Assembly (NCBI RefSeq): GCF_024138125.1
Contig: NZ_CP099993.1
Span: 2,852,001 to 2,916,000 of the forward strand
Direction: 5' to 3'
Length of the DNA stretch: 64,000 nt
Origin: Halorussus salilacus
Lineage (GTDB): Archaea; Halobacteriota; Halobacteria; Halobacteriales; Haladaptataceae
Shown: piece after piece, positions 1 to 64,000 of the stretch
Layout of the letters: every line of letters begins with the position of its first letter
How positions within the stretch are numbered: position 1 is the first letter of the stretch
Notes under the pieces: generated by a model
Databases searched by the model: none
The model's input: the letters and a program-made list of their open reading frames with translations, nothing else
What the model was told of the DNA's origin: nothing
Position numbers and translations under genes: made by a program

Positions 1-15
1 CGGGAGTAGCTAGCC
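1..15 (+). repeat. Truncated 3-prime tail of a Family 2 structured repeat
   Basis: The first 15 bases (CGGGAGTAGCTAGCC) match the tail that follows two other Family 2 copies: GGAGGTAGCTAGCC at 33197-33210 and, on the minus strand, GGGAGTCGCTAGACC near 55151. The rest of the copy would lie upstream of the window. The remaining bases to 113 hold no gene that I can see. Confidence 0.4.
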
Positions 16-113
16 GCGATGCTGGTGAGCCGTGAACGCGAACAGCACGAACGAACTAGAATCTACACTCAACACGAAAACCGCGAACCGCGAATCGAAC
101 CGAAAAAGCCGAA

Positions 114-380
114 TTAAATCCGACCGACGTTCTCGACTTCGACGCTCTCGACGCCCTCGACGTTCGAGAAGCCCTCCTCGACCGCCTCGGTCCCGCCCGT
201 GTCGTCGGGGACGATGACGGTCGGCAGGAGCGCGACCAGCCCGAACGCGACGTCGTCGCGCTCGAAGCCGTTGATCTTCGCGCCCTCGGGGAGCGACTCT
301 TCGAGTCGGTCCTGGAGGTCGTCGAGGTCGATTTCGGGGCTCTGCGGCATGACCTTGATCTTGGCTGCTACCTTCCCCAT
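114..380 (-). CDS. Translation elongation factor 1-beta (EF-1 beta)
   Basis: This is the archaeal guanine-nucleotide exchange factor for EF-1A, restoring its GTP form during translation elongation. The 88-residue product begins [18 protein letters not shown], has the family pattern of a short alpha/beta domain (ferredoxin-like in this family), and ends in [14 protein letters not shown]. Length matches archaeal EF-1 beta, about 88-90 residues. The ATG at 380 is chosen because the protein aligns from MGKV, and longer in-frame extensions would run into the zinc-finger gene upstream. That gene ends 2 bases before it on the same strand, so the two are almost certainly co-transcribed. Confidence 0.95.
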
Positions 381-382
381 GG

Positions 383-562
383 TTACGGTCCCATAAATCC
401 GCAGTCGGGGCACTCGTAGAGGTTGCTCTGCTTGCGGCACTTCGCACAGCGGTAGATCTGCTGGCCGCAGTCCGGGCACTTGAACGACGCCGCGTTCGTG
501 CCGGAGATGTTGATCCCGCACGAGACGCACCGTCGCGCCTGTTTCTGTTGGGACTGGCTCAT
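383..562 (-). CDS. Zinc-finger microprotein, HVO_2753-like
   Basis: A 59-residue protein with four CxxC-type knuckles: CVSCG, CPDCG, CAKC and CPDCG. This is the pattern of the Haloferax microprotein HVO_2753, which binds two zinc ions and also lies beside EF-1 beta. Its exact molecular role is not established, and a part in translation or RNA binding is only inferred from the partner gene. The start [11 protein letters not shown] is the first ATG, and a two-base gap to the EF-1 beta gene implies an operon. Confidence 0.9.
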
Positions 563-648
563 ACCCTCCCATTCCCGCGCACGACTTTTAACCGCTTCGA
601 AAGCGCGACCGACCGCGGAGTCGGCCGATTCGCAGTCGCGGGCTCGGT

Positions 649-1875
649 TCACCCGCGACCGCCCGCGAGGCGACCCGCCGCGGGAAGCCCCCGCAGCCGG
701 AGCATGGCGAGCGTGCCGAGGACGGGGCCGACCGCGAGCGGCGCGAACGCCCACCGCCAGCCGACCGCGTCGGCCACCATCGGAAGCAACTGAATCGAGA
801 CGGTGGTCAGCAGGAAGCCGACCGCGGTCTGGAGCGTGAGCGCGGTACCGACGTACGACTCCTCGGCCAACTCCGAGACCGCGGCCGAGAACTGCGCGGA
901 GTCGGCGACGATGGCGAATCCCCAGATCAGTACGAAGGGGACGAGCAGGGCGAGCGACGACCCGAAGACGACGCCCGCGGCGAGGCACGCGACCCCGCTG
1001 ACGCCCATGCTGAGTCCCGTTATCGTGGTCCGGCCGAGTCGGTCGGCCGCCGACCCCGCGACCGCCGCTCCGAGTCCGCCGACCGCGATGGTTCCGAATG
1101 CGAGCAGGGACGCCAGTTCGCCGCCGACGCCGCCGTTTCCGCTCTCGGCGAGGCTCGCCGCGAGGTACGCCGGAATCCACGTCCAGACCGCGTACAGCTC
1201 CCACATGTGGCCGAAGTAGCCGCCGTTTGCCAGCATCGTGGCGCGGTCTCGGACGATGCGGCCGATGGCTCCGGGGTCGAAGGGAGCGGTCGGTGCCTGA
1301 TGCGGGCCGGGTTCGACCAGCAACGCCAGCAGGCCGCCGACGGCGGCGAGTCCTCCTGCGCCGTACAGCACGACACGCGGCTGGCCGACCCCGCCGACCG
1401 CCCGGAGCAGGTGGGGGAGCGCCGACCCGACGGTGAGCGCCCCGACCAGCACGCCGATGGCGAACCCGCGGCCCTCCTCGAACCACCCCGCCAGTATCTT
1501 CATCCCGGTCGGGTACACGCCCGCCAGCGCCATCCCCGTCAGAAATCGGAGCGCGATGGCCGGGGTCGCGGCGTTCACGACACCGGCGATGAGAACGGTG
1601 AAGCCCGCGCCAGCGAGGGCCGACCCGGCGAACAGGTAGCGGGGCCGGACCACGTCGGCGATGGTGAGCGCCGACGAGAGGAACGCGCCCGCGACGAACC
1701 CCAACTGGACCGCGATGGTGAGCCACGCCGTCTCGGACGCGGTCAGCCCCCACTCGGCCGACAGCTCGGGTGCCGCCGCGGTGGCGCTGAACCACAGCGA
1801 CATCGCCAGCAGTTCGGCCAGCGCGACCACGAAGAGGACGCGTCGCCGCCGCGAAACCGAGGCTCGGTTGCTCAT
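649..1875 (-). CDS. Major facilitator superfamily transporter
   Basis: A 408-residue inner-membrane transporter with about 12 hydrophobic segments. It starts [19 protein letters not shown] with a basic cytoplasmic N-terminus, and the loop [11 protein letters not shown] after helix 2-3 is MFS-like. The second half carries [15 protein letters not shown], a good match to the MFS loop D-R-x-G-R/K-R motif. It resembles the CynX/NimT/NarK-type group, but the substrate cannot be read from sequence. The start at 1875 was chosen over in-frame upstream codons because those would add a basic, non-hydrophobic extension. It is transcribed divergently from the prolyl isomerase gene. A TATA-like GTATTTATC lies about 40 bases upstream. 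Confidence 0.85.
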
Positions 1876-2011
1876 CGATTCGTCTGCCCGAGTCGTTCGC
1901 AGAGGCCCGTGATAAATACCTGTGAAGGAGTAGGACGGACGCCCGCCCGGACGACCCGCCGATTTGGCGCGGGGCCGGGCGTCGCTCGCACCTCGAATCT
2001 CGTCCGTTCGG

Positions 2012-2053
2012 CGAGAATCGCGCGACTGTCCCACCGCAGTCGCGCGATTCTCG
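2012..2053. repeat. Perfect 17-bp inverted repeat in a divergent promoter region
   Basis: Arms CGAGAATCGCGCGACTG (2012-2028) and its exact reverse complement (2037-2053) flank an 8-base loop. It lies between two divergent genes, so it is not a simple terminator for either. Confidence 0.85.
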
Positions 2054-2125
2054 GTTTCTGTCGCCCGCAACGTCCCCGAAACACGAAACGTGATTCTTAA
2101 GGGGCGAACGAGCGACGTTTCGGGT

Positions 2126-3097
2126 ATGAGTGAAGAACAAGAGGCCGAAGTAGCCGACGACGCAGAGAACGAGGAAGTGGACGCGGAGGCCGATGAGACC
2201 CAGGAGGAGGCCACCGACGGGCTTCAGGACGGGGACTTCGTCCGCCTGGACTACACCGCGCGCACCGTCGAGGACGGCGACGTCGTCGACACCACCGACC
2301 CCGAGGTCGCCGAGGAGGAGGGCCTCGAAGACGAGGGCCGCGACTTCGAGCCGCGCGTCATCGTGCTCGGCGCGGGTCACATCTTCGAGAGCGTCGAGGA
2401 CGACATCGTCGGTCAGGAGGTCGGCCACTCCGGTAGCACGACCATCCCCGCCGAGGAAGCCTTCGGCGAGTACGACTCCGACGAGGTCAAGACCGTCAGC
2501 GCCGACAAGATTCCCGAAGACGAGCGCTACCCCGGCGCGCACGTCAACGTCGACGGCCAGCACGGCCACGTCGAGACCATCATCGGCGGCCGCGCCCGCG
2601 TCGACTTCAATCACCCGCTCGCTGGCGAGGACATCGAGTACGACTACGAGATCGTCGGCGAGGTCGACGACCGCGTCGAGCAGGCCCAGGGCCTCATCTC
2701 GATGTACATCGACGCCGACCTCGACATGTGGATCGAGACCGACGAAGTCGAGGAGGAGACGGTCGTCGAACCCGAGGAAGACGACGAGGACGCCGAGCCC
2801 GAGACCGAAGTCGAGACCGTCGAGAAGGAGACGCTGTACATCGAGAGCACGCCCCAGCTCGCGATGAACCAGCAGTGGATGTTCCAGAAACAGCAGATCG
2901 CCCAGAACGTGATGGACGAACTCGACCTCGACCGCGTCATCATCCAAGAGACCATCGAGGGCGGCGGCATGCCCGGCATGGGCGGGATGATGGGCGGCGG
3001 CATGGGCGGCGCAGACATCGAGGAGGCGCTCGAAGACGCCGACGTCGACGAAGACGAAATCCTCGACGAACTCGAAGGCGAAGAGACCGAGGAGTAA
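2126..3097 (+). CDS. FKBP-type peptidyl-prolyl isomerase with Gly/Met-rich tail
   Basis: A 323-residue cytosolic prolyl cis-trans isomerase and folding helper of the archaeal long FKBP/SlyD type. Residues 1-32 are a very acidic leader, and about 33-200 hold the FKBP fold with its insert domain ([47 protein letters not shown]). The C-terminal domain follows an acidic linker. Residues 278-295 are a Gly/Met-rich run containing [15 protein letters not shown], like the flexible tails of group I and II chaperonins. The ATG at 2126 is preceded 26-30 bases upstream by TTCTTAAGG, a good haloarchaeal TATA-like box, so the mRNA is probably leaderless. Confidence 0.93.
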
Positions 3098-3172
3098 GTC
3101 GCTTCTCTCCGTTTTTTCTCCGGTCGCGAGCGACGCGGTCGAGTCGCGTCGCTCGCCGAGCGACCCGGCGAA

Positions 3173-3799
3173 TCACGCGATGTCGCGGCTCGTGTCGATG
3201 CGGACCGACTCGGCGAGTTCGAGCTTGATGGTCTCGGGGAGCGCCCGGCCGCCCCGGAACTTCGGCACCGCGAGCCGCGTCTCGACGGTGTCGCCCGAGT
3301 ACTCGGTGTGCAACTGGAACACCACGTCGGCGACGTGTTCGGTCAGGTCGCGGGTGTCGGGCACCGACCGGCCGTCGAGGCAGTGGAGGACCGCGACGCT
3401 GCCGGTGTTGTGGAGGTGGTTCTGGAGGTCGTTGAGGAAGTTGCGGTAGCGACTCTCCTCGCGGCGCTCCAGCAGGTCGACCGGGTCGATGATGAGGTTC
3501 GAGTCCTCGGGGAGCCGCCGGAAGAGCCGCTGGGAGTGGTCGAGCGGCGCGTCGCCGGGGACCCGGCGCACGTCGGGCGACCCGGTCCGGCCGGGCGCGC
3601 GATTCAGCGCCTCGGTCACGGCGGCCTCGTCGCGGTCGGTCGAGAGGTAGAGCGTCTGGCGCGCCGACGTGAACTCGTAGAGCAGTAGCTCCGCCTGACT
3701 CGCCGGGGGTGCCGACAGCGCGACGATGCTGCCCTTCGGTAGCCCGCCGTCGAGTTTCCGGTCTAACACCTCGATTCCCGTCGAGAGTCGCCGTGCCAC
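3173..3799 (-). CDS. KaiC/RecA-like protein without a functional Walker A motif
   Basis: A 208-residue protein laid out like an archaeal KaiC/RadA-type ATPase: ARRLSTGIEVLDRKLDGGLP is the typical entry, followed by IVALSAPPASQAELLLYEF where GxxxxGKT should stand. The Walker lysine is missing. The strand NLIIDPVDLLE fits a Walker B position. It is related in style to haloarchaeal DUF7504/HTR-like proteins, and its function is unknown. ATP hydrolysis is unlikely, so a scaffold or regulatory role is inferred. A GTG start at 3799 is chosen because the family alignment begins there and a TATA-like box sits about 28 bases upstream. Confidence 0.75.
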   Translation of the reverse strand: MARRLSTGIEVLDRKLDGGLPKGSIVALSAPPASQAELLLYEFTSARQTLYLSTDRDEAAVTEALNRAPGRTGSPDVRRVPGDAPLDHSQRLFRRLPEDSNLIIDPVDLLERREESRYRNFLNDLQNHLHNTGSVAVLHCLDGRSVPDTRDLTEHVADVVFQLHTEYSGDTVETRLAVPKFRGGRALPETIKLELAESVRIDTSRDIA

Positions 3800-3824
3800 G
3801 TAGTTGCACGCGTGTACGCGCCGG

Positions 3825-4517
3825 TCATAAGTATTTGGGCTGTAGGGCTGACACGAGGCGGTCGTGGGCGGCCCGGACCCGGTCGTCGGCGAGCGGGGCC
3901 GACCCCACCTCCGGGACGACTCCGAGGACCGGACAGTCCAGCAGGTCGGCGATTCCCTCGGGCGGGTTCGGTTCGGCCCCGTCGCACTCGGGACCCACCG
4001 CCCGGGAGACGACCGCGCCCGCGACCGGCGTTCCGAGTTCGCGCGCCATCGCGGCGGTCTTGGCGGCGTCGCGCAGGCAGGCGGGTTCGGCGGTGGTCGC
4101 CACGACCGCGGCGTCGGCCACACGGAGGGGCGCGACCGCGTCGGGTCCGGCCCCGGCGGGCGAGTCAAGCAGGACGGCATCGGCGGCGTCGGCGGCGCGC
4201 AGGCCCGCGAGCGCGAGGCCCTCGGTTCCCTCCGCCGGACCGCCCCGCGTGGGACCGCTCGCCGCCGGGAGGACGCGAACGCCCGACGACACCCCGGACG
4301 CCGACGGGCGTCCGGCGACCGCCCTCGCGGGCCACCCCGCCGCGACCGCGTCGAGGCCCGGTCGGCGCGAGACCCCCGCCATCGCGTGGAGGTTCGGCAT
4401 CTCGCGGTCGGCGTCGGCCGCGAGGACCGACCTGCGCTGGCGGGCGAGCGCGCTCGCGACTCCGAGGGTCGTGGTCGTCTTCCCGCACCCGCCCTTGCCT
4501 CCGGCGATGGCTAACAT
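3825..4517 (-). CDS. MinD/ParA-family ATPase
   Basis: A 230-residue deviant-Walker ATPase. Residues 6-14 read GGKGGCGKT, the signature of MinD/ParA proteins, and AADADREMPNLHAMAGV and AVLLDSPAGAGPDAV supply the switch and Walker B regions. Haloarchaea carry several MinD homologues, mostly involved in positioning rather than division-site selection as in bacteria, and this copy lacks an obvious C-terminal membrane-targeting helix. The neighbouring gene 25 bases downstream encodes an inactive KaiC-like protein, and both lie on the same strand. Function beyond ATPase family membership is not readable. Confidence 0.85.
   Translation of the reverse strand: MLAIAGGKGGCGKTTTTLGVASALARQRRSVLAADADREMPNLHAMAGVSRRPGLDAVAAGWPARAVAGRPSASGVSSGVRVLPAASGPTRGGPAEGTEGLALAGLRAADAADAVLLDSPAGAGPDAVAPLRVADAAVVATTAEPACLRDAAKTAAMARELGTPVAGAVVSRAVGPECDGAEPNPPEGIADLLDCPVLGVVPEVGSAPLADDRVRAAHDRLVSALQPKYL
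3826..3835 (-). promoter_or_regulatory. TATA-like box for the KaiC-like gene
   Basis: On the minus strand AATACTTATG lies about 27 bases before the GTG at 3799, the spacing of a leaderless haloarchaeal transcript. The box overlaps the 3-prime end of the upstream MinD-like gene. Confidence 0.55.
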
Positions 4518-4566
4518 GGCGGGCCGAATTTGGCCCGGCTTCGGGTTTGAACCTTGGGGCCCGGAC

Positions 4567-5544
4567 TCAGTCGAACATTCCGGTCGAGAGATAGCGCTCG
4601 CCGCTGTCGGGGAACACCGTCACCACGAGCGGGCAGTCGTCGTAGCCGTCGAGACTCCCGCCGTCGGACGCCACCAGCTCGTCGATCTCGTCGGGCAGTT
4701 CGGGACAGTTCAGTTGGGGCTGAGCGAGTCGCTCGGCGACCCGGCGCGCGGCGACCGAGGCCGCGCCCGACGACTGGCCCACCAGAATCCCCTCCTCGCG
4801 GGCGAGCCGTCGGGCCTCGGCCTCGGCGTCCTCCAGCGCGACCGTCTCGACCGAATCGAGGAGGTCGGTGTCGAGCAGGTCGCTGACGAACCCCGGCCCC
4901 ATGCCCTGGTAGTCGTCTTCGCCCGACTCGCCGGTCGAGAGCACTGCGTTTCGCTTGGGTTCGACCGCGACGACCTCCATCTCGGGGAACTCCTCCAGCA
5001 GGCGCTCGGCGGTGCCCGTGATGGTGCCGCCGGTGCCGACCCCCGCGACGAACGCGTCGACCTCGCGGCCCTCGACCTGCGCAATGATCTCCTCGGCGGT
5101 CGTCCGGTAGTGGGCCTCGGCGTTCGCGGGGTTCTCGAACTGGCCCATCTGGACCGCGCCGGTCTCGGCGGCGAGTTCGTCGGCGCGCTCGCGGGCGTCG
5201 GACATGTCGCCGTCGACGAGTTCGAGGTCGGCACCGTACGCTTTCAGGAGTCGGCGTCGCTCGGGCGACTTCGAGGCGGGCATCACGATGGTGAGGTCGT
5301 ACCCCCGGGCGGCGGCCGCGACCGCGAGGCCGATGCCGGTGTTGCCGCTCGTGGGTTCAACGAGGCGGTCGCCCGGCGAAATCTCGCCCGCGCGCTCGGC
5401 CGCGGCGATCATCTCCCGCGCCGGGCGGTCCTTGGCCGACCCGCCGGGGTTGAACGCCTCGACCTTGGCCGCGACGGTCGAACCCTCGGGGGAGGCGACC
5501 CTGACGAGCGGCGACCCGACCGCGTCGAGGATGGACTCTCTCAT
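4567..5544 (-). CDS. cysK: Cysteine synthase (O-acetylserine sulfhydrylase family)
   Basis: A 325-residue PLP enzyme of the beta-family that makes L-cysteine from an activated serine and sulfide. K38 in GGSAKDRPA is the PLP lysine. EPTSGNTGIGL (63-73) is the substrate-binding loop and GVGTGGTITG (168-177) binds PLP phosphate. The C-terminus keeps PDSGERYLS. Length is normal for the family. A cystathionine beta-synthase-type specificity cannot be excluded from sequence. GshA in the same window would use the cysteine made here. Confidence 0.9.
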   Translation of the reverse strand: MRESILDAVGSPLVRVASPEGSTVAAKVEAFNPGGSAKDRPAREMIAAAERAGEISPGDRLVEPTSGNTGIGLAVAAAARGYDLTIVMPASKSPERRRLLKAYGADLELVDGDMSDARERADELAAETGAVQMGQFENPANAEAHYRTTAEEIIAQVEGREVDAFVAGVGTGGTITGTAERLLEEFPEMEVVAVEPKRNAVLSTGESGEDDYQGMGPGFVSDLLDTDLLDSVETVALEDAEAEARRLAREEGILVGQSSGAASVAARRVAERLAQPQLNCPELPDEIDELVASDGGSLDGYDDCPLVVTVFPDSGERYLSTGMFD

Positions 5545-5600
5545 TACCTCGGGATAGGGAGCCAGCCTATAAACCCGTGGCGGCCCGCACAGAACGTGCC

Positions 5601-5656
5601 GGAACCCGGTGAGCGACCCTCGGAGCCCGGTGAGTGGCCCCAGAACCCGGTGAGCG
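5601..5656. repeat. Short imperfect tandem repeat upstream of thioredoxin gene
   Basis: Three copies of a 14-15 base core close to GAACCCGGTGAGCG recur with a period of about 20-21 bases between cysK and the thioredoxin gene. No known function. Confidence 0.6.
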
Positions 5657-5735
5657 ATTCGACGCGAGTCGGAACTCCGCGGGGAAGTTCGCCGCAGCCT
5701 GTGTGGTTAAAGCCGTCGGGCCACAACGTCCGGGC

Positions 5736-6107
5736 ATGGAATCGACCGAACCGAGTCAGACGTGGGACGCCGCGGCGCACAGCGAGGTCGTCGGCGCGCT
5801 CGAAGCCGGAATCGCGGAAGTGACCTACCGGGTCTGGGGAGCCGACTGGTGTGGCGACTGTCGGGCGGTCCTGCCCGACTTCTTCGCCGCGCTCGAAGCC
5901 GCGGGCGTCCCGGATGAGGAGGTCGAGGTGCACGAAGTCGACGAGGACAAGGACGGCGAGAAGGTCGCCGAGTACGACGTGACCCACATCCCGACCATCG
6001 TGGTCGAGCGCGAGGGCGAGGAACTCGTCCGGTTCGAGGAGAGCGAGGACCGACCCGCCGCGCGGTACGTCGCTGACCGACTACTGGAGTCGGACGTGAT
6101 GGCCTGA
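5736..6107 (+). CDS. Thioredoxin-family protein
   Basis: A 123-residue cytosolic thiol-disulfide protein. The active site is WCGDC, with Cys39 and Cys42, and the cis-proline loop is HIPTIVV around Pro86. The N-terminal 25 residues are an acidic extension ahead of the thioredoxin fold. WCGDC is unlike the classical WCGPC and is closer to archaeal thioredoxin-like reductases. The start MESTEPSQTW was taken because the sequence upstream is low-complexity repeat. The gene stands alone, convergent with the CHAT gene (7 bases between the stops). Confidence 0.88.
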   Translation: MESTEPSQTWDAAAHSEVVGALEAGIAEVTYRVWGADWCGDCRAVLPDFFAALEAAGVPDEEVEVHEVDEDKDGEKVAEYDVTHIPTIVVEREGEELVRFEESEDRPAARYVADRLLESDVMA

Positions 6108-6114
6108 GAATCCG

Positions 6115-8295
6115 CTACTCGCTCGTCGCGTCGCCGAGGAGTTCGTCGCTCCACGTCAGTTCGCCGTCCGCGACGAGCGGGGCCGCCTCCTCGCGGAGTA
6201 GTTCCCGAACTCGGGTAGCCGGGGGCTCGACCGTCTCCAGCGGCCCGCAGGTCAGGTAGTAGGTGGGGTCGTCGTCTTCGAGGAAGAACGGCGACCCAAT
6301 CGACCCCATCGGGTACTCCCGGACGGTGTACCTGACGGCCGTCACCGGGACGCGCTCGCCGGGCGGTCCCTCCGACGGGTCGCCCGCCAGCTCGAACAGT
6401 ACCGGCGCTCCGTCCTCGCACTGGACGACGCTCGCGCCGGGGTCGCCGAGGGTCACGTAGTGGCGGCCGATGGAGGTGTACTCCTCGGCGATGGAGACGG
6501 CGCTTCCGATGGGGAATCCGTAGTTGAGCAAGCGAGCGAGCGTCTCGCCGACCTCCACCGCGCCCTCGTTGCCCACGTCGGCGACCGTGACGATGGACGC
6601 CCTCGCGCCAGCGTCCACCAGTCCGACCCCCTGCTCGTAGGACCGACACGCGTTCAGCAACACCGTCGTCGCTCCCACGTCGTCGAGCGCCGTCGCGTCG
6701 AGGACGCCGTCGGGGCACTCGAACCCCCGGCCGTCGATGTGGCCGACGAAGTGGAACAGGTCGGTCTCCTCTGCGAGCAGGTCCCGGAGCTGGTCGGTCG
6801 AGACGCCGAACCGACAGTCGGTGTCGAACCGGACGACTTCCCGGTCGCCGTAGAGTCCCGCGACCGAGTCCCACTCCTCGCGCATCGCCTCGTCGTTGCA
6901 GACCACGGTCACGGTGATGGTGCCGTCGGCCGACGCCTCCCCGGCGCGGTCGACCGCGCCGGGGAGGAGCTTCGACCCGTGGACCGGGGCCCCGTCGCCG
7001 ACCCACGCCCGTTCGAGCGCGTCGGTCTCGGGCAGGGGGACGTACTCGCCCCTCCCGGGGATGCCCCGGGGGTCGTCGTCTGGCCCGCCGGTCCGCTTGA
7101 ACGACGCGACGGACTCGCTCTGGCCGGACTGGTCGCCCGACTCCGGACGGTCGCCCGTCTCGGCGCGGTCGTCCCCGCCGGAGTCGTCCCCGCCGGAGCG
7201 GTCGGTTGCCACCGACCGCTCCGGCGACCGGACCCGGACCAGCGAGAGGTCCTCGACCACGGACGGGAGCGACTCGACGCCCGTGGCCGACGGGCGGGTG
7301 TAGACCACGCGGTCCCACGTCGGGACCGCGTCGGCGACCGCCGAGAACGGTATCGAGAGGTAGGTCTCCAGCTGTTCGGCCAGCGGCGCGTCGTACAGCG
7401 ACGCGAAGTCGAGGTCGACCGCGGGGTTCGATTCGAGGACCCGCCGCTCGTGGAGGGGCGACCGGAAGTACCCCTCGGTCCGGACGGCGGCGTCGAACAG
7501 CAGGAGCCGCTTCATGACCCGCGCGACCTCGTCCTCGAACCCTCCCGGGCCGTCCAGCGCGTACGAGAACCCGGTGTCGGTGGTCAGCACCGGCGCATCG
7601 CCGGGGACCACCGCCGCGCCGAGGTAGTACGCGAGCGGCGCTATCGGGAACGCGAACTCGTACTCGGGCGGAACCCGGAGGGTGACGCCCGAGTCGGGCG
7701 GTTCGAGCCCCTCGGGAATCGAGAGTTCGTCACCCCGGCGCAGTCGGGGCGGGTGCCCGCGGAGGGTCGGCCACGACCGCTCGCAGGTCGTCGTCTTGAG
7801 CGCCGACCCGAACGTCGAGACGCCCCGGAGGACCGCGGCGGGGTCGTCGGGGACCACGACCGTCTCGGCCGGAGAGGTGTGGAACGACCGCGCGCCGACG
7901 CCGACCCGGGTCGGGTCGCCGAACTCCAGACGGGTCCCGTCGTCGTCGGCGTCGATTCGCAACGGCGAATCGACCCGGAGGTAGAGCTTGATGGGCGTGC
8001 TCAGCAGTTCGAGCAGGTACTCGCCCGCTTCGAGGTCGCGGACGCACGGGGGCTCGGCGTTGGCCAGCTGTGCGCCGGTCGCGGCGTCGCGGACGACCGT
8101 CACGATTGCGTAGGGGAGTTCGATGCGCTCGGTCGAGATCGCGCACGCCGACGAGACCGGAAACGCGAACTCGCCGGTGTCGGCCGGGGTCGGCGAGACC
8201 TCCTCGGGCGTGTACACCGCGAACTGGCGGTTCTCGATGCGGTCTTCTATCTCCAGCCCGTTCCCGTCGTCGAGCGTGTCGAATCGTGGTTCCAT
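6115..8295 (-). CDS. CHAT-domain protein (caspase-like protease)
   Basis: A 726-residue protein whose C-terminal third is a CHAT domain, a caspase-like cysteine protease fold. The catalytic dyad is visible: His519 in FHFVGHIDGRGF and Cys550 in VLLNACRSYEQG, each after a hydrophobic strand, followed by IVTVADVGNEGAVEV. The N-terminal 350 residues are beta-rich with no domain I can name, and no TPR repeats are evident. Residues about 357-400 are an acidic low-complexity linker that begins at a perfect palindrome in the DNA. The gene lies 22 bases after a DUF7504-like gene on the same strand, probably one operon. Bacterial CHAT proteases act in regulated proteolysis and defence. The substrate here is unknown. 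Confidence 0.8.
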   Translation of the reverse strand: MEPRFDTLDDGNGLEIEDRIENRQFAVYTPEEVSPTPADTGEFAFPVSSACAISTERIELPYAIVTVVRDAATGAQLANAEPPCVRDLEAGEYLLELLSTPIKLYLRVDSPLRIDADDDGTRLEFGDPTRVGVGARSFHTSPAETVVVPDDPAAVLRGVSTFGSALKTTTCERSWPTLRGHPPRLRRGDELSIPEGLEPPDSGVTLRVPPEYEFAFPIAPLAYYLGAAVVPGDAPVLTTDTGFSYALDGPGGFEDEVARVMKRLLLFDAAVRTEGYFRSPLHERRVLESNPAVDLDFASLYDAPLAEQLETYLSIPFSAVADAVPTWDRVVYTRPSATGVESLPSVVEDLSLVRVRSPERSVATDRSGGDDSGGDDRAETGDRPESGDQSGQSESVASFKRTGGPDDDPRGIPGRGEYVPLPETDALERAWVGDGAPVHGSKLLPGAVDRAGEASADGTITVTVVCNDEAMREEWDSVAGLYGDREVVRFDTDCRFGVSTDQLRDLLAEETDLFHFVGHIDGRGFECPDGVLDATALDDVGATTVLLNACRSYEQGVGLVDAGARASIVTVADVGNEGAVEVGETLARLLNYGFPIGSAVSIAEEYTSIGRHYVTLGDPGASVVQCEDGAPVLFELAGDPSEGPPGERVPVTAVRYTVREYPMGSIGSPFFLEDDDPTYYLTCGPLETVEPPATRVRELLREEAAPLVADGELTWSDELLGDATSE
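7191..7226. repeat. In-frame palindrome inside the CHAT gene
   Basis: Arms CGCCGGAGCGGTCGGT and its exact complement (16 bp) surround the loop TGCC. The coding strand reads SPERSVATDRSGGDD, at the start of the low-complexity linker. Confidence 0.85.
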
Positions 8296-8317
8296 CTGTC
8301 GGCGCGTGGCGTCGGTC

Positions 8318-9091
8318 TCACATCGGCATCCAGTCGGTCGTCAGCTCCCGGCTCGGAACGTGCCAGCGCTCCTCGGCGTCGTGGTCGCACGTCGCGGGGT
8401 CGACCGCGCGTATCTCGACGACCGCGTCGAACTCGGGGGCCAGCGACTCGACGCGCTCGCTGTCGTACGGTCTCGGCAGGACGTAGTGGCCCATCCCGGC
8501 GTAGTCGGCGACGTAGCCGGTCACCACCCGGAGGCAGCGACGGACGACGCCGTCGTCGTAGTGGCCGAACAGCGATTCGAGCGAGTCGACGCCGACCCGG
8601 AGTTCCCCGGGCCGCAGGCCGCCCGCGAGCTGATTGAACGCCGCCATCCCCTCGGTGAGCTGGGCCTGCAGTCCCGCGAGCTGGGGGTCGACGACGTGGG
8701 TCTCCGCGATGCCGGGCAGGTCGGCTGGCGAGCTACCAGCGTCGTCGGTCACCGACCGGGGCGGCGAGGCGTGGTTGACGATTCGGGTCGTCTCCCCCAG
8801 CGGCTCCGGGGCTTCGTCGGGGTCCGGGAGGCGTTCGGCGACGCTCCGCGGGCTCGCGTCGGTGACCGCGAGGAGCCGGTACCGACGCTCCTCGGGGTCG
8901 CCGAGCAGGCCCGCGCTGGCGCATGTGAACAGGTGTCTCGGGGCGTCGCCGACCACGAGCAGGTTGCATCCCTCGGCCTTCAGCTCCCGGAGAACCTCGC
9001 GGAAGTCGTCGGTCTCGGTCGGCGATTCACCGACCGGGTCGGCGTCGCTCCCGACCCCGTCCCCCGGAGAGTGAGAACTCGGTGAACTCAT
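8318..9091 (-). CDS. DUF7504-like (HTR-like) protein, inactive KaiC fold
   Basis: A 257-residue haloarchaeal protein with a disordered acidic N-terminus (1-28), then CNLLVVGDAPRHLFTCASAG where a Walker A loop would be, RYRLLAVTD as the next strand, and a C-terminal alpha/beta half with LRPGELRVGVDSLESLF. The P-loop lysine is absent, so it probably does not hydrolyse ATP. I assign it to the DUF7504/HTR-like group with moderate confidence. It is the first gene of a two-gene operon with the CHAT protease and could be its sensor or adaptor, which is inference from gene order only. A TATA-like TTTATTA lies about 27-31 bases before the ATG. Confidence 0.7.
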   Translation of the reverse strand: MSSPSSHSPGDGVGSDADPVGESPTETDDFREVLRELKAEGCNLLVVGDAPRHLFTCASAGLLGDPEERRYRLLAVTDASPRSVAERLPDPDEAPEPLGETTRIVNHASPPRSVTDDAGSSPADLPGIAETHVVDPQLAGLQAQLTEGMAAFNQLAGGLRPGELRVGVDSLESLFGHYDDGVVRRCLRVVTGYVADYAGMGHYVLPRPYDSERVESLAPEFDAVVEIRAVDPATCDHDAEERWHVPSRELTTDWMPM

Positions 9092-9116
9092 CCGATTGTA
9101 CGTGGGATGTATCGGT

Positions 9117-9124
9117 AATAAACC
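9117..9124 (-). promoter_or_regulatory. TATA-like box of the DUF7504-like/CHAT operon
   Basis: On the minus strand GTTTATTA sits about 27-31 bases upstream of the ATG at 9091, fitting a leaderless transcript. Confidence 0.55.
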
Positions 9125-9188
9125 TTCGTGGTCGAACAGCGGTCGGCGCGATTCGGCCGAGCGGGGCTCGGCCGAATCCTACCGGCCG

Positions 9189-11423
9189 TTACCCCTGCTC
9201 GGCGGCCCAGTCGAGCGCCGCCGCGAGGTCGGTCTCGGGCGGCGAACACGCGAACCCCCTGCAGACGTACGCCGTCGGCGAATCGTCGCGCCGGTCGCGG
9301 TCGGCCCAGACGGGCGGGACCTCGTCGAGGCCCACCTCGTCGAGCCGCGCCGAGAGGTCGCCCGGCGGCCGGACCGACAACAGGCGGGTCGGCAGGTACC
9401 GGCCCGCGAGTTCCTCGCGCCACGAGTCGGGGAGCGACTCGGCGACGACCGTCACTTCGAGCGACCCGCGGGCGTACCGGTCGGCCGCCAGCGCGAGCGA
9501 GGCGTGCTGGAGCGGGTTCGAGCGGATCGCCTGCCCGCGGGTTTCGAGGACGCGCTCGGCGATGTCCGTGAATCGGTCGTGGGGGACAAATTCCGAGAGC
9601 GCGAGCAGGGTGTCGACCGCCACGCCGAGGCTGGAGGGCGTCGACTGGTCGTGGGGTTCCTGCGGGCGCGCGACGAGGTCCTCGCCGCGCTCGGGCGTGA
9701 AGTAGACGGTCCCGGCCTCGGCGTCCCAGAACTCCGACTCGACCGCGCGCGCGAGGTCGAGCGCGAACGTGAGGTGCTCGACGTCGCCCGTCGCCTCGTA
9801 GCAGTTCAGCGCGCCCCGCGCGAGGAAGGCGTAGTCTTCGAGGTAGCCCTCGATGGCGGTGTCCCCGTCCTTGAACCGCCGGAGGAGTCGCCCCTCGTCG
9901 GCGTCCCACAGCTTCTCCCGGACGAATTCGAGCGCGCCGCCCGCGAGGTCGGCCCACCGGTCGCCGTCGTCGAGCACCAGCGCGCCCTCCGCGAGCGCCG
10001 AGACCAGCAGGCCGTTCCACCCCGCCAGCACCTTCTCGTCGCGGCGAGGCCTGACCCGCTCCTCGCGCGCCTCGAAGACGCGCTGGCGGGCGTCTTCGAG
10101 GCGCTCGCGGACCGCGGTCTGGTCCATCCCGTACTCGTCGGCGAGGTCGGGAACCGACTCGCTGGCCGTGAGGACGGTCTTGCCCTCGAAGTTGCCCGAC
10201 TCGGTCACGCCGAACCGGTCGCAGAACAGGTCGGCGGCGGTGTCGTCGGCGACGGCCTCGCCGACCTCCTCGGGCGTCCAGACGTAGAACTTCCCCTCCT
10301 CGCCGTCGCTCTGGGCGTCGAGGGTGCTGTAGAATCCGCCCTCCGGATGGGTCAGCTCGCGCTCGACGAACGCGAAGGTCCGGCGGGCGACCTCGGCGTA
10401 TCGCTCCTCGCCCGTGACCTGATATCCCGCGAGCATCGCGCGGGGAATCTCTGCGTTGTCGTACAGCATCTTCTCGAAGTGGGGGACGACCCACTCGCGG
10501 TCGACGGTGTAGCGGTGGAAGCCCCCGCCCAACTGGTCGAACAGGCCGCCGTCGGCCATCGCCGAGAGGGCCTCGGTCGCGACCTCGCGGTACTCGTCGG
10601 CGCGCTCGCTCGCGTCTGCTCGCTCGCCCGCCTCCTGCTCTCCGTTCTCTCCTTCTTCGTTCGCCTCCGTCTCGCCCTCCTTCGCCCTCTCCTGCGGGCC
10701 GCCGACCGCGTCGGCGGCCCGCAGGAGGAGGTGGATTCGGCCCGCCTGCGGGAACTTCTGGCCGGTGCCGAACCCGCCGTGGTCGCGGTCGGCGCTCCGG
10801 ACCGCGGCGTCGGCCGCCGATTCGAGCAGGTCCTCGCCGGGCGGGTCGCCGGGTTCGGGCACGGATTCGAGTTCGCCCTCGATGGCGGCGGTCCACTGGT
10901 CGGCCCGGTTGTGCATCTCCGCGCGGTCGGTCTCGTCACCCCACGACTCGGCGATGTTTTCGAGCAGGTCGAGGAAGCCGGGTTGGCCCCGCTTGGGTTC
11001 CTTCGGGAAGTAGGTCCCGACGTAGAAGGGTTTGCCCTCGGGCGTGAGCCACGCCGAGAGGGGCCACCCGCCCCGCCGGGTCACGGCCTGACAGATGGTC
11101 TGGTAGATGGAGTCGAGATCGGGGCGCTCCTCGCGGTCGACCTTTATCGGGACGAAGTTCTCGTTGAGGACTCGTGCGACCGCCTCGTCCTCGAAGCTCT
11201 CGTCCTCCATGACGTGACACCAGTGGCACGCCGAGTAGCCCACCGAGAGGAAGATGGGGACCTCGCGCTCGGCGGCCGCGTCGAGCGCGGCCTCGTCCCA
11301 CGGTTGCCAGTTCACCGGGTTGTCGGCGTGCTGGCGGAGGTACGGGCTCTCCTCCTCGTCGAGCCGGTTGCGGTCGGTGGGGTCTCCGTGGGGGTCGCTG
11401 GGACCTCGGTCGGGGTCGCTCAT
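9189..11423 (-). CDS. Thioredoxin-domain protein, DUF255/YyaL (SPATA20) family
   Basis: A 744-residue two-domain protein. The first 170 residues are a thioredoxin-like DUF255 domain with SACHWCHVM (Cys66 and Cys69), and the rest is an alpha/alpha-barrel like N-acylglucosamine 2-epimerase, with conserved DGGLFDQLGGGFHRY, VPHFEKMLYDNA and DEKVLAGWNG. The family is widespread but its biochemical role is unsettled. An extra segment of about 40 acidic residues follows LLLRAADAVGG, exactly where a perfect palindrome lies in the DNA. The start MSDPDRGPSDP was chosen as the nearest ATG to the conserved ESPYLRQHADNPVNW. Confidence 0.88.
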   Translation of the reverse strand: MSDPDRGPSDPHGDPTDRNRLDEEESPYLRQHADNPVNWQPWDEAALDAAAEREVPIFLSVGYSACHWCHVMEDESFEDEAVARVLNENFVPIKVDREERPDLDSIYQTICQAVTRRGGWPLSAWLTPEGKPFYVGTYFPKEPKRGQPGFLDLLENIAESWGDETDRAEMHNRADQWTAAIEGELESVPEPGDPPGEDLLESAADAAVRSADRDHGGFGTGQKFPQAGRIHLLLRAADAVGGPQERAKEGETEANEEGENGEQEAGERADASERADEYREVATEALSAMADGGLFDQLGGGFHRYTVDREWVVPHFEKMLYDNAEIPRAMLAGYQVTGEERYAEVARRTFAFVERELTHPEGGFYSTLDAQSDGEEGKFYVWTPEEVGEAVADDTAADLFCDRFGVTESGNFEGKTVLTASESVPDLADEYGMDQTAVRERLEDARQRVFEAREERVRPRRDEKVLAGWNGLLVSALAEGALVLDDGDRWADLAGGALEFVREKLWDADEGRLLRRFKDGDTAIEGYLEDYAFLARGALNCYEATGDVEHLTFALDLARAVESEFWDAEAGTVYFTPERGEDLVARPQEPHDQSTPSSLGVAVDTLLALSEFVPHDRFTDIAERVLETRGQAIRSNPLQHASLALAADRYARGSLEVTVVAESLPDSWREELAGRYLPTRLLSVRPPGDLSARLDEVGLDEVPPVWADRDRRDDSPTAYVCRGFACSPPETDLAAALDWAAEQG
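10689..10727. repeat. In-frame palindrome in the DUF255 gene
   Basis: Arms CTCCTGCGGGCCGCCGA and exact complement (17 bp) with loop CCGCG. The arm at 10711-10727 encodes the conserved LLLRAAD stretch on the minus strand, and the other arm begins the extra acidic segment. Confidence 0.85.
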
Positions 11424-11456
11424 GGGTGGACCGAGGGGTTCGAGACGTGTAAAGTC

Positions 11457-11488
11457 GGGGCTTCGCCGACCGCGGTCGGCGAAGCCCC
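11457..11488. terminator. 32-bp perfect palindrome, possible terminator
   Basis: A loopless perfect palindrome with half-site GGGGCTTCGCCGACCG lies 6 bases downstream of the PPOX-type gene and 33 bases upstream of the DUF255 gene on the same strand. It could end the upstream transcript. Haloarchaeal terminators do not normally need such hairpins, so the role is uncertain. Confidence 0.5.
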
Positions 11489-11494
11489 GTCGGC

Positions 11495-11971
11495 TCACTC
11501 GGCGTCGGTCACCGAGTCGGCTTCGGCCACGTCCCGCATCCGCTCGCTGTAGTCCCAGCTGTACGCGCGCTGGGGGTGAACGCGAATCCGGACCTCCTCG
11601 CGCTCGGGCGAGAGCAACCACCTCGCGAGCTCCGAGTCGGTGTCGCCGAGGTATCGCTCGATGAGCGAGCGAAGCACCTCCTTGCCCTCGTCCTCGGAGA
11701 GGCTGGCGCTCCCGTTGCCGCGCACGCCCCGGTAGGGCGGGTGGTTCGCCGACACCTCGAAGGCGACCTGCGAGTCGTTTCGGAGGTAGCCCACGAGGTC
11801 GGCCTTCGCCCACGTCGCGCACTCGAAGGTCCCGTCCCTGTAGCGATACCACAGCGCGACCATCCAGAGCGACTCGTCGGGTCGATGGCAGGCCAACCGA
11901 ATCGGTATCGTCTGCTCGGTGAGGAACGACTCGGCTTCCGTCTCGGTCCACGCACCCCTGAACTCCGTCAT
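11495..11971 (-). CDS. PPOX-type flavin/F420-binding family protein
   Basis: A 158-residue protein resembling the pyridoxamine 5-phosphate-oxidase-like split barrel: LWMVALWYRYRDGTFECATW, then YLRNDSQVAFEVSANHPPYRGVRGNG, the pattern of flavin- or F420-binding family members. Substrate unknown. The start is the ATG at 11971 (MTEFRGAW). The gene stands downstream of the M23 peptidase on the same strand, 86 bases away. Confidence 0.72.
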   Translation of the reverse strand: MTEFRGAWTETEAESFLTEQTIPIRLACHRPDESLWMVALWYRYRDGTFECATWAKADLVGYLRNDSQVAFEVSANHPPYRGVRGNGSASLSEDEGKEVLRSLIERYLGDTDSELARWLLSPEREEVRIRVHPQRAYSWDYSERMRDVAEADSVTDAE

Positions 11972-12057
11972 ACCACCGACTACCACGTAGCCACCGATAG
12001 TTCTCCCGCCGGTCGCCTCCGCACCTCCGACGGCAAAACGGGTCCACTCGGTGGCTC

Positions 12058-12780
12058 TCAGAGGAACGACTTCGGGATGCCCGAGTCGGCCCAGAGGTAC
12101 ACGTCGTCGGTCGCGGGCCACGTCTGGGGCGTGCCGTCGTACCGGACCTCCTGATGGAGGTGGATGCCGGTGGAGTTGCCCGTGTCGCCGGTCCAGCCGA
12201 TGAGCTGACGCCGGTCGACGCTCTCGCCCTGCGACACCTCGTACTCCGAGAGGTGGGCGTACAGCGTGTCCCACGCGCCTTCGTGGTCGACGATGACGGT
12301 GTTGCCGTAGCCGCTGATCTCCCCGGTGTGCGAGACGGTGCCGCCGCGAGCCGCGGTGATCTCTCGGCTCCCGCCGTCGGTGTGGGCCATGTCGACGCCG
12401 GAGTGGTCGCGTCCGTCGCCGTGGGTCGCGGTGATGTAGTCGTACGACCCGTAGCCGAAGTCGGCGGCGGGCGCGTACTGCTGGACCGCCCACCCGGTGT
12501 AGCGGTTCGGGTCGTTGGCGTCGCCGTTGACCCGGAACTTCCACCAAGTGTAGCCGTCGCTCTCGACCGGGCCGTCGACGACGAGCATCCCGGTGTTCTC
12601 CAGCGCCGTCCGCTTGACCGCGTAGTCGGTCCCCGGCCCCTCGCGGATGTTCAGGTCGGTGTTCGTGTAGCACGGGAGGCCGACGCTGTGGGCCGACACG
12701 GAGCCCGACATCGCCGCGGTGCCCGCGATTCCTGTTGCCGTTGCCTTCAGAAACGTTCGGCGGTCGTATTTCTCTCTCAT
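12058..12780 (-). CDS. Tat-exported M23-family metallopeptidase
   Basis: A 240-residue secreted protein. The N-terminus MREKYDRRTFLKATATG is a twin-arginine signal, with cleavage probably after SVSA (about 30). Residues 40-100 look like an SH3-type domain (DLNIREGPGTDYAVKRTAL). Then comes the M23 (lysostaphin-type) zinc site: His126 and Asp130 in DHSGVDMAH, His176 in LYAHLS, and His207/His209 in GIHLHQEV. Archaea lack murein, so its target may be a peptide or bacterial wall material from competitors. This is inference. The upstream intergenic region is AT-rich, as expected for a promoter. Confidence 0.85.
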   Translation of the reverse strand: MREKYDRRTFLKATATGIAGTAAMSGSVSAHSVGLPCYTNTDLNIREGPGTDYAVKRTALENTGMLVVDGPVESDGYTWWKFRVNGDANDPNRYTGWAVQQYAPAADFGYGSYDYITATHGDGRDHSGVDMAHTDGGSREITAARGGTVSHTGEISGYGNTVIVDHEGAWDTLYAHLSEYEVSQGESVDRRQLIGWTGDTGNSTGIHLHQEVRYDGTPQTWPATDDVYLWADSGIPKSFL

Positions 12781-12940
12781 CGAAACACCTCAATTTTAAC
12801 ACTTCCCTCAGCGACTTTAATTTATTGGCTAGTATCATAGAATAAGGCCTCTCCGGTTCCGATGGCCCACTTCCGGACCGCAGAGGTCGTTGCGGAAGAC
12901 TCCATACACGAACGTGGTCATATTCTGGAGTCTGAAGGGG

Positions 12941-12950
12941 AAACTTTACA
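12941..12950 (+). promoter_or_regulatory. TATA-like box for purD
   Basis: AAACTTTACA lies about 28 bases before the ATG at 12975, suggesting a leaderless mRNA. The 190 bases between the M23 gene and purD are AT-rich and hold no gene that I can see. Confidence 0.5.
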
Positions 12951-12974
12951 CCCTTTTGCGTACACCCTCCGACC

Positions 12975-14267
12975 ATGCCAGAGACAGTCCTGCTGGTCGG
13001 CGGCGGCGGCCGCGAACACGCCATCGCCCGCGCGCTCGCGGGCAGCGACGCGGCCCTCTACGCCTGCGCTGGCAACCGCAACCCCGGTATCGCGGCCCTC
13101 GCCGAGGGCTTCGAGACGCTGGAGACCACCAACCCCACGGCGGTCGTGGAGTACGCCGAGGAGGTCGGCGCGACCCTCGCGGTCGTCGGCCCCGAGGGGC
13201 CGCTGGCCGCGGGCGTCGCCGACGCGCTCGACGACGCCGGAATCTACGCGTTCGGTCCGAACGCCGAGGAGGCGCGCATCGAGACCGACAAGGCGTTCCA
13301 GCGCCGGTTCATGCGCGAACGCGGGATTCCGGGCTGTCCCGACTTCGAGACGTTCGACGACCTCGACGCCGCCTGCGAGTACATCGACGACTACGACGGC
13401 GACCTCGCGGTCAAACCGGCGGGCCTCACCGGCGGCAAGGGCGTCCGGGTCATCGGCGACCAGGTGACGAAAGCGGAGGCCAAGGAGTACCTCCGCAACT
13501 CGGACTACGACCGCGTGGTGCTCGAAGAGCGCCTCGTCGGCGAGGAGTTCACCGTACAGGCGCTCGTGGCGAACGGCGACCTCAGGGTCGCGCCCGCGGT
13601 TCAGGACCACAAGCGCGCCTACGAGGGCGACGAGGGGCCGAACACCGGCGGTATGGGGAGCTACAGCGACTCGGGACTCGCCCTACCGTTCATGACCGAC
13701 GGGGACTACCGCGAGGCCGTCGAGGTGCTCGAAGCCACCGTCGAGGCGCTCGACGGCTACAAGGGCGTCCTCTACGGTCAGTTCATGCTGACAGCCGACG
13801 GCGTGAAGGTCGTGGAGTTCAACGCCCGCTTCGGCGACCCCGAGGCGATGAACACCCTGCCCGTGCTGAACACCGACTTCCTCGACGTGCTCGTCGCGGC
13901 GCGCGAGGGCGACTCGCTCCCGGAACTGTCGTTCTCCTCGAAGGCGACCGTCTGCAAGTACGCGGTCCCCGAGGGGTACCCCGAGGACCCGAAGGCGGGC
14001 GCGAGGGTCGAGATATCCCCCGAGAACGCGGGCGACGCACTGCTCTTCTACGCCAGCGTCGACCAGCGCGAGGACGGCATCTACACCACCACCTCCCGAG
14101 CGTTCGCCGTGGTGGGAGTCGCCGACACCATCGCCGCCGCCGAGGAAATCGCCGAGGACGCCCTCGCGGTCGCGGGCGAGGAGGGCCTCGACGTTCGCCA
14201 CGACATCGGCAAGGCCGACCTCGTCCAGAAGCGCATCGACCACATGGACGAACTCCGCGGGGAGTGA
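12975..14267 (+). CDS. purD: Phosphoribosylamine-glycine ligase (GAR synthetase)
   Basis: A 430-residue cytosolic ATP-grasp ligase that joins glycine to phosphoribosylamine, the second step of purine synthesis. It starts MPETVLLVGGGGREHAIARAL, has GPEGPLAAGVADAL, the ATP-grasp loop KPAGLTGGKGVRV, the hallmark GEEFTVQALV, HKRAYEGDEGPNTGGMG, and the metal-binding EFNARFGDPE. Length is standard for the family. It is monocistronic as far as seen. Confidence 0.96.
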   Translation: MPETVLLVGGGGREHAIARALAGSDAALYACAGNRNPGIAALAEGFETLETTNPTAVVEYAEEVGATLAVVGPEGPLAAGVADALDDAGIYAFGPNAEEARIETDKAFQRRFMRERGIPGCPDFETFDDLDAACEYIDDYDGDLAVKPAGLTGGKGVRVIGDQVTKAEAKEYLRNSDYDRVVLEERLVGEEFTVQALVANGDLRVAPAVQDHKRAYEGDEGPNTGGMGSYSDSGLALPFMTDGDYREAVEVLEATVEALDGYKGVLYGQFMLTADGVKVVEFNARFGDPEAMNTLPVLNTDFLDVLVAAREGDSLPELSFSSKATVCKYAVPEGYPEDPKAGARVEISPENAGDALLFYASVDQREDGIYTTTSRAFAVVGVADTIAAAEEIAEDALAVAGEEGLDVRHDIGKADLVQKRIDHMDELRGE

Positions 14268-14364
14268 GCGGCCTCCCGACCTCGCCTACCTCGCCCGGAT
14301 AAGCATCCCCTGTTCCTGCCGAAGCGCCGTCATAACAAAGCCGAGAGCGGCCGTCGCTCCGCCG

Positions 14365-14709
14365 ATGTCCGAACGCGACGGCCGACGCTCGCTGACGACC
14401 GACGAGGCCATCGACCTGCTCGCCCACGACGAGCGTCGGCGCGCGCTGGCGGCGCTCCGGGCGCAGGGCGGGTCGGCCGCGCTCGACCACCTCGCGGGGG
14501 CGACCGTGGCGCGTGCCCAGGACTGCTCTCCCGACGACGTGGCGGCCGCCGCGCGCGAGCGCGCGGCGGCCGCGCTCCACCACCAGCACCTGCCGCGGCT
14601 GGTCGACGCGGAGGTGGTCGAGTACGACCGCGAGGAGAACCGGGCCGAACTGACCGCGGTCGCCGGGGACCTCGACCCGTTTCTGTCGATGCTGAGCGGG
14701 AACGGCTGA
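14365..14709 (+). CDS. DUF7344-like winged-helix protein
   Basis: A 114-residue small haloarchaeal protein of the DUF7344 type: TTDEAIDLLAHDERRRALAAL as the first helices of a winged helix, then ALHHQHLPRLVDAEVVEYDR. The same LHHxHLPRLxDAxVVxYD motif recurs in the protein at 31596-31997. A transcriptional role is likely but unproven. A perfect 14-bp inverted repeat (14542-14573) lies in the alanine-rich middle segment. Confidence 0.75.
   Translation: MSERDGRRSLTTDEAIDLLAHDERRRALAALRAQGGSAALDHLAGATVARAQDCSPDDVAAAARERAAAALHHQHLPRLVDAEVVEYDREENRAELTAVAGDLDPFLSMLSGNG
14542..14573. repeat. In-frame inverted repeat in DUF7344-like gene
   Basis: Arms GCGGCCGCCGCGCG and exact complement surround the loop CGAG, encoding an alanine/arginine-rich stretch. 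Confidence 0.75.
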
Positions 14710-14720
14710 GACGGGGTCCG

Positions 14721-14765
14721 GCGGGGCGGGGCGGGGCGGGGCGGGGCGGGGCGGGGCGGGCGGGG
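14721..14765 (+). repeat. Pentanucleotide microsatellite (GCGGG)8
   Basis: Eight exact GCGGG units (14721-14760) followed by CGGGG lie just after the DUF7344-like stop codon. The plus strand can form G-quadruplexes. Confidence 0.95.
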
Positions 14766-14810
14766 CCGTCGAGGGCTACTTTCAAGGTCGGACCGCACGA
14801 ATTCCAGCGC

Positions 14811-15323
14811 GTGACCGACGAGCGCCGACACGACCGACTCACGCACCACGCCACGCCCGGCCGGTGGAACTCCCTCCGGTCGTGGCCCGACGCCAAGTCC
14901 CCGCTGCGGGTCGCGCTGAACTACCTCGTCATCGTCCTCGCGCGAATCTCACCGAGTCTTCGACTCAAGAACTACCTCCTGCGGAGCATCGGCGTGACGG
15001 TCGGCGAGGGGGTCTCGTGGGGCCTCGAATCCACGCCCGACGTGTTCTGGCCCGAACTCGTCACCGTGGAGGACCACGCCATCGTCGGCTACGACGCCAC
15101 CATCCTGTGTCACGAGTTCCTGCAGGAGGAGTACCGGACCGGCGAGGTCGTGGTCGGCGAGCGCGCGATGGTCGGCGCGGGCGCGATACTCCTTCCCGGC
15201 GTGACGGTCGGCGAGGGCGCGAGCGTGGCGGCGAACTCGCTTGTGACCCGCGACGTGCCGCCCGGCGAGACTGTCGCGGGCGTGCCCGCGAAGCCGATGG
15301 GCGGCGAGGAGTCGCCGGACTGA
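14811..15323 (+). CDS. Left-handed beta-helix acyltransferase
   Basis: A 170-residue hexapeptide-repeat transferase (LbetaH fold, O- or N-acetyltransferase type). Repeats are visible as VTVEDHAIVGYDATILCHEF, GERAMVGAGAILLPGVTVGEG, ASVAANSLVTRDVPPGETVAG, and it ends VPAKPMG, as in maltose/galactoside acetyltransferases. The N-terminal 60 residues are a hydrophobic helix plus linker. The acceptor is unknown. A GTG start at 14811 (reading MTDERRHDRL) is the furthest upstream. Confidence 0.82.
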   Translation: MTDERRHDRLTHHATPGRWNSLRSWPDAKSPLRVALNYLVIVLARISPSLRLKNYLLRSIGVTVGEGVSWGLESTPDVFWPELVTVEDHAIVGYDATILCHEFLQEEYRTGEVVVGERAMVGAGAILLPGVTVGEGASVAANSLVTRDVPPGETVAGVPAKPMGGEESPD

Positions 15324-15346
15324 GGCCGGTCGCGTGGCCGGGGCGT

Positions 15347-15856
15347 TCAGCCCCGTGCGCGTGCGACCGCCCGCCGGACCCCCAACTCCGCGAGCGAGGC
15401 CGCTAGCATCCCGGCGACGAACAGGGGACCGAAGAAGAGCGCGTACAGCGCCAGCGGGTCGGACTCGCCCCGCACCCGGAGGAAGGCGTACAGCACGAGC
15501 GTCGTGCCAGCCAACAACTCCGCGAGCGGGACCGCGAGGCCCCACCGGGCGAACAGGTACAGCGCCAGCCCGGCCTGCGCGCCGAGGACGAGCGCGCTCC
15601 ACGCGAGGAGGCCGAGGAAGTGCTCCGGCGAACCGAGCAGCGAGGGCGCGAACGAGTTCGTCGCGAACCGGGCACCGGCCCACGCGCCCAGACCGAGGGC
15701 GGCCGACGCGACTCCGCCGCCGAGGGCGACTCGCCGCGGGGCGGCGAGTCGCCCGCGGAAGGCGTAGGGGAGCGACGCCGCGAGCGCGCCGACGCCGCAG
15801 GCGACCGCGAACGTGGCCGCGTCGCTCCCGACGACGGGGTCGGGCGTGCCGGGCAT
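15347..15856 (-). CDS. Conserved integral membrane protein
   Basis: A 169-residue protein with five hydrophobic helices, no charged catalytic motif and no family I can name. It is the last gene of a probable three-gene operon: its ATG is 1 base from the stop of the mechanosensitive channel gene, itself fused by an overlap to the c-di-AMP synthase. That context suggests membrane stress or osmotic control. A perfect inverted repeat (15724-15754) lies in the loop between helices one and two. Confidence 0.7.
   Translation of the reverse strand: MPGTPDPVVGSDAATFAVACGVGALAASLPYAFRGRLAAPRRVALGGGVASAALGLGAWAGARFATNSFAPSLLGSPEHFLGLLAWSALVLGAQAGLALYLFARWGLAVPLAELLAGTTLVLYAFLRVRGESDPLALYALFFGPLFVAGMLAASLAELGVRRAVARARG
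15724..15754. repeat. In-frame palindrome in membrane protein gene
   Basis: Arms GGGCGACTCGCCGC and exact complement (14 bp) with loop GGG, in the loop after the first helix (RLAAPRRVALGGG). Confidence 0.8.
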
Positions 15857-15857
15857 C

Positions 15858-16643
15858 TCACTCCCGAATCCGGACGACGCCCTCCTCGAACACCCGGCTG
15901 TTGGGGACGATGTACTCCTCGCCGTCGCTCTCGATGCGGGTGACGAACACGTCGACCTCCTGGACGATGCCCCGGTCGTCGCCGACCCGGACCTCGTCGC
16001 CGATGCCGTAGGGCTGATTGAGCAGGAGGTAGACCCCCGCCGCCGAAGAGCGCAGGAGGTCCCAGAACGCCACCGCGGCGAACAGCACGACCGCGAACAC
16101 GTACGCCGTCAGGAGTATCAGGAGCGCGCCGGTGTCGACGCCGACCTGCCCGAACGCGACCAGTCCCGCGAGGAAGACGATGGTGTACTTGACGACCCGC
16201 GGGATGATGCCGACCTCGGGGAGTTTGACCGAGCGCAACTGCTCGCCGACCACCAGTTCGGCCTTGTCGGCGACGACGAATCCCACGATGAACACGAGTA
16301 TCGCGATGAACAGGTCGGGGACGAACCGGACGATGCCCTGCCAGAACAGCTGGGCGTTCAGGAGTTCGGCGACGTTGAGCGCGATGAGAACGACCACGCC
16401 GTAGATGAACCACGAACTCAGGCGCGCGACCAGCGAGACGGTGTCGGTGCCGAGGCTCTGGGCGGTCCGCTCGAAGGGGGTCCGCTCGACCGCCTCGGGG
16501 ACGCCCGCGGCCTGGAGGAGTCGACGGTTGAGTCGGCCGATGACGTAGCCTGCGATTCCGCCCACGAGCAGGATGAGTAGCGCGAGGACGTACTGGAACT
16601 CGTCGTGGAGCAGGACGGTCCAGTCGACCTGCAGCGGTACCAT
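15858..16643 (-). CDS. MscS-family mechanosensitive ion channel
   Basis: A 261-residue small-conductance channel that opens on hypo-osmotic shock. Three N-terminal transmembrane helices lead to the pore helix and the beta-domain sequence LLLNQPYGIGDEVRVGDDRGIVQEVDVFVTRI, then EYIVPNSRVFEEGVV, typical of MscS. Length is short, as in minimal MscS proteins. Its ATG overlaps the stop of dacZ by one base, so translation is coupled. In Haloferax the c-di-AMP synthase gene is likewise next to a mechanosensitive channel. Confidence 0.9.
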   Translation of the reverse strand: MVPLQVDWTVLLHDEFQYVLALLILLVGGIAGYVIGRLNRRLLQAAGVPEAVERTPFERTAQSLGTDTVSLVARLSSWFIYGVVVLIALNVAELLNAQLFWQGIVRFVPDLFIAILVFIVGFVVADKAELVVGEQLRSVKLPEVGIIPRVVKYTIVFLAGLVAFGQVGVDTGALLILLTAYVFAVVLFAAVAFWDLLRSSAAGVYLLLNQPYGIGDEVRVGDDRGIVQEVDVFVTRIESDGEEYIVPNSRVFEEGVVRIRE

Positions 16644-17458
16644 CAGTACTCCTCCGGGTCGAGTTCGAGGATCAGTTCACCGCCCTTGAACGCCCGGACC
16701 ATCCCGTCGCTCTCGCTCAGGACGATGGCGGTCGCGTTCGTCTCGCGGGTGATCGACCCGGCGGCCATGTGGCGCGCGCCGAGCCCCTTCGGGATGTCGA
16801 CGCCCTCGGCGGAGGGTTCGAGGTAGCGGTACGCCGAGACGATCTTGCCCGCGTCGCTGATGACGAACGCGCCGTCGAGCCGCGAGAACTCCTTGAGCAT
16901 CACGTTCACGATGGGGTCGCCGACGTGGACGTGGGACTTCTCGAAGGGGTTGTAGCTCAGCGGCCGGGACTTGTTCATGACCTTGCCCGCGTCGCCGACG
17001 ACGAACAGCGCGCCGACCGGCTTGCCCTTCTGGCCCTTCTTGCCGAGTTCGACGGCCACGTCGAACACGTCGCGGATGACCCCGGGGTCGGCCCGGGAGT
17101 TGGCGAACAGGTCGTAGACGCCCGACTGCATCGACTCGCTGGCCCGGGCCCGCGTGACCGTGTCGGTGCCCTCCTCGAACAGGTTCGTGGTGCAGACGAC
17201 AACGTCGCCGTCCTCGACCAGGTCCTGCTCCATCGCGCCCTCGATGCCGAACTTGATGCGGTCGCGCACGCCGTCGAACTCCAGCGGGAGTTCGACGAAC
17301 GAATCGGCTCCGACGGTGTTCTCCGGCCCGACGACAACGAGGTCGGCGTCGGCGTCGAGGTCGGCGAATCGGTCGTAGTAGGAGCCGCTCGGCGAGAACA
17401 GAAAGATCGCGTCGGCGTCTTCGACGATGTCCCCCAAGAGTTCGCTCACGTCAACCAT
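16643..17458 (-). CDS. dacZ: Diadenylate cyclase (c-di-AMP synthase)
   Basis: A 271-residue archaeal DacZ. It makes cyclic di-AMP from two ATP molecules. The C-terminal DisA_N domain carries the DGA motif at 195-197 (SRLDGAFVISDAG) and GARHMAAGSIT at 229-231, where the classical third residue of RHR is methionine. The N-terminal domain (1-120) resembles the pyruvate-kinase-alpha/beta-like part of DacZ. Operon partner is an MscS channel, in line with the known role of c-di-AMP in osmotic homeostasis. The start ATG at 17458 gives MVDVSELLGDIV. Confidence 0.92.
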   Translation of the reverse strand: MVDVSELLGDIVEDADAIFLFSPSGSYYDRFADLDADADLVVVGPENTVGADSFVELPLEFDGVRDRIKFGIEGAMEQDLVEDGDVVVCTTNLFEEGTDTVTRARASESMQSGVYDLFANSRADPGVIRDVFDVAVELGKKGQKGKPVGALFVVGDAGKVMNKSRPLSYNPFEKSHVHVGDPIVNVMLKEFSRLDGAFVISDAGKIVSAYRYLEPSAEGVDIPKGLGARHMAAGSITRETNATAIVLSESDGMVRAFKGGELILELDPEEY

Positions 17459-17921
17459 TACCCGAAACGACTCAGCGGGCGGAGAAAAGGTTTGTGGGAG
17501 TATGTGTCGGCGACGAGCGGTCACACCCGGCTTCGGTCGGGCCTCCGGCGGGAGTGTTCTCGCGGGCTCGCACGGAACGTCTCGGATTCTCGTCCCGTTA
17601 CTCCTCGTCGTCGAAGAAGGTGCAACCGCTCTCGCCGGTACCCCCGTCGGCGGTGGCCGGAAGCGAGGATTCGAATCCTCACCGATGCGACGTTGCCGCT
17701 CGCGTGAATAGCGAGCGCACGAGGCGCTCGCTGTGTTGCTCGCGGCAAAAGTGCGCGGGACCGGATTTGAACCGGAGCAAGACGGTCCGGGCGTGCGGCG
17801 CTTCGCTCGCGGTTTCACCGCTCGCATTGCCGAGGCGCTTCGCGCCTCGCTCGCGCCGTTCCGGGCGTGCGACTTGCAGGGTTCAAATCCGCCCCTGCTC
17901 TTCGCTCACTTCGTTCGCTCA
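17459..17921. other. tRNA-debris intergenic region
   Basis: A 463-base gene-free stretch between dacZ and tRNA-Leu. It holds the exact copy of the tRNA-Leu 3-prime end at 17752-17775, a 16-base self-complementary T-arm-like sequence at 17664-17679 (GAGGATTCGAATCCTC), another T-arm-like GGGTTCAAATCC near 17879, and simple inverted repeats rich in GCGAGCG and GAGGCGC. Confidence 0.6.
17752..17775 (-). repeat. Duplicated 3-prime end of tRNA-Leu, possible att remnant
   Basis: The 24 bases at 17752-17775 are identical to 17922-17945, the T-arm and acceptor 3-prime strand of tRNA-Leu (read on the minus strand it begins CCGGTTCAAATCCGG). Neither side matches beyond this core, as after integration of an element into a tRNA gene. 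Confidence 0.75.
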
Positions 17922-18006
17922 TGCGCGGGACCGGATTTGAACCGGCGGACCCCTACGGGATAGCGTCCTAAGCGCTACGCCGTTGGCCTGGCTTGGCAAC
18001 CCGCGC
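17922..18006 (-). tRNA. tRNA-Leu (anticodon TAG)
   Basis: An 85-base class II tRNA. On the minus strand the acceptor GCGCGGG pairs with CCCGCGC, the D-arm is GCC with loop to GGC, the anticodon stem TAGCG/CGCTA holds loop CTTAGGA (anticodon TAG), there is a variable arm CCC-GTA-GGG, and the T-arm is GCCGG-TTCAAAT-CCGGT. The discriminator base is A, and CCA is not encoded. No intron is present. Confidence 0.95.
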
Positions 18007-18063
18007 GCACTCGGACGTTCTGGCGAGCGAACCAAGAAGGTGTCGTCTTCTCTGCGAGCGTTT

Positions 18064-18414
18064 ATGTACGATGGCCCACTACCCGACCATGTGTATCGGG
18101 CACGCGATCACGTCCAGAACGAACGGTGGCTCGCCGAACTCCAGCGGACCGCCGACCGACTCGACCTCGACACCGAGGCCCGCTCGCGGGCGACCGACCT
18201 CTTTCTCTCGACGGTCACCGAGTGGGACGACGACGACAACGACGACTCGAAGCGCGCGGTCGTCGCGGCCAGCCTCTACGCGGGGTCGCTCATCGAGGGC
18301 GACCAGCGCTCGCAGGGCGCGGTCGCAGACGCCGCGGGGGTCGCGCGACTCACCATCCAGCAGCGCTGGAAGGACCTCCTCGAACGCGCGGGACTCCAAC
18401 CGCCGTCGTGGTAG
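18064..18414 (+). CDS. TFIIB-type single cyclin-fold protein
   Basis: A 116-residue protein made of helices that match one cyclin repeat of transcription factor B: LAELQRTADRLDLDTEARSRATDLF, then KRAVVAASLYAGSLIEGDQRSQGAVADAAGVARLTIQQRWKDLLERAGL, the last helices resembling DNA-binding TFB repeats. It lacks the zinc ribbon and the second cyclin repeat, so it is not a full initiation factor. It may modulate transcription. The start is ATG 18064 (MYDGPLPDHV). Upstream in-frame codons would run into tRNA-Leu. Confidence 0.75.
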   Translation: MYDGPLPDHVYRARDHVQNERWLAELQRTADRLDLDTEARSRATDLFLSTVTEWDDDDNDDSKRAVVAASLYAGSLIEGDQRSQGAVADAAGVARLTIQQRWKDLLERAGLQPPSW

Positions 18415-18421
18415 GCCGGAC

Positions 18422-19525
18422 TCACTCCGCGCTGGGAGCGACCGTAGCGCGGTCGTCGGTCTCCTGACCGAGTTCGACCCCCGTAACCTCGAAGCGCGCC
18501 CCGCCCGACTCGCCCTCGGTCGGTTCCACGTTCCACCCGTGAGCGTCGCACATCCGTTCGACGATGGCGAGTCCGAACCCGGTTCCGTCGTCGGACGACG
18601 AGAAGCCGTAGTCGAACACGTCCTCGCGCATCCCTTCCGGAATACCCGGCCCGTCGTCTTCGAGGTAGAACCCGTCGGGGTCGTTTAGCGCGCCGACGGT
18701 GACGGTCACGTCGTCCCCACCGTGTTCCACGGCGTTCCGGAAGAGGTTCTCGAGTAGCTGCTTGAGCATACTCTCGTCGGCCCGAATCGCCCGGTCGGTC
18801 TCCACCCGGAGGTCGGCGTCCCCGGTCTCGGCCGTTTGCCAGCTCTCGGTCGCTATCCCCGCTATATCGACCAATTCGACCTCCGTCACCGACTCGTCTT
18901 GGCGCGCCATCAGCAGGATGTCGTCTATCAGCGTCTCCATTCGCTCGTGGGAGTCGGCCACGAGCGACAGGTGTTCGCTCTCGCACTCCTCGCGGGCGAG
19001 TTCGAGTCGGCCGCGGGCCACGCTGAGGGGATTCCGGAAGTCGTGTGCCACGATGCTGGTGAACTCGTCGAGCCGCTCGTTCTGTCGCTCGAGTTCGCGC
19101 TCGCGTTGCTTGAGTTGCTCGTTGCGCTCGCTGAGCGCCCGTCCGTGCGTGATGGCGCGCGCTTCGCTGAGACCAATCGCGATACCGCCGACGGAACCGA
19201 GTGCGATGGCTATCGACCGCGTTCCGGGCGTGAACTCGACGCTGACGTTCGGATGGAGGACCCGAAGCGTGATGAACCCGTACATCACGACGATGCCGCC
19301 GAGACACCACATCAGCACGCGCGGGTACAGTTCGGGGTCGAGTCCCGAGTTCGGCAACCATGAACCGAGATACAGTAGCAACACTCCGGGGAACGCGGTC
19401 AGGACGAAATCGACCGACGCGCCGAGGATGGCACCGCCGCTCGCGATGGTGAGCGTCGTCTGTCCGGCCGCGAACACGACGAACAGTCCGCCTACCAGCG
19501 AGATGCGACGAGGCCAACGACTCAT
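18422..19525 (-). CDS. Membrane sensor histidine kinase
   Basis: A 367-residue kinase. Four hydrophobic helices (about 8-28, 36-53, 70-88, 103-120) form an MFS-unrelated membrane sensor, then a coiled-coil linker rich in E/R/Q (130-155) leads to the phospho-acceptor H161 in IVAHDFRNPLSVA. The ATPase domain has NLFRNAVEHGG (N box), DDGPGIPEG (G1) and GTGFGLAIV (G2). No response regulator is adjacent, as is usual in haloarchaea, where they often act in trans. Its ligand is unknown. Confidence 0.9.
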   Translation of the reverse strand: MSRWPRRISLVGGLFVVFAAGQTTLTIASGGAILGASVDFVLTAFPGVLLLYLGSWLPNSGLDPELYPRVLMWCLGGIVVMYGFITLRVLHPNVSVEFTPGTRSIAIALGSVGGIAIGLSEARAITHGRALSERNEQLKQRERELERQNERLDEFTSIVAHDFRNPLSVARGRLELAREECESEHLSLVADSHERMETLIDDILLMARQDESVTEVELVDIAGIATESWQTAETGDADLRVETDRAIRADESMLKQLLENLFRNAVEHGGDDVTVTVGALNDPDGFYLEDDGPGIPEGMREDVFDYGFSSSDDGTGFGLAIVERMCDAHGWNVEPTEGESGGARFEVTGVELGQETDDRATVAPSAE

Positions 19526-19529
19526 TCTC

Positions 19530-19556
19530 CTGTATTTTACAGAACAGTAGTATATG
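19530..19556 (-). promoter_or_regulatory. TATA-like box and inverted-repeat operator of the kinase gene
   Basis: CTGTA-TTT-TACAG (19530-19542) is a perfect short inverted repeat that lies between the ATG at 19525 and a minus-strand TATA-like CATATACTA about 26 bases upstream. It would cover the transcription start and so could be an autorepression site. Confidence 0.45.
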
Positions 19557-19621
19557 TCTTAGGGTTTTAGCCGAGCGACAGTAACCGCCGGGAGCACCGT
19601 CGTCACGCCGACGAAACCGAA

Positions 19622-20113
19622 CTACCGGTACTCGGCGCTTCGGCCCTCGCGGTCGGGGGTGAGCTCGCCGTGTTCGTCGATCTCGCCCTGGACGATGCGG
19701 GTGCTGGAGATGATGTCGCCGTCCTCGGCGTGGACGTGCGGGACGACCTCGATTTCGAGGGGAGCGTGGCCGCGCTCGGTGCGAATCTCGTTGATGCGTT
19801 CGGCCCCGTCGGTCGTCTCCGGGGAGACCACGAGCGCGTCGAACTGGGATTCGGTGGCGATGCCGGTCGGCTCGGTGAGCTCTCGCACCTCGAACTCCCG
19901 GTCGTACTCGTCGGCGAAATCGGCGAGCTCGGATTCGAGGTCCCGCTTTCGCTCGTCGAACGGGCGGACGTACCGGTCCACATGGCGGGTCTTCGGCGCG
20001 AGTTCGTCGCTGGTGAGCCCGACCGTCACGTCCCCGAGTTCGAACGCGCGCTCGAACAGCGCGCGGTGGCCGTCGTGGACCGGGTCGAAGGTCCCGCCCA
20101 GGGCAACCTTCAT
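19622..20113 (-). CDS. coaD: Phosphopantetheine adenylyltransferase (archaeal CoaD)
   Basis: A 163-residue nucleotidyltransferase that converts 4-phosphopantetheine to dephospho-CoA in CoA synthesis. It shows the archaeal version of the HxGH motif (GTFDPVHDGHRALFE, His13 and His16) and the second motif DIISSTRIVQGEID near the C-terminus. DTTDGAERINEIRT between them fits the family. Length is typical of the archaeal enzyme, about 160 residues. Confidence 0.9.
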   Translation of the reverse strand: MKVALGGTFDPVHDGHRALFERAFELGDVTVGLTSDELAPKTRHVDRYVRPFDERKRDLESELADFADEYDREFEVRELTEPTGIATESQFDALVVSPETTDGAERINEIRTERGHAPLEIEVVPHVHAEDGDIISSTRIVQGEIDEHGELTPDREGRSAEYR

Positions 20114-20170
20114 ACCCCGGCGAAGGGCACCCCGCGGCTTAGTGCCTTCGGAACCGCGTCGTCGCCGAAT

Positions 20171-20893
20171 TCACTCCTCGAAGTCGGAGTCCTCGAAGTC
20201 CGAATCCGCGTCCTCGGACTCCCCGCTGGACTCGTCGTCTTCGTCCTCGACCTCGATGCTGACGGGTTCGGCGGTCTCGGCGGCCTCCTCGCCGTTTCCG
20301 AGGTGGTCGTCGAGGTTGAACACCGTGTTGAGCTCGTCCTGTACCTGCCCGACGATGCCCGAGACGAGTTCGCTCGGTGCGATGGCGGTGTACTCGTAGG
20401 GGTTGTTGCCCGCGCCCTCGCTCTCGCGCTTGCGGCGCTCGACCTTCTCCTCGTCGTGGAGTTCCGCGAGCGACTCCCGGACCGTGCTGGGGTAGAGACC
20501 GGTCCCCTCCGCGATCTCCTCGCTCGTGCTGTGGGGGTGCTGGCGGAGGTAGACGTAGATGCGGGCGCGGGTGTCGGTGTCGAGCACCCACGACAGCAGG
20601 TCGACGATGCCCTGGTCGAACTGGTCGACCGCCTTGTCGGCCTCCTCTTCGAGTCGCTCGCGCCCCTTGGAGAGTCGCTCGCGGCCCTCTTCGACCGGGA
20701 GGTCCTGTTCGACGGTCAGCTTCTCGTCGCCGGACTCCTCGACGGCGACCTCCTCGGTGACCCCCTCGTCGTCCACCGATATCTCCTCTTCTACGCTCAC
20801 GTCCTCGTCCACGTCGTCGATTTCGGTCTCCTCGACGGTGTCGTCCTCGACGTTCACGTCGTCTCGTTCGTCGTCTGCGTTCTCCCCGGACAT
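20171..20893 (-). CDS. Winged-helix transcriptional regulator with acidic flanks
   Basis: A 240-residue protein with an extremely acidic N-terminus (1-60), a central helix-turn-helix (about 105-160: DTDTRARIYVYLRQHPHSTSEEIAEGTGLYPSTVRESLAEL) and an acidic C-terminal tail of about 40 residues (EDEDDESSGESEDADSDFEDSDFEE, low complexity). The wing EEKVERRKRESEGAGNNPYEYTAI is typical of ArsR/MarR-type regulators. The targets are unknown. Confidence 0.82.
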   Translation of the reverse strand: MSGENADDERDDVNVEDDTVEETEIDDVDEDVSVEEEISVDDEGVTEEVAVEESGDEKLTVEQDLPVEEGRERLSKGRERLEEEADKAVDQFDQGIVDLLSWVLDTDTRARIYVYLRQHPHSTSEEIAEGTGLYPSTVRESLAELHDEEKVERRKRESEGAGNNPYEYTAIAPSELVSGIVGQVQDELNTVFNLDDHLGNGEEAAETAEPVSIEVEDEDDESSGESEDADSDFEDSDFEE

Positions 20894-20965
20894 GTCCTTT
20901 CAACGAGGACAAAAGCCACCTGCGGGTAAAAACCTTGCCTACGCCCGACGCCGACCGAACGCGGG

Positions 20966-22096
20966 TCACTCGCCGTCGAGCAGTAGCGACTCGTAGAGCG
21001 CCTCGACGCCCTCCTCGTCGCGAATCCGGCGCTGGCGGTCGGCACCGCTCTCGGCCTCGTAGACCTCCCGGATGCCGGAAACCCCGAGTCGGTCGCACTC
21101 GCGGTCGACGACCTCGCCCAGTTCTACCGTCCCCTCGCGGTCCCGGCGGATGAACGAGGCCTCGCGGCCGTACCGCATCGCGCGCCACTTGTTCTCGTCG
21201 AGGAGTTCGCGGCGGTGGCGATACGCCGGATCGCCCCTCCGCGGGCGTCGCCCGCTCCGGTACGCCGACCACGGGTCGGCGCTGTCCTCGTACCGCTCGG
21301 CGAGGTCCACCACGAGCGCTCGGGCGTACTCCGCGAACGCCAGCACGCGCTCGGGGTCGGCCTGTCCGTCCGGCGTCCGGACCTCGACCGTGCCGTGGCC
21401 GGTGTGAGGGCGCACGTCGTACCAGAGTTCGCCCCGGTCGTTTATCGAGTCGGTCCGGAGCATCGTCTCCTCGAACGCCTCGAAGTCCTCGTAGGAGTCG
21501 AAGCAGGTCGGCATCCCGGTGTTCGGGAGCGCCTCGAATATCTTGGCCCGCGCCGACTGGAGGCCGGTGTCGTGGCCGTTCCAGTACGGGGAGTTCGCCG
21601 ACAGCGCGAGCATCACGGGGAGGTACCACCGTATCTCGTTGGCGACCCAGACCGCCTTGTCGGCGTCGTCGACGCCGACGTGGACGTGCAGGCCCGCGGT
21701 CGTGTTCCGATGCTGGGGATACTGGATGCGGTCCAACTGCGCGCGGTACCGGGGCTTCTCGGCGTGTTCGAGTTCGCGCCACTTCGCGGCGGGGTGGAGC
21801 CCCGCGGCCGCGATTCGGTAGCCGCCCGCTTCGGCGTGGTCGACCAGCGCGTTCCTGACCGCGAGCAGGCTCTCGCGGGCGTCCGCGGGTCGCTCGATCT
21901 TCGGGGTCTGGGTCTCGATGACGAACTTGAACAGCTCGTGGTCGAGCCGTCCCTCCAGTATCTCGGGCGGGTCGCGCTCGTAGACGAGTTCGTCGGTTCC
22001 CGCGGTCGGGCGGCCCCGGTCGTCGACGACGAAGAACTCCTCTTCGATGCCCAGCGTGCCCATCTCCGTGAAGTTGGTAGCCGAACCCGAGTCCAT
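20966..22096 (-). CDS. gshA: Glutamate-cysteine ligase (gamma-glutamylcysteine synthase)
   Basis: A 376-residue ATP-dependent ligase that makes gamma-glutamylcysteine, the main haloarchaeal small thiol. It belongs to the GCS2-like carboxylate-amine ligase family: [14 protein letters not shown] at the start, [34 protein letters not shown], and [35 protein letters not shown] is the conserved C-terminal motif. It starts [10 protein letters not shown] at 22096. It uses the cysteine supplied by CysK. Confidence 0.93.
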
Positions 22097-22156
22097 CTTT
22101 CGAGCGTTCGTAATCCGAGGTGTAAATAGTTCCGAACCCGGAAAGACCGGTCGGTT

Positions 22157-22200
22157 GTCCGGGCGCTGTCGCCCGCCTCCGCGGGCGACAGCGCCCGGAC
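22157..22200. repeat. 20-bp perfect hairpin in a divergent promoter region
   Basis: Arms GTCCGGGCGCTGTCGCCCGC and exact complement with loop CTCC, between the divergent gshA and small membrane protein genes. Confidence 0.9.
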
Positions 22201-22254
22201 GCGATTCCGCGAGCGGGGCGACCCGCAGGCCGAACCGACTCGCCTCTCGGACGA

Positions 22255-22288
22255 CCCCGCCCCGGCGACGTTCGTCGCCGGGGCGGGG
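22255..22288. repeat. 16-bp perfect hairpin in a divergent promoter region
   Basis: Arms CCCCGCCCCGGCGACG and exact complement with loop TT, 55 bases after the previous hairpin. Its sequence is unrelated to that one. Confidence 0.9.
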
Positions 22289-22332
22289 ACGCGGCCCGAA
22301 TCCCTAACCCTCCGAGCGTCGAACCCGGTCGC

Positions 22333-22551
22333 ATGACCGACGAGCCACACGCCGAGACCGGCGAACCCCGGACCGACGACTCCCAGACCGGGGCGACCGA
22401 CGACGACGGCTGGCTGACCGAGGGCGCGATAGGGGCGCTCATCGTCGCCGGAGTCGTGCTGTTCGTCGTCCCGGAGCCCGCGACGACGGGACTCGGGACG
22501 CTGCTCATCGTCGCGGGGGTCGTCGGATGGGTCGTGAACCGGTTCCGGTAG
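22333..22551 (+). CDS. Small two-helix membrane protein
   Basis: A 72-residue protein with an acidic hydrophilic N-terminus (1-28) and two closely spaced hydrophobic segments, AIGALIVAGVVLFVVPEP and GLGTLLIVAGVVGWVVNRF. No motif for a function. Similar small proteins are common in haloarchaea. It is transcribed away from gshA. Confidence 0.65.
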   Translation: MTDEPHAETGEPRTDDSQTGATDDDGWLTEGAIGALIVAGVVLFVVPEPATTGLGTLLIVAGVVGWVVNRFR

Positions 22552-22575
22552 CGTCGGTCGTGTCGGTCGCGCCGG

Positions 22576-23211
22576 TCAGCGCGGTCGGGCCACCACGCCG
22601 AGGTGGTCGTCGTGGTACGGTTCGAGTCGCTCGGTCTCCAGCACCTCGTAGGCCTCGCGCAGGTCGTCGAGCGCGTCCTCGAACACGTCGTCGGGGTCGC
22701 GGGTCACGTCCTCGCTCCGGGCCTTGATGGCCGCCAGCAGGCGACCGTCCTCGCGGAGGAACTTCGCGTTCCGGACCGCGACCCGGGCCTGCCCGCGGGT
22801 CGCGACGTCCTGCACGATGGCGTCCACGTCCGACTCCACGACGTGGGCGTAGGTGTCGGGCTTGCGCGCGTCCTTCAGCAGGGGAAAGAGGTTCCCGCGG
22901 TCCTCGGCGACCCCGACGAGGTCCCGGACCGGCCGGGGCGCGAACTCCACGGCGTAGGTCGCCCCGGCGAAGTCGGCGACGTGGCCCGCGGTCGTTCCGC
23001 TCGCCGCCCCGAGGTAGAGGACGGTCTCGCCGCCCGCGAGGCCGGTCGCCATCCCGCGTTCGAGCATCGCCGCGAGTTTCGAGCGTCCGGCGTCCCACAG
23101 CCGCCACCCCTCGTCGGTGGGTTCGCCGTAGACGGGTTCGCCGCGGGTCGCGAGTCGCTCGCGGCCGTCGAACTCGCGGTACTCGACGCCAGCGGGGAGG
23201 TCGGCGCTCAT
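22576..23211 (-). CDS. flpA: Fibrillarin-like rRNA 2-prime-O-methyltransferase
   Basis: A 211-residue SAM-dependent methyltransferase of the C/D box guide RNP that methylates rRNA and tRNA 2-prime hydroxyls. It shows VLYLGAASGTTAGHVADF (SAM loop), AVEFAPRPVRDLVGVAEDRGN, VESDVDAIVQDVATRGQARVAVRNAKFL and IKARSEDVTRDP, all fibrillarin motifs. Its start overlaps the end of the Nop5 gene by 4 bases, so the two subunits are translationally coupled. Confidence 0.95.
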   Translation of the reverse strand: MSADLPAGVEYREFDGRERLATRGEPVYGEPTDEGWRLWDAGRSKLAAMLERGMATGLAGGETVLYLGAASGTTAGHVADFAGATYAVEFAPRPVRDLVGVAEDRGNLFPLLKDARKPDTYAHVVESDVDAIVQDVATRGQARVAVRNAKFLREDGRLLAAIKARSEDVTRDPDDVFEDALDDLREAYEVLETERLEPYHDDHLGVVARPR

Positions 23212-24071
23212 TCGGCGTCACCCCCGCCGTTGCGAATCCGGTCGATTCGCTCGCGTAGCTCCTCGTCCAGTTGGGGCTTTCGCTCGCCGGAGTAGTGGTC
23301 GATTCGCGCCGCGATGGCGAGCTTTCCGGCGAAGGCGCGGGCGGCCGACCCGCGCTTCTCGGGCCGGGTCCCCCGGACGTACTCGTGGGTGAAGATGACG
23401 CCGTGTTTCGGCGAGGGCGCGTGGCCCCTGAGGTGAGCGAACAGCGAGTCCTCCGCGCCGAGGACCTGCACGGTCCCCGCGGGCTGTTTGGCGAGCGCGT
23501 CCAGCCCGCCCGCGAGCGAGATCAGCCGCGCGGCGAGTACCGGCCCGGCCATCGCGGCGAGGTTGGGCGCGACCTCGGGCGTCTCGCGCTCGATGAACGC
23601 CCGGAGCCGGTCGGCCTCGTCGGCGAGGTCGGCGACCCGACCCGCCAGCGAGACGAGTCGCTCGTCGACCGGCGAGGACGGGTCGCGCGCCGAGAGTTCG
23701 CGGGCGTACTCGACGCCGGTCCCCGCGTCGGGGTACCGGCTCCCCGCCCACTCGGCGACCCGCTCGGCGAGTTCGTTGGCTTGGGCGGTCGCGTCGTCCA
23801 TCGCGCGGACCGCGTGGACGAGCTGTTGGTCGTCGGCGCGCTCGCGCTCGGCCGCGGCCGAGCGCGACGCGCGGACCGCGGCCTCGTGGAGCTTCGCGTA
23901 GTAGTCGGCCTCGTCGTCGGCGAACCCCGCCTCGACGGCGCGCTCGGGCCAGTCGGCCGGGGCGTCTGCCCGGCCCTCCCGAATCCGGGCCGCGCCGGAC
24001 TCGGGGTCGTCGGGTGCGACCCCCGCGAACCACCCGGCGCTCTCGGCCGGACGGTCTGTGTCGTCGGTCAT
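23208..24071 (-). CDS. Nop5/Nop56-like C/D box RNP core protein
   Basis: A 287-residue Nop-domain protein that bridges fibrillarin and the L7Ae-bound guide RNA. Motifs of the Nop domain are clear: ERETPEVAPNLAAMAGPVLAARLISLAGGLDALAKQPAGTVQVLGAEDSLFAHLRGHAPSPKHG in order, then RGSAARAFAGKLAIAARIDHYSGERKPQLDEELRERI. The N-terminal half holds a coiled coil (about 60-160) used for dimerisation. Forms an operon with flpA. Confidence 0.93.
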   Translation of the reverse strand: MTDDTDRPAESAGWFAGVAPDDPESGAARIREGRADAPADWPERAVEAGFADDEADYYAKLHEAAVRASRSAAAERERADDQQLVHAVRAMDDATAQANELAERVAEWAGSRYPDAGTGVEYARELSARDPSSPVDERLVSLAGRVADLADEADRLRAFIERETPEVAPNLAAMAGPVLAARLISLAGGLDALAKQPAGTVQVLGAEDSLFAHLRGHAPSPKHGVIFTHEYVRGTRPEKRGSAARAFAGKLAIAARIDHYSGERKPQLDEELRERIDRIRNGGGDAE

Positions 24072-24204
24072 ACCCGTGGATTGCTCGCCTTCGCGTTTAA
24101 ACCTACGTCAATGGAGTCGGCGAATCGCGTCGGTCGGTGGTTCGACCTGTATCGCCCGGCGACACGACCGCCGGGAATCGCCCGGTGAATCATCCGCCGG
24201 GCGG

Positions 24205-24326
24205 GACTGAAAGGGGCGGCGCGCTCGCGTTTACGTGGTCGTCTCCGCGGGCCACTATTCGAAGTCGGGCGGTGTGGAGAGACTTCGAATATCCCGCGGA
24301 GCGACCGCGAGCGCGCCGGGGCTTTC
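24205..24326 (+). ncRNA. Family 1 structured element, copy A
   Basis: A 122-base intergenic element with three nested stems. Outer: CGGCGCGCTCGC pairs with GCGAGCGCGCCG. Middle: GGTCG plus CTCCGCGGG pairs with CCCGCGGAG plus CGACC. Inner: ATTCGAAGTC pairs with GACTTCGAAT. It is bracketed by conserved GACTGAAAGGGGC and GGGGCTTTC. Two more copies at 28401-28528 and 33970-34094 keep the stems with changed bases, which suggests selection on RNA or DNA structure. The region between nop5 and ogt (24072-24438) otherwise holds no gene that I can see. Confidence 0.6.
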
Positions 24327-24438
24327 TGGGAATCGTACTCGCGGTTCTCCAGTTATTGGTCGCGATCTCCGCTCCAACGGTTCATCGCACTTCGCGCGAA
24401 CCGAAACCGAGAAGCGCCCGCCCGCGGATTTTCAATCG

Positions 24439-24828
24439 ATGAACGTCGAGGTCCGCGGCCACGAGTTCGATATCGAGGCGGAGCGAATCGACGCGCCGGG
24501 GGACGAGATACGCGAGCAAATCCGCGAGTACGCCGCGGGCGACCGCCGGGCGTTCGACCTCCCGGTCGCCGTCCCCGACGACTTCACGGGCGAGGTGATG
24601 GTGGCCATGCGCTCGATTCCGTACGGCGAGACCCGGACCTACGGCGAACTCGCTGGCCAACTCAACACCGCGCCGGTCGCGGTCGGCGGCGCGTGCGGCC
24701 GCAATCCCGTGCCGATAGTCGTCCCGTGCCACCGCGTGGTCGGCGCGGGGTCGCTCGGCGGCTACTCGGCCTCGGGCGGTCTCGACGCCAAGGAGCGACT
24801 GCTCGCGCTCGAAGGCGCGCTCGACTAG
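24439..24828 (+). CDS. ogt: Methylated-DNA-protein-cysteine methyltransferase
   Basis: A 129-residue suicide DNA-repair enzyme that removes O6-methyl groups from guanine. It holds the active-site VPCHRVVGAG (PCHRV, the cysteine accepts the methyl), RSIPYGETRTYGELAG and AVGGACGRNPVPI. It is single-domain and shorter than bacterial Ogt, as in many archaea. Start at 24439 (MNVEVRGHEF), since upstream codons lie in the structured repeat region. It stops directly against the convergent DUF2196 gene. Confidence 0.9.
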   Translation: MNVEVRGHEFDIEAERIDAPGDEIREQIREYAAGDRRAFDLPVAVPDDFTGEVMVAMRSIPYGETRTYGELAGQLNTAPVAVGGACGRNPVPIVVPCHRVVGAGSLGGYSASGGLDAKERLLALEGALD

Positions 24829-25026
24829 CTACTCCTCGGAGACGACGCGCCGGACCCAGCCGGTCGCGCCGGATTCGAGCTTCACCTTCGCGCCCTTCGG
24901 GCTGTCGTCGTCAAACACGTTCCGGGCCTCGCCGCGGAGCGCTCGGTCGTTGTCGGCGTTCGACTGCTCGATTTCGACCGTCATGCCGCGCCGGAAGTCC
25001 TCGCGGTCGGGGCGTTCGCTCGACAT
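24829..25026 (-). CDS. DUF2196 (YwbE-like) family protein
   Basis: A 65-residue basic-acidic protein with DREDFRRGMTVEIEQSNADNDR and KGAKVKLESGATGWVRRVV, matching the small YwbE/DUF2196 family. Function not known, although the SH3-like barrel suggests nucleic-acid binding. It is convergent with ogt with no bases between the stops. Confidence 0.78.
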   Translation of the reverse strand: MSSERPDREDFRRGMTVEIEQSNADNDRALRGEARNVFDDDSPKGAKVKLESGATGWVRRVVSEE

Positions 25027-25298
25027 ACCCGGCCCTGCGACGGACGCGGGCAAGACGGTAGTGGACTCGTCTGATGCGCGTTCTTTTCAACATACGGCCA
25101 CAAAAACTATACTAGCTCTACCAAAACGCTGAAATGCGGTTACGCCGCGACTTCGAACCACGTCGGAGCCGCCCGCGGCCCCGCTCGCCGCCCGCACTCG
25201 CGCCACCCGTGTGCGGGTCGGCATCATCGAGTTCCAATCCTCCTCTCTGTCATCCGGGAACCGTTCGTGCGGTCCTCGCGCGAAAACTCGGGGAGCGC

Positions 25299-25466
25299 TC
25301 ACTCGAACTTCTCGAACGGCTGTTCGCACGCGTTGCAGTAGTGCATCGAACGGCACAGCGACGGTCCCTTGGGGTGCTCGCGCTCGGTATCGGTCGACTC
25401 GCAGTAGGGGCACTCCGCGCCCTCGGTCTCGCCGGTCGTATCTACGCTGGGGTCGAGTCGTCTCAT
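25299..25466 (-). CDS. PaaD-type zinc ribbon protein
   Basis: A 55-residue protein with one Cys4 site: ECPYCES, then CRSMHYCNACEQPFEKF. This is the zinc-ribbon domain that in other organisms is fused to the C-terminus of PaaD, here split into a separate gene 2 bases downstream of the paaD-like gene. It may help the iron-sulfur or iron insertion step of the PaaABC oxygenase. Start ATG 25466 (MRRLDPSVD). Confidence 0.75.
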   Translation of the reverse strand: MRRLDPSVDTTGETEGAECPYCESTDTEREHPKGPSLCRSMHYCNACEQPFEKFE

Positions 25467-25468
25467 GG

Positions 25469-26050
25469 TCACACGCTCAGTCCGAACTCGCGGAGGTCGT
25501 CCTTCCCGGCCTCGGTCACCAGTTCGATGGACCACTCCGGGCTCCAGACGAGTCGGAGGTCGACCGACTCGACGCCCTCGACGCTGGCGACCGCGTCCTC
25601 GATCTCGCCGGTCAGCATGTCCCGCGCGGGACACCCGGTGTAGGTCAGGGTCATCACGACCTCGGCGTGGACTCCGGCGGTTTCTTCTCGCGGGCGTCGC
25701 CCGCTCGAACGGTCCGAGGCGCTACGCGCCTCGCTATCACCGCCTCCGTGAGGCTCCTCCGGAGCCTCTCTGTCGACTCGCTCGGTCACGTCCACGCCGT
25801 AGATGAGGCCGAGGTCGACGACCGAGACCGGCATCTCGGGGTCCTCGACCCCGTAGAGGGCGTCCCACACGTCGGCCTCGACGCCCTCCGCGCCCTCGCC
25901 GGTCGCGGGCACCTCGTCGGGGGCCTCCCCGCCGGAGGTGTAGTCGGTGTACGCGCACGCCGACGGCTCTTCGAGCGGGTCGATGTCGGACACGTCCTCG
26001 CAGTCGGCGTCGGGTTCGAGGCTCGGGTCGAAGTCGGTGTCGAAACTCAT
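25469..26050 (-). CDS. paaD: PaaD-like (MIP18/DUF59) protein with internal insert
   Basis: A 193-residue protein of the iron-sulfur-assembly MIP18 family, the PaaD component of phenylacetyl-CoA epoxidase. PEMPVSVVDLGLIYGVDV and VVMTLTYTGCPARDMLTGEIEDAV are the family core, with Cys in TGCPA. The core is broken by an insert of about 25 residues (EEPHGGGDSEARSASDRSSGRR and after). The DNA there holds three short inverted repeats. The acidic N-terminal 50 residues are also extra. Confidence 0.85.
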   Translation of the reverse strand: MSFDTDFDPSLEPDADCEDVSDIDPLEEPSACAYTDYTSGGEAPDEVPATGEGAEGVEADVWDALYGVEDPEMPVSVVDLGLIYGVDVTERVDREAPEEPHGGGDSEARSASDRSSGRRPREETAGVHAEVVMTLTYTGCPARDMLTGEIEDAVASVEGVESVDLRLVWSPEWSIELVTEAGKDDLREFGLSV

Positions 26051-26056
26051 GATGCG

Positions 26057-26923
26057 TTACTCCGCCTCGTCGGGGTCGGGCATTATCTTGTGGGCCTCGG
26101 TCCTGCCGAGTTCGCGGTAGGTGTGAGTCATCTCGTCGTGGAGGTCGGCCCAGTCGTCGGTGTGGTCGCCGTCCCGGCCGCGGCTCTCGGGCAGGAACTC
26201 CCCGGGGTCCTCGCGGATGCCCTCCGGAGTTTCGAGTCCGAGCGACCGGAGGAACGGAATCGCGGTGTCGAACCACTCCTCGCGCATCGAGTCGAGCGAC
26301 TCGGTCCGGAGGCCCAGCTCGTCGATGCGACTCTCGATTTCGTCGTCGCCCTCGAACAGGGTCAGCGCGTGGGGGAAGAGTCGGTCAACCGCGTCCTGCA
26401 GGCGCTTCAGGCTCGCCTCGTCGGCCGCGAGTCGCTCCAGCCAGTTCTGGGCGTGTTCGAGGTGGTACTCCTCCTCGCTCCGTATCTTGCCCACGCGGTC
26501 GGCGATTCTGGGGTAGGCGGTGCCGTCGAGGGCCTCCAGCCGGAGGTCCTCGGCGGCGTCGTAGAGGTACGACCGGACGACGGCGTCGGCCCAGTCGCCG
26601 TCCTCGAAGGGGAGTTCGGCGAGGGTGGCGTGGCGGAAGTCGGCTGGGTCGCGCTCGAAGATGAGGTCCGACTCCTCGTGGCCGAAGTCCTGCAGGAGGT
26701 CGTACCACAGCCGGGCGTGGCCGAACTCGTCCTGCGCGATGTTCGCCAGCGCGAGGTCGGATTCGAGGGTCGGGGCCCGGACCTGCCACTCGGTGTAACG
26801 CTCGCCGAGGACGAGTTCGTCGTCTGCGAGCCGGTAGAGGAGGGCTTCGACCGCTTCGCGCTCGTCGACGCTCAGGTCGTCCGGCGCTCCGAGGTCGGCC
26901 CGTTCGGACTGTTCGGTCGCCAT
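26057..26923 (-). CDS. paaC: Phenylacetyl-CoA epoxidase subunit PaaC
   Basis: A 288-residue catalytically inactive ferritin-like subunit that scaffolds PaaA. EAVEALLYRLADDELVLGERYTEWQVRAPTLESDLALANIAQDEFGHARLWYDLL and SEEEYHLEHAQNWLERL appear in order in the helical bundle, as in PaaC. The start overlaps the paaB stop by one base. Part of the paaABCD operon. Confidence 0.94.
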   Translation of the reverse strand: MATEQSERADLGAPDDLSVDEREAVEALLYRLADDELVLGERYTEWQVRAPTLESDLALANIAQDEFGHARLWYDLLQDFGHEESDLIFERDPADFRHATLAELPFEDGDWADAVVRSYLYDAAEDLRLEALDGTAYPRIADRVGKIRSEEEYHLEHAQNWLERLAADEASLKRLQDAVDRLFPHALTLFEGDDEIESRIDELGLRTESLDSMREEWFDTAIPFLRSLGLETPEGIREDPGEFLPESRGRDGDHTDDWADLHDEMTHTYRELGRTEAHKIMPDPDEAE

Positions 26924-27255
26924 CAGTCGTCACCCTCCTGTGCGCGCTTCGCTCGGTCGGCCTGCTCCTGCTCGCTCTCGGAGTCGGCGACCTCCTGGGC
27001 GAACGCGGCGTCGAGGTCCTTGTACCCCATAACCCAGCGGTAGGACTTGTCGGTGGTGCCGCCGAACGCGGCGTCCTCCGTATCGACTTCGCCGATCTCC
27101 TCCTTCGGAACGACCCAGAGGCTGTTGGTCGGCTTCCGGCGACCGTGTTGAATCTGGGCGAACAGCTTCGCCATCTCGCGGTCGGGCGCGTGGACGTTCC
27201 CGCAGTGGGTGTGGTACTTGCCTGCTTCCTCCTGTCGGAACACTTCCCAGATCAT
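26923..27255 (-). CDS. paaB: Phenylacetyl-CoA epoxidase subunit PaaB
   Basis: A 110-residue small subunit. MIWEVFRQEEAGKYHTHCGNVHAPDREMAKLFAQIQHGRRKPTNSLWVVPKEEI is typical of PaaB, which bridges PaaA/PaaC pairs. The start at 27255 is the ATG adjoining the paaA stop. The tail is an acidic haloarchaeal extension. Confidence 0.95.
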   Translation of the reverse strand: MIWEVFRQEEAGKYHTHCGNVHAPDREMAKLFAQIQHGRRKPTNSLWVVPKEEIGEVDTEDAAFGGTTDKSYRWVMGYKDLDAAFAQEVADSESEQEQADRAKRAQEGDD

Positions 27256-27257
27256 GG

Positions 27258-28226
27258 TCAGTCGGCCGCCTGCGGGGTGGTTCCCGCGCTCGCGCTCTCC
27301 CAGTCGTCCAAGCTGTTCCGGACCCACTCGACGGCCTCCTGTGTGCGAGACCGCTTGCCGATCTGCTCGTGGCTCCCCGGCGAGTCGTTCTTCGCGATAG
27401 TGAAGAACTCCTCCCAGTCGAGGTCGTCCTCGACGACCTCGTAGGTGCCGTCGCCGTTGTCACGGATGCGGGGCTCGTCGGGAATCTCCAGCCCGTACTT
27501 CTTCGCCTTCGGGACGTAGGCGTTGAGGAAGGCGTTGCGGAGCTCGTCGTTGGTCATCGTCTTCAGCCCCACGTCGGCCGAGAAGTCGTGGTGGGTCGAC
27601 TTGTCGTCGGTCGGGCCGAAGAACTGGATGATGCGGGGCCACCACTCCTCGAAGGCCGCTTGAAGCATCTCCTGTTCGGCTTTCGACCCGGTCGCCAGCT
27701 CGCGCATGATGTCCTCGCCGTGCTTGACGTGGAACCCCTCCTCGAAGCACACCTTGTCCATCGCGTGGGCGTAGGGCTCCCAGCTGGTGCGCTTGAGGGT
27801 GGCCTGTCGGCGCATCGCCGCGCCGTCGACGAAGAAGGCGATCATCGGCACCTCGGCCCAGCTCTCCATTGGGTAGTGGAAGCAGTTGAGGAACTTTCCT
27901 TTCCCCTCGGCGAGTTCGTCGAGCATCTCGTCGCGGGTCTTGACCCCCAGCGACTCGGCGGCCCGGTAGAGAAGCTGGCCGTGGCCGATCTCGTCCTGCA
28001 CCTTCGCGGAGAACGCCAGCTTCCGGTCCAGACTCGGTGCCTGCCGGATGAAGGGTCGCTCCAGATACGCCCCCATTATCTCGCTGTTCGCGTGGAACTG
28101 TATCATCCGCGTGGCGGCCTCCCGGTACTCCTCCGGGAGGTCGTCCTTCGGACTGAATTCGCGCGGTCCGGCGCGCTCTTTGACCTCGTCGATGTCCATG
28201 TGCGAGTATTGCCGCCGAGACCCCAT
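27258..28226 (-). CDS. paaA: Phenylacetyl-CoA epoxidase catalytic subunit PaaA
   Basis: A 322-residue di-iron monooxygenase subunit that forms the epoxide of phenylacetyl-CoA, the first ring-opening step. AFSAKVQDEIGHGQLLYRAAE holds the iron-binding ExxH, and ERFHVKHGED-like EEGFHVKHGEDIM the second. Three in-frame starts exist at 28244, 28226 and 28199. I chose 28226 because a TATA-like box at 28250-28259 predicts transcription there, giving a leaderless mRNA. No PaaE reductase gene was found in the window, so electrons must come from elsewhere. Confidence 0.93.
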   Translation of the reverse strand: MGSRRQYSHMDIDEVKERAGPREFSPKDDLPEEYREAATRMIQFHANSEIMGAYLERPFIRQAPSLDRKLAFSAKVQDEIGHGQLLYRAAESLGVKTRDEMLDELAEGKGKFLNCFHYPMESWAEVPMIAFFVDGAAMRRQATLKRTSWEPYAHAMDKVCFEEGFHVKHGEDIMRELATGSKAEQEMLQAAFEEWWPRIIQFFGPTDDKSTHHDFSADVGLKTMTNDELRNAFLNAYVPKAKKYGLEIPDEPRIRDNGDGTYEVVEDDLDWEEFFTIAKNDSPGSHEQIGKRSRTQEAVEWVRNSLDDWESASAGTTPQAAD

Positions 28227-28249
28227 ACCGATTGACCCGCCCATAGACT

Positions 28250-28259
28250 GCTTTTATAT
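28250..28259 (-). promoter_or_regulatory. TATA box of the paaABCD operon
   Basis: On the minus strand ATATAAAAG lies about 27 bases upstream of 28226. It lies in the region shared with the divergent regulator gene. Confidence 0.6.
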
Positions 28260-28400
28260 GTTCCGCGCGCGAACGACGGGTATGGATTCGCGTCGAGAAC
28301 TCCGCCCTACCGCCCCCTCGCGCTCGCCCGAACAAACGTCGGAGGGTGGTCCTCGTGAGCGGAGCGAACGAGGGCTCGTCGGAGCTTGTCTCCGACGGTG

Positions 28401-28528
28401 GACTGAAAGGGGCCGCCCGCTCGCGGGCCTGCGGCCCGTGGTCGCTTGCGCGGCCCCTATCCGAGGTCGGGCTGTGCGGAGAGACCGAGGATATGCCGCG
28501 CAACGACCGCGAGCGGGCGGGGGCTTTC
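28401..28528 (+). ncRNA. Family 1 structured element, copy B
   Basis: A 128-base element with the same plan as copy A. Outer stem CCGCCCGCTCGCG with CGCGAGCGGGCGG; middle stem GGTCG/CGACC plus TTGCGCGGC/GCCGCGCAA; inner stem ATCC..GGTC with GACC..GGAT separated by a tandem GA opposite GA. Compared with copy A many pairs are changed on both strands. It lies between paaA and the divergent Bat-type regulator. Confidence 0.6.
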
Positions 28529-28586
28529 GAGGTGGTCGAGGCGGAAATCCTCCGGAAACGAGTCTCGACTCCAGCGATTCAAACCG

Positions 28587-29228
28587 ATGATAGACGAGTG
28601 TCTGGTCGTCGAGTTCAGCGTCACGGGCGACGACTGCCCGCTCGCGGCGGCCACCCGCGAGACCCGGACCACCATCGACGCGCGCCCGCCGGTACTCCGG
28701 GCCGACGGCAACACCCTCCTGCGCTTCTCGGCGTCTTCGCCCGCCGACGACCTCGCGGGCGCGCTCGACGCCGACGACCGCATCCGGTACCTCCACGTCT
28801 CCCGGACCGACAGCCGGACCAACTTCCGGTGCCTGTCGAAACACCCCTGCGTGGTCCACGAACTCACCGACGAGGGGTTCATGGCCGAGAGCCTGCGGTA
28901 CCGCGAGGGCGTCGAGCGCTACACCGGCGCGGTGGTCGGCCACGACGTGCTACAGGGCGTGCTCGCCGCGGCGGCCGAGACGGTGGGCGTCTCGCTGGAG
29001 CGGGTCTTTCCGCTCGGCGAGGAGGACGACGAGGCGGTCGCCCAGCGGTGGGACCTCACGCCCGCTCAGGAGGCCGCCCTGCAGACCGCGCTCTCGATGG
29101 GCTACTTCGCGGTCCCGCGGGGGGCCACCGCGAGCGAGGTCGCCGCGGAACTGGACATCAGCAAGTCGGCGTTTCTGGAGCGCCTGCGCCGGGGGCAGGC
29201 GACGCTGTTCGGGCAGGTGTTCGGCTGA
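28587..29228 (+). CDS. Bat-type (HTH_10) transcriptional regulator
   Basis: A 213-residue bacterio-opsin-activator-like protein. The C-terminal domain (about 150-205) is the HTH_10 type: LTPAQEAALQTALSMGYFAVPRGATASEVAAELDISKSAFLERLRRGQATL. The N-terminal half has no clear ligand motif. It is divergent from paaA, so it is a candidate regulator of phenylacetate use, inferred only from position. Start at ATG 28587, because upstream in-frame codons run through the Family 1 repeat. Confidence 0.85.
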   Translation: MIDECLVVEFSVTGDDCPLAAATRETRTTIDARPPVLRADGNTLLRFSASSPADDLAGALDADDRIRYLHVSRTDSRTNFRCLSKHPCVVHELTDEGFMAESLRYREGVERYTGAVVGHDVLQGVLAAAAETVGVSLERVFPLGEEDDEAVAQRWDLTPAQEAALQTALSMGYFAVPRGATASEVAAELDISKSAFLERLRRGQATLFGQVFG

Positions 29229-29235
29229 GCCGGAC

Positions 29236-29442
29236 CTACTGCGGGTCTCGCCGGGGTGCGAGTCCGTCCCAGTGCTCGGGGTAGAGCACCCGCGCGAGGA
29301 CGGCGGCGAGCGCGCCGACGAACACGAGCGTGGCGAGGAAGTTGCCGCCGCCGACGGCGACGACGACTCCCGCGAGCAGGAAGGCGACGACCGCGAGCAG
29401 TGCCACTATCGCGTCGAGTCGCTTGCGGAGGGCGTCGTCCAT
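29236..29442 (-). CDS. Small two-helix membrane protein
   Basis: A 68-residue protein with two hydrophobic segments (AIVALLAVVAFLLAGVVVAVG and FLATLVFVGALAAVLARVL) and short charged ends. No known family. It faces the regulator gene tail to tail, 7 bases apart. Confidence 0.62.
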   Translation of the reverse strand: MDDALRKRLDAIVALLAVVAFLLAGVVVAVGGGNFLATLVFVGALAAVLARVLYPEHWDGLAPRRDPQ

Positions 29443-29561
29443 GTGCGGGGGCAGTCAGCCGACGGAAAAATACGTTGTGGCCGCCGGTTCCCGAGAATCC
29501 CGGGCGCTCTTCGAACCCGAAACGCGGGATTCGAGTGGCGCTCGCGAACGCGGAGCGTATC

Positions 29562-29600
29562 AGATATTAATTCATATCTCACACACAAAAATTTTTATTA
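29562..29600 (+). promoter_or_regulatory. Inverted repeat and TATA-like box of a short leadered gene
   Basis: AGATAT-TAATTC-ATATCT (29562-29579) is a perfect short inverted repeat just ahead of an AT-rich TTTTTATTA (29590-29600). This would start a transcript about 30 bases before the Shine-Dalgarno-like sequence of the microprotein at 29658. Confidence 0.45.
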
Positions 29601-29657
29601 CTCTGCCCTCGTCACTTTCGCGTTGCTGGTGAAAATCCGGTAGGAGGTGAGAATGTC

Positions 29658-29729
29658 ATGATCAGTTTCGGGAACTCGATGCTCGGGTTCTTCCCCTACG
29701 ACGGCAAGCGGTGCCCCGACCGTTGCTGA
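29658..29729 (+). CDS. Candidate 23-residue microprotein with strong ribosome-binding site
   Basis: The ATG at 29658 is preceded by GGAGGTGA at 29643-29650, a perfect match to the archaeal anti-Shine-Dalgarno and unusual here because most haloarchaeal mRNAs are leaderless. The peptide reads MISFGNSMLGFFPYDGK and ends RCPDRC before TGA. It has a hydrophobic centre and a two-cysteine end. No homologue is known to me. Between 29443 and 29892 there is no other gene I can support, so this is the only candidate for the gap. Confidence 0.4.
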   Translation: MISFGNSMLGFFPYDGKRCPDRC

Positions 29730-29892
29730 ACGGACGCGGTTCAGGTTCGCTCCCGAACAGCCGCCGGAGAACTACCGAACGACGGTTCACCGTCACATTC
29801 TTTCGTACGCCGACGACAGCGTCGAACGACAACGGAGTCACAGTCGCTCGACCACCCCCGGAACTTACCGGTGTCGAGCGCCTATACCCCAT

Positions 29893-30162
29893 ATGCGGAA
29901 GACGGAACTCCTCTACCTCCACTCGCTGTTCGGACTGCTGAAGCGCCACCTCGAAGCCGAGAGAGCCATCGGCGGACCGCTGGAACCCTACGAGTCGCTG
30001 GACGTGCGGCCGTCCCACGCCCACAAGTCGAAGGACCGCCACCGGGAGGCGGTGGTCGCGCTCGCATCGGGCATCGCCGACGAACTCGCGCGCAATTCGA
30101 AGTACGCGGTCGACCGCGAGGGAGCGAGCGCGGTGACGGCCGACAGCGACGAATTCCCGTGA
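29893..30162 (+). CDS. UPF0058 family protein
   Basis: An 89-residue archaeal family protein: MRKTELLYLHSLFGLLKRHLEAE, ESLDVRPSHAHKSKDRHREAVVALASGIADEL, as in UPF0058. Its role is unknown, though a helical fold that binds a partner is likely. It has a weak TATA-like CTTACCGG about 30 bases ahead. Confidence 0.88.
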   Translation: MRKTELLYLHSLFGLLKRHLEAERAIGGPLEPYESLDVRPSHAHKSKDRHREAVVALASGIADELARNSKYAVDREGASAVTADSDEFP

Positions 30163-30295
30163 TTCTGGGACGCCCCGAAATCGCCCGACAGCTCTCCGCC
30201 GGTGGCTGTGCGACACTCCTGCTGGTGGGAAACGCGATAACTCGGGCGCTCGACTGACGGACTCGCGCGAGACCACCGACCGCGTCTGCTACCCG

Positions 30296-30679
30296 TTACC
30301 CCGTCTTGTACACACCGCGCGCGTCGGCGATCTGGGTTTCGTCCTGCGAAAACACGTCCACGTCGACGACGCCAACGTCTCCGCCGCAACGGACCACGTC
30401 GGCCTCCGCGCGGAGGTCGCCGGTCCCGGCTTCGAGGTAGTCGATGCGCATGTCGATGGTCGGAACCGGCCGGTCGACCAGCGAGACCAGCGCCGCGCCG
30501 CCGACGGTGTCGGCGAGCGTGAAGGTGACGCCGCCGTGGGCCATCATGCGGTCGGCGTTCCACGACAGCTCCTCGCGCATCTCGACGCGGCCCTCGGCGT
30601 GGCCCTCGCCGACTTCGGTCACCTCAACGCCGAGCAGGTCGGCGAACGGCATCTCCTCGAAGAAGCTCTCGACGTCCAT
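30296..30679 (-). CDS. Hotdog-fold thioesterase (PaaI-like)
   Basis: A 127-residue thioesterase of the PaaI group, probably removing CoA from aromatic or branched acyl thioesters. The motif HGGVTFTLADTVGGAALVSL with conserved His-Gly-Gly and Asp matches PaaI. It starts MDVESFFEEM at 30679, with a TATA-like TTTAATTG about 27 bases ahead. Linked to the paa genes and the divergent enoyl-CoA hydratase, it may rescue CoA from dead-end phenylacetate intermediates. Confidence 0.87.
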   Translation of the reverse strand: MDVESFFEEMPFADLLGVEVTEVGEGHAEGRVEMREELSWNADRMMAHGGVTFTLADTVGGAALVSLVDRPVPTIDMRIDYLEAGTGDLRAEADVVRCGGDVGVVDVDVFSQDETQIADARGVYKTG

Positions 30680-30701
30680 ACTCCGAGTCGGGTCGGCGAG
30701 C

Positions 30702-30710
30702 AATTAAATG
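30702..30710 (-). promoter_or_regulatory. TATA-like box of the PaaI-like gene
   Basis: On the minus strand TTTAATTG lies about 27 bases before the ATG at 30679, the spacing for a leaderless mRNA. Confidence 0.5.
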
Positions 30711-30732
30711 TGCGGGGAGCCTGCTCGGAGGT

Positions 30733-31500
30733 ATGAACGTCACCCACGACGACGGCGTCCGCACCGTCACCTTCGATCGACCCGAGGTCATGAACGCCTT
30801 CACGACGGACACCGCCGAGGAACTGGCAGACGTGCTGGCCGACGCCGACCCGGCGGAGCTCGACGCCATCGTCCTCACCGGCGAGGGCGGAGCGTTCAGC
30901 GCGGGCGGCGACATCGAGTCGATGGCCGAACGCGAGGAGACGCCCGAGGAAGCCTACGAGCGCATCACAGAGACGTTCGGGCGCGTGGTCGAGGAGGCCC
31001 TCGCCGCGCGGGTGCCCATCGTCGCGAAGGTCAACGGCGACGCGGTGGGCGCGGGGCTGGCCATCGCGGCGGTCTCGGACTTCGCCTACGCGGTCGAGTC
31101 GGCGACGTTCAGTTGCGCGTTCGTTCGCGTGGGGCTGATTCCCGACACCGGCGGCACCTTCCTCCTGCCGCGACTCGTGGGGCTCCGGACCGCCAAGCGA
31201 TTGGCGTTCACCGGGGAGTTCTTCCCCGCGGAGGAGGCCGCCGAGATGGGCCTGATAAACGAGGTCGCGGGCGACGAGGCCGACCTCGACGAGGCGGTCG
31301 CCGACCTGCTCGACACCCTCCGGGAGCGTCCCACGAGGACCATCGGCCTCGCCAAGCGCGCCATCCACGAGAACATGGGGCGGGGCTGGAAGGAGGCGAT
31401 GGACTACGAGAACGCGGTCCAGTCGCAGGCCTACGGCACCGCGGAACACGAGGAGGGCGTCGCGGCGTTTCTGGAGGGTCGCGAGCCCGAGTTCGAGTGA
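30733..31500 (+). CDS. Enoyl-CoA hydratase/isomerase family protein
   Basis: A 255-residue crotonase-fold enzyme that adds water to, or shifts the double bond of, enoyl-CoA. The oxyanion-hole loops are EGGAFSAGGDIESMAE and VGAGLAIAAVSDFAYA, with LIPDTGGTFLLPRLVG after. It is 53 bases from the divergent PaaI-like gene and near the paa operon, so a PaaF/PaaG role is plausible, though fatty acid oxidation is equally possible. Confidence 0.9.
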   Translation: MNVTHDDGVRTVTFDRPEVMNAFTTDTAEELADVLADADPAELDAIVLTGEGGAFSAGGDIESMAEREETPEEAYERITETFGRVVEEALAARVPIVAKVNGDAVGAGLAIAAVSDFAYAVESATFSCAFVRVGLIPDTGGTFLLPRLVGLRTAKRLAFTGEFFPAEEAAEMGLINEVAGDEADLDEAVADLLDTLRERPTRTIGLAKRAIHENMGRGWKEAMDYENAVQSQAYGTAEHEEGVAAFLEGREPEFE

Positions 31501-31595
31501 CTCGACCGGGAGCGCGTCGTTCACTCGCTTAATCAGTACGCGTCCTGTCGTGAAAACCGACGGGGGCTTTCCGTGTCGAGGCCCGAACTACCACG

Positions 31596-31997
31596 ATGAC
31601 CGACGATGTTTTGCGCACGGACGGGGGAGACGGAGTGGAGAACCGCGCGCCGGTGGGTCGTTCCCCGGGCGTCACCGACGGTCTCGATACCGTCTTCGAC
31701 CTGCTGTCAAGCTCGCGGCGTCGCTACCTGCTCTACTATCTGGCCGAGGTCGACGAGGACGTGGTCGAACTCTCGGCCGCCGTCGGCGCGGTCGGCGAGT
31801 ACGAAGCGACCGAACCGGAGGCGGGCGGCCGGTCGCCGCGAGAGGCGACTCGAATCGCGCTCCACCACGACCACCTCCCGCGACTCGCGGACGCGGGGGT
31901 CGTCGACTACGACCCCCGGCAGGGGACCGTCCGACTGACGGGCCGTGAGGGACTGTCCGAGTGGGTCGAACACGCTCGGTCGCGGGAGTTGGAGTGA
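31596..31997 (+). CDS. DUF7344-like winged-helix protein
   Basis: A 133-residue protein with an acidic leader, FDLLSSSRRRYLLYYLAEVDED (helical start of a winged helix) and ALHHDHLPRLADAGVVDYDPRQGTVRLT, the same motif as the protein at 14365-14709. It is haloarchaeal, small and probably a regulator. No partner gene is evident. Confidence 0.78.
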   Translation: MTDDVLRTDGGDGVENRAPVGRSPGVTDGLDTVFDLLSSSRRRYLLYYLAEVDEDVVELSAAVGAVGEYEATEPEAGGRSPREATRIALHHDHLPRLADAGVVDYDPRQGTVRLTGREGLSEWVEHARSRELE

Positions 31998-32099
31998 CCC
32001 TGCCGGGTCGGTTCACCGAGCGGTATCGGACCGGCGGCGACGACCACCTGACCCCGGTTCGGACGGGACGCGATTCGATTCGGTTCGATTCGACCCCGA

Positions 32100-32981
32100 C
32101 TACAGCCCGAGGAACTCCTCGGCGTTCTCCCACAGGATCTTTCGCTGGACCTCCTCGGGGAAGTCGAGTTCCGCGAACTGGTCGAGCCACGGGCCGGGTT
32201 CGAGCATCGGGTAGTCGGTGCCGAACATCACCTTGTCCTTGAGCAGGCTCTTGGCGTAGTGGAGCACCTGCTCGTCGATGTACCGGGGCATCCACCCCGA
32301 GAGGTCCATGTAGACGTTGCCCTTCTGCTGGCAGATGGCGAGCTGTTCTTTCTCCCACGGGAACGCGGGGTGAGCGATGAGTATCTGGAGGTCGGGGTGC
32401 TCGGCCGCCACGTCGTCTATGAGCATCGGATTGCCGTACTTGATCTTCAGGCCCCGTCCGCCCGGCGCACACGCGCCGAGCGTGGAGTTACCGCCGTGGA
32501 AGACCACCGGCACGCCGAGGTCCTCGATGGTCGCGAACAGCTCCTCGTGTTCGGGGTCGCTCGGGTCGAAGCCCTGCGCGATCTGCTGGAATTTGAACCC
32601 CTTGAGGTCGAGGTCCTTCACCGCGCGCTCGGCCTCCTCGACGCAGTCGTCCTTGAGGGGGTCGACGCTGGCGAACCCGACGAAGAAGTCCTCGTGGTCG
32701 TCTCGCACCTCAGCGACGTAGTCGTTGGGCACGGGCGGATTGCCGGTGTTGGTCTCGGCGTCCCACCCGAGCAGGACCGCCCGGCCGATTCCGGCCTCGT
32801 GGTACTCCTCGACGAGGTTCTCGTAGGTGTCGGTTTCGAGGTCCGTGCCGAACCGCTCGGCGGCGTCCTTCATCATCTGGCCGCCCGCCGCGTGGAGGAA
32901 CTCCTCGGTCGGCTGGTGGCAGTGGGTGTCGACGATGGGGTAGTCGTCGGGGTGGTCGGCGAGTACGGAGAGTTCTGGCAT
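32100..32981 (-). CDS. Amidohydrolase-2 family metal-dependent hydrolase
   Basis: A 293-residue TIM-barrel enzyme of the amidohydrolase-related (ACMS-decarboxylase-like) family. Metal site IVDTHCHQP at the start, LGWDAETNTG, FKFQQIAQGF, PVVFHGGNS, LIAHPAFPW, YMDLSGWMPR and FGTDYPML are the usual strands. Substrate unknown, possibly a cyclic or aromatic intermediate. The ATG at 32981 gives MPELSVLADH. The paa gene set is close. Confidence 0.85.
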   Translation of the reverse strand: MPELSVLADHPDDYPIVDTHCHQPTEEFLHAAGGQMMKDAAERFGTDLETDTYENLVEEYHEAGIGRAVLLGWDAETNTGNPPVPNDYVAEVRDDHEDFFVGFASVDPLKDDCVEEAERAVKDLDLKGFKFQQIAQGFDPSDPEHEELFATIEDLGVPVVFHGGNSTLGACAPGGRGLKIKYGNPMLIDDVAAEHPDLQILIAHPAFPWEKEQLAICQQKGNVYMDLSGWMPRYIDEQVLHYAKSLLKDKVMFGTDYPMLEPGPWLDQFAELDFPEEVQRKILWENAEEFLGL

Positions 32982-33061
32982 TGTCGTGGTGTTGGAGGAG
33001 TGTCGTAAAAAGCCGTGCGAAGCGAGATTTCGCCAATCGTATCGAAGGGGAAAGGAACTAC

Positions 33062-33210
33062 CGGCGCGCGCTGGCGCGGTCCGTGGTTTGGACCGCGCCA
33101 TCGTTCGCGCGAGGGACGAGCAACGCAACGAAGTGAGTAGCGCAGGAGGCTGGGGAGGTGTGAGGCCTGCGGTCGCGGTGCGGTTTGATAGGTACCGGAG
33201 GTAGCTAGCC
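33062..33210 (+). ncRNA. Family 2 structured element, copy 2a
   Basis: A 149-base intergenic element. Hairpin TGGCGCGGTCC with GGACCGCGCCA and loop GTGGTTT, an outer CGCGCG pairing, conserved GCGCGAGGGACGAG, a distal GGGGAGG-GTG-GGCCTGCGGTCGCGGTGCGGT stretch, and the tail GGTAGCTAGCC. Other copies are at 34101-34256, 55151-55323 and 63650-63787, and the window start carries only a tail. In them the hairpin sequences change on both arms but still pair. Confidence 0.6.
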
Positions 33211-33283
33211 AAAATCTCGCGGCACTTTCACACCGATACCCGACAAAATCCACTCGTAGAGCGCGAAAGAAGGAGTCGTTCCG

Positions 33284-33748
33284 TTAGGCGTCTTCCTTCT
33301 TGATGAGGAACTTCATGTCCCCTTCGAACACCACGGTGTCCTCCTGATTCGTCATGGTCGTATCGATAACCACGAGTCCGGAGTCGTCACGACTCGAAAT
33401 CTCCTTCGTCTCGGTGACCTCCATGTCCAGCGAGATGGTGTCGTCCATGTACACCGGGTTCGGGATGTCCATGTAGTTCATCCCGAGGAACGCCAGCACG
33501 GTGCGTTCGAGGAAGCCACACCGGTAGACGAACCCCGTCGCGAGGATGAACGTCATCGGGCCGTGGGCCACGCGCTCGCCGAAGTACTCGCCGTCGGCGT
33601 ACTCGGCGTTGGTGTGGAGTTCGGTCCAGTCGCCCGAGAACGCAGAGTGCATCACGAAGTCGTACTCGGTGACGGTCCGGCCGACGCTCTCGAAGGTCTG
33701 GCCCTCCTCGAAGTCCTCGAAGTGGTGGGGCGTGTAGCTGTAGGGCAT
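33284..33748 (-). CDS. MaoC-like dehydratase
   Basis: A 154-residue hotdog-fold enoyl-CoA hydratase of the MaoC type. FEDFEEGQTFESVGRTVTEYDFVMHSAFSGDWTELHTNAEYA carries the hydratase catalytic Asp/His pattern, then GERVAHGPMTFILATGFV and MNYMDIPNPVYMDDTI. It starts MPYSYTPHHFED. Beside hotdog proteins and paa genes it fits a PaaZ-like or fatty-acid hydratase role, not decidable here. Confidence 0.85.
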   Translation of the reverse strand: MPYSYTPHHFEDFEEGQTFESVGRTVTEYDFVMHSAFSGDWTELHTNAEYADGEYFGERVAHGPMTFILATGFVYRCGFLERTVLAFLGMNYMDIPNPVYMDDTISLDMEVTETKEISSRDDSGLVVIDTTMTNQEDTVVFEGDMKFLIKKEDA

Positions 33749-33857
33749 GGTTCGGTGTTGTGTCGGTGTGGATAAAATTCTATGGACTTCGGGGTGAAGG
33801 TGGCTCTAGGAAAATTCTCGGTTACTTCCATAGGGAGTGTCGTTTCCGGGACGGGGT

Positions 33858-33965
33858 CCTCGAAAGCCCCCGGTCGCTCGCTACGAGTCGATACCTTCGG
33901 AGTCGCGACGGCCTCGAAAGCCCCCGGTCGCTCGCTACGAATCGATACCTTCGGACTCGCAAACT
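33858..33965 (-). repeat. 54-bp tandem duplication of the Family 1 3-prime end
   Basis: Two extra 54-base units beginning CCTCGAAAGCCCCCGGTCGC (on the plus strand) sit beside copy C of Family 1, at 33858 and 33912, and the third belongs to the copy itself at 33966. The units repeat the 3-prime arm and its tail but not the rest of the element. Confidence 0.85.
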
Positions 33966-33969
33966 CCTC

Positions 33970-34094
33970 GAAAGCCCCCGGTCGCTCGCGGTCGCTGTGC
34001 GGGATATTCCGTCGGCGCTCGCTCCGCTCGCGCCTCGAAATAGTCGCCCGCACAGACGACCAAGACGAGCGCGAGCGACCGGCCCCTTTCGGTC
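33970..34094 (-). ncRNA. Family 1 structured element, copy C
   Basis: A 125-base copy on the minus strand. Outer stem CCGGTCGCTCGCG with CGCGAGCGACCGG; middle GGTCG/CGACC plus CTGTGCGGG/CCCGCACAG; inner ATTTC..GGCGC with GCGCC..GGAAT and GA facing GA. Together with Family 2 copy 2b it forms the 607-base gene-free region 33749-34355, in which it follows copy 2b directly on the minus strand. Confidence 0.6.
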
Positions 34095-34100
34095 CTCCCG

Positions 34101-34256
34101 ACCGCACAGCACCGCGACAGCACCGCAGGCCACGTCCTCCCCAACCGACTGCGGTCCTCGGTCGGGCGCTCCCTCCGGTCGCACCCTCCTTGCGGTCCTC
34201 GTCCCTCGCGCGCTGTGGCGCGACCTCAAACCGCGAGGTCGCGCCAGCGCGCGCCG
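34101..34256 (-). ncRNA. Family 2 structured element, copy 2b
   Basis: A 156-base copy. Hairpin TGGCGCGACCTC with GAGGTCGCGCCA and loop GCGGTTT, outer CGCGCGCT/AGCGCGCG, conserved GCGCGAGGGACGAG, and GTTGGGGAGG-GTGGCCTGCGG further down. Its 3-prime end runs straight into Family 1 copy C on the same strand. Confidence 0.6.
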
Positions 34257-34323
34257 ACGGTGGAACGTCGAGTCTGGACCGTCGCGTGTCGAGTCCGGAC
34301 CGTCGCGCTCACCACGACCATTC

Positions 34324-34331
34324 TTTATAAG
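34324..34331 (+). promoter_or_regulatory. TATA box of the 34356 hotdog gene
   Basis: TTTATAAG, an excellent archaeal TATA sequence, lies about 28 bases before the ATG at 34356, so the transcript is probably leaderless. Confidence 0.7.
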
Positions 34332-34355
34332 TCGCATGTCCACCAACGCCACCCC

Positions 34356-34757
34356 ATGACCGACGTACCCGACGAGGTGCGCGAGCGAATCGAGTCTGAC
34401 CCCTTCTGCGAGACGCTCGGCGTCGAACTCGCCGACCTCGGACCCGGGACCGCGCGCACTCGGCTCACGGTCACCGACGGCCTCCTGAACTTCCACGGGA
34501 CGCCCCACGGCGGCGCGATCTACGCGCTGGCCGACGCGGCGTTCGCGGCCGCGTCGAACGCCGAGGGCGAGACCGCGCTCGCGATGGAGACCAACGTCTC
34601 GTACTTCGAGGCGGTCGCGGTCGGCGAGACCCTGACCGCGGAGGCCGAGGAGGTCCACGCCCGCGGCCGGACCGCCGCCTACCGGGTCGCGGTCACCGAC
34701 GAGGGCGGCGACCCGGTCGCGACCTTCCGCGGCCGGGTGTATCGGCCCGAGGCGTGA
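34356..34757 (+). CDS. Hotdog-fold thioesterase (PaaI-like)
   Basis: A 133-residue PaaI-type thioesterase. NFHGTPHGGAIYALADAAFAAASN with the catalytic HGG and Asp is diagnostic, as is VSYFEAVAVGETLTAEAEEV. Start 34356 is set by the TATA box and a family-typical N-terminus (MTDVPDEVRERIESDPF). Second such enzyme in the paa neighbourhood (the other at 30296). Confidence 0.88.
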   Translation: MTDVPDEVRERIESDPFCETLGVELADLGPGTARTRLTVTDGLLNFHGTPHGGAIYALADAAFAAASNAEGETALAMETNVSYFEAVAVGETLTAEAEEVHARGRTAAYRVAVTDEGGDPVATFRGRVYRPEA

Positions 34758-34837
34758 CCCGCTCGCTCGGCGGGGGTCCACCCCGGTTCTGACTTTAATC
34801 CCTGTATATTTTTGAACCCCGAGACTCGTGTACCGGT

Positions 34838-36115
34838 ATGAAGCGCCGCCCGTTCCTCCACCTCGCAGTCGGCGTGGCCGCGACCGGCGGCTGTCTCGGC
34901 GCGTCCGAGCGCGTGGCCGACGCCGGACCGGGTTCGACCGCGACCGACGGGGCGACCGACCCGACCGAGATGGCCGCGACCGACAGTCCCCTGTCGGTCG
35001 AGCGCGTCGAGACCCGCGAGTACGCCGTCCGGCTCAACGACCTCGGCGGCGACCCCGGCGGCCGCGTCACCGCGTTCGACGACCTCGACGACCGCGAGCG
35101 CGACGTGTTCGAGGCCGCGCTCGCCGACGGCTACGAGACCGACGACCCGCCCCGGTGGCTGGTCGAGTTCGCCAGCGGAACGCCGTACGTCGAGCGCGAG
35201 GCCACTTACTACCGGCTGGAGAACACCTTCCCGACGACCACCGTCACCGCCGAGGCCGTCCCGGAGTCCGACGTGGACGGCGAAATCGCCCCCTACGACG
35301 AGTACGAGGCGGCGGTCACCGACGACGGTCGCGTCATGAGCGGGCTGATGCGAATCGCGCGCGAGGAGGGCATCGACCTCACCTACGTCTGGGACGACCT
35401 CCGGGCGTTCCTCGAAGACCACGACGCGGTCCGGTACCACGGCGACGTGCTCTCCTTCTCGGTCGCGGTCGAGGACCCCGGCCCGCCCTACCGGGTCTCG
35501 GCGGCGGAAGTTCGGGTCTCGGAGGCGGTCGACGGCGAGGTCTGGAACGCCAGCGAGGCCGACCCGGAGGCCCGCGAACTGGTCCGGGAGGCCGGGGAGA
35601 CGCGGGGCGCGTACGCCTTCGACGGCGCGCCCGACGGCCTGTTCGACGCCCTCGACGACCACCGGTACGTCCTCCTCGACGGCACCTTCTACACCGCCTC
35701 CGTCGAGAAGCGCGCGTCGGTCCCGGTCGCGCTCGACGCGACCCTCGAGGACGCCGGGGTCGGAATTGCACTCGCCAACGAGGCCGACGGCGACCTGCGA
35801 ATCTCGACCGGCGCGCCCCGACCCTTCGGCGTCCTGCACTTCCACCCGGTCGGCGACGAGGACGACTCCAGACTGCTCTGGACCGACGCCTACGAGGAGA
35901 GCGACCACGTCAGGACCGAGGACCGGGAGATTCGGTCGGTCGACGACATCGCGCTCGTCTCCGAACTCGGTCCGGGCGAGACGCTGAGCGAGACCTACGA
36001 CGTGGACGCAGACTCGCTGGCGAGCGGCGAGTACGTCGTCGAGGGGTCTGTCGGCGTCGACACCGGGGACGACACGGCGAACCTCCCGTATCGCGTGGTC
36101 TTCTCGGTGGCGTAG
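34838..36115 (+). CDS. Tat-exported lipoprotein of unknown function
   Basis: A 425-residue surface protein. Its N-terminus MKRRPFLHLAVGVAATGGCLG has a short Arg pair, a hydrophobic stretch and a lipobox-like TGGC, as in haloarchaeal lipoproteins anchored at the outer face of the membrane. The mature part is acidic with no domain I can name. TATATTTTTG lies about 30 bases ahead of the ATG. The convergent paaK lies downstream after a purine-rich stretch. Confidence 0.7.
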   Translation: MKRRPFLHLAVGVAATGGCLGASERVADAGPGSTATDGATDPTEMAATDSPLSVERVETREYAVRLNDLGGDPGGRVTAFDDLDDRERDVFEAALADGYETDDPPRWLVEFASGTPYVEREATYYRLENTFPTTTVTAEAVPESDVDGEIAPYDEYEAAVTDDGRVMSGLMRIAREEGIDLTYVWDDLRAFLEDHDAVRYHGDVLSFSVAVEDPGPPYRVSAAEVRVSEAVDGEVWNASEADPEARELVREAGETRGAYAFDGAPDGLFDALDDHRYVLLDGTFYTASVEKRASVPVALDATLEDAGVGIALANEADGDLRISTGAPRPFGVLHFHPVGDEDDSRLLWTDAYEESDHVRTEDREIRSVDDIALVSELGPGETLSETYDVDADSLASGEYVVEGSVGVDTGDDTANLPYRVVFSVA

Positions 36116-36117
36116 CG

Positions 36118-36190
36118 AGAGCCGGGAGGAAAGGGGCGAAGAGGAGGAGGAGGAAGGAGACGAAGCGAAAGAGCAGAAGGAGAGGGCCGA
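36118..36190 (+). repeat. Polypurine tract between convergent genes
   Basis: About 70 bases composed almost entirely of A and G (GGAGGAAAGGGGCGAAGAGG and onward), broken by only a few pyrimidines, lie after the lipoprotein gene and before the hairpin. Such tracts can form triplex DNA. Confidence 0.8.
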
Positions 36191-36225
36191 GCGCGCGGGC
36201 GACCGCGACGCGGTCGCCCGCGCGC
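36191..36225. terminator. 15-bp hairpin between convergent genes
   Basis: Arms GCGCGCGGGCGACCG and exact complement flank loop CGACG. It sits between the lipoprotein gene and paaK, which converge, so it could end either or both. The next 90 bases repeat GTCGCTGTCGGCGGCC-like units. Confidence 0.6.
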
Positions 36226-36315
36226 GCCGAGTACCTGATTGGTGGTCGTGCCTACCGGGGGTCGTCGCTGTCGGCAGCCTTTCCTGTCGGCGGCCGTCGC
36301 TGTCGGCGGCCGTCC

Positions 36316-37602
36316 CTACCGGTGGTCGTACACGCGCTTGACTTTCCCGACCTCGGTGCGCTCTATCGCGCCGGGTTCGACCACCTCGACCTCGTCGGGC
36401 GTGACTTCGAGCACGTCGCGGAGTTCGGACTCGATGTCCTCCCGTAGCTCCTCGGGGGTGCCCCGGAAGTCCTCGTGGTGTTCGACCGTTATCTCCATCC
36501 GGTCGAGGGTGTCCTCCCGGTAGAGGTCGATTCGGTAGTAGGGAGCCACGTCGCCGAGGTCGAGCATCACCTCCTCTATCTGGCTCGGGTAGACGTTGAC
36601 CCCGCGGACGATGAGCAGGTCGTCGGCCCGGCCGGTCACGTTGCCCATCCGGACCGCGGTGCGCCCGCACTCGCAGGTCTCGTAGTTCAGCGACGTGATG
36701 TCGCCGGTCCGGTAGCGCAGGACCGGCAGGGCCTCCTTGGTGAGCGTGGTCAGGACGAGTTCGCCCTCCTCGCCCTCGGGCAGGGGTTCGCCGGTCTGGG
36801 GGTCGACGATTTCGGGGTAGAAGTGGTCCTCCCAGACGTGAAGGCCCTCCTGAGCCTCCTCGCACTCGATGGCGACGCCGGGTCCGATGATCTCCGAGAG
36901 GCCGTACACGTCGAGCGCGGTCACGCCCAGCGCGCGCTCTATCTCCTCGCGCATGGGGTCGGTGAACGGTTCGGCTCCGATGATGACGCGAGACAGCGGG
37001 AGGTCTCGAACGTCCATCATCCGGTCCTCGGCGGCCTCCGCCAGATAGAGGCAGTAGGAGGGCGTACACGCGAGCGCGTCGCTGTCGAGGTCCCGGAGCA
37101 TGTCGAGCTGGCGGGCGGTGTTGCCCCCGCCGGTCGGGATGACGGTCGCGCCCAGCTCCTCGACGCCGTCGTGGAAGCCCAGCCCGCCCGTGAACAGCCC
37201 GTAGCCGTAGGCGTTCTGAACGGTGTCGCCGGGCCGAACTCCCGCGGCGGACAGCGACCGGGCCATCACCTCCTTCCAGACGCCCAGGTCGCCCTCGGTG
37301 TAGGCGACGATCTTGGGCTTGCCGGTGGTGCCCGAGGAGGCGTGAATCCGCCGGAGCTCCCCGTCGTCGACCGCGAACAGGCCGTCGGGGTACTCGTCGC
37401 GGAAGTCCTCCTTGGTCGTGAACGGCAGCTTCGAGAGGTCCTCGACGCCCTCCACGTCCTCGGGCGCGACGCCCGCCTCGTCGAGCGCCTCGCGGTAGAA
37501 GTCGACGTTCTCGTAGGCGTGCTCGACCGTCTCGGCGAGTCGCTCGTCCTGGAGGTCCCGGAGCTCGCCGCGCGACGCCGTCTCGATGTCGCTGTAGGGC
37601 AT
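36316..37602 (-). CDS. paaK: Phenylacetate-CoA ligase
   Basis: A 428-residue AMP-forming ligase that activates phenylacetate to phenylacetyl-CoA, the entry to the Paa pathway. The P-loop SSGTTGKPKIVAYTEGDL, VQNAYGYGLFTGGLGFHDG, YGLSEIIGPGVAIECEE, ELVLTTLTKEALPVLRYRTGDI and the C-terminal hinge RGVNVYPSQIEEVML are all present. It stands 8 kb from paaABCD, separated by other genes and a structured-repeat region. Confidence 0.94.
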   Translation of the reverse strand: MPYSDIETASRGELRDLQDERLAETVEHAYENVDFYREALDEAGVAPEDVEGVEDLSKLPFTTKEDFRDEYPDGLFAVDDGELRRIHASSGTTGKPKIVAYTEGDLGVWKEVMARSLSAAGVRPGDTVQNAYGYGLFTGGLGFHDGVEELGATVIPTGGGNTARQLDMLRDLDSDALACTPSYCLYLAEAAEDRMMDVRDLPLSRVIIGAEPFTDPMREEIERALGVTALDVYGLSEIIGPGVAIECEEAQEGLHVWEDHFYPEIVDPQTGEPLPEGEEGELVLTTLTKEALPVLRYRTGDITSLNYETCECGRTAVRMGNVTGRADDLLIVRGVNVYPSQIEEVMLDLGDVAPYYRIDLYREDTLDRMEITVEHHEDFRGTPEELREDIESELRDVLEVTPDEVEVVEPGAIERTEVGKVKRVYDHR

Positions 37603-37767
37603 GTCAGTCAGTAGTTCGCAAGACGGGGCCTAAATCCTTTTGTCGCGGAGGGTCGATTGTATCCGCGGTCGTCGACCCCCCGGGGGTTGGGAGGGTATTG
37701 GCGGTCGACGGAAATGTTGATGTGCGAGCAGTGGGTATGGTGGGGTGAGGCCCCGAAATGGGGCATG
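37603..37767 (+). promoter_or_regulatory. CRISPR leader region
   Basis: The 165 bases between the paaK start and the first repeat are the likely leader, because the far end of the array is the degenerate one. A short stem GCCCC-GAAAT-GGGGC (37750-37764) lies directly before repeat 1. Confidence 0.6.
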
Positions 37768-38991
37768 GTTTCAGCAGAACCCTTGTGGGATTGAAGCGGC
37801 CTATGACCGAACAGGATACCGAGGGCGTATTGAGTTTCAGCAGAACCCTTGTGGGATTGAAGCTCACCGAGTGGCTTGCTAATTAGTACGGCACCGCGTT
37901 TCAGCAGAACCCTTGTGGGATTGAAGCATGTCGGCGAGCCAATTCTCCGATTTGACCTCCTCGTTTCAGCAGAACCCTTGTGGGATTGAAGCAGCCCACC
38001 ACGGTATCTCTCGCTCGAAGCCGAAGAGTTTCAGCAGAACCCTTGTGGGATTGAAGCCTCGACGAGGGCCACAACTACATGGGCGCGAATTCGTTTCAGC
38101 AGAACCCTTGTGGGATTGAAGCCTGCTCGCGGGGGTCGGCGTGGCGGCGTACGACGACGGGTTTCAGCAGAACCCTTGTGGGATTGAAGCACGGTGGCGT
38201 GCGTCCGGTGCGCGGTTGCCGCCGCCCAGTTTCAGCAGAACCCTTGTGGGATTGAAGCAACCGGCTCAGTCTCCCCGACCAGAACGACGGTCGGGCATCG
38301 GACCGGTTTCAGCAGAACCCTTGTGGGATTGAAGCCGGCGGTGGCAGAACACTGCCCGCGCAGTACCGCGTGTTTCAGCAGAACCCTTGTGGGATTGAAG
38401 CGTGAAGTCTCCCGCCTCGCCGCCAGTGTTCTTCGCGTTTCAGCAGAACCCTTGTGGGATTGAAGCCACACGCGGTACTCGGTCACCGTCACGCCGACCC
38501 GGTTTCAGCAGAACCCTTGTGGGATTGAAGCTCCGCGTAGTCGAAGAAATCGCGGACGAGAGACCGCGTTTCAGCAGAACCCTTGTGGGATTGAAGCGGA
38601 ACATCTCGCCGGTCCGGTACGCTCCTTTCGAGGGTTTCAGCAGAACCCTTGTGGGATTGAAGCAACCTCGATGCCGTGATTATCTACGGCGATTCGCTGT
38701 TTCAGCAGAACCCTTGTGGGATTGAAGCTCCATGATTCGCGCTCCGTACCGCCCACCGTAGGCAGTTTCAGCAGAACCCTTGTGGGATTGAAGCCCGAGT
38801 CGCAAGAGCGACCGTCTCACCGGCAAGGCGTTTCAGCAGAACCCTTGTGGGATTGAAGCCAAATGGCGTCTCGGGTGGTGTGCTTCGCCATAGAAGTTTC
38901 AGCAGAACCCTTGTGGGATTGAAGCGTCGAGTGGTGCCAGCGGACGGCCGTACTCACGCTCGTTCCAGCAGAATCCTTGTGGTATTGAAAC
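37768..38991 (+). CRISPR. CRISPR array: 18 spacers, type I-B-like haloarchaeal repeat
   Basis: Nineteen 30-base repeats, from GTTTCAGCAGAACCC to ATTGAAGC, begin at 37768, 37834, 37898, 37963, 38028, 38093, 38161, 38229, 38306, 38372, 38437, 38502, 38568, 38634, 38699, 38765, 38830, 38896 and 38962. Eighteen are identical, and the last, at 38962, has four changes (GTTCCAGCAGAATCC at its start). Spacers are 34-38 bases except the eighth, which is 47. The repeat end ATTGAAGC is the 8-base handle known from haloarchaeal type I-B crRNAs. No cas gene is in the window, so processing and interference proteins must be encoded elsewhere. The array reads left to right, with the leader at 37603-37767. 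Confidence 0.95.
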
Positions 38992-39018
38992 ATTTACATG
39001 CTATCTCTGCGCCTACAC

Positions 39019-39040
39019 GCACTATCGGTCGCGATAGTGC
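39019..39040 (+). terminator. Hairpin at the end of the CRISPR array
   Basis: GCACTATCG and its exact complement flank loop GTCG, 28 bases after the last (degenerate) repeat. It may end the pre-crRNA transcript. Confidence 0.5.
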
Positions 39041-39136
39041 ACTGGGGTGTGACGAACCCAGCAACCCCATCGCTACCACCCCTGCGGCCGGAGCATCTCC
39101 CCCTCTCCGGCCGCGTTCTCTGCGTTCCCCGACGAC

Positions 39137-40189
39137 TCAGAAGACCGCGCTCGCCACCGCCAGCGAGGCGACGCTCACGACCGCGAGCGTCGCCGCGACG
39201 AGCGCGACCGGGCGGAGCCCGGTCCCGCGGAGTTCCCGCACGTCGATGCTGGTCCCGAGGCCCGCGAACGCCGCGAGGAACGCGACCTCCGAGGCCAGTC
39301 GGAGCCGGGCCACCTCGACGGGGCCGAACGCGCCGAGGCTGGCCAGCAGGACGAGCGAGACGAACCCGAGGACGAACTTCGGGAAGCCGTCCCAGAGTTC
39401 GCGTAGCGAGGTCGTCGGTCCCGCAGTGGCCCCCGAGTCGGCTTCGGCTTCGGTTCTCGGGTCGCCCGTCTCGTCGACTCGCACGGTATCCCGGCTCTCG
39501 GCGTAGACCAGCGAGTAGACCACCACGATACCGCCCAGCAGGGCGTTCCGCGCCAGCTTGGTCAGCGTCGCCCACTCTCCGGCGACCGGAGAGTGGGCGA
39601 ACCCCGCGGCGGTCACCGGACCGGTGCTGAACATGCTGACGCCCGCCCAGACGCCGAACACCCGGTCGGGGAGGCCGAGCAGGTGGCCGACCGTGGGGTA
39701 CGCGAAGAGGGTGAGCGCGTCGAACGCCAGCACGGTGCTGGTGGCGTACGCGACGTCGGTCTCGTCGGCGCGTATCGCCCCGGCGACCGCGACCACCGCC
39801 GAGACGCCGCAGACGCTCGCCCCGGCCGCGAGCAGCGAACCGAGCCTGTCCGGGAGTCCGAACGGGCCGCGCGCGAGCGCCTCCGCGACCCCGAGCGCGA
39901 GCGCGACGGCCCCGACGACCGTGAGGACGAGCGCGGGCCCGGAGGCCACCACGGCGTCGAGCGAGATGCGCACGCCCATGAGGACGATACCGGCTTCGAG
40001 CCAGAGCTTGTACGTCGACGCGCCCGGTCGGAACACCGCCGGAACCCCCACCGCGTTGGCGACGACCGCGCCCAGCAGGATGGCGGCCAGCAGTTCGTGC
40101 AGCGGGGTGACCGCGCCGACTCCGCGGGCGACTCCGCCGACGACCGCGAGGAAGGCGAGTCCGGGCGCGAGCGAGCGGAGCGTCGCCAT
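39137..40189 (-). CDS. YeiH-family putative sulfate exporter
   Basis: A 350-residue integral membrane protein with about ten helices, of the UPF0324/YeiH family. The helices LWLEAGIVLMGVRISLDAVV, GASVCGVSAVVAVAGAIRADETDVAYATSTVLAFDALTLFAYP and GVWAGVSMFSTGPVTAAGFA are as in YeiH. Transport of sulfate or sulfite is inferred from the family name. The start is ATG 40189, with the long upstream in-frame part discarded as it overlaps the small gene. A perfect 15-bp inverted repeat lies in the gene at 39568-39600. Confidence 0.85.
   Translation of the reverse strand: MATLRSLAPGLAFLAVVGGVARGVGAVTPLHELLAAILLGAVVANAVGVPAVFRPGASTYKLWLEAGIVLMGVRISLDAVVASGPALVLTVVGAVALALGVAEALARGPFGLPDRLGSLLAAGASVCGVSAVVAVAGAIRADETDVAYATSTVLAFDALTLFAYPTVGHLLGLPDRVFGVWAGVSMFSTGPVTAAGFAHSPVAGEWATLTKLARNALLGGIVVVYSLVYAESRDTVRVDETGDPRTEAEADSGATAGPTTSLRELWDGFPKFVLGFVSLVLLASLGAFGPVEVARLRLASEVAFLAAFAGLGTSIDVRELRGTGLRPVALVAATLAVVSVASLAVASAVF
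39568..39600. repeat. In-frame palindrome in the YeiH gene
   Basis: Arms TCGCCCACTCTCCGG and exact complement (15 bp), loop CGA, inside the coding region for GFAHSPVAGEWATL. Confidence 0.85.
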
Positions 40190-40191
40190 CG

Positions 40192-40320
40192 TCACGGCGC
40201 GAGGACGACCAGCGCGACCACGAGGTACGCGATGAGCACCGCTCGCCACCCGCGTTCGAGGTCCAGCCACCATCCTCCGAGGCGAGCGACGAGTTCGCGG
40301 ACCGACGACGAATCAGCCAT
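40192..40320 (-). CDS. Small single-helix membrane protein upstream of YeiH
   Basis: A 42-residue protein MADSSSVRELVARLGG, then WWLDLERGWRAVLIAYLVVALVVLAP with one transmembrane helix. Its stop is 2 bases from the YeiH start, so the two are probably co-transcribed. It could be an accessory subunit. Nothing more can be said from sequence. Confidence 0.5.
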   Translation of the reverse strand: MADSSSVRELVARLGGWWLDLERGWRAVLIAYLVVALVVLAP

Positions 40321-40432
40321 TCGTTGTCGGATGCCCGCTCGGTTTCGGGTTAGAGGTTTCGATTCGGCCACCGCGGGCGTCCCGTACCGAATCATTTACC
40401 GTTCGGACCGGCCACCTCGAAATCGAGGGAGA

Positions 40433-41971
40433 ATGAGCCGAGGGCCCGACGAGGACGTGCCGGACGACGAGCGCGACGCGCTGTTGACCATCGCCCACGG
40501 CGCGGTGGTGACCTCCGGAGGGGTCTCGGCCCAGCGCGCGCTGGTCTCGGCGACGGAGTTCGTCCTCGCACGCGGGCTCGGCCCCGTCGCCTACGGAGTG
40601 TACGCGCTCGCGTGGCGGATCGCACAGTTGCTGATACGACTGGTCACCTTCGGGAGCGTCCAGACTCTCCAGCGGTACCTCCCCGCCTACGAGGACGACC
40701 CCGAGCGCCGAGCGCGGGTCGCGGGGCTGGCCTACGCCACTACGGTCGGATTCGGCCTCGCCATCGCGGCGGGCGTGTGGGCGCTGGCCCCGTGGCTCGA
40801 CGAGGCCACCGTCGAGCACCCGTCGTTCCCGCCCGCGATGCGACTGTTCGGCGTCCTCGTCGGCCTGCTCGGTCTCGTGATGGTCTCGGCCGCGATATTC
40901 CGCGCGGTCGGGTCGGCCCGGGGCGAGGTGCTGTTCAACAAGCTCCTCCGGCCCGGCGTGCGACTTCTCGGCGCGCTCGCGGCGCTCGCGCTCGGCTACT
41001 CGGTGGTCGGCGTCGCCGGTGCGGTCGCGGTCTGCGGGCTCCTCCTCGCGCTCGCCGGGATTCCATTCACGGTCCGGGCGACCGGGGTCAGACCGACGCT
41101 CCGGGGCGCGCGGACCGAGGTCGGCCGGTTCTACGACCACGCCGCGCCGGTGGCGATGAGCAGTCTCGGGAAGGTGTTCCAGAACCGCGTCGACATCCTG
41201 CTGGTCGGCACGCTCCTGACCGCGGTCGCGGCGGGTATCTACAACGTCGTCCTCGTGCTGGTCTCTATCGCGTGGATACCCCTGCTGTCGTTCAATCAGC
41301 TCCTGCCGCCGGTGGCCTCGGACCTCTACTCGAACGACCGGATGGAGACGCTCGACGCCGTCTACTCGTCGGTGACACGGCTCATCGTCACCACCGTGAC
41401 TCCCATCCTCGCGGTCCAGTTGGTGTTCGGCCGGGAACTGCTGGCGCTGTTCGGGCCGACGTACGTCCGGGGGTACGCCCCGCTGGCGGTCTACCTCGGC
41501 GGCGTGTTCGTCGGGAGCGCGGTCGGCGCGACCGGGTGGTTGCTCATGATGACCGACCACCAGTACGCTCGGATGGCGCTCGACTGGCTGCTCGCCGTGC
41601 TGAACGTCGGTCTGACCTACCTGTTCGTCGTGGAGTTCGGCCTCGTCGGCGCGGCGCTGGGAACCTCGCTCGCCATCGCGGTCCAGAACGCCCTGCAGGT
41701 CGTGTTGCTCAGGCGGTTCGAGGGGCTGTGGCCGTTCGACGCCACGTTCATCAGGCCGCTCGCCGCTGGCGTCGTCATGGCCGCAACGATGGCGGGCGTC
41801 CGGGCGACGGTCGGACCGTCCCCGCTCGCGGTCGGCGTCGGGACGGTCACAGGCCTCCTCGCCTACGTCGGGAGCCTGCTCGCGCTGGGCGTCGACCCCC
41901 GGGACCGCCTCGTCGTCCGCGAACTCGCGGGGCGCTATCGGACCGATATCGCCGAGGCCGTGCCGTTCTGA
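40433..41971 (+). CDS. Polysaccharide flippase (Wzx/MATE-like)
   Basis: A 512-residue multi-helix membrane protein of the oligosaccharide-flippase family, about 14 hydrophobic segments. SAQRALVSATEFVLARGLGPVAYGVYALAWRIAQLL at the start, VAMSSLGKVFQNRVDILLVGTL, and LFGPTYVRGYAPLAVYLGGVFVGSAVGATGWLLMM are typical. It could flip lipid-linked oligosaccharides for N-glycosylation or for cell-surface polymers. Glycosyltransferases are not next to it. The ATG 40433 gives MSRGPDEDVPDDE. Confidence 0.83.
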   Translation: MSRGPDEDVPDDERDALLTIAHGAVVTSGGVSAQRALVSATEFVLARGLGPVAYGVYALAWRIAQLLIRLVTFGSVQTLQRYLPAYEDDPERRARVAGLAYATTVGFGLAIAAGVWALAPWLDEATVEHPSFPPAMRLFGVLVGLLGLVMVSAAIFRAVGSARGEVLFNKLLRPGVRLLGALAALALGYSVVGVAGAVAVCGLLLALAGIPFTVRATGVRPTLRGARTEVGRFYDHAAPVAMSSLGKVFQNRVDILLVGTLLTAVAAGIYNVVLVLVSIAWIPLLSFNQLLPPVASDLYSNDRMETLDAVYSSVTRLIVTTVTPILAVQLVFGRELLALFGPTYVRGYAPLAVYLGGVFVGSAVGATGWLLMMTDHQYARMALDWLLAVLNVGLTYLFVVEFGLVGAALGTSLAIAVQNALQVVLLRRFEGLWPFDATFIRPLAAGVVMAATMAGVRATVGPSPLAVGVGTVTGLLAYVGSLLALGVDPRDRLVVRELAGRYRTDIAEAVPF

Positions 41972-42011
41972 ACAACGGCAATTATTTCCACCGAGAGACG
42001 AACCCTCACGC

Positions 42012-43199
42012 ATGCGAGACGCCTACCTCGTCGGCGCGGCCCAGACCGACTTCGGGTCGTTCCCCGACGAAAGCTACCGGTCGCTGTTCGCCACCGCGTT
42101 CGAGCGGGCGTGCGAGTCGGTCCCCCGCGGAGTGGACCCCGACGACATCGACGAGGCGGTCGTCGGCACCCTCGGCGTCGGAGGTCGCCAGTTGGGGCTG
42201 TCGGGCCCGGCCGCGACCGAGCACGTCGGCCTCCACGGGATTCCGACCACGCGGGTCGAGAACGCCTGCGCCGCGTCCGGATACGCGGTCCGGCAGGCCG
42301 TGCAGGCCGTCCGGTCCGGGATGGCCGACGTGGTGCTGGCGGGCGGAGTCGAGATAATGACCGACGCGTCGGGCGACGCCACCAAGTACTGGCTCGGCGT
42401 CTCGGGCGAGACCGAGTGGGAACGCCTCTCGGGCACCACCTTCGCGGGCGTCTACGCCCAGATGGCCGACGCCCACATGGCCGAGTACGGCACCACCAGC
42501 GAACACCTCTCGCGGGTCGCGGTCAAGAACCACCGCAACGGCGCGAAGAACCCGCACGCCCAGTTGGGCTTCGAGTGCTCGCTCGAAGACGCCGAGACCG
42601 CTCAGACCGTGGCCGACCCCCTGACGCTCTATCACTGCTGTCCCACCAGCGACGGCGCGGCCGCGGCCCTCGTGGTCTCGGAGGACGTCGTCTCGGAGTA
42701 CACCGACGACCCCATCCGAATCGCGGGGGTCGGGGCCGCGAGCGACGCCGTGGGGCTGTTCCAGCGCGAGAGCTACACCGCCATTCCGGCCTCCCGTCGC
42801 GCCGCCGAGACCGCCTACGACCGGGCCGGAATCGCGCCCGAGGACCTCGACTTCGCGGAGGTCCACGACTGCTTCGCCATCGCCGAGATTCTGGCCTACG
42901 AGGACCTCGGCTTCTGCGACCCCGGCGAGGGGGGCGACCTCGTGGAGTCGGGCGCGACCGACCTCGACGGCGACCTCCCGGTCAACCCCTCGGGCGGCCT
43001 CAAGTCGAAGGGCCACCCCATCGGCGCGACCGGCGCGGGGCAGGTCGCGGAGGCCTTCAAACAGCTCTCGGGCGACGCCGGGAATCGGCAGGTCGAAGGC
43101 GCGACCCGCGGGCTGACCCACAACGTCGGCGGGAGCGGCGGTGCCGCGGTGGTTCACGTCTTCGAAAAAGAGCGGGAGGTACAGGAGGTGGCACGATGA
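42012..43199 (+). CDS. Thiolase-family acetyl-CoA acetyltransferase
   Basis: A 395-residue thiolase of the SCP2/acetyl-CoA acetyltransferase type. VENACAASGYAVRQAVQAV holds the nucleophilic Cys, DFAEVHDCFAIAEIL and GGLKSKGHPIGATGAGQVAEAF the second and third sites. In archaea this protein forms a channelling complex with an HMG-CoA-synthase-like protein and a DUF35 zinc ribbon, feeding isoprenoid lipids. The next gene fuses the last two, and its start overlaps this stop by four bases (ATGA). Confidence 0.92.
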   Translation: MRDAYLVGAAQTDFGSFPDESYRSLFATAFERACESVPRGVDPDDIDEAVVGTLGVGGRQLGLSGPAATEHVGLHGIPTTRVENACAASGYAVRQAVQAVRSGMADVVLAGGVEIMTDASGDATKYWLGVSGETEWERLSGTTFAGVYAQMADAHMAEYGTTSEHLSRVAVKNHRNGAKNPHAQLGFECSLEDAETAQTVADPLTLYHCCPTSDGAAAALVVSEDVVSEYTDDPIRIAGVGAASDAVGLFQRESYTAIPASRRAAETAYDRAGIAPEDLDFAEVHDCFAIAEILAYEDLGFCDPGEGGDLVESGATDLDGDLPVNPSGGLKSKGHPIGATGAGQVAEAFKQLSGDAGNRQVEGATRGLTHNVGGSGGAAVVHVFEKEREVQEVAR

Positions 43200-44677
43200 G
43201 CGACGCCGACCTGACCCCCGAAATCGAGGCCGTCGGGGCCTACGCGCCCCGAATCCGAATCTCCGCCGAGGAGTTCGAGGACGCGTGGGGGCGGTTCCAC
43301 GCCCCCGGCGTCGCCGAGAAGGCGGTCCCCGACGCCGACGAGGACGCGGTGACGATGGCTTACGAGGCCGCCGCCCGCGCGCTCGGCGCGGCCGAGCGCG
43401 CGGGCGAGGAGGTCGCGTATCTCGCGTTCGCCACGACCACGCCGCCGCTGGCCGAGGAGGACCTGACGGTCCGACTCGGCGGGATGCTGGGGGTCTCCGA
43501 CGAGGCGACCCGCCACGTCTTCGCGGGAAGCACCCGGGCCGGGACGCGGGCGCTCGACGCCGCGCTCTCGGCGGGACCGTGGTCCCCGCCGTCCCGAGAC
43601 GACGAGGCCGACGTGGACAATCGCGACGACGAGGCCGACGCGCGCGTCGGCCTCGTCGTCGCCGCCGACTGCCCGCGGGGCGACCCCGACAGCGCCGAGG
43701 AACACGCCGCCGGAGCGGGCGCGGCCGCGTTCGTCCTCTCCGAGTCGGGCGATGCGGAGGTCCTCGCCCGCGACGAGTACGCCGCGGAGTACCCCGGCGT
43801 CCGATTCCGCGAGCGCGGGAGCGACGCGACCGAGGGGCTGGGCGTCACGAGCTACGACCGCCGGGCGTTCACCGAGACGCTCGCCGGAGCAGTCGGCGGG
43901 CTGGCGGTCGGGGAGGTCGACGCCGCGGCCGTGCAGGCCCCGAACGGAAAGCTCCCCTACCGCGCGGCCGGGTCGCTCGGCGTCGAGACGGACGCGATTC
44001 GGGCGTGCGCGACCGTCCACGACCTCGGGGACACCGGCGCGGCGAGCGTCCCGCTGAGTCTGGCGACCGCACTGGAAGAGGGCGAGGAGCGAATCCTCGC
44101 CGCGGCGTACGGGAGCGGCGCGGGCGCAGACGCCCTGCTGGTCGAGAACCGGGGCGTCCCCGCGAAACTGGCGCTCGACGGTGACGAATCCGTCTCCTTC
44201 GCCGAGTACCTCCGGCGGCGGGGCGACCTGACCTCGGGCGCGCCAGAGGGCGGCGGCGCGTACGTCAGCGTCCCCTCGTGGCGGCGGACTCTCGACCAGC
44301 GGTATCGCCTCGTTGCGGGTCGGTGCCCCGAGTGCGAGGCCCTGAACTTCCCGCCCGAGGGCGCGTGCAACGCCTGCAAGACGCTGGTCGGGGGCTACGA
44401 GGACGTGGCGCTCTCGGGGACCGGCGTCGTGGAGGCCGCGACGACCATCTCGCAGGGCGGCGCGCCCCCGGAGTTCGCCGAACAGCAGGCCCAGTCGGGC
44501 GACTTCGGCGTGGTCGTGGTCGCGCTCGACGGTCCCGACGGCGGGAGCGTGAGCGTCCCCTCGCAGGTGGTCGGGTCGGACGAGGTGGGGATCGGGGACG
44601 AAGTCGAGACCACGATTCGACGAATCTACACGCAGGAGGGCGTGACTCGGTACGGATTCAAGGTCCGACCGCGGTGA
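43196..44677 (+). CDS. HMG-CoA synthase-like protein fused to DUF35 zinc-ribbon OB domain
   Basis: A 493-residue fusion. The first ~350 residues resemble an HMG-CoA synthase/3-ketoacyl-synthase III fold (IEAVGAYAPRIRISAEEF, FAGSTRAGTRALDAAL, AVQAPNGKLPYRAAGSLG). The usual catalytic Cys motif is changed, reading FAGSTRAGTRAL where AC is expected, so it may be a non-catalytic partner. The last ~130 residues are a DUF35 domain with the zinc ribbon CPECEALNFPPEGACNACK. An acidic insert DDEADVDNRDDEADARVG sits at about 136-152 over a perfect palindrome. The gene is coupled to the thiolase. Confidence 0.82.
   Translation: MSDADLTPEIEAVGAYAPRIRISAEEFEDAWGRFHAPGVAEKAVPDADEDAVTMAYEAAARALGAAERAGEEVAYLAFATTTPPLAEEDLTVRLGGMLGVSDEATRHVFAGSTRAGTRALDAALSAGPWSPPSRDDEADVDNRDDEADARVGLVVAADCPRGDPDSAEEHAAGAGAAAFVLSESGDAEVLARDEYAAEYPGVRFRERGSDATEGLGVTSYDRRAFTETLAGAVGGLAVGEVDAAAVQAPNGKLPYRAAGSLGVETDAIRACATVHDLGDTGAASVPLSLATALEEGEERILAAAYGSGAGADALLVENRGVPAKLALDGDESVSFAEYLRRRGDLTSGAPEGGGAYVSVPSWRRTLDQRYRLVAGRCPECEALNFPPEGACNACKTLVGGYEDVALSGTGVVEAATTISQGGAPPEFAEQQAQSGDFGVVVVALDGPDGGSVSVPSQVVGSDEVGIGDEVETTIRRIYTQEGVTRYGFKVRPR
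43623..43662. repeat. 40-bp perfect palindrome inside the HMGCS-like gene
   Basis: A loopless 40-base palindrome with half-site GCGACGACGAGGCCGACGCG lies at the insert DDEADARVG. The 16-base GACGACGAGGCCGACG is also directly repeated about 24-25 bases upstream. Confidence 0.9.
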
Positions 44678-44678
44678 A

Positions 44679-45137
44679 TCACTCCCGGCGTTCGAGTCGC
44701 TCCCGGCGCTGTTCGAACTCCTCGTCGCTGAGGTCACCCCGGGCGTACGCCGAGCGTAGCTCCTCCATCGCCGGGTCTCGGGAGGTCTGGTCGCCGGTCA
44801 CGCGCTGGAGGACGAGGTATCCCCCGACGAGGAGGACGAGGAGGAACGCGAGCGGAACGACCATCCCCACGAGCGGCCACCAGCCCCCGGTATCGCCGTA
44901 CTGACCCATCATCCCGCCGTATCCCATCATGCCACCGAAGCCCATTCCCATGGTGAGCAACGGCAGTACGATGAGCGCCCCGAGGACGAGGAGGAGGATG
45001 GTCGCGGTGTCGATTTGGTTCGAGGAGGTCATCGCGAATCGGACCCCCGACGCGGGCCCGAGTTCGTCGACGGCCGTCGCGTCGACGCCCTCGCCGAAGT
45101 CGTCGGGTGCGAGAACTGGATTGTGGGGTTCATTCAA
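44679..45137 (-). CDS. SHOCT-domain membrane protein
   Basis: A 152-residue protein with two hydrophobic helices (ATILLLVLGALIVLPLLTMGMGF and VGMVVPLAFLLVLLVGGYLVL), a Gly/Met-rich loop between them, and a C-terminal SHOCT domain (AMEELRSAYARGDLSDEEFEQRRERL). SHOCT proteins are often membrane associated. An alternative start MTSSNQIDTA at 45032 is possible, but the one at 45137 has a TATA-like ATTAAG at about -25. Confidence 0.8.
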   Translation of the reverse strand: MNEPHNPVLAPDDFGEGVDATAVDELGPASGVRFAMTSSNQIDTATILLLVLGALIVLPLLTMGMGFGGMMGYGGMMGQYGDTGGWWPLVGMVVPLAFLLVLLVGGYLVLQRVTGDQTSRDPAMEELRSAYARGDLSDEEFEQRRERLERRE

Positions 45138-45257
45138 TACAGTACTACAGAGAGGGGCTTAATGGTGTGGTTCCGAGAGCGGTAGTCTGCGAAATGGATT
45201 TCCACCCACCGCGCCGAGAGATAAACGCTTAACCGCGTTCCAATCGGCCGTACACGT

Positions 45258-46145
45258 ATGAACGTCGCCGTACTCGGAGCCGGGACCATGGGCCACGGCA
45301 TCGCCCAGGTCTCGGCGATGGCTGGCAACAGCGTGACGATTCGGGACATCGAAGACGACCTCGTCGAGGGCGGAATCGACTCCATCGAGTCGAACCTCCA
45401 GGGCGGCGTCGAGCGCGAGAAGGTGACCCCCGAGGAGAAGGCGGCCGCGCTCGACCGCATCTCGGGCACGACCGACCTCCCCGAGGCTGTCGCCGAGGCC
45501 GACCTCGTGGTCGAGGCGGTCCCCGAGGACGTGGACCTCAAGCGCGAGACCTTCGCGGAGGTCGAAGAGCACGCCCCCGCCGACGCCGTCATCGCGTCGA
45601 ACACCTCGTCGCTGTCGGTGACCGAAATCGTCTCGGTGCTCGACGACCCCGGCCGGGGTATCGGCCTCCACTTCTTCAACCCCGTCCACATCATGGAACT
45701 GGTCGAGGTCGTGGTCGGCGAGCAGACCGACGACGAGACCCTCGACTTCGCCGAGGCGTTCGTCGAGGACATCGGCAAGACCGCGGTGACGGTCCGGGAC
45801 ACCGCCGGGTTCGCCTCCTCGCGGCTCGGGGTCGCGCTGGGCGTCGAGGCCATGCGGATGGTCGAGGAGGGCGTCGCCAGCCCCCGCGACATCGACGCCT
45901 CGATGGAGCTGGGGTACAACCACCCGATGGGTCCCATCGAGTTGGGCGACGTGGTCGGGCTGGACGTGCGCCTCGACATCCTCGAACACCTCCGCGAGGA
46001 GCTGGGCGAGCGGTTCCGCCCGCCCCAGATTCTCCGCCGGAAGGTCCGGGCCGGGAAGCTCGGCAGGAAGACCGGCGAGGGGTTCTACGTCTGGGAGGAC
46101 GGCGAGATAGTGGCCACGTCGGGCGACTGGGGTGACGACGAATGA
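45258..46145 (+). CDS. 3-hydroxyacyl-CoA dehydrogenase
   Basis: A 295-residue NAD-dependent enzyme of beta-oxidation. The dinucleotide fold starts MNVAVLGAGTMGHGIAQVSA, then IVEAVPEDVDLKRETFAEVE, SNTSSLSVTEI, IGLHFFNPVHIMELVEVV (catalytic His) and GFASSRLGVALGVEAMRMVEEG. The NAD-type loop fits PaaH/HbdA. It is translationally coupled to the following enoyl-CoA hydratase (4-base overlap), so the pair acts in one pathway, either fatty acid or phenylacetate breakdown. Confidence 0.92.
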   Translation: MNVAVLGAGTMGHGIAQVSAMAGNSVTIRDIEDDLVEGGIDSIESNLQGGVEREKVTPEEKAAALDRISGTTDLPEAVAEADLVVEAVPEDVDLKRETFAEVEEHAPADAVIASNTSSLSVTEIVSVLDDPGRGIGLHFFNPVHIMELVEVVVGEQTDDETLDFAEAFVEDIGKTAVTVRDTAGFASSRLGVALGVEAMRMVEEGVASPRDIDASMELGYNHPMGPIELGDVVGLDVRLDILEHLREELGERFRPPQILRRKVRAGKLGRKTGEGFYVWEDGEIVATSGDWGDDE

Positions 46146-46987
46146 GCGAAAACCGCGACGCCGACGCCCCCGCGCCCGGAAGTCCAGAGGCGGTCGGCGC
46201 GGAGTGCGACCACGTCGAGGTCGCGGTCGGCGACCGGGTCGAGGGCGTCGCCACCGTCACCCTCTCGCGCCCGGACGCCCGGAACGCGCTGAACGCTCAG
46301 CTCCGAGCGGAGCTGAAGGACGTGCTGGACGCGATAGAGGCTAGCGACGTGCGCGTGGTCGTCCTCACCGGCTCCGAGGAGTCCGGGGCCTTCGTCGCGG
46401 GGGCCGACGTGACGGAGTTGCGCGAGCGCGACTCAATCGAACAGCGCGAGGCCAGCAAGCGACCCCGCGTCTACGAGTACGTCGACGACCTCGAACAGCC
46501 CGTCGTCGGCGCGCTGAACGGCCACGCGCTCGGGGGCGGATGCGAACTCGCGCAGGCCTGCGACACCCGCATCGCCCGCGAGGACGCCAAGCTGGGCCAG
46601 CCCGAGATAAATCTGGGCATCATGCCCGGCGGCGGCGGCACCCAGCGCCTCCCCCGACTCGTCGGCGAGGGACAGGCCATGCGGCTGATTCTCTCGGGCG
46701 AGATAATCGACGCCGAGGAGGCCGCAGACATCGGGCTCGTCGACGAGGTCCACCCCGAGGGCGAGTTCGACGACCGCGTCTACGAACTCGCGGGTCGGAT
46801 GGCCGACAAGAGCCCGCTCGCGCTCGAATTCGCCAAGAAGGCCGTGAAGGCGTCGAGTCGGACGGACCTCGAAGCGGGCATCGAGTACGAGGCCGAGCTG
46901 TTCGCCCAGCTGTTCGCCTCCGAGGACAAGAACGAGGGCATCGACGCCTTCCTCGAAGACCGCGAGCCCGAGTGGGACGGGAAGTAG
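46142..46987 (+). CDS. Enoyl-CoA hydratase
   Basis: A 281-residue crotonase. SGAFVAGADVTELRER and ALGGGCELAQACDTRIA are the oxyanion-hole and catalytic Glu regions, with LGQPEINLGIMPGGGGTQRLPRLVGEG holding the second Glu. The N-terminus carries a 30-residue acidic extension. It is the second gene of a two-gene beta-oxidation operon with the dehydrogenase. Confidence 0.92.
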   Translation: MSENRDADAPAPGSPEAVGAECDHVEVAVGDRVEGVATVTLSRPDARNALNAQLRAELKDVLDAIEASDVRVVVLTGSEESGAFVAGADVTELRERDSIEQREASKRPRVYEYVDDLEQPVVGALNGHALGGGCELAQACDTRIAREDAKLGQPEINLGIMPGGGGTQRLPRLVGEGQAMRLILSGEIIDAEEAADIGLVDEVHPEGEFDDRVYELAGRMADKSPLALEFAKKAVKASSRTDLEAGIEYEAELFAQLFASEDKNEGIDAFLEDREPEWDGK

Positions 46988-46992
46988 ACGGC

Positions 46993-47026
46993 GCGCGACC
47001 GCGCCGCTCGCGCGGCGCGGTCGCGC
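46993..47026. terminator. 15-bp hairpin between convergent genes
   Basis: Arms GCGCGACCGCGCCGC and exact complement with loop TCGC separate the convergent enoyl-CoA hydratase and SDR genes. Confidence 0.6.
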
Positions 47027-47032
47027 CGCCTC

Positions 47033-47869
47033 TCACCGCATCAGCTCGCCGCCGTTGACGTTGAGGGTCTCGCCCGTGACGAACCCGGCGTCCCGGAGGT
47101 ACGCGACCGCGTCGGCGATGTCCTCGGGCTGGCCGAACCGCTCGACCGGAATCGCCGCCATCTCCTCGCGCTTCTCGGCCTCGGTCCGGTCGGCGGTCAT
47201 GTCGGTCTCGACGTGGCCCGGGGCGACCGCGTTGACACGGACCTCGGGCGCGAAGTCCCCGGCGTGGCTCTTGGTGAGCCCGAGGAGCCCGGCCTTCGAG
47301 GCGGCGTAGTGACACTCGATTGGCGCACCCGTGTACGCCAGAATCGAGGAGACGTTGGTGACCGAGGGGGTGGGCGCGGGGTCGGCTCCTGCCCCCGAAT
47401 CGGTCGCGGATTCGTCCCGGGAGTCGGCCGCGGGTTCGCCCCCCGAATCGGCCGCGGCGTCGGACGCGTCCGACGCCGCGGCCGACTCCCGGAGGTGGGG
47501 CAGGGCGGCCTTGGTCACGTTGAACGCGCCGTTGACGTTCACGTCCATCACGCGGTCGAAGTCGGCGGGCGAGAGCTCGTCGGTGTGGACGTGCTGGTCG
47601 ATGCCCGCGTTGTTCACTACGTGGTCGAGGCCGCCGAACGCCTCGACCGCCGCGTCCACGAGGTCGGCGGCGTCGTCGGGGTCTGCGACGTTCGCCCGGA
47701 CCGCTATCGCCTCGGCGTCGGTCTCGGATTCGATGGCGTCGGCGACCGCTCGGGCCTGCTGGGCGCTCTCGACGTAGTTGACCGCGACGTCGTAGCCGTC
47801 GCGCGCGAATCGCTCGGCGATTGCGCGGCCGATGCCCCGCGAGGAGCCGGTGACGAGTGTTGCTGGCAT
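47033..47869 (-). CDS. Short-chain dehydrogenase/reductase with low-complexity insert
   Basis: A 278-residue SDR, likely a 3-oxoacyl-CoA or -ACP reductase. It starts TLVTGSSRGIGRAIAERFA (NAD(P) site), has NNAGIDQHV, and the catalytic Ser in NVSSILAYTGAP with Tyr-Lys in YAASKAGLLGL. About 40 residues rich in Asp, Ser and Ala (ASDASDAAADSGGEPAADS and onward) interrupt the region before the catalytic Ser. The DNA there is a 38-base perfect palindrome. The normal family members lack this insert. Confidence 0.9.
   Translation of the reverse strand: MPATLVTGSSRGIGRAIAERFARDGYDVAVNYVESAQQARAVADAIESETDAEAIAVRANVADPDDAADLVDAAVEAFGGLDHVVNNAGIDQHVHTDELSPADFDRVMDVNVNGAFNVTKAALPHLRESAAASDASDAAADSGGEPAADSRDESATDSGAGADPAPTPSVTNVSSILAYTGAPIECHYAASKAGLLGLTKSHAGDFAPEVRVNAVAPGHVETDMTADRTEAEKREEMAAIPVERFGQPEDIADAVAYLRDAGFVTGETLNVNGGELMR
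47448..47485. repeat. 38-bp perfect palindrome in the SDR insert
   Basis: A loopless palindrome with half-site TCGGCCGCGGCGTCGGACG lies in frame in the low-complexity insert of the SDR gene. Confidence 0.9.
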
Positions 47870-47930
47870 ACCCCTACCCGGGGCCGCCGGGACCTTGGCG
47901 TTTATGTCTGCTCCGCGTCACGGGGGAGAC

Positions 47931-48515
47931 GTGACCGAGGAACCGAACACCGGCGGGTCGGACGCCGACTCGCCGCCGAATCCCGACATCGACGACCTGC
48001 TCGACGAACTCGAACAGCTGGAGGAGACCGTCGACGACCCCGAGGAGCGCGCGCAGGTCCGCGAGACGTTGCGGGTCGCCCGCCGGGTCCGTCCGGGCGG
48101 GTTTGGCCGGGTCATCCGCGGGTTCGACCGCCACGACGCCGCCGAGGCGCTGGTGGGGAGCGTGGTGTTCGGCATCCCGATGCTCGTGGAGGGCGGCACC
48201 CTCGAAATCGGCGAGTTCGTCGCCGCCCACCCGCCCGCGCTCGGCGGGACGCTCGTCGGCACCGTCGCGCTCGTGATCGGCGTGCTCTACGTCGCCGAGA
48301 TTCAGCAGGTCGAGATTCACCAACCGCTGTTCGGCGTGGTGCCGCGGCGACTCGTCGGCGTGCTCGGCATCTCGTTTTCGACCGCGGTCGTCACGATGAC
48401 CGCGTGGGGTCGAGTCGACTGGGCCGACCCCTGGCTCGCGTTCTGTCAGGTAAGCGTGACGTTCGCCGCGATGGCGCTCGGGGGCGCGCTCGGCGACATC
48501 CTGCCGGGGTCGTGA
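47931..48515 (+). CDS. DUF2391-like membrane protein
   Basis: A 194-residue protein with an acidic helical N-terminus (DIDDLLDELEQLEETVDDPEERAQVRETL) and four hydrophobic helices. I chose the GTG at 47931 (reading MTEEPNTGGSDADSP) over ATG 47904 because the TATA-like GTTTATGT at 47900-47907 would then overlap the ATG and sits 27 bases ahead of the GTG. Function unknown. Confidence 0.75.
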   Translation: MTEEPNTGGSDADSPPNPDIDDLLDELEQLEETVDDPEERAQVRETLRVARRVRPGGFGRVIRGFDRHDAAEALVGSVVFGIPMLVEGGTLEIGEFVAAHPPALGGTLVGTVALVIGVLYVAEIQQVEIHQPLFGVVPRRLVGVLGISFSTAVVTMTAWGRVDWADPWLAFCQVSVTFAAMALGGALGDILPGS

Positions 48516-48629
48516 GCCCGGTTTCGGGGCCCCGCGGCTTCGTGACGGAGGCGTGTCAGGTCGACACAAAGTATATCAATACAGTGCGGCTATTGGTAGC
48601 TGTTCCCACAGCATCTCGTGGTGAGACGT

Positions 48630-48785
48630 ATGAACGAATGCCCACACTGCGGTTCCGACCTGAACCGGCAGACTAACTCCCAGACGTTGCGCAACGGCGA
48701 CCCCCTCGGCGGGAAGAGCACCGGCTCGGAACTCGTCTCCTGTCCCGACTGCGACGGGGTGATCGACGGCTTCTCGGCCCACTAA
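48630..48785 (+). CDS. Small zinc-ribbon protein
   Basis: A 51-residue protein MNECPHCGSDLN with a second CxxC near the end (ELVSCPDCDGVIDGF). The four cysteines should bind one zinc ion. It resembles haloarchaeal zinc-finger microproteins. Its stop overlaps the stop of the convergent RNA-binding gene by four bases. Confidence 0.65.
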   Translation: MNECPHCGSDLNRQTNSQTLRNGDPLGGKSTGSELVSCPDCDGVIDGFSAH

Positions 48786-49210
48786 ACCAGTCCGGCGAGC
48801 GCCTCGCGAGCGTTCTCGACCGCGGCCTCCTTCTTGGCGGGATACGCCTCGACCTTCGCGCGCAGCGTGATGCCCTCGCCGAGTTCGACCCGACCGCGGT
48901 AGGCCGACTGCTTGTCGAGTCGGAGGAACAGCGAGCAGTTGTCGTCGACCCGGTCGTCGAGTTCGTCGAGCAGGCCCTCCACGTCGGGGAGTTCGGCCAC
49001 CTTCGAGAGGACGTGGCGCACGTCGTCGGCGTTCTCGACTCGCGCGGAGAGGACCACGATGCGGTCGCCGTGGTAGCCCTCGCTCTCGGCGCGCTCGACC
49101 TCGAACTCCTCGGGCAGGAAGGTCCGGAGGGCGTCCTCGACGCGCTTGTCGTCCTCGGTGACGTAACAGAAGGCTCGCAGGTCGACGTAGTGGAAGGGAA
49201 CTTCGGGCAT
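48782..49210 (-). CDS. Exosome-associated RNA-binding protein (COG1325 type)
   Basis: A 142-residue archaeal protein with VPFHYVDLRAFCYVTEDDKRVEDALRTFLP, then LFLRLDKQSAYRGRVELGEGITLRAKVEAYPAKKEAAVENAREAL, the pattern of the double-stranded RNA-binding-fold family annotated as an exosome subunit. It may act in RNA turnover, but direct evidence in haloarchaea is unknown to me. Start MPEVPFHY at 49210. Confidence 0.8.
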   Translation of the reverse strand: MPEVPFHYVDLRAFCYVTEDDKRVEDALRTFLPEEFEVERAESEGYHGDRIVVLSARVENADDVRHVLSKVAELPDVEGLLDELDDRVDDNCSLFLRLDKQSAYRGRVELGEGITLRAKVEAYPAKKEAAVENAREALAGLV

Positions 49211-49241
49211 CGGCGAGTGTACGGAGCGAACTGAAAAGTGG

Positions 49242-49427
49242 TTACTCCCCGTCGGCCGCTTCGAGCGAGTCCTCGGCGATGCCGGTCTCCTGACCGTCCT
49301 CGAAGCTGACGGTGTATGTGGCGTCGCCGAACATCGTCTCCATGACCTGCGTGATCTGGCCCTCTTCGCCGTCGTACTCGCTGTGCTCGTCGTGCAGGAT
49401 GACGCGGTCGTCTTCCTCGAAGCTCAT
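49242..49427 (-). CDS. Small conserved SH3-like protein (DUF1918-like)
   Basis: A 61-residue acidic protein with DRVILHDEHSEYDGEEGQITQVMETMFGDATYTVSFEDG, a small beta-barrel pattern of the DUF1918/KOW-like type, often found beside RNA-binding genes. It lies 31 bases upstream of the exosome-type gene on the same strand, probably co-transcribed. Confidence 0.65.
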   Translation of the reverse strand: MSFEEDDRVILHDEHSEYDGEEGQITQVMETMFGDATYTVSFEDGQETGIAEDSLEAADGE

Positions 49428-49512
49428 ACCACCGAGTACCGCCGCGGCCGGTAAAAGCGACCCGGTTCGCGGTCGGGGACGCGGTCGGCGGTCGGTCGCT
49501 GCGAACGCGGTC

Positions 49513-49546
49513 GGCGGTCGGGAACGCGGCCGCGTTCCCGACCGCC
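49513..49546. terminator. 34-bp perfect palindrome, possible terminator
   Basis: Half-site GGCGGTCGGGAACGCGG, loopless, 58 bases downstream of the 49605 gene and 86 bases before the next gene on the same strand. Analogous to the palindrome at 11457. Confidence 0.5.
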
Positions 49547-49604
49547 CGGTCCGCGCGGGACGCGACTGGAGGCCTCCGAGACCGGGGCCTACGAGACTGG
49601 GGGC

Positions 49605-49997
49605 CTACGAGACCAGCATCTCGTCGCGGATCACCGCGGCGAGGTGGCCGACGACGACCCCGACGAAGATGGCGACCGGGAGCAGGAAGATGAGCGCGCC
49701 TACCCCGAACAGCAAGGTGAGGAACGTCAGGTCGATCCGCGCATCTATCGGAACCGCCGCGAGGTTCTGCCACATGACCACGCCAGCCGTTGCGAGCGAC
49801 AGCAACGTACCGCCGAGCGCGGCACCGCCCGTATCGACGTACAGCGACCGGAACCGGCCGCTCGATACTCCGGCGACGACGCCAGCGACGGCCGGGGTCG
49901 CGGCGTAGACGCCGGTGGGCGGTTGGACGACTACGAGAAGGGCGGCGAAGACGGCCGCCTGCGCGAGACTGCCGAGTACAATCGGAGCGAGGCTCAT
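49605..49997 (-). CDS. Four-helix integral membrane protein
   Basis: A 130-residue hydrophobic protein with four helices (LGSLAQAAVFAALLVVVQP, AATPAVAGVVAGVSS, GTLLSLATAGVVMW, FGVGALIFLLPVAIFVGVVVG). No family I can name with confidence. A TATA-like TTTACTTCC lies about 26 bases before the ATG. Divergent from the Nudix gene across a structured region. Confidence 0.65.
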   Translation of the reverse strand: MSLAPIVLGSLAQAAVFAALLVVVQPPTGVYAATPAVAGVVAGVSSGRFRSLYVDTGGAALGGTLLSLATAGVVMWQNLAAVPIDARIDLTFLTLLFGVGALIFLLPVAIFVGVVVGHLAAVIRDEMLVS

Positions 49998-50052
49998 TCA
50001 CCGGGGAATTATCAGGAAGTAAATTTGAATCTTCGGGTGGTTACTGGGGGGA

Positions 50053-50101
50053 GGGTTCGAAACGGCCGACCGAAGGCTTATTCGGTCGGCCCCAGAACCC
50101 T
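50053..50101. promoter_or_regulatory. Nested inverted repeats between divergent genes
   Basis: AGGGTTC with GAACCCT (outer) and GGCCGACCGA with TCGGTCGGCC (inner) form one nested structure, with a TATA-like GGCTTATT in its loop. It lies between the 49605 and Nudix genes and could be an operator or an mRNA leader structure. Confidence 0.5.
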
Positions 50102-50172
50102 CGAATTATGACCTCCACTCGCACACTTCCCCGCCGTTCGTCGCCAGTCGACCCCCCGACGCGACCGGGGCG

Positions 50173-50736
50173 ATGACGACGGTCGACGACCTCTGGTACC
50201 TCGCGACGCGGGCCGAACAGCGGGCCGAGCGGGCCTACCACCGCCTGACCGATTCCCACGACGACTTCCTCGAACGCACCCACCGCCGCCGCGTCTCGCG
50301 GCGGCGGTTCCGCACCCTCGCCGAGCGCATCCGCCAGACTGGGTCGCCCTACGGCGCGCACTCGGTGGTCTACCGGCCCTCGGGCGAACTCCTGCTGGTG
50401 TGGCACGCGGGCGTCGAGATGTGGGTCGTCCCCGGCGGCGGGGTCCACGAGGGCGAGTCGTTCCGCGAGGCCGCCGAGCGCGAACTCGCCGAGGAGGCGG
50501 GGGTCGAGGCCGCCTTCGAGGGGTTGGCGATGCCGATTCGGGTCGCCATCGAGTGCGACGACTACTCGACGTGGGGCGTGCTCCCGCTGTTCGCGGCCCG
50601 GGCCGAGACGACCGCGACGCCCACTGTCGCCGACCCCGACGGCGAGGTGACCGACGCCCGGTGGTTCGACGAACTCCCCGAGAACACCCGCGACCGCGAG
50701 GACCTGCTGGCGTGGCGCGAGCGCGCGCTGGAGTGA
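50173..50736 (+). CDS. Nudix hydrolase
   Basis: A 187-residue diphosphohydrolase of unknown substrate. The Nudix box is visible at residues 89-111: GGVHEGESFREAAERELAEEAGV, with Glu104, Glu107 and Glu108 as metal ligands. The N-terminal 55 residues are an Arg-rich helical leader (RHRRRVSRRRFRTL-like) seen in haloarchaeal Nudix proteins. Start ATG 50173 (MTTVDDLWYLATRA). Confidence 0.92.
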   Translation: MTTVDDLWYLATRAEQRAERAYHRLTDSHDDFLERTHRRRVSRRRFRTLAERIRQTGSPYGAHSVVYRPSGELLLVWHAGVEMWVVPGGGVHEGESFREAAERELAEEAGVEAAFEGLAMPIRVAIECDDYSTWGVLPLFAARAETTATPTVADPDGEVTDARWFDELPENTRDREDLLAWRERALE

Positions 50737-50893
50737 CCGGCGTCGATACAGGGAATCGACCGTCGGCGTCGGACACATGGAGACCGGGGTTTATCCGTGT
50801 GGCACGCGTAGCCGTCTCACCGCGACCGGGCTTCGACTCCGACGTGATGCGGCCGTCCCTCGATACTCGCGGCCGATACCGAACGACACGACC

Positions 50894-51217
50894 ATGAGCG
50901 ACGACACGCCACCGCTTCCGAACGGAGTAGAGATAGAACACGACGAAGCGGCGGGTGTCTACCGCCTCCGACACGATTGGACCTGCGACGAACCGATGAG
51001 CACCGTGGTCGTGGTCGCGCTCGCGTCTGTGTCCGAGACCGACCCGCTGGAGCTCGACCCGCTCCGGGACGTGCTCGACCCCGACGCGCTCGACGAACTC
51101 TTCTCGCCGACTCGCCGGGACGCCGACCGCGACTCCGGCCGGGTCGAGTTCTCGCTGTCGGACCATCGGGTCGTGGTGGACGCGACCGGACACGTCGAGA
51201 TTCGCCCGCGAACGTAG
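50894..51217 (+). CDS. HalOD1 output-domain protein
   Basis: A 107-residue protein that is almost wholly a HalOD1 domain, a haloarchaeal output domain of unknown activity: YRLRHDWTCDEPMSTVVVVALASVSETDPLELDPLRDVLDPDALDELFSP and ESVEFSLSDHRVVVDATGHVEI. It starts MSDDTPPLPNGVEIEHD. It is alone, without a response-regulator receiver. Confidence 0.85.
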   Translation: MSDDTPPLPNGVEIEHDEAAGVYRLRHDWTCDEPMSTVVVVALASVSETDPLELDPLRDVLDPDALDELFSPTRRDADRDSGRVEFSLSDHRVVVDATGHVEIRPRT

Positions 51218-51228
51218 TCCGAGACCCG

Positions 51229-52101
51229 TCAGCCGTGCGAGACGCCGTCGCGCTCCTCGGCCTTGAGTCGCCGGAGCGCCGCTCGCGCGTTGCTCGCGTC
51301 GTAGCCGAACAGCACGTCCTCGGCGTAGGCGTCGGCGACCTCCGCCGCGTGGATGAGGGCGTCCACGTCCACGTCGACCGCGTAGAGTTCGACGCTGAAC
51401 GGCGCGTCGAGCGCGTCCTCGAATCCGCTGGCGATGACCTCCAGCCAGTAGGTGGTGGAGTAGGCCATGTCGTACAGCGGGACCACGAACTCGTCGACGT
51501 ACTCGGCGAGGGCGTCGAGGTCGAGTCCGGCCCGCTCGTAGAGGTGGCCGGGGTACGGGTCGGGGTAGAGCGTGAGGGAGGTCGTTCCGGGAATCCGGTC
51601 GGCGGCCTCGGCGACGAACTCGGTGATGACCTCGGCGCGCCACGCGAAGCGGTCGTCGTGCTCGCTGGCTCGCGTGCCTTGTCCGCTCGACTCTTCGGCG
51701 GAGCGTTGCTCCGCCCACGCTTCGAACCGCTCGGTACAACGCTCGCAGTGACAGTACTCCGCGCGCGGGAAGCCCACGTCGTCGAGTCGCACGTCGGGGT
51801 TGACCTCGGCGCAGTCGGCGACGATTTCGAGGACTCCCTCGCGGTAGTCCTCGCGGGTCGGGCAGACGTACGCCCAGTCGAAGTACTTCACGTCGCGGGT
51901 GGCGCGCTCGCCCGACTCCGAGACCGGCGCGAGTTCGGGGTTGGCCTCGACCGCGGCGTTGTCGCCGAAACACGACACCATGTTCACCCCCGACTCGACG
52001 GGGTCGGCCGCCCGGCCGGTCACGTCCTTGACCTCGTAGAAGCCCCGGTCGAACTCCGGCCACGCCAGTTCCTCCTCGTTGCGCGTGACGACGCCGTACA
52101 T
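51229..52101 (-). CDS. Putative glycoside-hydrolase-like TIM-barrel protein
   Basis: A 290-residue protein that I can only tentatively place. NPDVRLDDVGFPRAEYCHCERCTERFEAWAEQ has the Asp and Cys pattern seen in some uncharacterised glycoside-hydrolase-like barrels (YCHCERC). A short insert around EQRSAEESSGQGTRASEHDDRF covers a short inverted repeat (51694-51712). No signal peptide is seen. Confidence 0.5.
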   Translation of the reverse strand: MYGVVTRNEEELAWPEFDRGFYEVKDVTGRAADPVESGVNMVSCFGDNAAVEANPELAPVSESGERATRDVKYFDWAYVCPTREDYREGVLEIVADCAEVNPDVRLDDVGFPRAEYCHCERCTERFEAWAEQRSAEESSGQGTRASEHDDRFAWRAEVITEFVAEAADRIPGTTSLTLYPDPYPGHLYERAGLDLDALAEYVDEFVVPLYDMAYSTTYWLEVIASGFEDALDAPFSVELYAVDVDVDALIHAAEVADAYAEDVLFGYDASNARAALRRLKAEERDGVSHG

Positions 52102-52167
52102 ACCGCCCGGTTGGTCGGCCGACCGGGTAAGTCGTTCGCTCCGCGGTTCGAGGTCGGGGACGACCGG

Positions 52168-52962
52168 TCAGTCGTCCTCCGAGCCCCCATCTTCGCCGTC
52201 TTCGCCGTCCTCGTCTCCGTCGTCCTCGCCGTCTGCGTCGTCCTCGCCGTCTCCGTCGGACTCCCCGTCGTCGCTCTGCTCGGCAGCGTCCTCGGAGACC
52301 GACTCGACCGACCAGTCGTTGGCTTCGCCGTCGATGACCAGCGCCTCGCCGACGGTGCCGTTCTCGACGTCGATATCGGGTCGGTCCTCGCCCGCGGTCG
52401 GCGAGAAGTCCTCGGGGTCCTCGGCTTCGGAGCCGAGCGACGCGTTCTCCTCCATCGTCGCCGCGTCGACGACTATCGTGTCGATGACCACGCCCGAGAC
52501 GGTCTGGTTCTGCGTCCACTGGCGGTCGATGGTCCGGTCCCGGACGTCGGGGTCGAAGAACTCCCCGCCCGGCACGTCGAGGACCGACCTGTTGCGCACG
52601 ACCAGCGTCTTTGCGGTCACGTTCTGGAGTCGCCCGCGGTCGATGACGAACTCGCCGACCGTCACGTTCTCGAGCGTGACGTTCTCGCGGGTCCCCTCGG
52701 GCGTGGTCGCGTTCCGGATGCGGACCTCCTCGACCGTCGCGTTCTGGACCGTCGAGTCCCGGAGCAACCACGTACTTATCGTCACGTTGTCGATGGACAC
52801 TTCGTAGTCCTGTGCCGCGTTCCGCGGCGCGTCGTCGGCGTCTGCGTCGGTTACCGCGTGGTCGAGACCCGCGACCGAGTCGCCGACGCCCGCGACCACC
52901 CCGACCCCCGCGAGCGCGACCGCCACGGACAGGGCGATGGCGAGGAGTGCTCTCGTGTTCAT
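52168..52962 (-). CDS. Secreted, sequon-rich acidic surface protein
   Basis: A 264-residue protein with an N-terminal hydrophobic signal (MNTRALLAIALSVAVALAGVGVVAG), a mature region of short repeated strands with many N-x-S/T sequons (NVTIST, NATVEE, NATTPE, NVTLEN, NVTVGE, NVTAKT, NRS, NQT), and an extreme Asp/Glu/Gly tail with runs such as GDGEDDADGEDDGDEDGE. Probably N-glycosylated at the surface. Start 52962, not the upstream ATG, since the signal begins there. Confidence 0.7.
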   Translation of the reverse strand: MNTRALLAIALSVAVALAGVGVVAGVGDSVAGLDHAVTDADADDAPRNAAQDYEVSIDNVTISTWLLRDSTVQNATVEEVRIRNATTPEGTRENVTLENVTVGEFVIDRGRLQNVTAKTLVVRNRSVLDVPGGEFFDPDVRDRTIDRQWTQNQTVSGVVIDTIVVDAATMEENASLGSEAEDPEDFSPTAGEDRPDIDVENGTVGEALVIDGEANDWSVESVSEDAAEQSDDGESDGDGEDDADGEDDGDEDGEDGEDGGSEDD

Positions 52963-53057
52963 TCCCCCGGAACGTACTTCCACACGAAAGATAAACGAAG
53001 CCGACCGTTCCGACAGTTCACCGAGGTAACACCGCGTTTCGGCCGGGTAGACCCCGC

Positions 53058-53519
53058 TTATTCGACGCTGATGTGGGCGGCGATGTCGTCGCGCACGATG
53101 GTCTCGCAGTACTCACACCGCACGCCGTCTGCGAGCACGTCGAACTTGGTCTCGACGGGTTCGTCGGCGTTCGTGATACAGTTGTGGTTCGGACACGACA
53201 GCACGCCGACCACCCGGTCGGGGCGTTCGAGGTGCTGTTTCTCGGCGACCTCGTACTCGCGGATGATGTTGATGGTCGACTCGGGCGCGATGAGCGACAG
53301 CACGTCCACCTCGTCCTGACTCAGTTCGCGGCCCTCGACCTTCACGATGTCCTTGTGGCTCATCCGGTCGCTGGGGACGTTCATCCCCACGCTGACGGTC
53401 TCGTCGCCCGACCCGTCGATGCCGAGGATGGCGAGGACGTTGAGCGCCTGTCCAGCGCGGATGTGGTCGATGACGGTGCCGTTTCGAATCTTACTGACGC
53501 GGAGTTCGTGGTCGCTCAT
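53058..53519 (-). CDS. pyrI: Aspartate carbamoyltransferase regulatory chain
   Basis: A 153-residue zinc-binding regulatory subunit that binds CTP/ATP and tunes the catalytic subunit. [28 protein letters not shown] is the allosteric domain and [18 protein letters not shown] plus CEYC the zinc domain. It overlaps pyrB by four bases. Confidence 0.96.
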
Positions 53520-54430
53520 TCCTGGGCCTCCAGCATGAGGTCGAGCAGTGCCATCCGGACGGGGACGCCGTTGTGGGCCTGCTCGAAGTAGTTCGCGTAC
53601 TCGGTGTCGTCGACCTCTGGCGCAATCTCGTCGACTCGCGGGAGCGGGTGCATCACGGTGAGGTCGTCGCTGGCGTCTTCGAGCGTTTCGAGGTCGATGC
53701 CGTACTCGCCCGCGATTTCCTGGTACTCGTTCTCGTCGGGGAACCGCTCGCGCTGAATGCGCGTGACGTACAGCACGTCCAGCGACGGCAGGACGGCTTC
53801 GAGGTCGGTGTGTTCCCGGACGTTCGCGCCCGACTCGTGGAGGTCGTACCGGACGCTCCGCGGAAGCTTCAGGCTCTCGGGGCTCACGAAGTGCTGGTCG
53901 GCGTCGAAGTTGGTCAGCGCGTGGGCCAGCGAGTGGACCGTCCGGCCGTACTTCAGGTCGCCCATGATACCGACGGTGAGGTCGTCGAGTCCGGCCGCCT
54001 CCCGGATGGTGTAGAGGTCGAGCAGGGTCTGGGTCGGGTGGTGGCCCGCGCCGTCTCCGGCGTTGAGCAGGGGCACGTCCACGAAGTCGCCGACCATCTT
54101 GGCCGCGCCCTGACTCGGGTGGCGCAGGACGAGCGCGTCGGCGTACCCCTCCACCACGCGGGCGGTGTCGGCGAGGCTCTCGCCCTTCTTGACCGACGAG
54201 GACTCGACCGATCCCATGTCGACGGTGTCGCCCCCGAGTCGCTTGATGGCGGTCTCGAAGCTCATCTTGGTCCGGGTGCTCGGCTCGAAGAAGCAGAGAC
54301 CGAGCAACGCCGTCGGGTGGCGGTCGGCGAACGCGGCCGGGTCGGCGTCGATCTCGGCCGCCCGGTCGAGGACTTCCTCGATGTCCTCCCGGGAGAGCTG
54401 TTTCGTGGTCACGAGGTGGTCGTGGCGCAT
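53516..54430 (-). CDS. pyrB: Aspartate carbamoyltransferase catalytic chain
   Basis: A 304-residue enzyme that makes carbamoyl aspartate from carbamoyl phosphate and aspartate, the first committed step of pyrimidine synthesis. [22 protein letters not shown] binds carbamoyl phosphate, [18 protein letters not shown] is the substrate loop, and [16 protein letters not shown] the aspartate site. It starts [12 protein letters not shown] at 54430. The gene is divergent from cutA across a repeat-rich gap. Confidence 0.96.
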
Positions 54431-54516
54431 CGGTTCAGTATGGGTGGGGGAACGTTCTTGAATCTCTCGGAGTGCGGTCGGGACTCGATGTGCACGTACG
54501 TGGTACAATTCGGTCT

Positions 54517-54582
54517 CTGGAGTGCGGTGGTGCGGGCTCCGGAGTGCGGTGGTGCGGGCTCCGGAGTGCGGTGGTGCGGGCC
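54517..54582 (+). repeat. 22-bp tandem repeat upstream of cutA
   Basis: Three units, close to CCGGAGTGCGGTGGTGCGGG plus two bases, lie in the pyrB-cutA gap (54431-54782), which otherwise holds no gene I can see. Confidence 0.9.
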
Positions 54583-54710
54583 CCGGAGGGACCACCGCCG
54601 ACGCGCTCGCCGGGCGAACGTTCAAGTACCGGGACGGGACCAACTCGGGGTGGACGCTCTGTATCGGTTCCCCGACCGGTCTCGGCCGAGGGGACCACCA
54701 GTCCGAGTAG

Positions 54711-54745
54711 CCCGCGAGACGCGCCCGCCGGGCGCGTCTCGCGGG
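54711..54745. repeat. 16-bp perfect hairpin just upstream of the cutA promoter
   Basis: Arms CCCGCGAGACGCGCCC and exact complement with loop GCC, ending 5 bases before the TATA-like CCTATTTGG that would serve cutA. Confidence 0.85.
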
Positions 54746-54782
54746 CCGAGCCTATTTGGCCGACCCGCGAGTAGCACCGGGT

Positions 54783-55085
54783 GTGCCGACCGCCTACATC
54801 ACCGCGCCGCCCGACGAGGCGGCCGACATCGCCGAACTGCTCGTCGAGGAGCGCCTCGCGGCCTGCGTCAATCGCTTCCCCTGCTCGTCCGTCTACCGGT
54901 GGGACGGCGAGGTCCACCGCGACGACGAGGTGGTCCTGCTGGCGAAGACCACCGAGGGGGCCTACGACCGGCTCGTCGAACGGGTCGAGGAGAGCCATCC
55001 CTACGACGTGCCCTGCATCGAGCGCTTCGAGGAGTTCGACGCGCTCGACTCCTTCGGCGAGTGGCGGGAGGACGCGGTCGAGTGA
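54783..55085 (+). CDS. cutA: CutA1-type divalent cation tolerance protein
   Basis: A 100-residue ferredoxin-like trimer subunit. AYITAPPDEAADIAELLVEERLAACVNRFP, then SVYRWDGEVHRDDEVVLLAKT and HPYDVPCI match CutA1. It starts at the GTG 54783 (MPTAYITAPP) with CCTATTTGG about 30 bases ahead, giving a leaderless mRNA. Function in copper tolerance is inferred from bacteria. Confidence 0.88.
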   Translation: MPTAYITAPPDEAADIAELLVEERLAACVNRFPCSSVYRWDGEVHRDDEVVLLAKTTEGAYDRLVERVEESHPYDVPCIERFEEFDALDSFGEWREDAVE

Positions 55086-55115
55086 GGCGGGAATGGCGAC
55101 TGTTCGATCTGATGG

Positions 55116-55160
55116 AACGTCGAGAGGGTCTAGCGTGGTGAACGTCGAGAGGGTCTAGCG
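55116..55160. repeat. Direct repeat of Family 2 tail end
   Basis: AACGTCGAGAGGGTCTAGCG occurs at 55116-55135 and 55141-55160. The second copy runs into the tail of Family 2 copy 2c, so the element end appears duplicated. Confidence 0.7.
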
Positions 55161-55323
55161 ACTCCCGGTACCGAGGGGGACCGCACGGCACCGCGACCGC
55201 AGGCCACACGCCTCCCCAACCGATTGCGGTCCTCGGTCGGTCGCTCCCTCCGGTCGCTCCCTTCTGCGGTCCTCATCCCTCGCGCGCTGATGGCGCGAGA
55301 TGAACTCGCGCCAGCGCGCGCCG
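55151..55323 (-). ncRNA. Family 2 structured element, copy 2c
   Basis: A 173-base copy. Hairpin TGGCGCGAG/CTCGCGCCA with loop TTCAT, outer CGCGCGCT/AGCGCGCG, GCGCGAGGGATGAG, GGTTGGGGAGG-GTGTGGCCTGCGGTCGCGG, and a tail with GGTACCGGGAGTCGCTAG. It lies between the convergent cutA and HAD phosphatase genes and fills most of the 307-base gap. Confidence 0.6.
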
Positions 55324-55392
55324 AGGTGGGAACGTCGGTCGTGTCGAAAACGGTAGCTGTCGGTCGTGTGGAAAACGATAGGGGCACCCCCG

Positions 55393-56058
55393 TCACCGAA
55401 GGTCGTCCAGCACCGAGAGCGTCCCCGCCGAATACGACTCCTCCAGCACGACGTCGGCGGCCCGCTTGGCTTTCTCGTCGGCGTTCGCGACCGCGTACGA
55501 CTCCCCGGCGACGCCGAAAGTCGAGACGTCGTTCTCCGAGTCGCCGATGGCGACGAACTCCTCGGGGTCGCGGTCGAGGAGCCGCGCGACCGACCTCAGT
55601 CCCCGGCCCTTCGCGACGCCGGGCGACTTGACGTGGTAGGCGAAGCCGGTGTCCACCACCTCCAGTCCGTGTTCGGACGCGAGCTCTTCGAGCGGACCGA
55701 GGGGCTGGTCGCGCGCGACCGCGACCTCGGTCTCGCGCCACCGGTTGGTGAGGTCGGCGGGGCCCCACCCGAGGTCGTGGCCCGCCTCGACGTACGCCTC
55801 GGCGACCCGCCGGGCGGCCTCGCCGTCGCCGTTCCGGGTCACCTCCCCGCGCGCGAGGACGATGCCGCCGTTCTCGGCGATGACGTTCTGCTCTACGTAC
55901 AGGAAGTGACACAGCGCGACCGGGTAGGGGAACGCCTTCCCGGTCGCGACGACCACCGGGGCGTCCCACGCCGGGAGCACGTCGAAGAAGCGCGGGTCGA
56001 TGGAGTCGTCCGGCCGGGTCATCGTGCCGTCGATGTCGAGGACGAGCGGCGGGGTCAT
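55393..56058 (-). CDS. Phosphoglycolate phosphatase (archaeal HAD)
   Basis: A 221-residue HAD-superfamily phosphatase, Cof-type subclass IIB. VLDIDGTMT holds the nucleophile Asp8 and acid/base Asp10, Lys143-like KSPGVAKGRGL and the metal-binding GDSENDVSTFGVAG follow. Archaeal homologues (TA0175-like) dephosphorylate phosphoglycolate. A general sugar-phosphate activity is possible. Start MTPPLVLDID at 56058. Confidence 0.88.
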   Translation of the reverse strand: MTPPLVLDIDGTMTRPDDSIDPRFFDVLPAWDAPVVVATGKAFPYPVALCHFLYVEQNVIAENGGIVLARGEVTRNGDGEAARRVAEAYVEAGHDLGWGPADLTNRWRETEVAVARDQPLGPLEELASEHGLEVVDTGFAYHVKSPGVAKGRGLRSVARLLDRDPEEFVAIGDSENDVSTFGVAGESYAVANADEKAKRAADVVLEESYSAGTLSVLDDLR

Positions 56059-56110
56059 GGCTCACCGAAGGCGGGTCGGCCACTAAAACCGGTCGGACCG
56101 AGGGGCCGAC

Positions 56111-57652
56111 TCACTCGTCGCCCCCGTCGCGCGCCCAGTCGCGCGAGCGCTCGACCGCCTCCCGCCAGCGGTCGTGCTTCGCGTCGACCTCCGACTCGGT
56201 CATCTCCGGGACGAACTCGCGGTCGACCCGCCAGTTGGCCCGGAGCCGTTCGAGGTCGTCCCAGTAGCCGACCGCGAGCCCCGCGGCGTAGGCCGCCCCG
56301 AGCGCAGTGGTCTCGTCGACCTCGGGCCTGACGATGTCGGTACCGACGACGTCGGCCTGGAGCTGACACAGGAAGTTGTTCTTGACCGCGCCGCCGTCGA
56401 CCTTCAGGTCGGTCAGTTCGATGCCCGAGTCGGCGACCATCGCTTCGGCCACGTCGCGGGTCTGGTACGCGATGGCTTCGAGGGTGGCCCGGACGAGGTG
56501 CTCGCGGCGGGTGCCCCGCGTCAGCCCGACGATTGTGCCCCGGGCGCGGGGGTCCCAGTGGGGCGCGCCGAGGCCGGTGAACGCCGGGACCACGTAGACG
56601 CCGTCGGTCGAGTCGACGCTCCGGGCCAGCGTCTCGGTCTCGCTCGGGTCGGAGACGAGCGAGACGTCTTCGAGCCACTGGATTGCCGCGCCGGTCGCGA
56701 AGATGGAGCCTTCGAGGGCGTACCGGACCGGTTCGCCCGACCGCTGGAAGCCGACGGTGGTGAGCAGGCCGTGGTCGCTCTCGACGGCCTCCTTGCCCGT
56801 GTTCATCAGGAAGAAGCTCCCCGTCCCGTAGGTGTTCTTGGCGTCGCCCGGGTCGAAGCAGGTCTGGCCGAACAGCGCGGCCTGCTGGTCGCCGAGCGCC
56901 CCCGCGACCGGGACCGCCGCGCCGAGGAACCCCTCGGGGTCGGTGGTGCCGTAGTAGTCCTCGTCGCTTGAGGGCCGGACCTCCGGGAGGCAGGCCCGCG
57001 GTACGTCGAACTCCGCGAGCAGGTCGTCGTCCCACGCCAGTTCGTGGATGTCGAACAGCAGGGTCCGGGAGGCGTTGGTCACGTCGGTGACGTGCTCGCC
57101 GGTGAGGTTGTATATCAGCCACGAGTCCATCGTTCCGAACAGGATTTCGCCGTCTTCGGCGCGCTCGCGGAGGTCGGCCGGTCGCGCGCGCTGAGTCTTG
57201 ATGGGGTCGGCGTTCTCCAGCAACCACTCGGCCTTGGTCGCCGAGAAGTAGGCGTCGGGCTGGAGGCCGGTCTTCGCGCGAATCTCGTCGGCCTTGCCCG
57301 TCTCCTCCAGTTCCTCGACGCGGTCGGTCGTCCGGCGGTCCTGCCAGACGATGGCGTCGTGAACCGGCCTGCCGGTGTCGGCGTCCCACAGCAGGGTGGT
57401 CTCGCGCTGGTTCGTCACGCCGATAGCCGCGAGTCGGTCGGCAGGAATATCCGCCGCGTCGAGAGCCTCGCCGACGACCGACTCGACGTTCTCCCAGATT
57501 TCGAGGGGGTCGTGTTCGACCCACCCGGCTTTGGGGTACTTCTGCTCGTGGGTCTCGTAGGCGTTGGCGACGACCGCACCGTCGCGGTCGAACACCATGA
57601 ATCGGGTACCGGTGGTCCCCTGGTCGATGGCACCGACGTAGCTCTCGGTCAT
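56111..57652 (-). CDS. glpK: Glycerol kinase
   Basis: A 513-residue FGGY-family kinase that phosphorylates glycerol to glycerol-3-phosphate. YVGAIDQGTTGTRFMVFDRDG, VTNQRETTLLWDADTGRPVHDAIVWQDRRT, NTYGTGSFFLMNTG and DGGAVKNNFLCQLQADVVGTD are the family markers. Haloarchaea often grow on glycerol. It is separated from glpABC by one gene, and on the opposite strand. Confidence 0.96.
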   Translation of the reverse strand: MTESYVGAIDQGTTGTRFMVFDRDGAVVANAYETHEQKYPKAGWVEHDPLEIWENVESVVGEALDAADIPADRLAAIGVTNQRETTLLWDADTGRPVHDAIVWQDRRTTDRVEELEETGKADEIRAKTGLQPDAYFSATKAEWLLENADPIKTQRARPADLRERAEDGEILFGTMDSWLIYNLTGEHVTDVTNASRTLLFDIHELAWDDDLLAEFDVPRACLPEVRPSSDEDYYGTTDPEGFLGAAVPVAGALGDQQAALFGQTCFDPGDAKNTYGTGSFFLMNTGKEAVESDHGLLTTVGFQRSGEPVRYALEGSIFATGAAIQWLEDVSLVSDPSETETLARSVDSTDGVYVVPAFTGLGAPHWDPRARGTIVGLTRGTRREHLVRATLEAIAYQTRDVAEAMVADSGIELTDLKVDGGAVKNNFLCQLQADVVGTDIVRPEVDETTALGAAYAAGLAVGYWDDLERLRANWRVDREFVPEMTESEVDAKHDRWREAVERSRDWARDGGDE

Positions 57653-57716
57653 GCATGCTGGTGTGTCGTCGGACGTGATAACGATGGGTGTCGGGTCGGT
57701 CGCTCGGAACGACTCG

Positions 57717-58925
57717 TCAGCTCCGCTCGATGGCGTAGACCGCCCCGTCCTCGCCGTTCACGAGCTGTCCCGAGAGCGACGCCAACGAGAACGAATCGTC
57801 GTACTCCTCCTCGAAGTGGGGCTCGCCCGTCTTCTGGTCGATGCCGTAGAGGGTCCCACGCTCGTCGACGACCCACACCGTCTGCTCGACCGTTACCGGT
57901 GTGACTCGGCTTTCCCCCGAGAGTCTGGCCTCCCACTGGGTATCGCCGGTTTCGGGATCGAGACCGATGACCCAGCCCGCTTCCGTGCCCAAGACCACTG
58001 CGTTCGTCCCCACGCTCGGACGGGTGTTCGGTTCGTACGAGATATCCGGACCCCACAGTTTGGACTCGGCCGCCATATCGTACGCCAGCGGCGGGTCACC
58101 TGCGGTGTAGAGCATATCGTCGGTCTGTACGACTCCGCCGAATCCCGTGTTCCAGTCGAACGTCTCGACCAGTTCGCCCGACGACGCCGATACGACGTAC
58201 GTTTCGAACACGCCCACGGCGTAGATTCGTTGCTCGGTTGTGGCGATTCCGACGAGGTGTCCCTCCATTTCGTCGAGCTCCCAGACGGTCTCGCCCGACT
58301 CGGCATCCAACGCCCGGACTATCGGTTCCTGTTCGTCTCCGCTCCCGTCGGCGTCGCTTCCGAACACGACGAGTCCGTCGTGAACCGCCACGTAGTCCAT
58401 CTTGGTCCGTGTGCCGTCGTCTCGGGTCTCGTGAGTCCACTGTTCGTCTCCGGTGTCGGCATCGAGCGCGAACAACTCGGCGTTGTCGGCTTCGTCACCC
58501 GATGCCGACGCGCCGACGAAGACCATCGAGTCGGTGGCCGCGAGCGAGGTTTCGATGTTCAGTAGCATGTACTGCTCCGGAACCGCGCTGGTGGACCACT
58601 CCGATGTCCCGTCGCTCGCGTATCGTCGGAGCTCGTTCCCGTACGACGCGGTGTAAAGCGAGTCGCCCCTGACGGCGAGGCTGTGACCGCTGAACGACCA
58701 CTGTTCGGACAGGTCGATACCGGCATTCCGGTCGTCGTCCGTCTCGTCCGTTTCCGTCGTCTCGTCGGTTTCCGCTGTCTGGGTGGGTCCGCTCGTCGTT
58801 TCCGACGATGATTGCGTTGTCGATTCCTCGGTCGTCTGGGTCGACTGGTCCTCATCGCTGGTCAACCGCAGACACCCGCCGGTCAACCCGATTCCCGAGA
58901 GTGCCAGTACCTCCCGTCTTCTCAT
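57717..58925 (-). CDS. PQQ-binding-like beta-propeller lipoprotein
   Basis: A 402-residue exported protein. MRRREVLALSGIGLTGGCLRL is a Tat-type signal with lipobox TGGC; a Thr/Ser-rich linker follows (TTQTTEESTTQSSSETTSG-like), then repeated blades ending in LDPETGDTQW, LDADTGDEQW, LDAESGETVW, IDQKTGEPHF. It probably folds as a PQQ/outer-membrane-assembly-type propeller, perhaps binding a ligand. The start at 58925 is preferred over 58931 since the TATA-like TATATTTG lies about 27 bases ahead. Confidence 0.83.
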   Translation of the reverse strand: MRRREVLALSGIGLTGGCLRLTSDEDQSTQTTEESTTQSSSETTSGPTQTAETDETTETDETDDDRNAGIDLSEQWSFSGHSLAVRGDSLYTASYGNELRRYASDGTSEWSTSAVPEQYMLLNIETSLAATDSMVFVGASASGDEADNAELFALDADTGDEQWTHETRDDGTRTKMDYVAVHDGLVVFGSDADGSGDEQEPIVRALDAESGETVWELDEMEGHLVGIATTEQRIYAVGVFETYVVSASSGELVETFDWNTGFGGVVQTDDMLYTAGDPPLAYDMAAESKLWGPDISYEPNTRPSVGTNAVVLGTEAGWVIGLDPETGDTQWEARLSGESRVTPVTVEQTVWVVDERGTLYGIDQKTGEPHFEEEYDDSFSLASLSGQLVNGEDGAVYAIERS

Positions 58926-59036
58926 GACCACCGGTTCGAAACCCCCTCAAATATAGATGCGTGATGTCCCGCCAGCGCCGAGATGTATCGAGAGGCAACG
59001 CCACACTCAAGTCCACGGCGACCAACCTCACACCGA

Positions 59037-60782
59037 ATGACCGACACCGAGGTCCTCGTGGTCGGCGGGGGGTCGACCGGATGCGGGGTCGCCCGCGACC
59101 TCGCGATGCGCGGGGTCGACGTGACCCTCGTCGAGAAGGGCAACCTCACCCACGGAACGACCGGCCGGATGCACGGCCTGCTCCACAGCGGCGGCCGCTA
59201 CGCCGTCTCCGACCGGGCGAGCGCGGAGGAGTGCATCGAGGAGAACCGCGTCCTCCGGGACATCGCCTCCCACTGCGTCGAGATGACCGGCGGCCAGTTC
59301 GTCCAGTTGGCGGGCGACCCCGACGAGTACTTCGAGCGGAAGCTCGCGGGGTGTCGCGACTGCGGCATCCCCGCCGAGGTCCTCACGGCCGAGGAGGCCC
59401 GCGAGGAAGAACCCTACCTCACGAAGGACGTGGAGCGCGCGATTCGGGTGCCCGACGGCGCGGTCGACCCCTTCCGGCTCTGCGTGGCGAACGCCGCCGA
59501 CGCCGAGCGCCACGGCGCGCGAATCGAGACCCACACCGAGGTCGTGGACGTGCTCGTCGACGGCGAGGCGCGTCGCGCCTCGCCGTCGACGAGCGAGCGA
59601 CCCCCGCGGGGGGACGTGTTCGGCGTGGAGGTCCGCCACGAGTCCGGGCCCGGCAAGCGCGAGCACGCCGCGCCGGGCGAGCGAGAGCGCATCACGGCCG
59701 AGTACGTCGTCAACGCCGCGGGCGCGTGGGCCGGGCAGTTGGGCGCGATGGCGGGCGTCGACGTGGACGTTCGGCCCTCGAAGGGGGCGATGGTGGTGAT
59801 GAACTGTCGGCAGGTCGACACCGTGATAAACCGCTGTCGGCCCAAGGGCGACGCCGACATCGTGGTGCCCCACGAGACGACCGCGATTCTGGGCACGACC
59901 GACGTGGAGGTCGAGGACCCCGAGGAGTACCCCGAGGAGCACTGGGAAGTGGACCTGATGATAGACGAACTCGCCGAGTTGGTTCCCATCCTCCGGGAGG
60001 CCCGGACGGTCCGGTCGTTCTGGGGCGTGCGACCGCTCTACGAGCCCCCCGAACGGGGGACTACGGACCCCACCGACATCACCCGCGACTACTTCCTGCT
60101 CGACCACGAAGAGCGCGACGGCCTCTCGGGGTTCGCGTCCATCGTCGGCGGGAAGTTCACCACCTACCGACTGATGGCCGAGGAGATAGCCGACCACGTC
60201 TGCGGGGAACTGGGGGTCTCCGCGCGGTGTCGAACGGCCGACGAACCCCTCCCCGGGAGCGAGGACCCCGGGGTGCTGGACGACCACATGGACCGGTTCG
60301 GCCTGCGCTCGCCGATTGCCCGACGGAGCGCCCAGCGACTCGGGAGCCGGGCCGACGAGGTCCTCCGGACCGACGACCCCAACCCCGTCCTCTGCGACTG
60401 CGAGGCGGTCACCCGCGCGGAGGTCCGGGACGCCATCGCCCAGTCGGGAACCGACCTCAACGCGGTTCGCATCCGGACCCGGGCCTCGATGGGCAACTGT
60501 CAGGGCGGGTTCTGCGCTCACCGCCTCGCCGCCGAACTCCACCCCGAGTACGGCGACGAGCAGGCCGACGCCGCGCTCGACGAACTCATAGACGAGCGCT
60601 GGAAGGGCGAGCGCCACGCCCTCTGGGGCGAACAGCTCTCGCAGGCGATGCTCAACTACGCGCTTCAGGCGACCACGATGAACCGCGACCGCGACACCCG
60701 AGACGGTGCGCGAATCGACTTCGCGGCGTTCGACTCGGGGACCCGAACGCCCCCCGAACGGGAGGAGAGCCGTGGCGATTGA
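59037..60782 (+). CDS. glpA: Anaerobic-type glycerol-3-phosphate dehydrogenase subunit A
   Basis: A 581-residue FAD flavoprotein that oxidises glycerol-3-phosphate to dihydroxyacetone phosphate. [22 protein letters not shown] is the FAD fold, [27 protein letters not shown]-like [15 protein letters not shown] and the C-terminal [11 protein letters not shown] with MGNCQGGFC is a BFD-like [2Fe-2S] domain. An unusual insert [19 protein letters not shown] follows VDVLVDGE; the DNA is a 19-bp perfect inverted repeat. First gene of glpABC, which overlap. Confidence 0.95.
59553..59593. repeat. In-frame inverted repeat in glpA
   Basis: Arms CTCGTCGACGGCGAGGCGC and exact complement (19 bp), loop GTC, at the insert after VLVDGE. 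Confidence 0.9.
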
Positions 60783-62193
60783 GGACGACGTTCTCGTAAT
60801 CGGGGGCGGCCTCGCCGGGATGACCGCCGCGCTCGCGGCCGCCCGCGAGGGCGCGGGCGTCCGCGTCGTCTCCCACAAGGAGTCGACCCTGCGCTCGGCG
60901 AGCGGATTGGTCGACGTGCTGGGATATCCGCCGGAACGCGCGCCGGGGTCGGCGTCCGGGGACGCCGACCCCGGCGCGAGCGTGCGGGGAGAGGACGAGA
61001 ACGCCGACCCCGCCGCGCGCTCGCGCCGCGAGCGCGCGGCCGACGGCCCCCTCGTCGACCCCTTCGAGGCCATCCCCGACCTCCCCGAATCGCATCCCTA
61101 CCGGAGGGTCGGCGTCGAGGGCGTCCGTGACGCCCTCGACCTGTTCGACGACGCGGTCGGCGACCGGTACCGCGGGGGACACACCGACCGGAACGCGCTG
61201 GTCCCGACCCACGGCGGGCGCATCAAGCCCACCGCGCGCTACCCCGCGAGCGCCGCGGCCGGACTCGCGAGCGACGACCGGCCCGCGCTCCTCGTGGGCT
61301 TCGAGACCGTGACCGACTTCGACGCGCCGCTCGCGGCCGCTCACCTCGAATCGGCGGGCGTCCCGTTCGCGGCGCGAGGAGTCACCGTCCGGTTCCCCGG
61401 CGGCTTCCGGGCCGACGCCCGACTCACCCGGTTCGCCGACGCGCTCGACTCGAACGAGCGCGTCGAGATCGGCGGCTCCGGGGGGAGCTACACCGAGTCG
61501 CTCCCGGCGCGCGAGGCGCTCGCCGAAGTCGTGAAGGACCGCCTCCGGGGCGAGCAGCGAGTCGGCTTCCCCGCCCTGCTCGGCCAGCACGACGCCGCGG
61601 GGGTGCGCGAATCCCTCGAAGCCGAACTCGGTGCGGCGGTCTTCGAGGTGCCGATGGGTCCCCCGAGCCTGCCGGGGCTGCGCCTCGAAGGCGCGCTCGT
61701 CTCGGCCTGCCGGGACGCTGGCGTTCGGTTCTCGACCGGCAACCCCGTGGTGGGCTACGAGACGGCGACCGGCCCCGGCGGGGACGGCGAAATCGCCGCG
61801 GTCCGGGTCGACCGAAACGGCGCGAGCGTCCCCTTCCACGCCGAGTCGTTCGTGCTCGCGACCGGCGGACTCGTGGGGAAGGGCATCGATTCGGACCGCG
61901 AGGGGGTCAAGGAACCGATCTTCGACTGCCACGTCTCGCATCCGAGCGACCGGTACGACTGGTTCGAAGACGAGACCTTCGGCGACCACCCGTTCGCCCG
62001 GTTCGGGGTCGAGACCGACGACGACTTGCGGCCGCTCGACTCGCGGGGAGCGCTGGAGTTCCCGAACCTCCGGGCCTGCGGGGCGGTGCTGGGCGGCTAC
62101 GACTTCGCCGCGGAGAAGTCGGGCGCTGGCGTCTCGCTCGCCACCGGGCGGGCGGCCGGACTCGCGGCGGCGCGGGAGGGACTCGAAGCATGA
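60772..62193 (+). CDS. glpB: Anaerobic-type glycerol-3-phosphate dehydrogenase subunit B
   Basis: A 473-residue FAD-binding subunit. It starts with GTG at 60772 ([26 protein letters not shown]), overlapping glpA by 11 bases. The region [21 protein letters not shown], then [21 protein letters not shown] is an extra loop of about 45 residues, with two perfect inverted repeats at its DNA level. [10 protein letters not shown]-like [17 protein letters not shown] and [25 protein letters not shown] are family motifs. Confidence 0.92.
60939..60978. repeat. In-frame inverted repeat (first) in glpB
   Basis: Arms CGCGCCGGGGTCGGCGTCC and exact complement (19 bp) with loop GG, starting the extra loop of GlpB. 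Confidence 0.9.
61012..61040. repeat. In-frame inverted repeat (second) in glpB
   Basis: Arms GCCGCGCGCTCGCG and exact complement (14 bp) with a one-base loop, at the end of the same extra loop. Confidence 0.85.
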
Positions 62194-63521
62194 GCGATGC
62201 ACGAAATCCGGACGACACCGACGACACCGACGACGTGCGACAGGAAGCGACAGTGGACGACGAGGCGTTCGAGCCCGTGGCGGTGTTCGGCGAGAGCGAG
62301 GAGATGGACCTCCGGCCGGGCAGCGACGACTGCTACAAGTGTTCGACCTGCGACACCGCCTGCCCGGTCGCCGAGGTGGACGACGAGTTCCCGGGACCGA
62401 AGTTCCAGGGGCCCGAGCAGTGGCGGCTCAAGCGCAAGGGCGACCACGATATCGACGAGTCGGTGATGTCCTGCTCGAACTGCATGCGGTGTGACGACGC
62501 CTGCCCCTCGGACGTTCCGCTGAGCCAGATGCACAACACCGCCCGCGGCGAGTACGTCAAGAACGGAATGAGCAGGCTCTCCCGGGAGTACGTCCGGAAC
62601 CGGATGCTGGCGAACTACCGGACGCTCGCCCGACTGGGGAGCACGGTCCCGCGACTGACAAACTTCCTCATGGGCAACTCGGTGGTCCAGACGCTCAACG
62701 AGAAACTGCTGGGAATCACCAGCGAGCGCGAGTTCCCCGAGTTCGCCGAGGAGACGTTCCGGGAGTGGTGGGAATCGAGAGGCGGAGCAAATGTCGAGAG
62801 CGACGACAAGCGCGTGGCGTACTTCCACGGCTGTTACGCCAACTACAACACGCCCGCGGTCGGCAAGGCGGCGGTCCGGGTGTTCGAGTCGTTCGGCTAC
62901 GAGGTGCTGGTCCCGCCCCAGCGGTGTTCGGGCACGCCGATGTTCGCCAACGGGATGTTAGACGACGCCGAGCGCGCCGCCGAAGTCAACGTCGAAGAAC
63001 TCGCGGCCGCAATCGAGGACGGCGCGGATATCATCGCCTCCTGTACCTCCTGTTCGATGTCGCTCCGACAGGAGTACCCCGAACTGTTCGACTTCGAGGG
63101 GACCGCGTCGGTCGCGGCCCGGACCTACGAGGCGGTCGAGTACCTCCGGCTGTTCGAGGACCTCGACGGAGCGCTCGAAGATAGCGAAATCGAGGGACAG
63201 GAATTCGCCTACCACGCGCCCTGTCACGCCCGGAATCAGGGCATTGCGGGGCAGGCGGTCGAACTCCTCGACCGACTCGACGGCGCGAGCGCCGAGGACG
63301 TGGGACCCTCGTGCTCGGGCATCTCGGGCACCTACGGCTGGAAGCAAGAGAAGTACGACACCTCGATGGCCATCGGCGCGGAGATGTTCGAGCACATGGA
63401 AGACGCCGACGCCGAGACCGGCCTTACGGAGTGTCCGACCTGCGCGATGCAGATGGAACACGGCACCGGCTACGAGGTCCGCCACCCGCTGGAGGTGCTG
63501 GAAGCGGCGCTGGTCGAGTGA
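62190..63521 (+). CDS. glpC: Anaerobic-type glycerol-3-phosphate dehydrogenase subunit C
   Basis: A 443-residue iron-sulfur subunit passing electrons toward quinone. Two 4Fe-4S clusters are near the N-terminus: CYKCSTCDTACPV and CSNCMRCDDACPSD. Two CCG domains follow: YFHGCYANYNTPAVG, CSGTPMFANGM, CTSCSMSLRQEYP and the second YHAPCHARNQG, CSGISGTYGW. It starts ATGA-overlapping glpB. Membrane anchoring is typical but no TM helix is visible. It ends the operon. Confidence 0.95.
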   Translation: MSDARNPDDTDDTDDVRQEATVDDEAFEPVAVFGESEEMDLRPGSDDCYKCSTCDTACPVAEVDDEFPGPKFQGPEQWRLKRKGDHDIDESVMSCSNCMRCDDACPSDVPLSQMHNTARGEYVKNGMSRLSREYVRNRMLANYRTLARLGSTVPRLTNFLMGNSVVQTLNEKLLGITSEREFPEFAEETFREWWESRGGANVESDDKRVAYFHGCYANYNTPAVGKAAVRVFESFGYEVLVPPQRCSGTPMFANGMLDDAERAAEVNVEELAAAIEDGADIIASCTSCSMSLRQEYPELFDFEGTASVAARTYEAVEYLRLFEDLDGALEDSEIEGQEFAYHAPCHARNQGIAGQAVELLDRLDGASAEDVGPSCSGISGTYGWKQEKYDTSMAIGAEMFEHMEDADAETGLTECPTCAMQMEHGTGYEVRHPLEVLEAALVE

Positions 63522-63649
63522 GGCCGGGGAGGGGTGTCCGGTCCGATGTCGCTCCCTGCGACCACTCCACCGACGAGAGACCGCAACCACATGCCTCCCC
63601 AGCCAGCTCCCTCGCTCCTTCCAGTCGCTCGGTCGTTCCTCACGCGGGA

Positions 63650-63787
63650 ATGGCGCGCGCTGGTGCGGGCCGCGGTTTGGCCCGCACCATCTCCGCGCGA
63701 GGGACGAGTATCACAGGGCCTGCCTGTGGCAGGCCCGAGAAACGCAGTCGGTTGGGGAGGGTGTGGCCCGCGGTCGCGGTGCGGTCT
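63650..63787 (+). ncRNA. Family 2 structured element, copy 2d
   Basis: A copy after glpC: hairpin TGGTGCGGGCC/GGCCCGCACCA with loop GCGGTTT, GCGCGAGGGACGAG, a second hairpin GGGCCTGCC/GGCAGGCCC, and GGTTGGGGAGGG-TGTGGCC. Upstream (63580-63640) lies a partial inverted copy of the distal part (CCTCCCCAGCCAG). The gap 63522-64000 holds no gene that I can see. Confidence 0.6.
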
Positions 63788-64000
63788 CTCAGAGGTGTCG
63801 GGAGTAGTGCGGTCTCTCAGAGGTGTCGGGAGTAGTGCGGTCTCTCAGAGGTGTCGGGAGTAGTGCGGTCTCTCAGAGGTGTCGGGAGTAGTGCGGTCTC
63901 TCAGAGGTGTCGGGAGTAGTGCGGTCTCTCAGAGGTGTCGGGAGTAGTGCGGTCTCTCAGAGGTGTCGGGAGTAGTGCGGTCTCTCAGAGGTGTCGGGAG
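63781..64000 (+). repeat. 28-bp tandem array at the end of copy 2d
   Basis: Nearly eight exact units of 28 bases (beginning GCGGTCTCTCAGAGGTGTCG, ending GGAGTAGT) run to the window edge, so the true count is unknown. The unit equals the 3-prime tail of Family 2, amplified. Confidence 0.95.

Follow-up and report, generated by a model that had tools for sequence, protein, structure and literature searches.

Organization of the locus

The window analysed, a stretch of 64,000 nucleotides from Halorussus salilacus (contig NZ_CP099993.1), contains two adjacent reverse-strand genes, in which the gene for a CHAT-type protein lies 22 nt downstream of a DUF7504 gene on the same strand. The initial annotation had described the former as a 726-residue protein with a His519/Cys550 dyad, and both open reading frames and both residues were found as described. 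The features are as follows.

5634..6107, (+) strand: thioredoxin-fold gene abutting the CHAT stop codon (Pfam); not a part of the module
6115..8295, (-) strand: CHAT-type (caspase-like, clan CD) protein of 726 aa (open reading frame, homologue comparison)
6646..6648, (-) strand: codon of the putative catalytic Cys550 (LNAC motif; LLNACRSY), invariant in 64/64 homologues
6739..6741, (-) strand: codon of the putative catalytic His519 (GH motif; LFHFVGHID), invariant in 64/64 homologues
8318..9091, (-) strand: DUF7504 protein of 257 aa, KaiC/RecA-like (Pfam PF24336)
9116..9124, (-) strand: TATA-like element GGTTTATTA predicted for the DUF7504-CHAT operon, some 25-33 nt before the start codon (ATG) of DUF7504

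The TATA-like TTTATTA, about 28 nt 5' of the DUF7504 ATG, is conserved in orthologues, which carry GCGAAAGTTTATTAA (BRE/TATA) at the same place. Since no promoter is evident in the 22-nt gap between DUF7504 and CHAT, and a TATA-like element precedes DUF7504, both genes would most simply be expressed as a single near-leaderless transcript, in agreement with the co-transcription proposed initially. The YyaL-like gene upstream ends about 100 nt away and lies outside this unit. On the other side, the thioredoxin gene, which also abuts the CHAT stop codon in several orthologues of the window copy, occupies the position taken in other CHAT loci by a small gene, DUF7503, described below.

A CHAT-type protein with an invariant His/Cys dyad

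The protein comprises a conserved N-terminal region (residues 1 to ~345), a linker of low conservation (~350-415), the CHAT region proper (~455-620) and a less conserved C-terminal region (~620-726). As annotated, the N-terminal ~350 residues contain no domain recognised by Pfam, either in the window protein or in 42 relatives, and TPR models are absent from the Pfam matches of these relatives. Across 64 distinct full-length homologues, zero changes were found at H515, H519, C527, N548, C550 and S552, so that the Cys/His pair is conserved in every homologue compared. The intact dyad is consistent with a putative cysteine protease.

The Pfam CHAT model (PF12770) matches the window protein weakly (E=0.23 for the whole sequence, 0.0059 for the domain alone), with scores of 11.3 and 16.5 bits, respectively, both below the curated cut-off of 24; the matches in the source genome likewise stay under the cut-off. 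Nevertheless, the same model is matched by 23 of the 42 relatives (best E=1.3e-5) and is the sole family that recurs among them, so kinship of the window protein with the PF12770 superfamily is likely. The label "CHAT-type" is used here instead of a formal CHAT assignment because the dyad context is the same, the profile score stays below the threshold and the caspase-like fold is putative. The full CHAT profile matched no PDB sequence, and the CHAT region alone retrieved one "CHAT domain-containing protein" at a non-significant E=0.18. AlphaFold2, run with 2-sequence alignments, yielded two models with mean pLDDT values of 37.8 and 35.2 (35 being that of the CHAT protein), both too low to lend support to a fold or a complex.

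DUF7504, a partner that has lost Walker A and diversifies with CHAT

Membership of the 257-aa protein in the DUF7504 family is unambiguous by profile score (PF24336, E=1.1e-46, 160 bits against a cut-off of 27 bits). Walker A (GxxxxGKT) is absent from this protein and from the CHAT-associated DUF7504 proteins aligned with it, whereas a DUF7504 paralogue of the source genome (L044) keeps it as GPPMTGKR; the loss of the P-loop noticed initially is therefore real. A Walker-B-like DSL is retained, and the CHAT-associated subfamily has in common a C-terminal (E/Q)RWH...TTDW motif, whose QRWH is not found in the other DUF7504 members of the source genome. A DUF7504 profile built from 25 proteins retrieved only KaiC chains from the PDB, weakly (E=0.004) and at the Walker B region, and hhalign placed the DSL region in register with one KaiC of the source genome at a probability of only 1%. 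Kinship with KaiC is thus suggestive, not proven: the Walker B region may resemble that of KaiC ATPases (PF06745), whereas the Walker A present in the latter has been lost, and the (E/Q)RWH motif is proper to the CHAT-associated proteins.

The pairing of both genes, anticipated in the initial annotation, was confirmed in the genus. Among the CHAT matches listed for 18 Halorussus genomes, 60 of 99 have a DUF7504 gene on their contig no more than 1 kb away, on either side; in the pairs, DUF7504 lies upstream in 51 and downstream in 14. Over a curated set of 65 pairs, the distances among CHATs track those among DUF7504 proteins with a Mantel r of 0.72, compared with a mean of 0.26 and a maximum of 0.46 in 2000 trials in which DUF7504 was shuffled among paralogues of the same genome, indicating that both proteins diversify together beyond species history. 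Of the two outcomes named in the initial annotation as counting against its proposal, rare co-occurrence of the genes and a Cys/His pair that varies among orthologues, neither was observed. Outside Halorussus, in other families, roughly every second CHAT locus examined lacks DUF7504, which counts against the gated-protease reading given below. PAS/receiver genes (7 loci) and DUF7344-like HTH genes (5 loci) were considered as further partners and dropped, several of these loci reflecting mere synteny. Genes of both kinds are abundant in haloarchaea.

DUF7503, the most constant partner of CHAT

In loci with CHAT followed by DUF7504, a gap of about 340-400 nt after CHAT carries a small open reading frame on the opposite strand; no other recurrent frame was found when both strands of these gaps were searched. 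It belongs to Pfam DUF7503 (PF24335, E down to 1.5e-17). In 39 genomes of 22 genera, 47 of 48 DUF7503 genes are arranged tail-to-tail with a CHAT gene, and the same arrangement is seen beside 81 of 121 CHAT relatives. The stop codons of CHAT and DUF7503 fall within -4 to +18 nt of each other in 77 of 83 pairs; of the remainder, four have stops 52-260 nt apart and the other two show overlaps of 17 and 32 nt. CHAT and DUF7503 also diversify in concert (r=0.57, against no more than 0.25 in shuffles). Across haloarchaea, DUF7503 is the most constant partner of CHAT, more so than DUF7504.

By Pfam, about half of the full-length CHATs in the 39 genomes have a DUF7503, and most of the inspected ones that lack it belong to a divergent second CHAT group, which keeps the dyad and mostly has no local DUF7503. 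The source genome has five CHAT genes, three of them with DUF7503 by Pfam (two above the cut-off and one weak, E=0.99), and a DUF7503-like frame lies alongside the divergent fourth CHAT. On haloarchaeal megaplasmids, where further CHAT copies are found, the frame at the DUF7503 position is annotated as "hypothetical", as are nearly all the CHAT copies themselves, one being called a "caspase family protein". With the final eight residues of DUF7503 left out of the profile, so that the C-terminal end was not a search criterion, 84 distinct members were retrieved in CHAT loci and zero in the window. The DUF7503 gene is an undescribed 44-residue partner in most CHAT copies, not in that of the window.

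DUF7503 proteins are about 44 aa long with one hydrophobic segment, and their layout runs from a variable start through Pro-Arg/Lys, GxLFTxxLLLxQAGN and (V/A)-x-A to a final stretch of 7-9 residues. The proline and the Arg/Lys that follows it, ahead of the hydrophobic segment, are each found in 80 of 84 members. At one column, 75 of 84 satisfy the -3/-1 signal-peptidase rule, compared with at most 45 at the other columns tested, and it is on this test that an export reading rests; beyond the predicted site, exactly 9 residues are left in 63 of 84. The tails are distinct in 80 of the 84, with entropy highest just before a near-invariant GP: 80 of 84 members end in Gly-Pro, the exceptions being TIR, TIA, TIG and TIS. 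All synonymous codons of Gly and Pro are used, so this constraint acts on the protein, and between moderately similar members it is the third codon positions that vary most. Upstream, the motif TTnCTnTnGGAAnnnTTTAGAAAAATAGA occurs at -58 +/- 3 in most members and scores low before most DUF7504-CHAT operons, and its exact core is found once in the source genome, at a DUF7503 gene, pointing to a predicted promoter of its own with an unusual, position-fixed motif. Judged by these features, DUF7503 resembles a precursor protein for a very small peptide destined for export.

These features lend themselves to a peptide-signalling reading, which we regard as possible though unlikely: DUF7503 would be exported and cut by signal peptidase, and the resulting Gly-Pro peptide of 7-9 residues would be the ligand that switches CHAT, either directly or after re-import; the CHAT N-terminal region would serve as its receptor and DUF7504 as a regulator, the paralogues forming private pairs. 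The single signal-peptidase column, the hypervariable tail before a constant end and the separate promoter motif all favour it, and so does the co-variation of the tail alone with CHAT (r=0.39; maximum of 0.14 in within-genome shuffles), although the latter could stem from shared paralogue ancestry and not from recognition. On the other hand, ordinary signal peptides do not show the sequence conservation seen in the leader; the A-x-A site is missing from divergent, cysteine-rich members; no recurrent transporter or re-import gene is found beside CHAT loci; and the window copy has no peptide. RRNPP-type pheromone/receptor pairs, in which a short secreted peptide gene lies next to a receptor gene, offer a parallel, since here too a short secreted-peptide-like gene adjoins a putative receptor and the paralogues co-diversify. 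It is an analogy only, as the putative receptor here is a CHAT protease, the genes are convergent and the peptide ends in Gly-Pro. Taken further, each hypervariable Gly-Pro peptide would be matched to its own CHAT and pseudo-KaiC, giving many private signal-protease pairs per cell, an extension we hold to be less probable still.

Distribution and the window copy

Of 118 genomes of the order, 102 have the CHAT family and 97 have DUF7503. Outside the order, a sample of the phylum returned CHAT matches in only four genomes of one family; neither DUF7503 nor DUF7504 was recognised by eye beside the CHAT genes of these four, and one of the matches (L168) has lost the dyad context. A related-locus search of genome contigs returned one locus. 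Haloferax volcanii has DUF7503 and DUF7504 matches and likely carries a CHAT gene too; no match was obtained in this species with the Pfam CHAT model, a poor detector of the haloarchaeal family.

No DUF7503 was found at the window locus with either Pfam or profile searches. The window copy belongs to a clade of 19 CHATs, only two of which have DUF7503, nested among DUF7503-bearing Halorussus clades in a FastTree phylogeny that is in practice unrooted (the outgroup sequences failed the filter) and has some weak supports. This nesting makes the absence look like a secondary loss, and DUF7503 was apparently lost in the window clade. As the dyad remains intact at a locus without DUF7503, function needs no DUF7503 in cis. 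The window clade and the divergent group, both with the dyad and mostly without a local DUF7503, likewise speak against DUF7503 as an obligatory cis substrate.

The same distribution bears on a toxin-antitoxin arrangement, in which CHAT would be toxic and DUF7503 and/or DUF7504 would act as antitoxin-like inhibitors. Co-diversification of CHAT with each partner is in line with it, but CHAT genes with an intact dyad have no adjacent DUF7503 in the window clade or, for the most part, in the divergent group, and in other families about one locus in two is devoid of DUF7504. An antitoxin acting in cis would hardly be dispensable that often; this logic is hard to reconcile with repeated loss, and we consider it very improbable.

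Relation to known systems

Neither window protein matched PADLOC or NCBIfam. DUF7503 and DUF7504 are named in no paper of the searched library, and no paper in it has "CHAT domain" and "haloarchaea" together. The initial proposal of an undescribed CHAT and DUF7504 system therefore stands as regards the absence of matches and of a DUF7504 paper, but it overlooked the constant partner, DUF7503.

Csx29, the TPR-CHAT protease of type III-E CRISPR systems (H615/C658), cleaves Csx30, encoded in the same locus, upon RNA activation (PMC10028731). The His...Cys dyad in its GH...LNAC context is common to the haloarchaeal CHAT proteins, for which a partner-dependent logic is plausible, whereas in the latter no TPR is detected, the Pfam match stays below the cut-off and the partners are DUF7503 and DUF7504 instead. 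No Cas7-11/gRAMP or CRISPR genes were identified in the window flanks or among the top Pfam families of neighbours in other genomes. By analogy, the haloarchaeal module may work like Craspase-type CHAT systems, though it is no member of them.

The initial annotation had drawn an analogy with abortive responses, and an anti-virus system would have DUF7504 sense infection, CHAT kill or arrest the cell, and DUF7503 act on the membrane as an effector, in a gasdermin-like logic. CHAT/caspase-like proteases do pair with bacterial gasdermins, and in many haloarchaeal copies a protease gene likewise lies beside that of a membrane-directed protein; DUF7503, however, has about 44 aa, one hydrophobic segment, a Gly-Pro end and no gasdermin domain. 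The small, hydrophobic nature of DUF7503, the many CHAT paralogues, some on megaplasmids, and the participation of CHAT proteases in prokaryotic immune loci such as that of Csx29 agree with a role in defence. However, the comparison of 42 CHAT relatives with PADLOC gave one marginal, unrelated match only; the matches of 112 neighbour proteins were isolated and mostly generic, as read with no random-neighbour control set; the neighbours are largely metabolic or unassigned; the family is widespread in the order, with some loci at least syntenic across species; and no relative was confirmed among viral contigs scanned with the CHAT profile. No positive evidence for the abortive analogy emerged from these comparisons, and we consider an anti-virus role improbable.

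A tentative model and its significance

The reading we tentatively place first, while giving it somewhat less than even chances, is that of a CHAT protease gated by the pseudo-KaiC and acting on DUF7503. The window locus would represent a DUF7503-less member of a CHAT-protease module that haloarchaea carry in multiple copies. In the standard form of this module the CHAT protein would be an intact His/Cys cysteine protease and DUF7504, having lost ATP binding and being made from the same transcript, would bind and gate it. DUF7503, convergent and with its own promoter, would be a small membrane protein or exported peptide precursor serving as the substrate of CHAT. The most likely cleavage site would be the conserved Pro-Arg/Lys that precedes the hydrophobic segment on its cytosolic side; clan CD proteases that prefer Arg/Lys at P1 exist. 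Activation of CHAT would then lead to release of a peptide or to signalling at the membrane, and in the window clade CHAT might act in trans on the DUF7503 proteins encoded elsewhere in the genome, or on some different substrate. Of this model, the gene layout, the conserved active site, the loss of the P-loop, pairing and co-diversification, and the link with DUF7503 and its sequence traits are observed here, whereas proteolytic activity of CHAT, assembly of a complex, the sense of regulation, DUF7503 cleavage and export are elements that we infer from comparison of genes and proteins. Counting against cleavage of DUF7503 by CHAT, the signal-peptidase site predicted in 75 of 84 members points to an extracellular mature product, out of reach of a CHAT protein located in the cytosol. 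The gated protease is ranked first with peptide signalling close behind, and both may combine.

In H. volcanii, a strong, stress-linked caspase-like activity has been reported with Asp-P1 specificity, its enzyme not being identified, and Archaea are said to be without caspase gene homologues (PMC3615174). The haloarchaeal CHAT family provides candidate genes for this orphan activity; Asp-P1 specificity is not predicted for it. A link between the mature DUF7503 peptide and the density signal of H. volcanii was considered and dropped, given that this signal is proteinase-K resistant (mBio 2025, PMC12240190).

It is unusual for a precursor-like gene that combines a conserved leader, a hypervariable tail and an unchanging Gly-Pro terminus to be so tightly linked to a protease gene across most haloarchaea. 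This arrangement defines an unstudied protease module that can be tested directly in laboratory haloarchaea such as H. volcanii. If private signal-protease pairs did exist, haloarchaea would possess a kind of peptide-based communication or self-recognition in which a caspase-like enzyme serves as the switch.

Regulation and variants of the DUF7503 genes

The genes encoding DUF7503, the short precursor-like protein of most CHAT loci, have a predicted promoter that is non-canonical and fixed in position, with a TTTAGAAAAATAGA core at about -43 (L140, L141, L143, and the other DUF7503 loci) within an AT-rich stretch, which suggests that they are under a dedicated regulator. In four members (L023, L025, L028, and L089), TIR, TIA, TIG, or TIS replaces the Gly-Pro end, and these possibly form a second peptide class.

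Further CHAT relatives

Four genomes of a different family of the same phylum carry CHAT relatives (L168-L171) adjoined by DnaG-like and toprim-like genes; in L168, the His/Cys context is gone. Neither DUF7503 nor DUF7504 was found near the tandem CHAT genes of L056:

G017:C1:889000-908000, tandem CHAT gene pair

Other genes of the window and DUF7504 outside CHAT loci

The window also encodes an archaeal Peptidase_M23 protein and a second KaiC-like gene near the CHAT locus:

12058-12780 (-), Tat-signal, SH3_3, and Peptidase_M23 protein
3173-3790 (-), DUF7125/KaiC-like region, C-terminal portion of ORF 3173-4180

M23 enzymes usually cleave peptidoglycan, which archaea are not known to possess. 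The protein may be compared with the bacteria-killing peptidoglycan hydrolases of archaea (PMC12352652). The C-terminal portion of ORF 3173-4180 matches DUF7125 (7.6e-83) and KaiC ATPase (3.9e-9), and here too the P-loop is degenerate (SAPPASQAE).

Elsewhere in the same genome, a further DUF7504 protein (L045) was identified:

G000:C1:199917-203441, DUF7504 protein

This protein bears a winged-helix-like C-terminal extension, and a response-regulator gene comes after its own; DUF7504 thus seems to serve more widely as a haloarchaeal signalling module.
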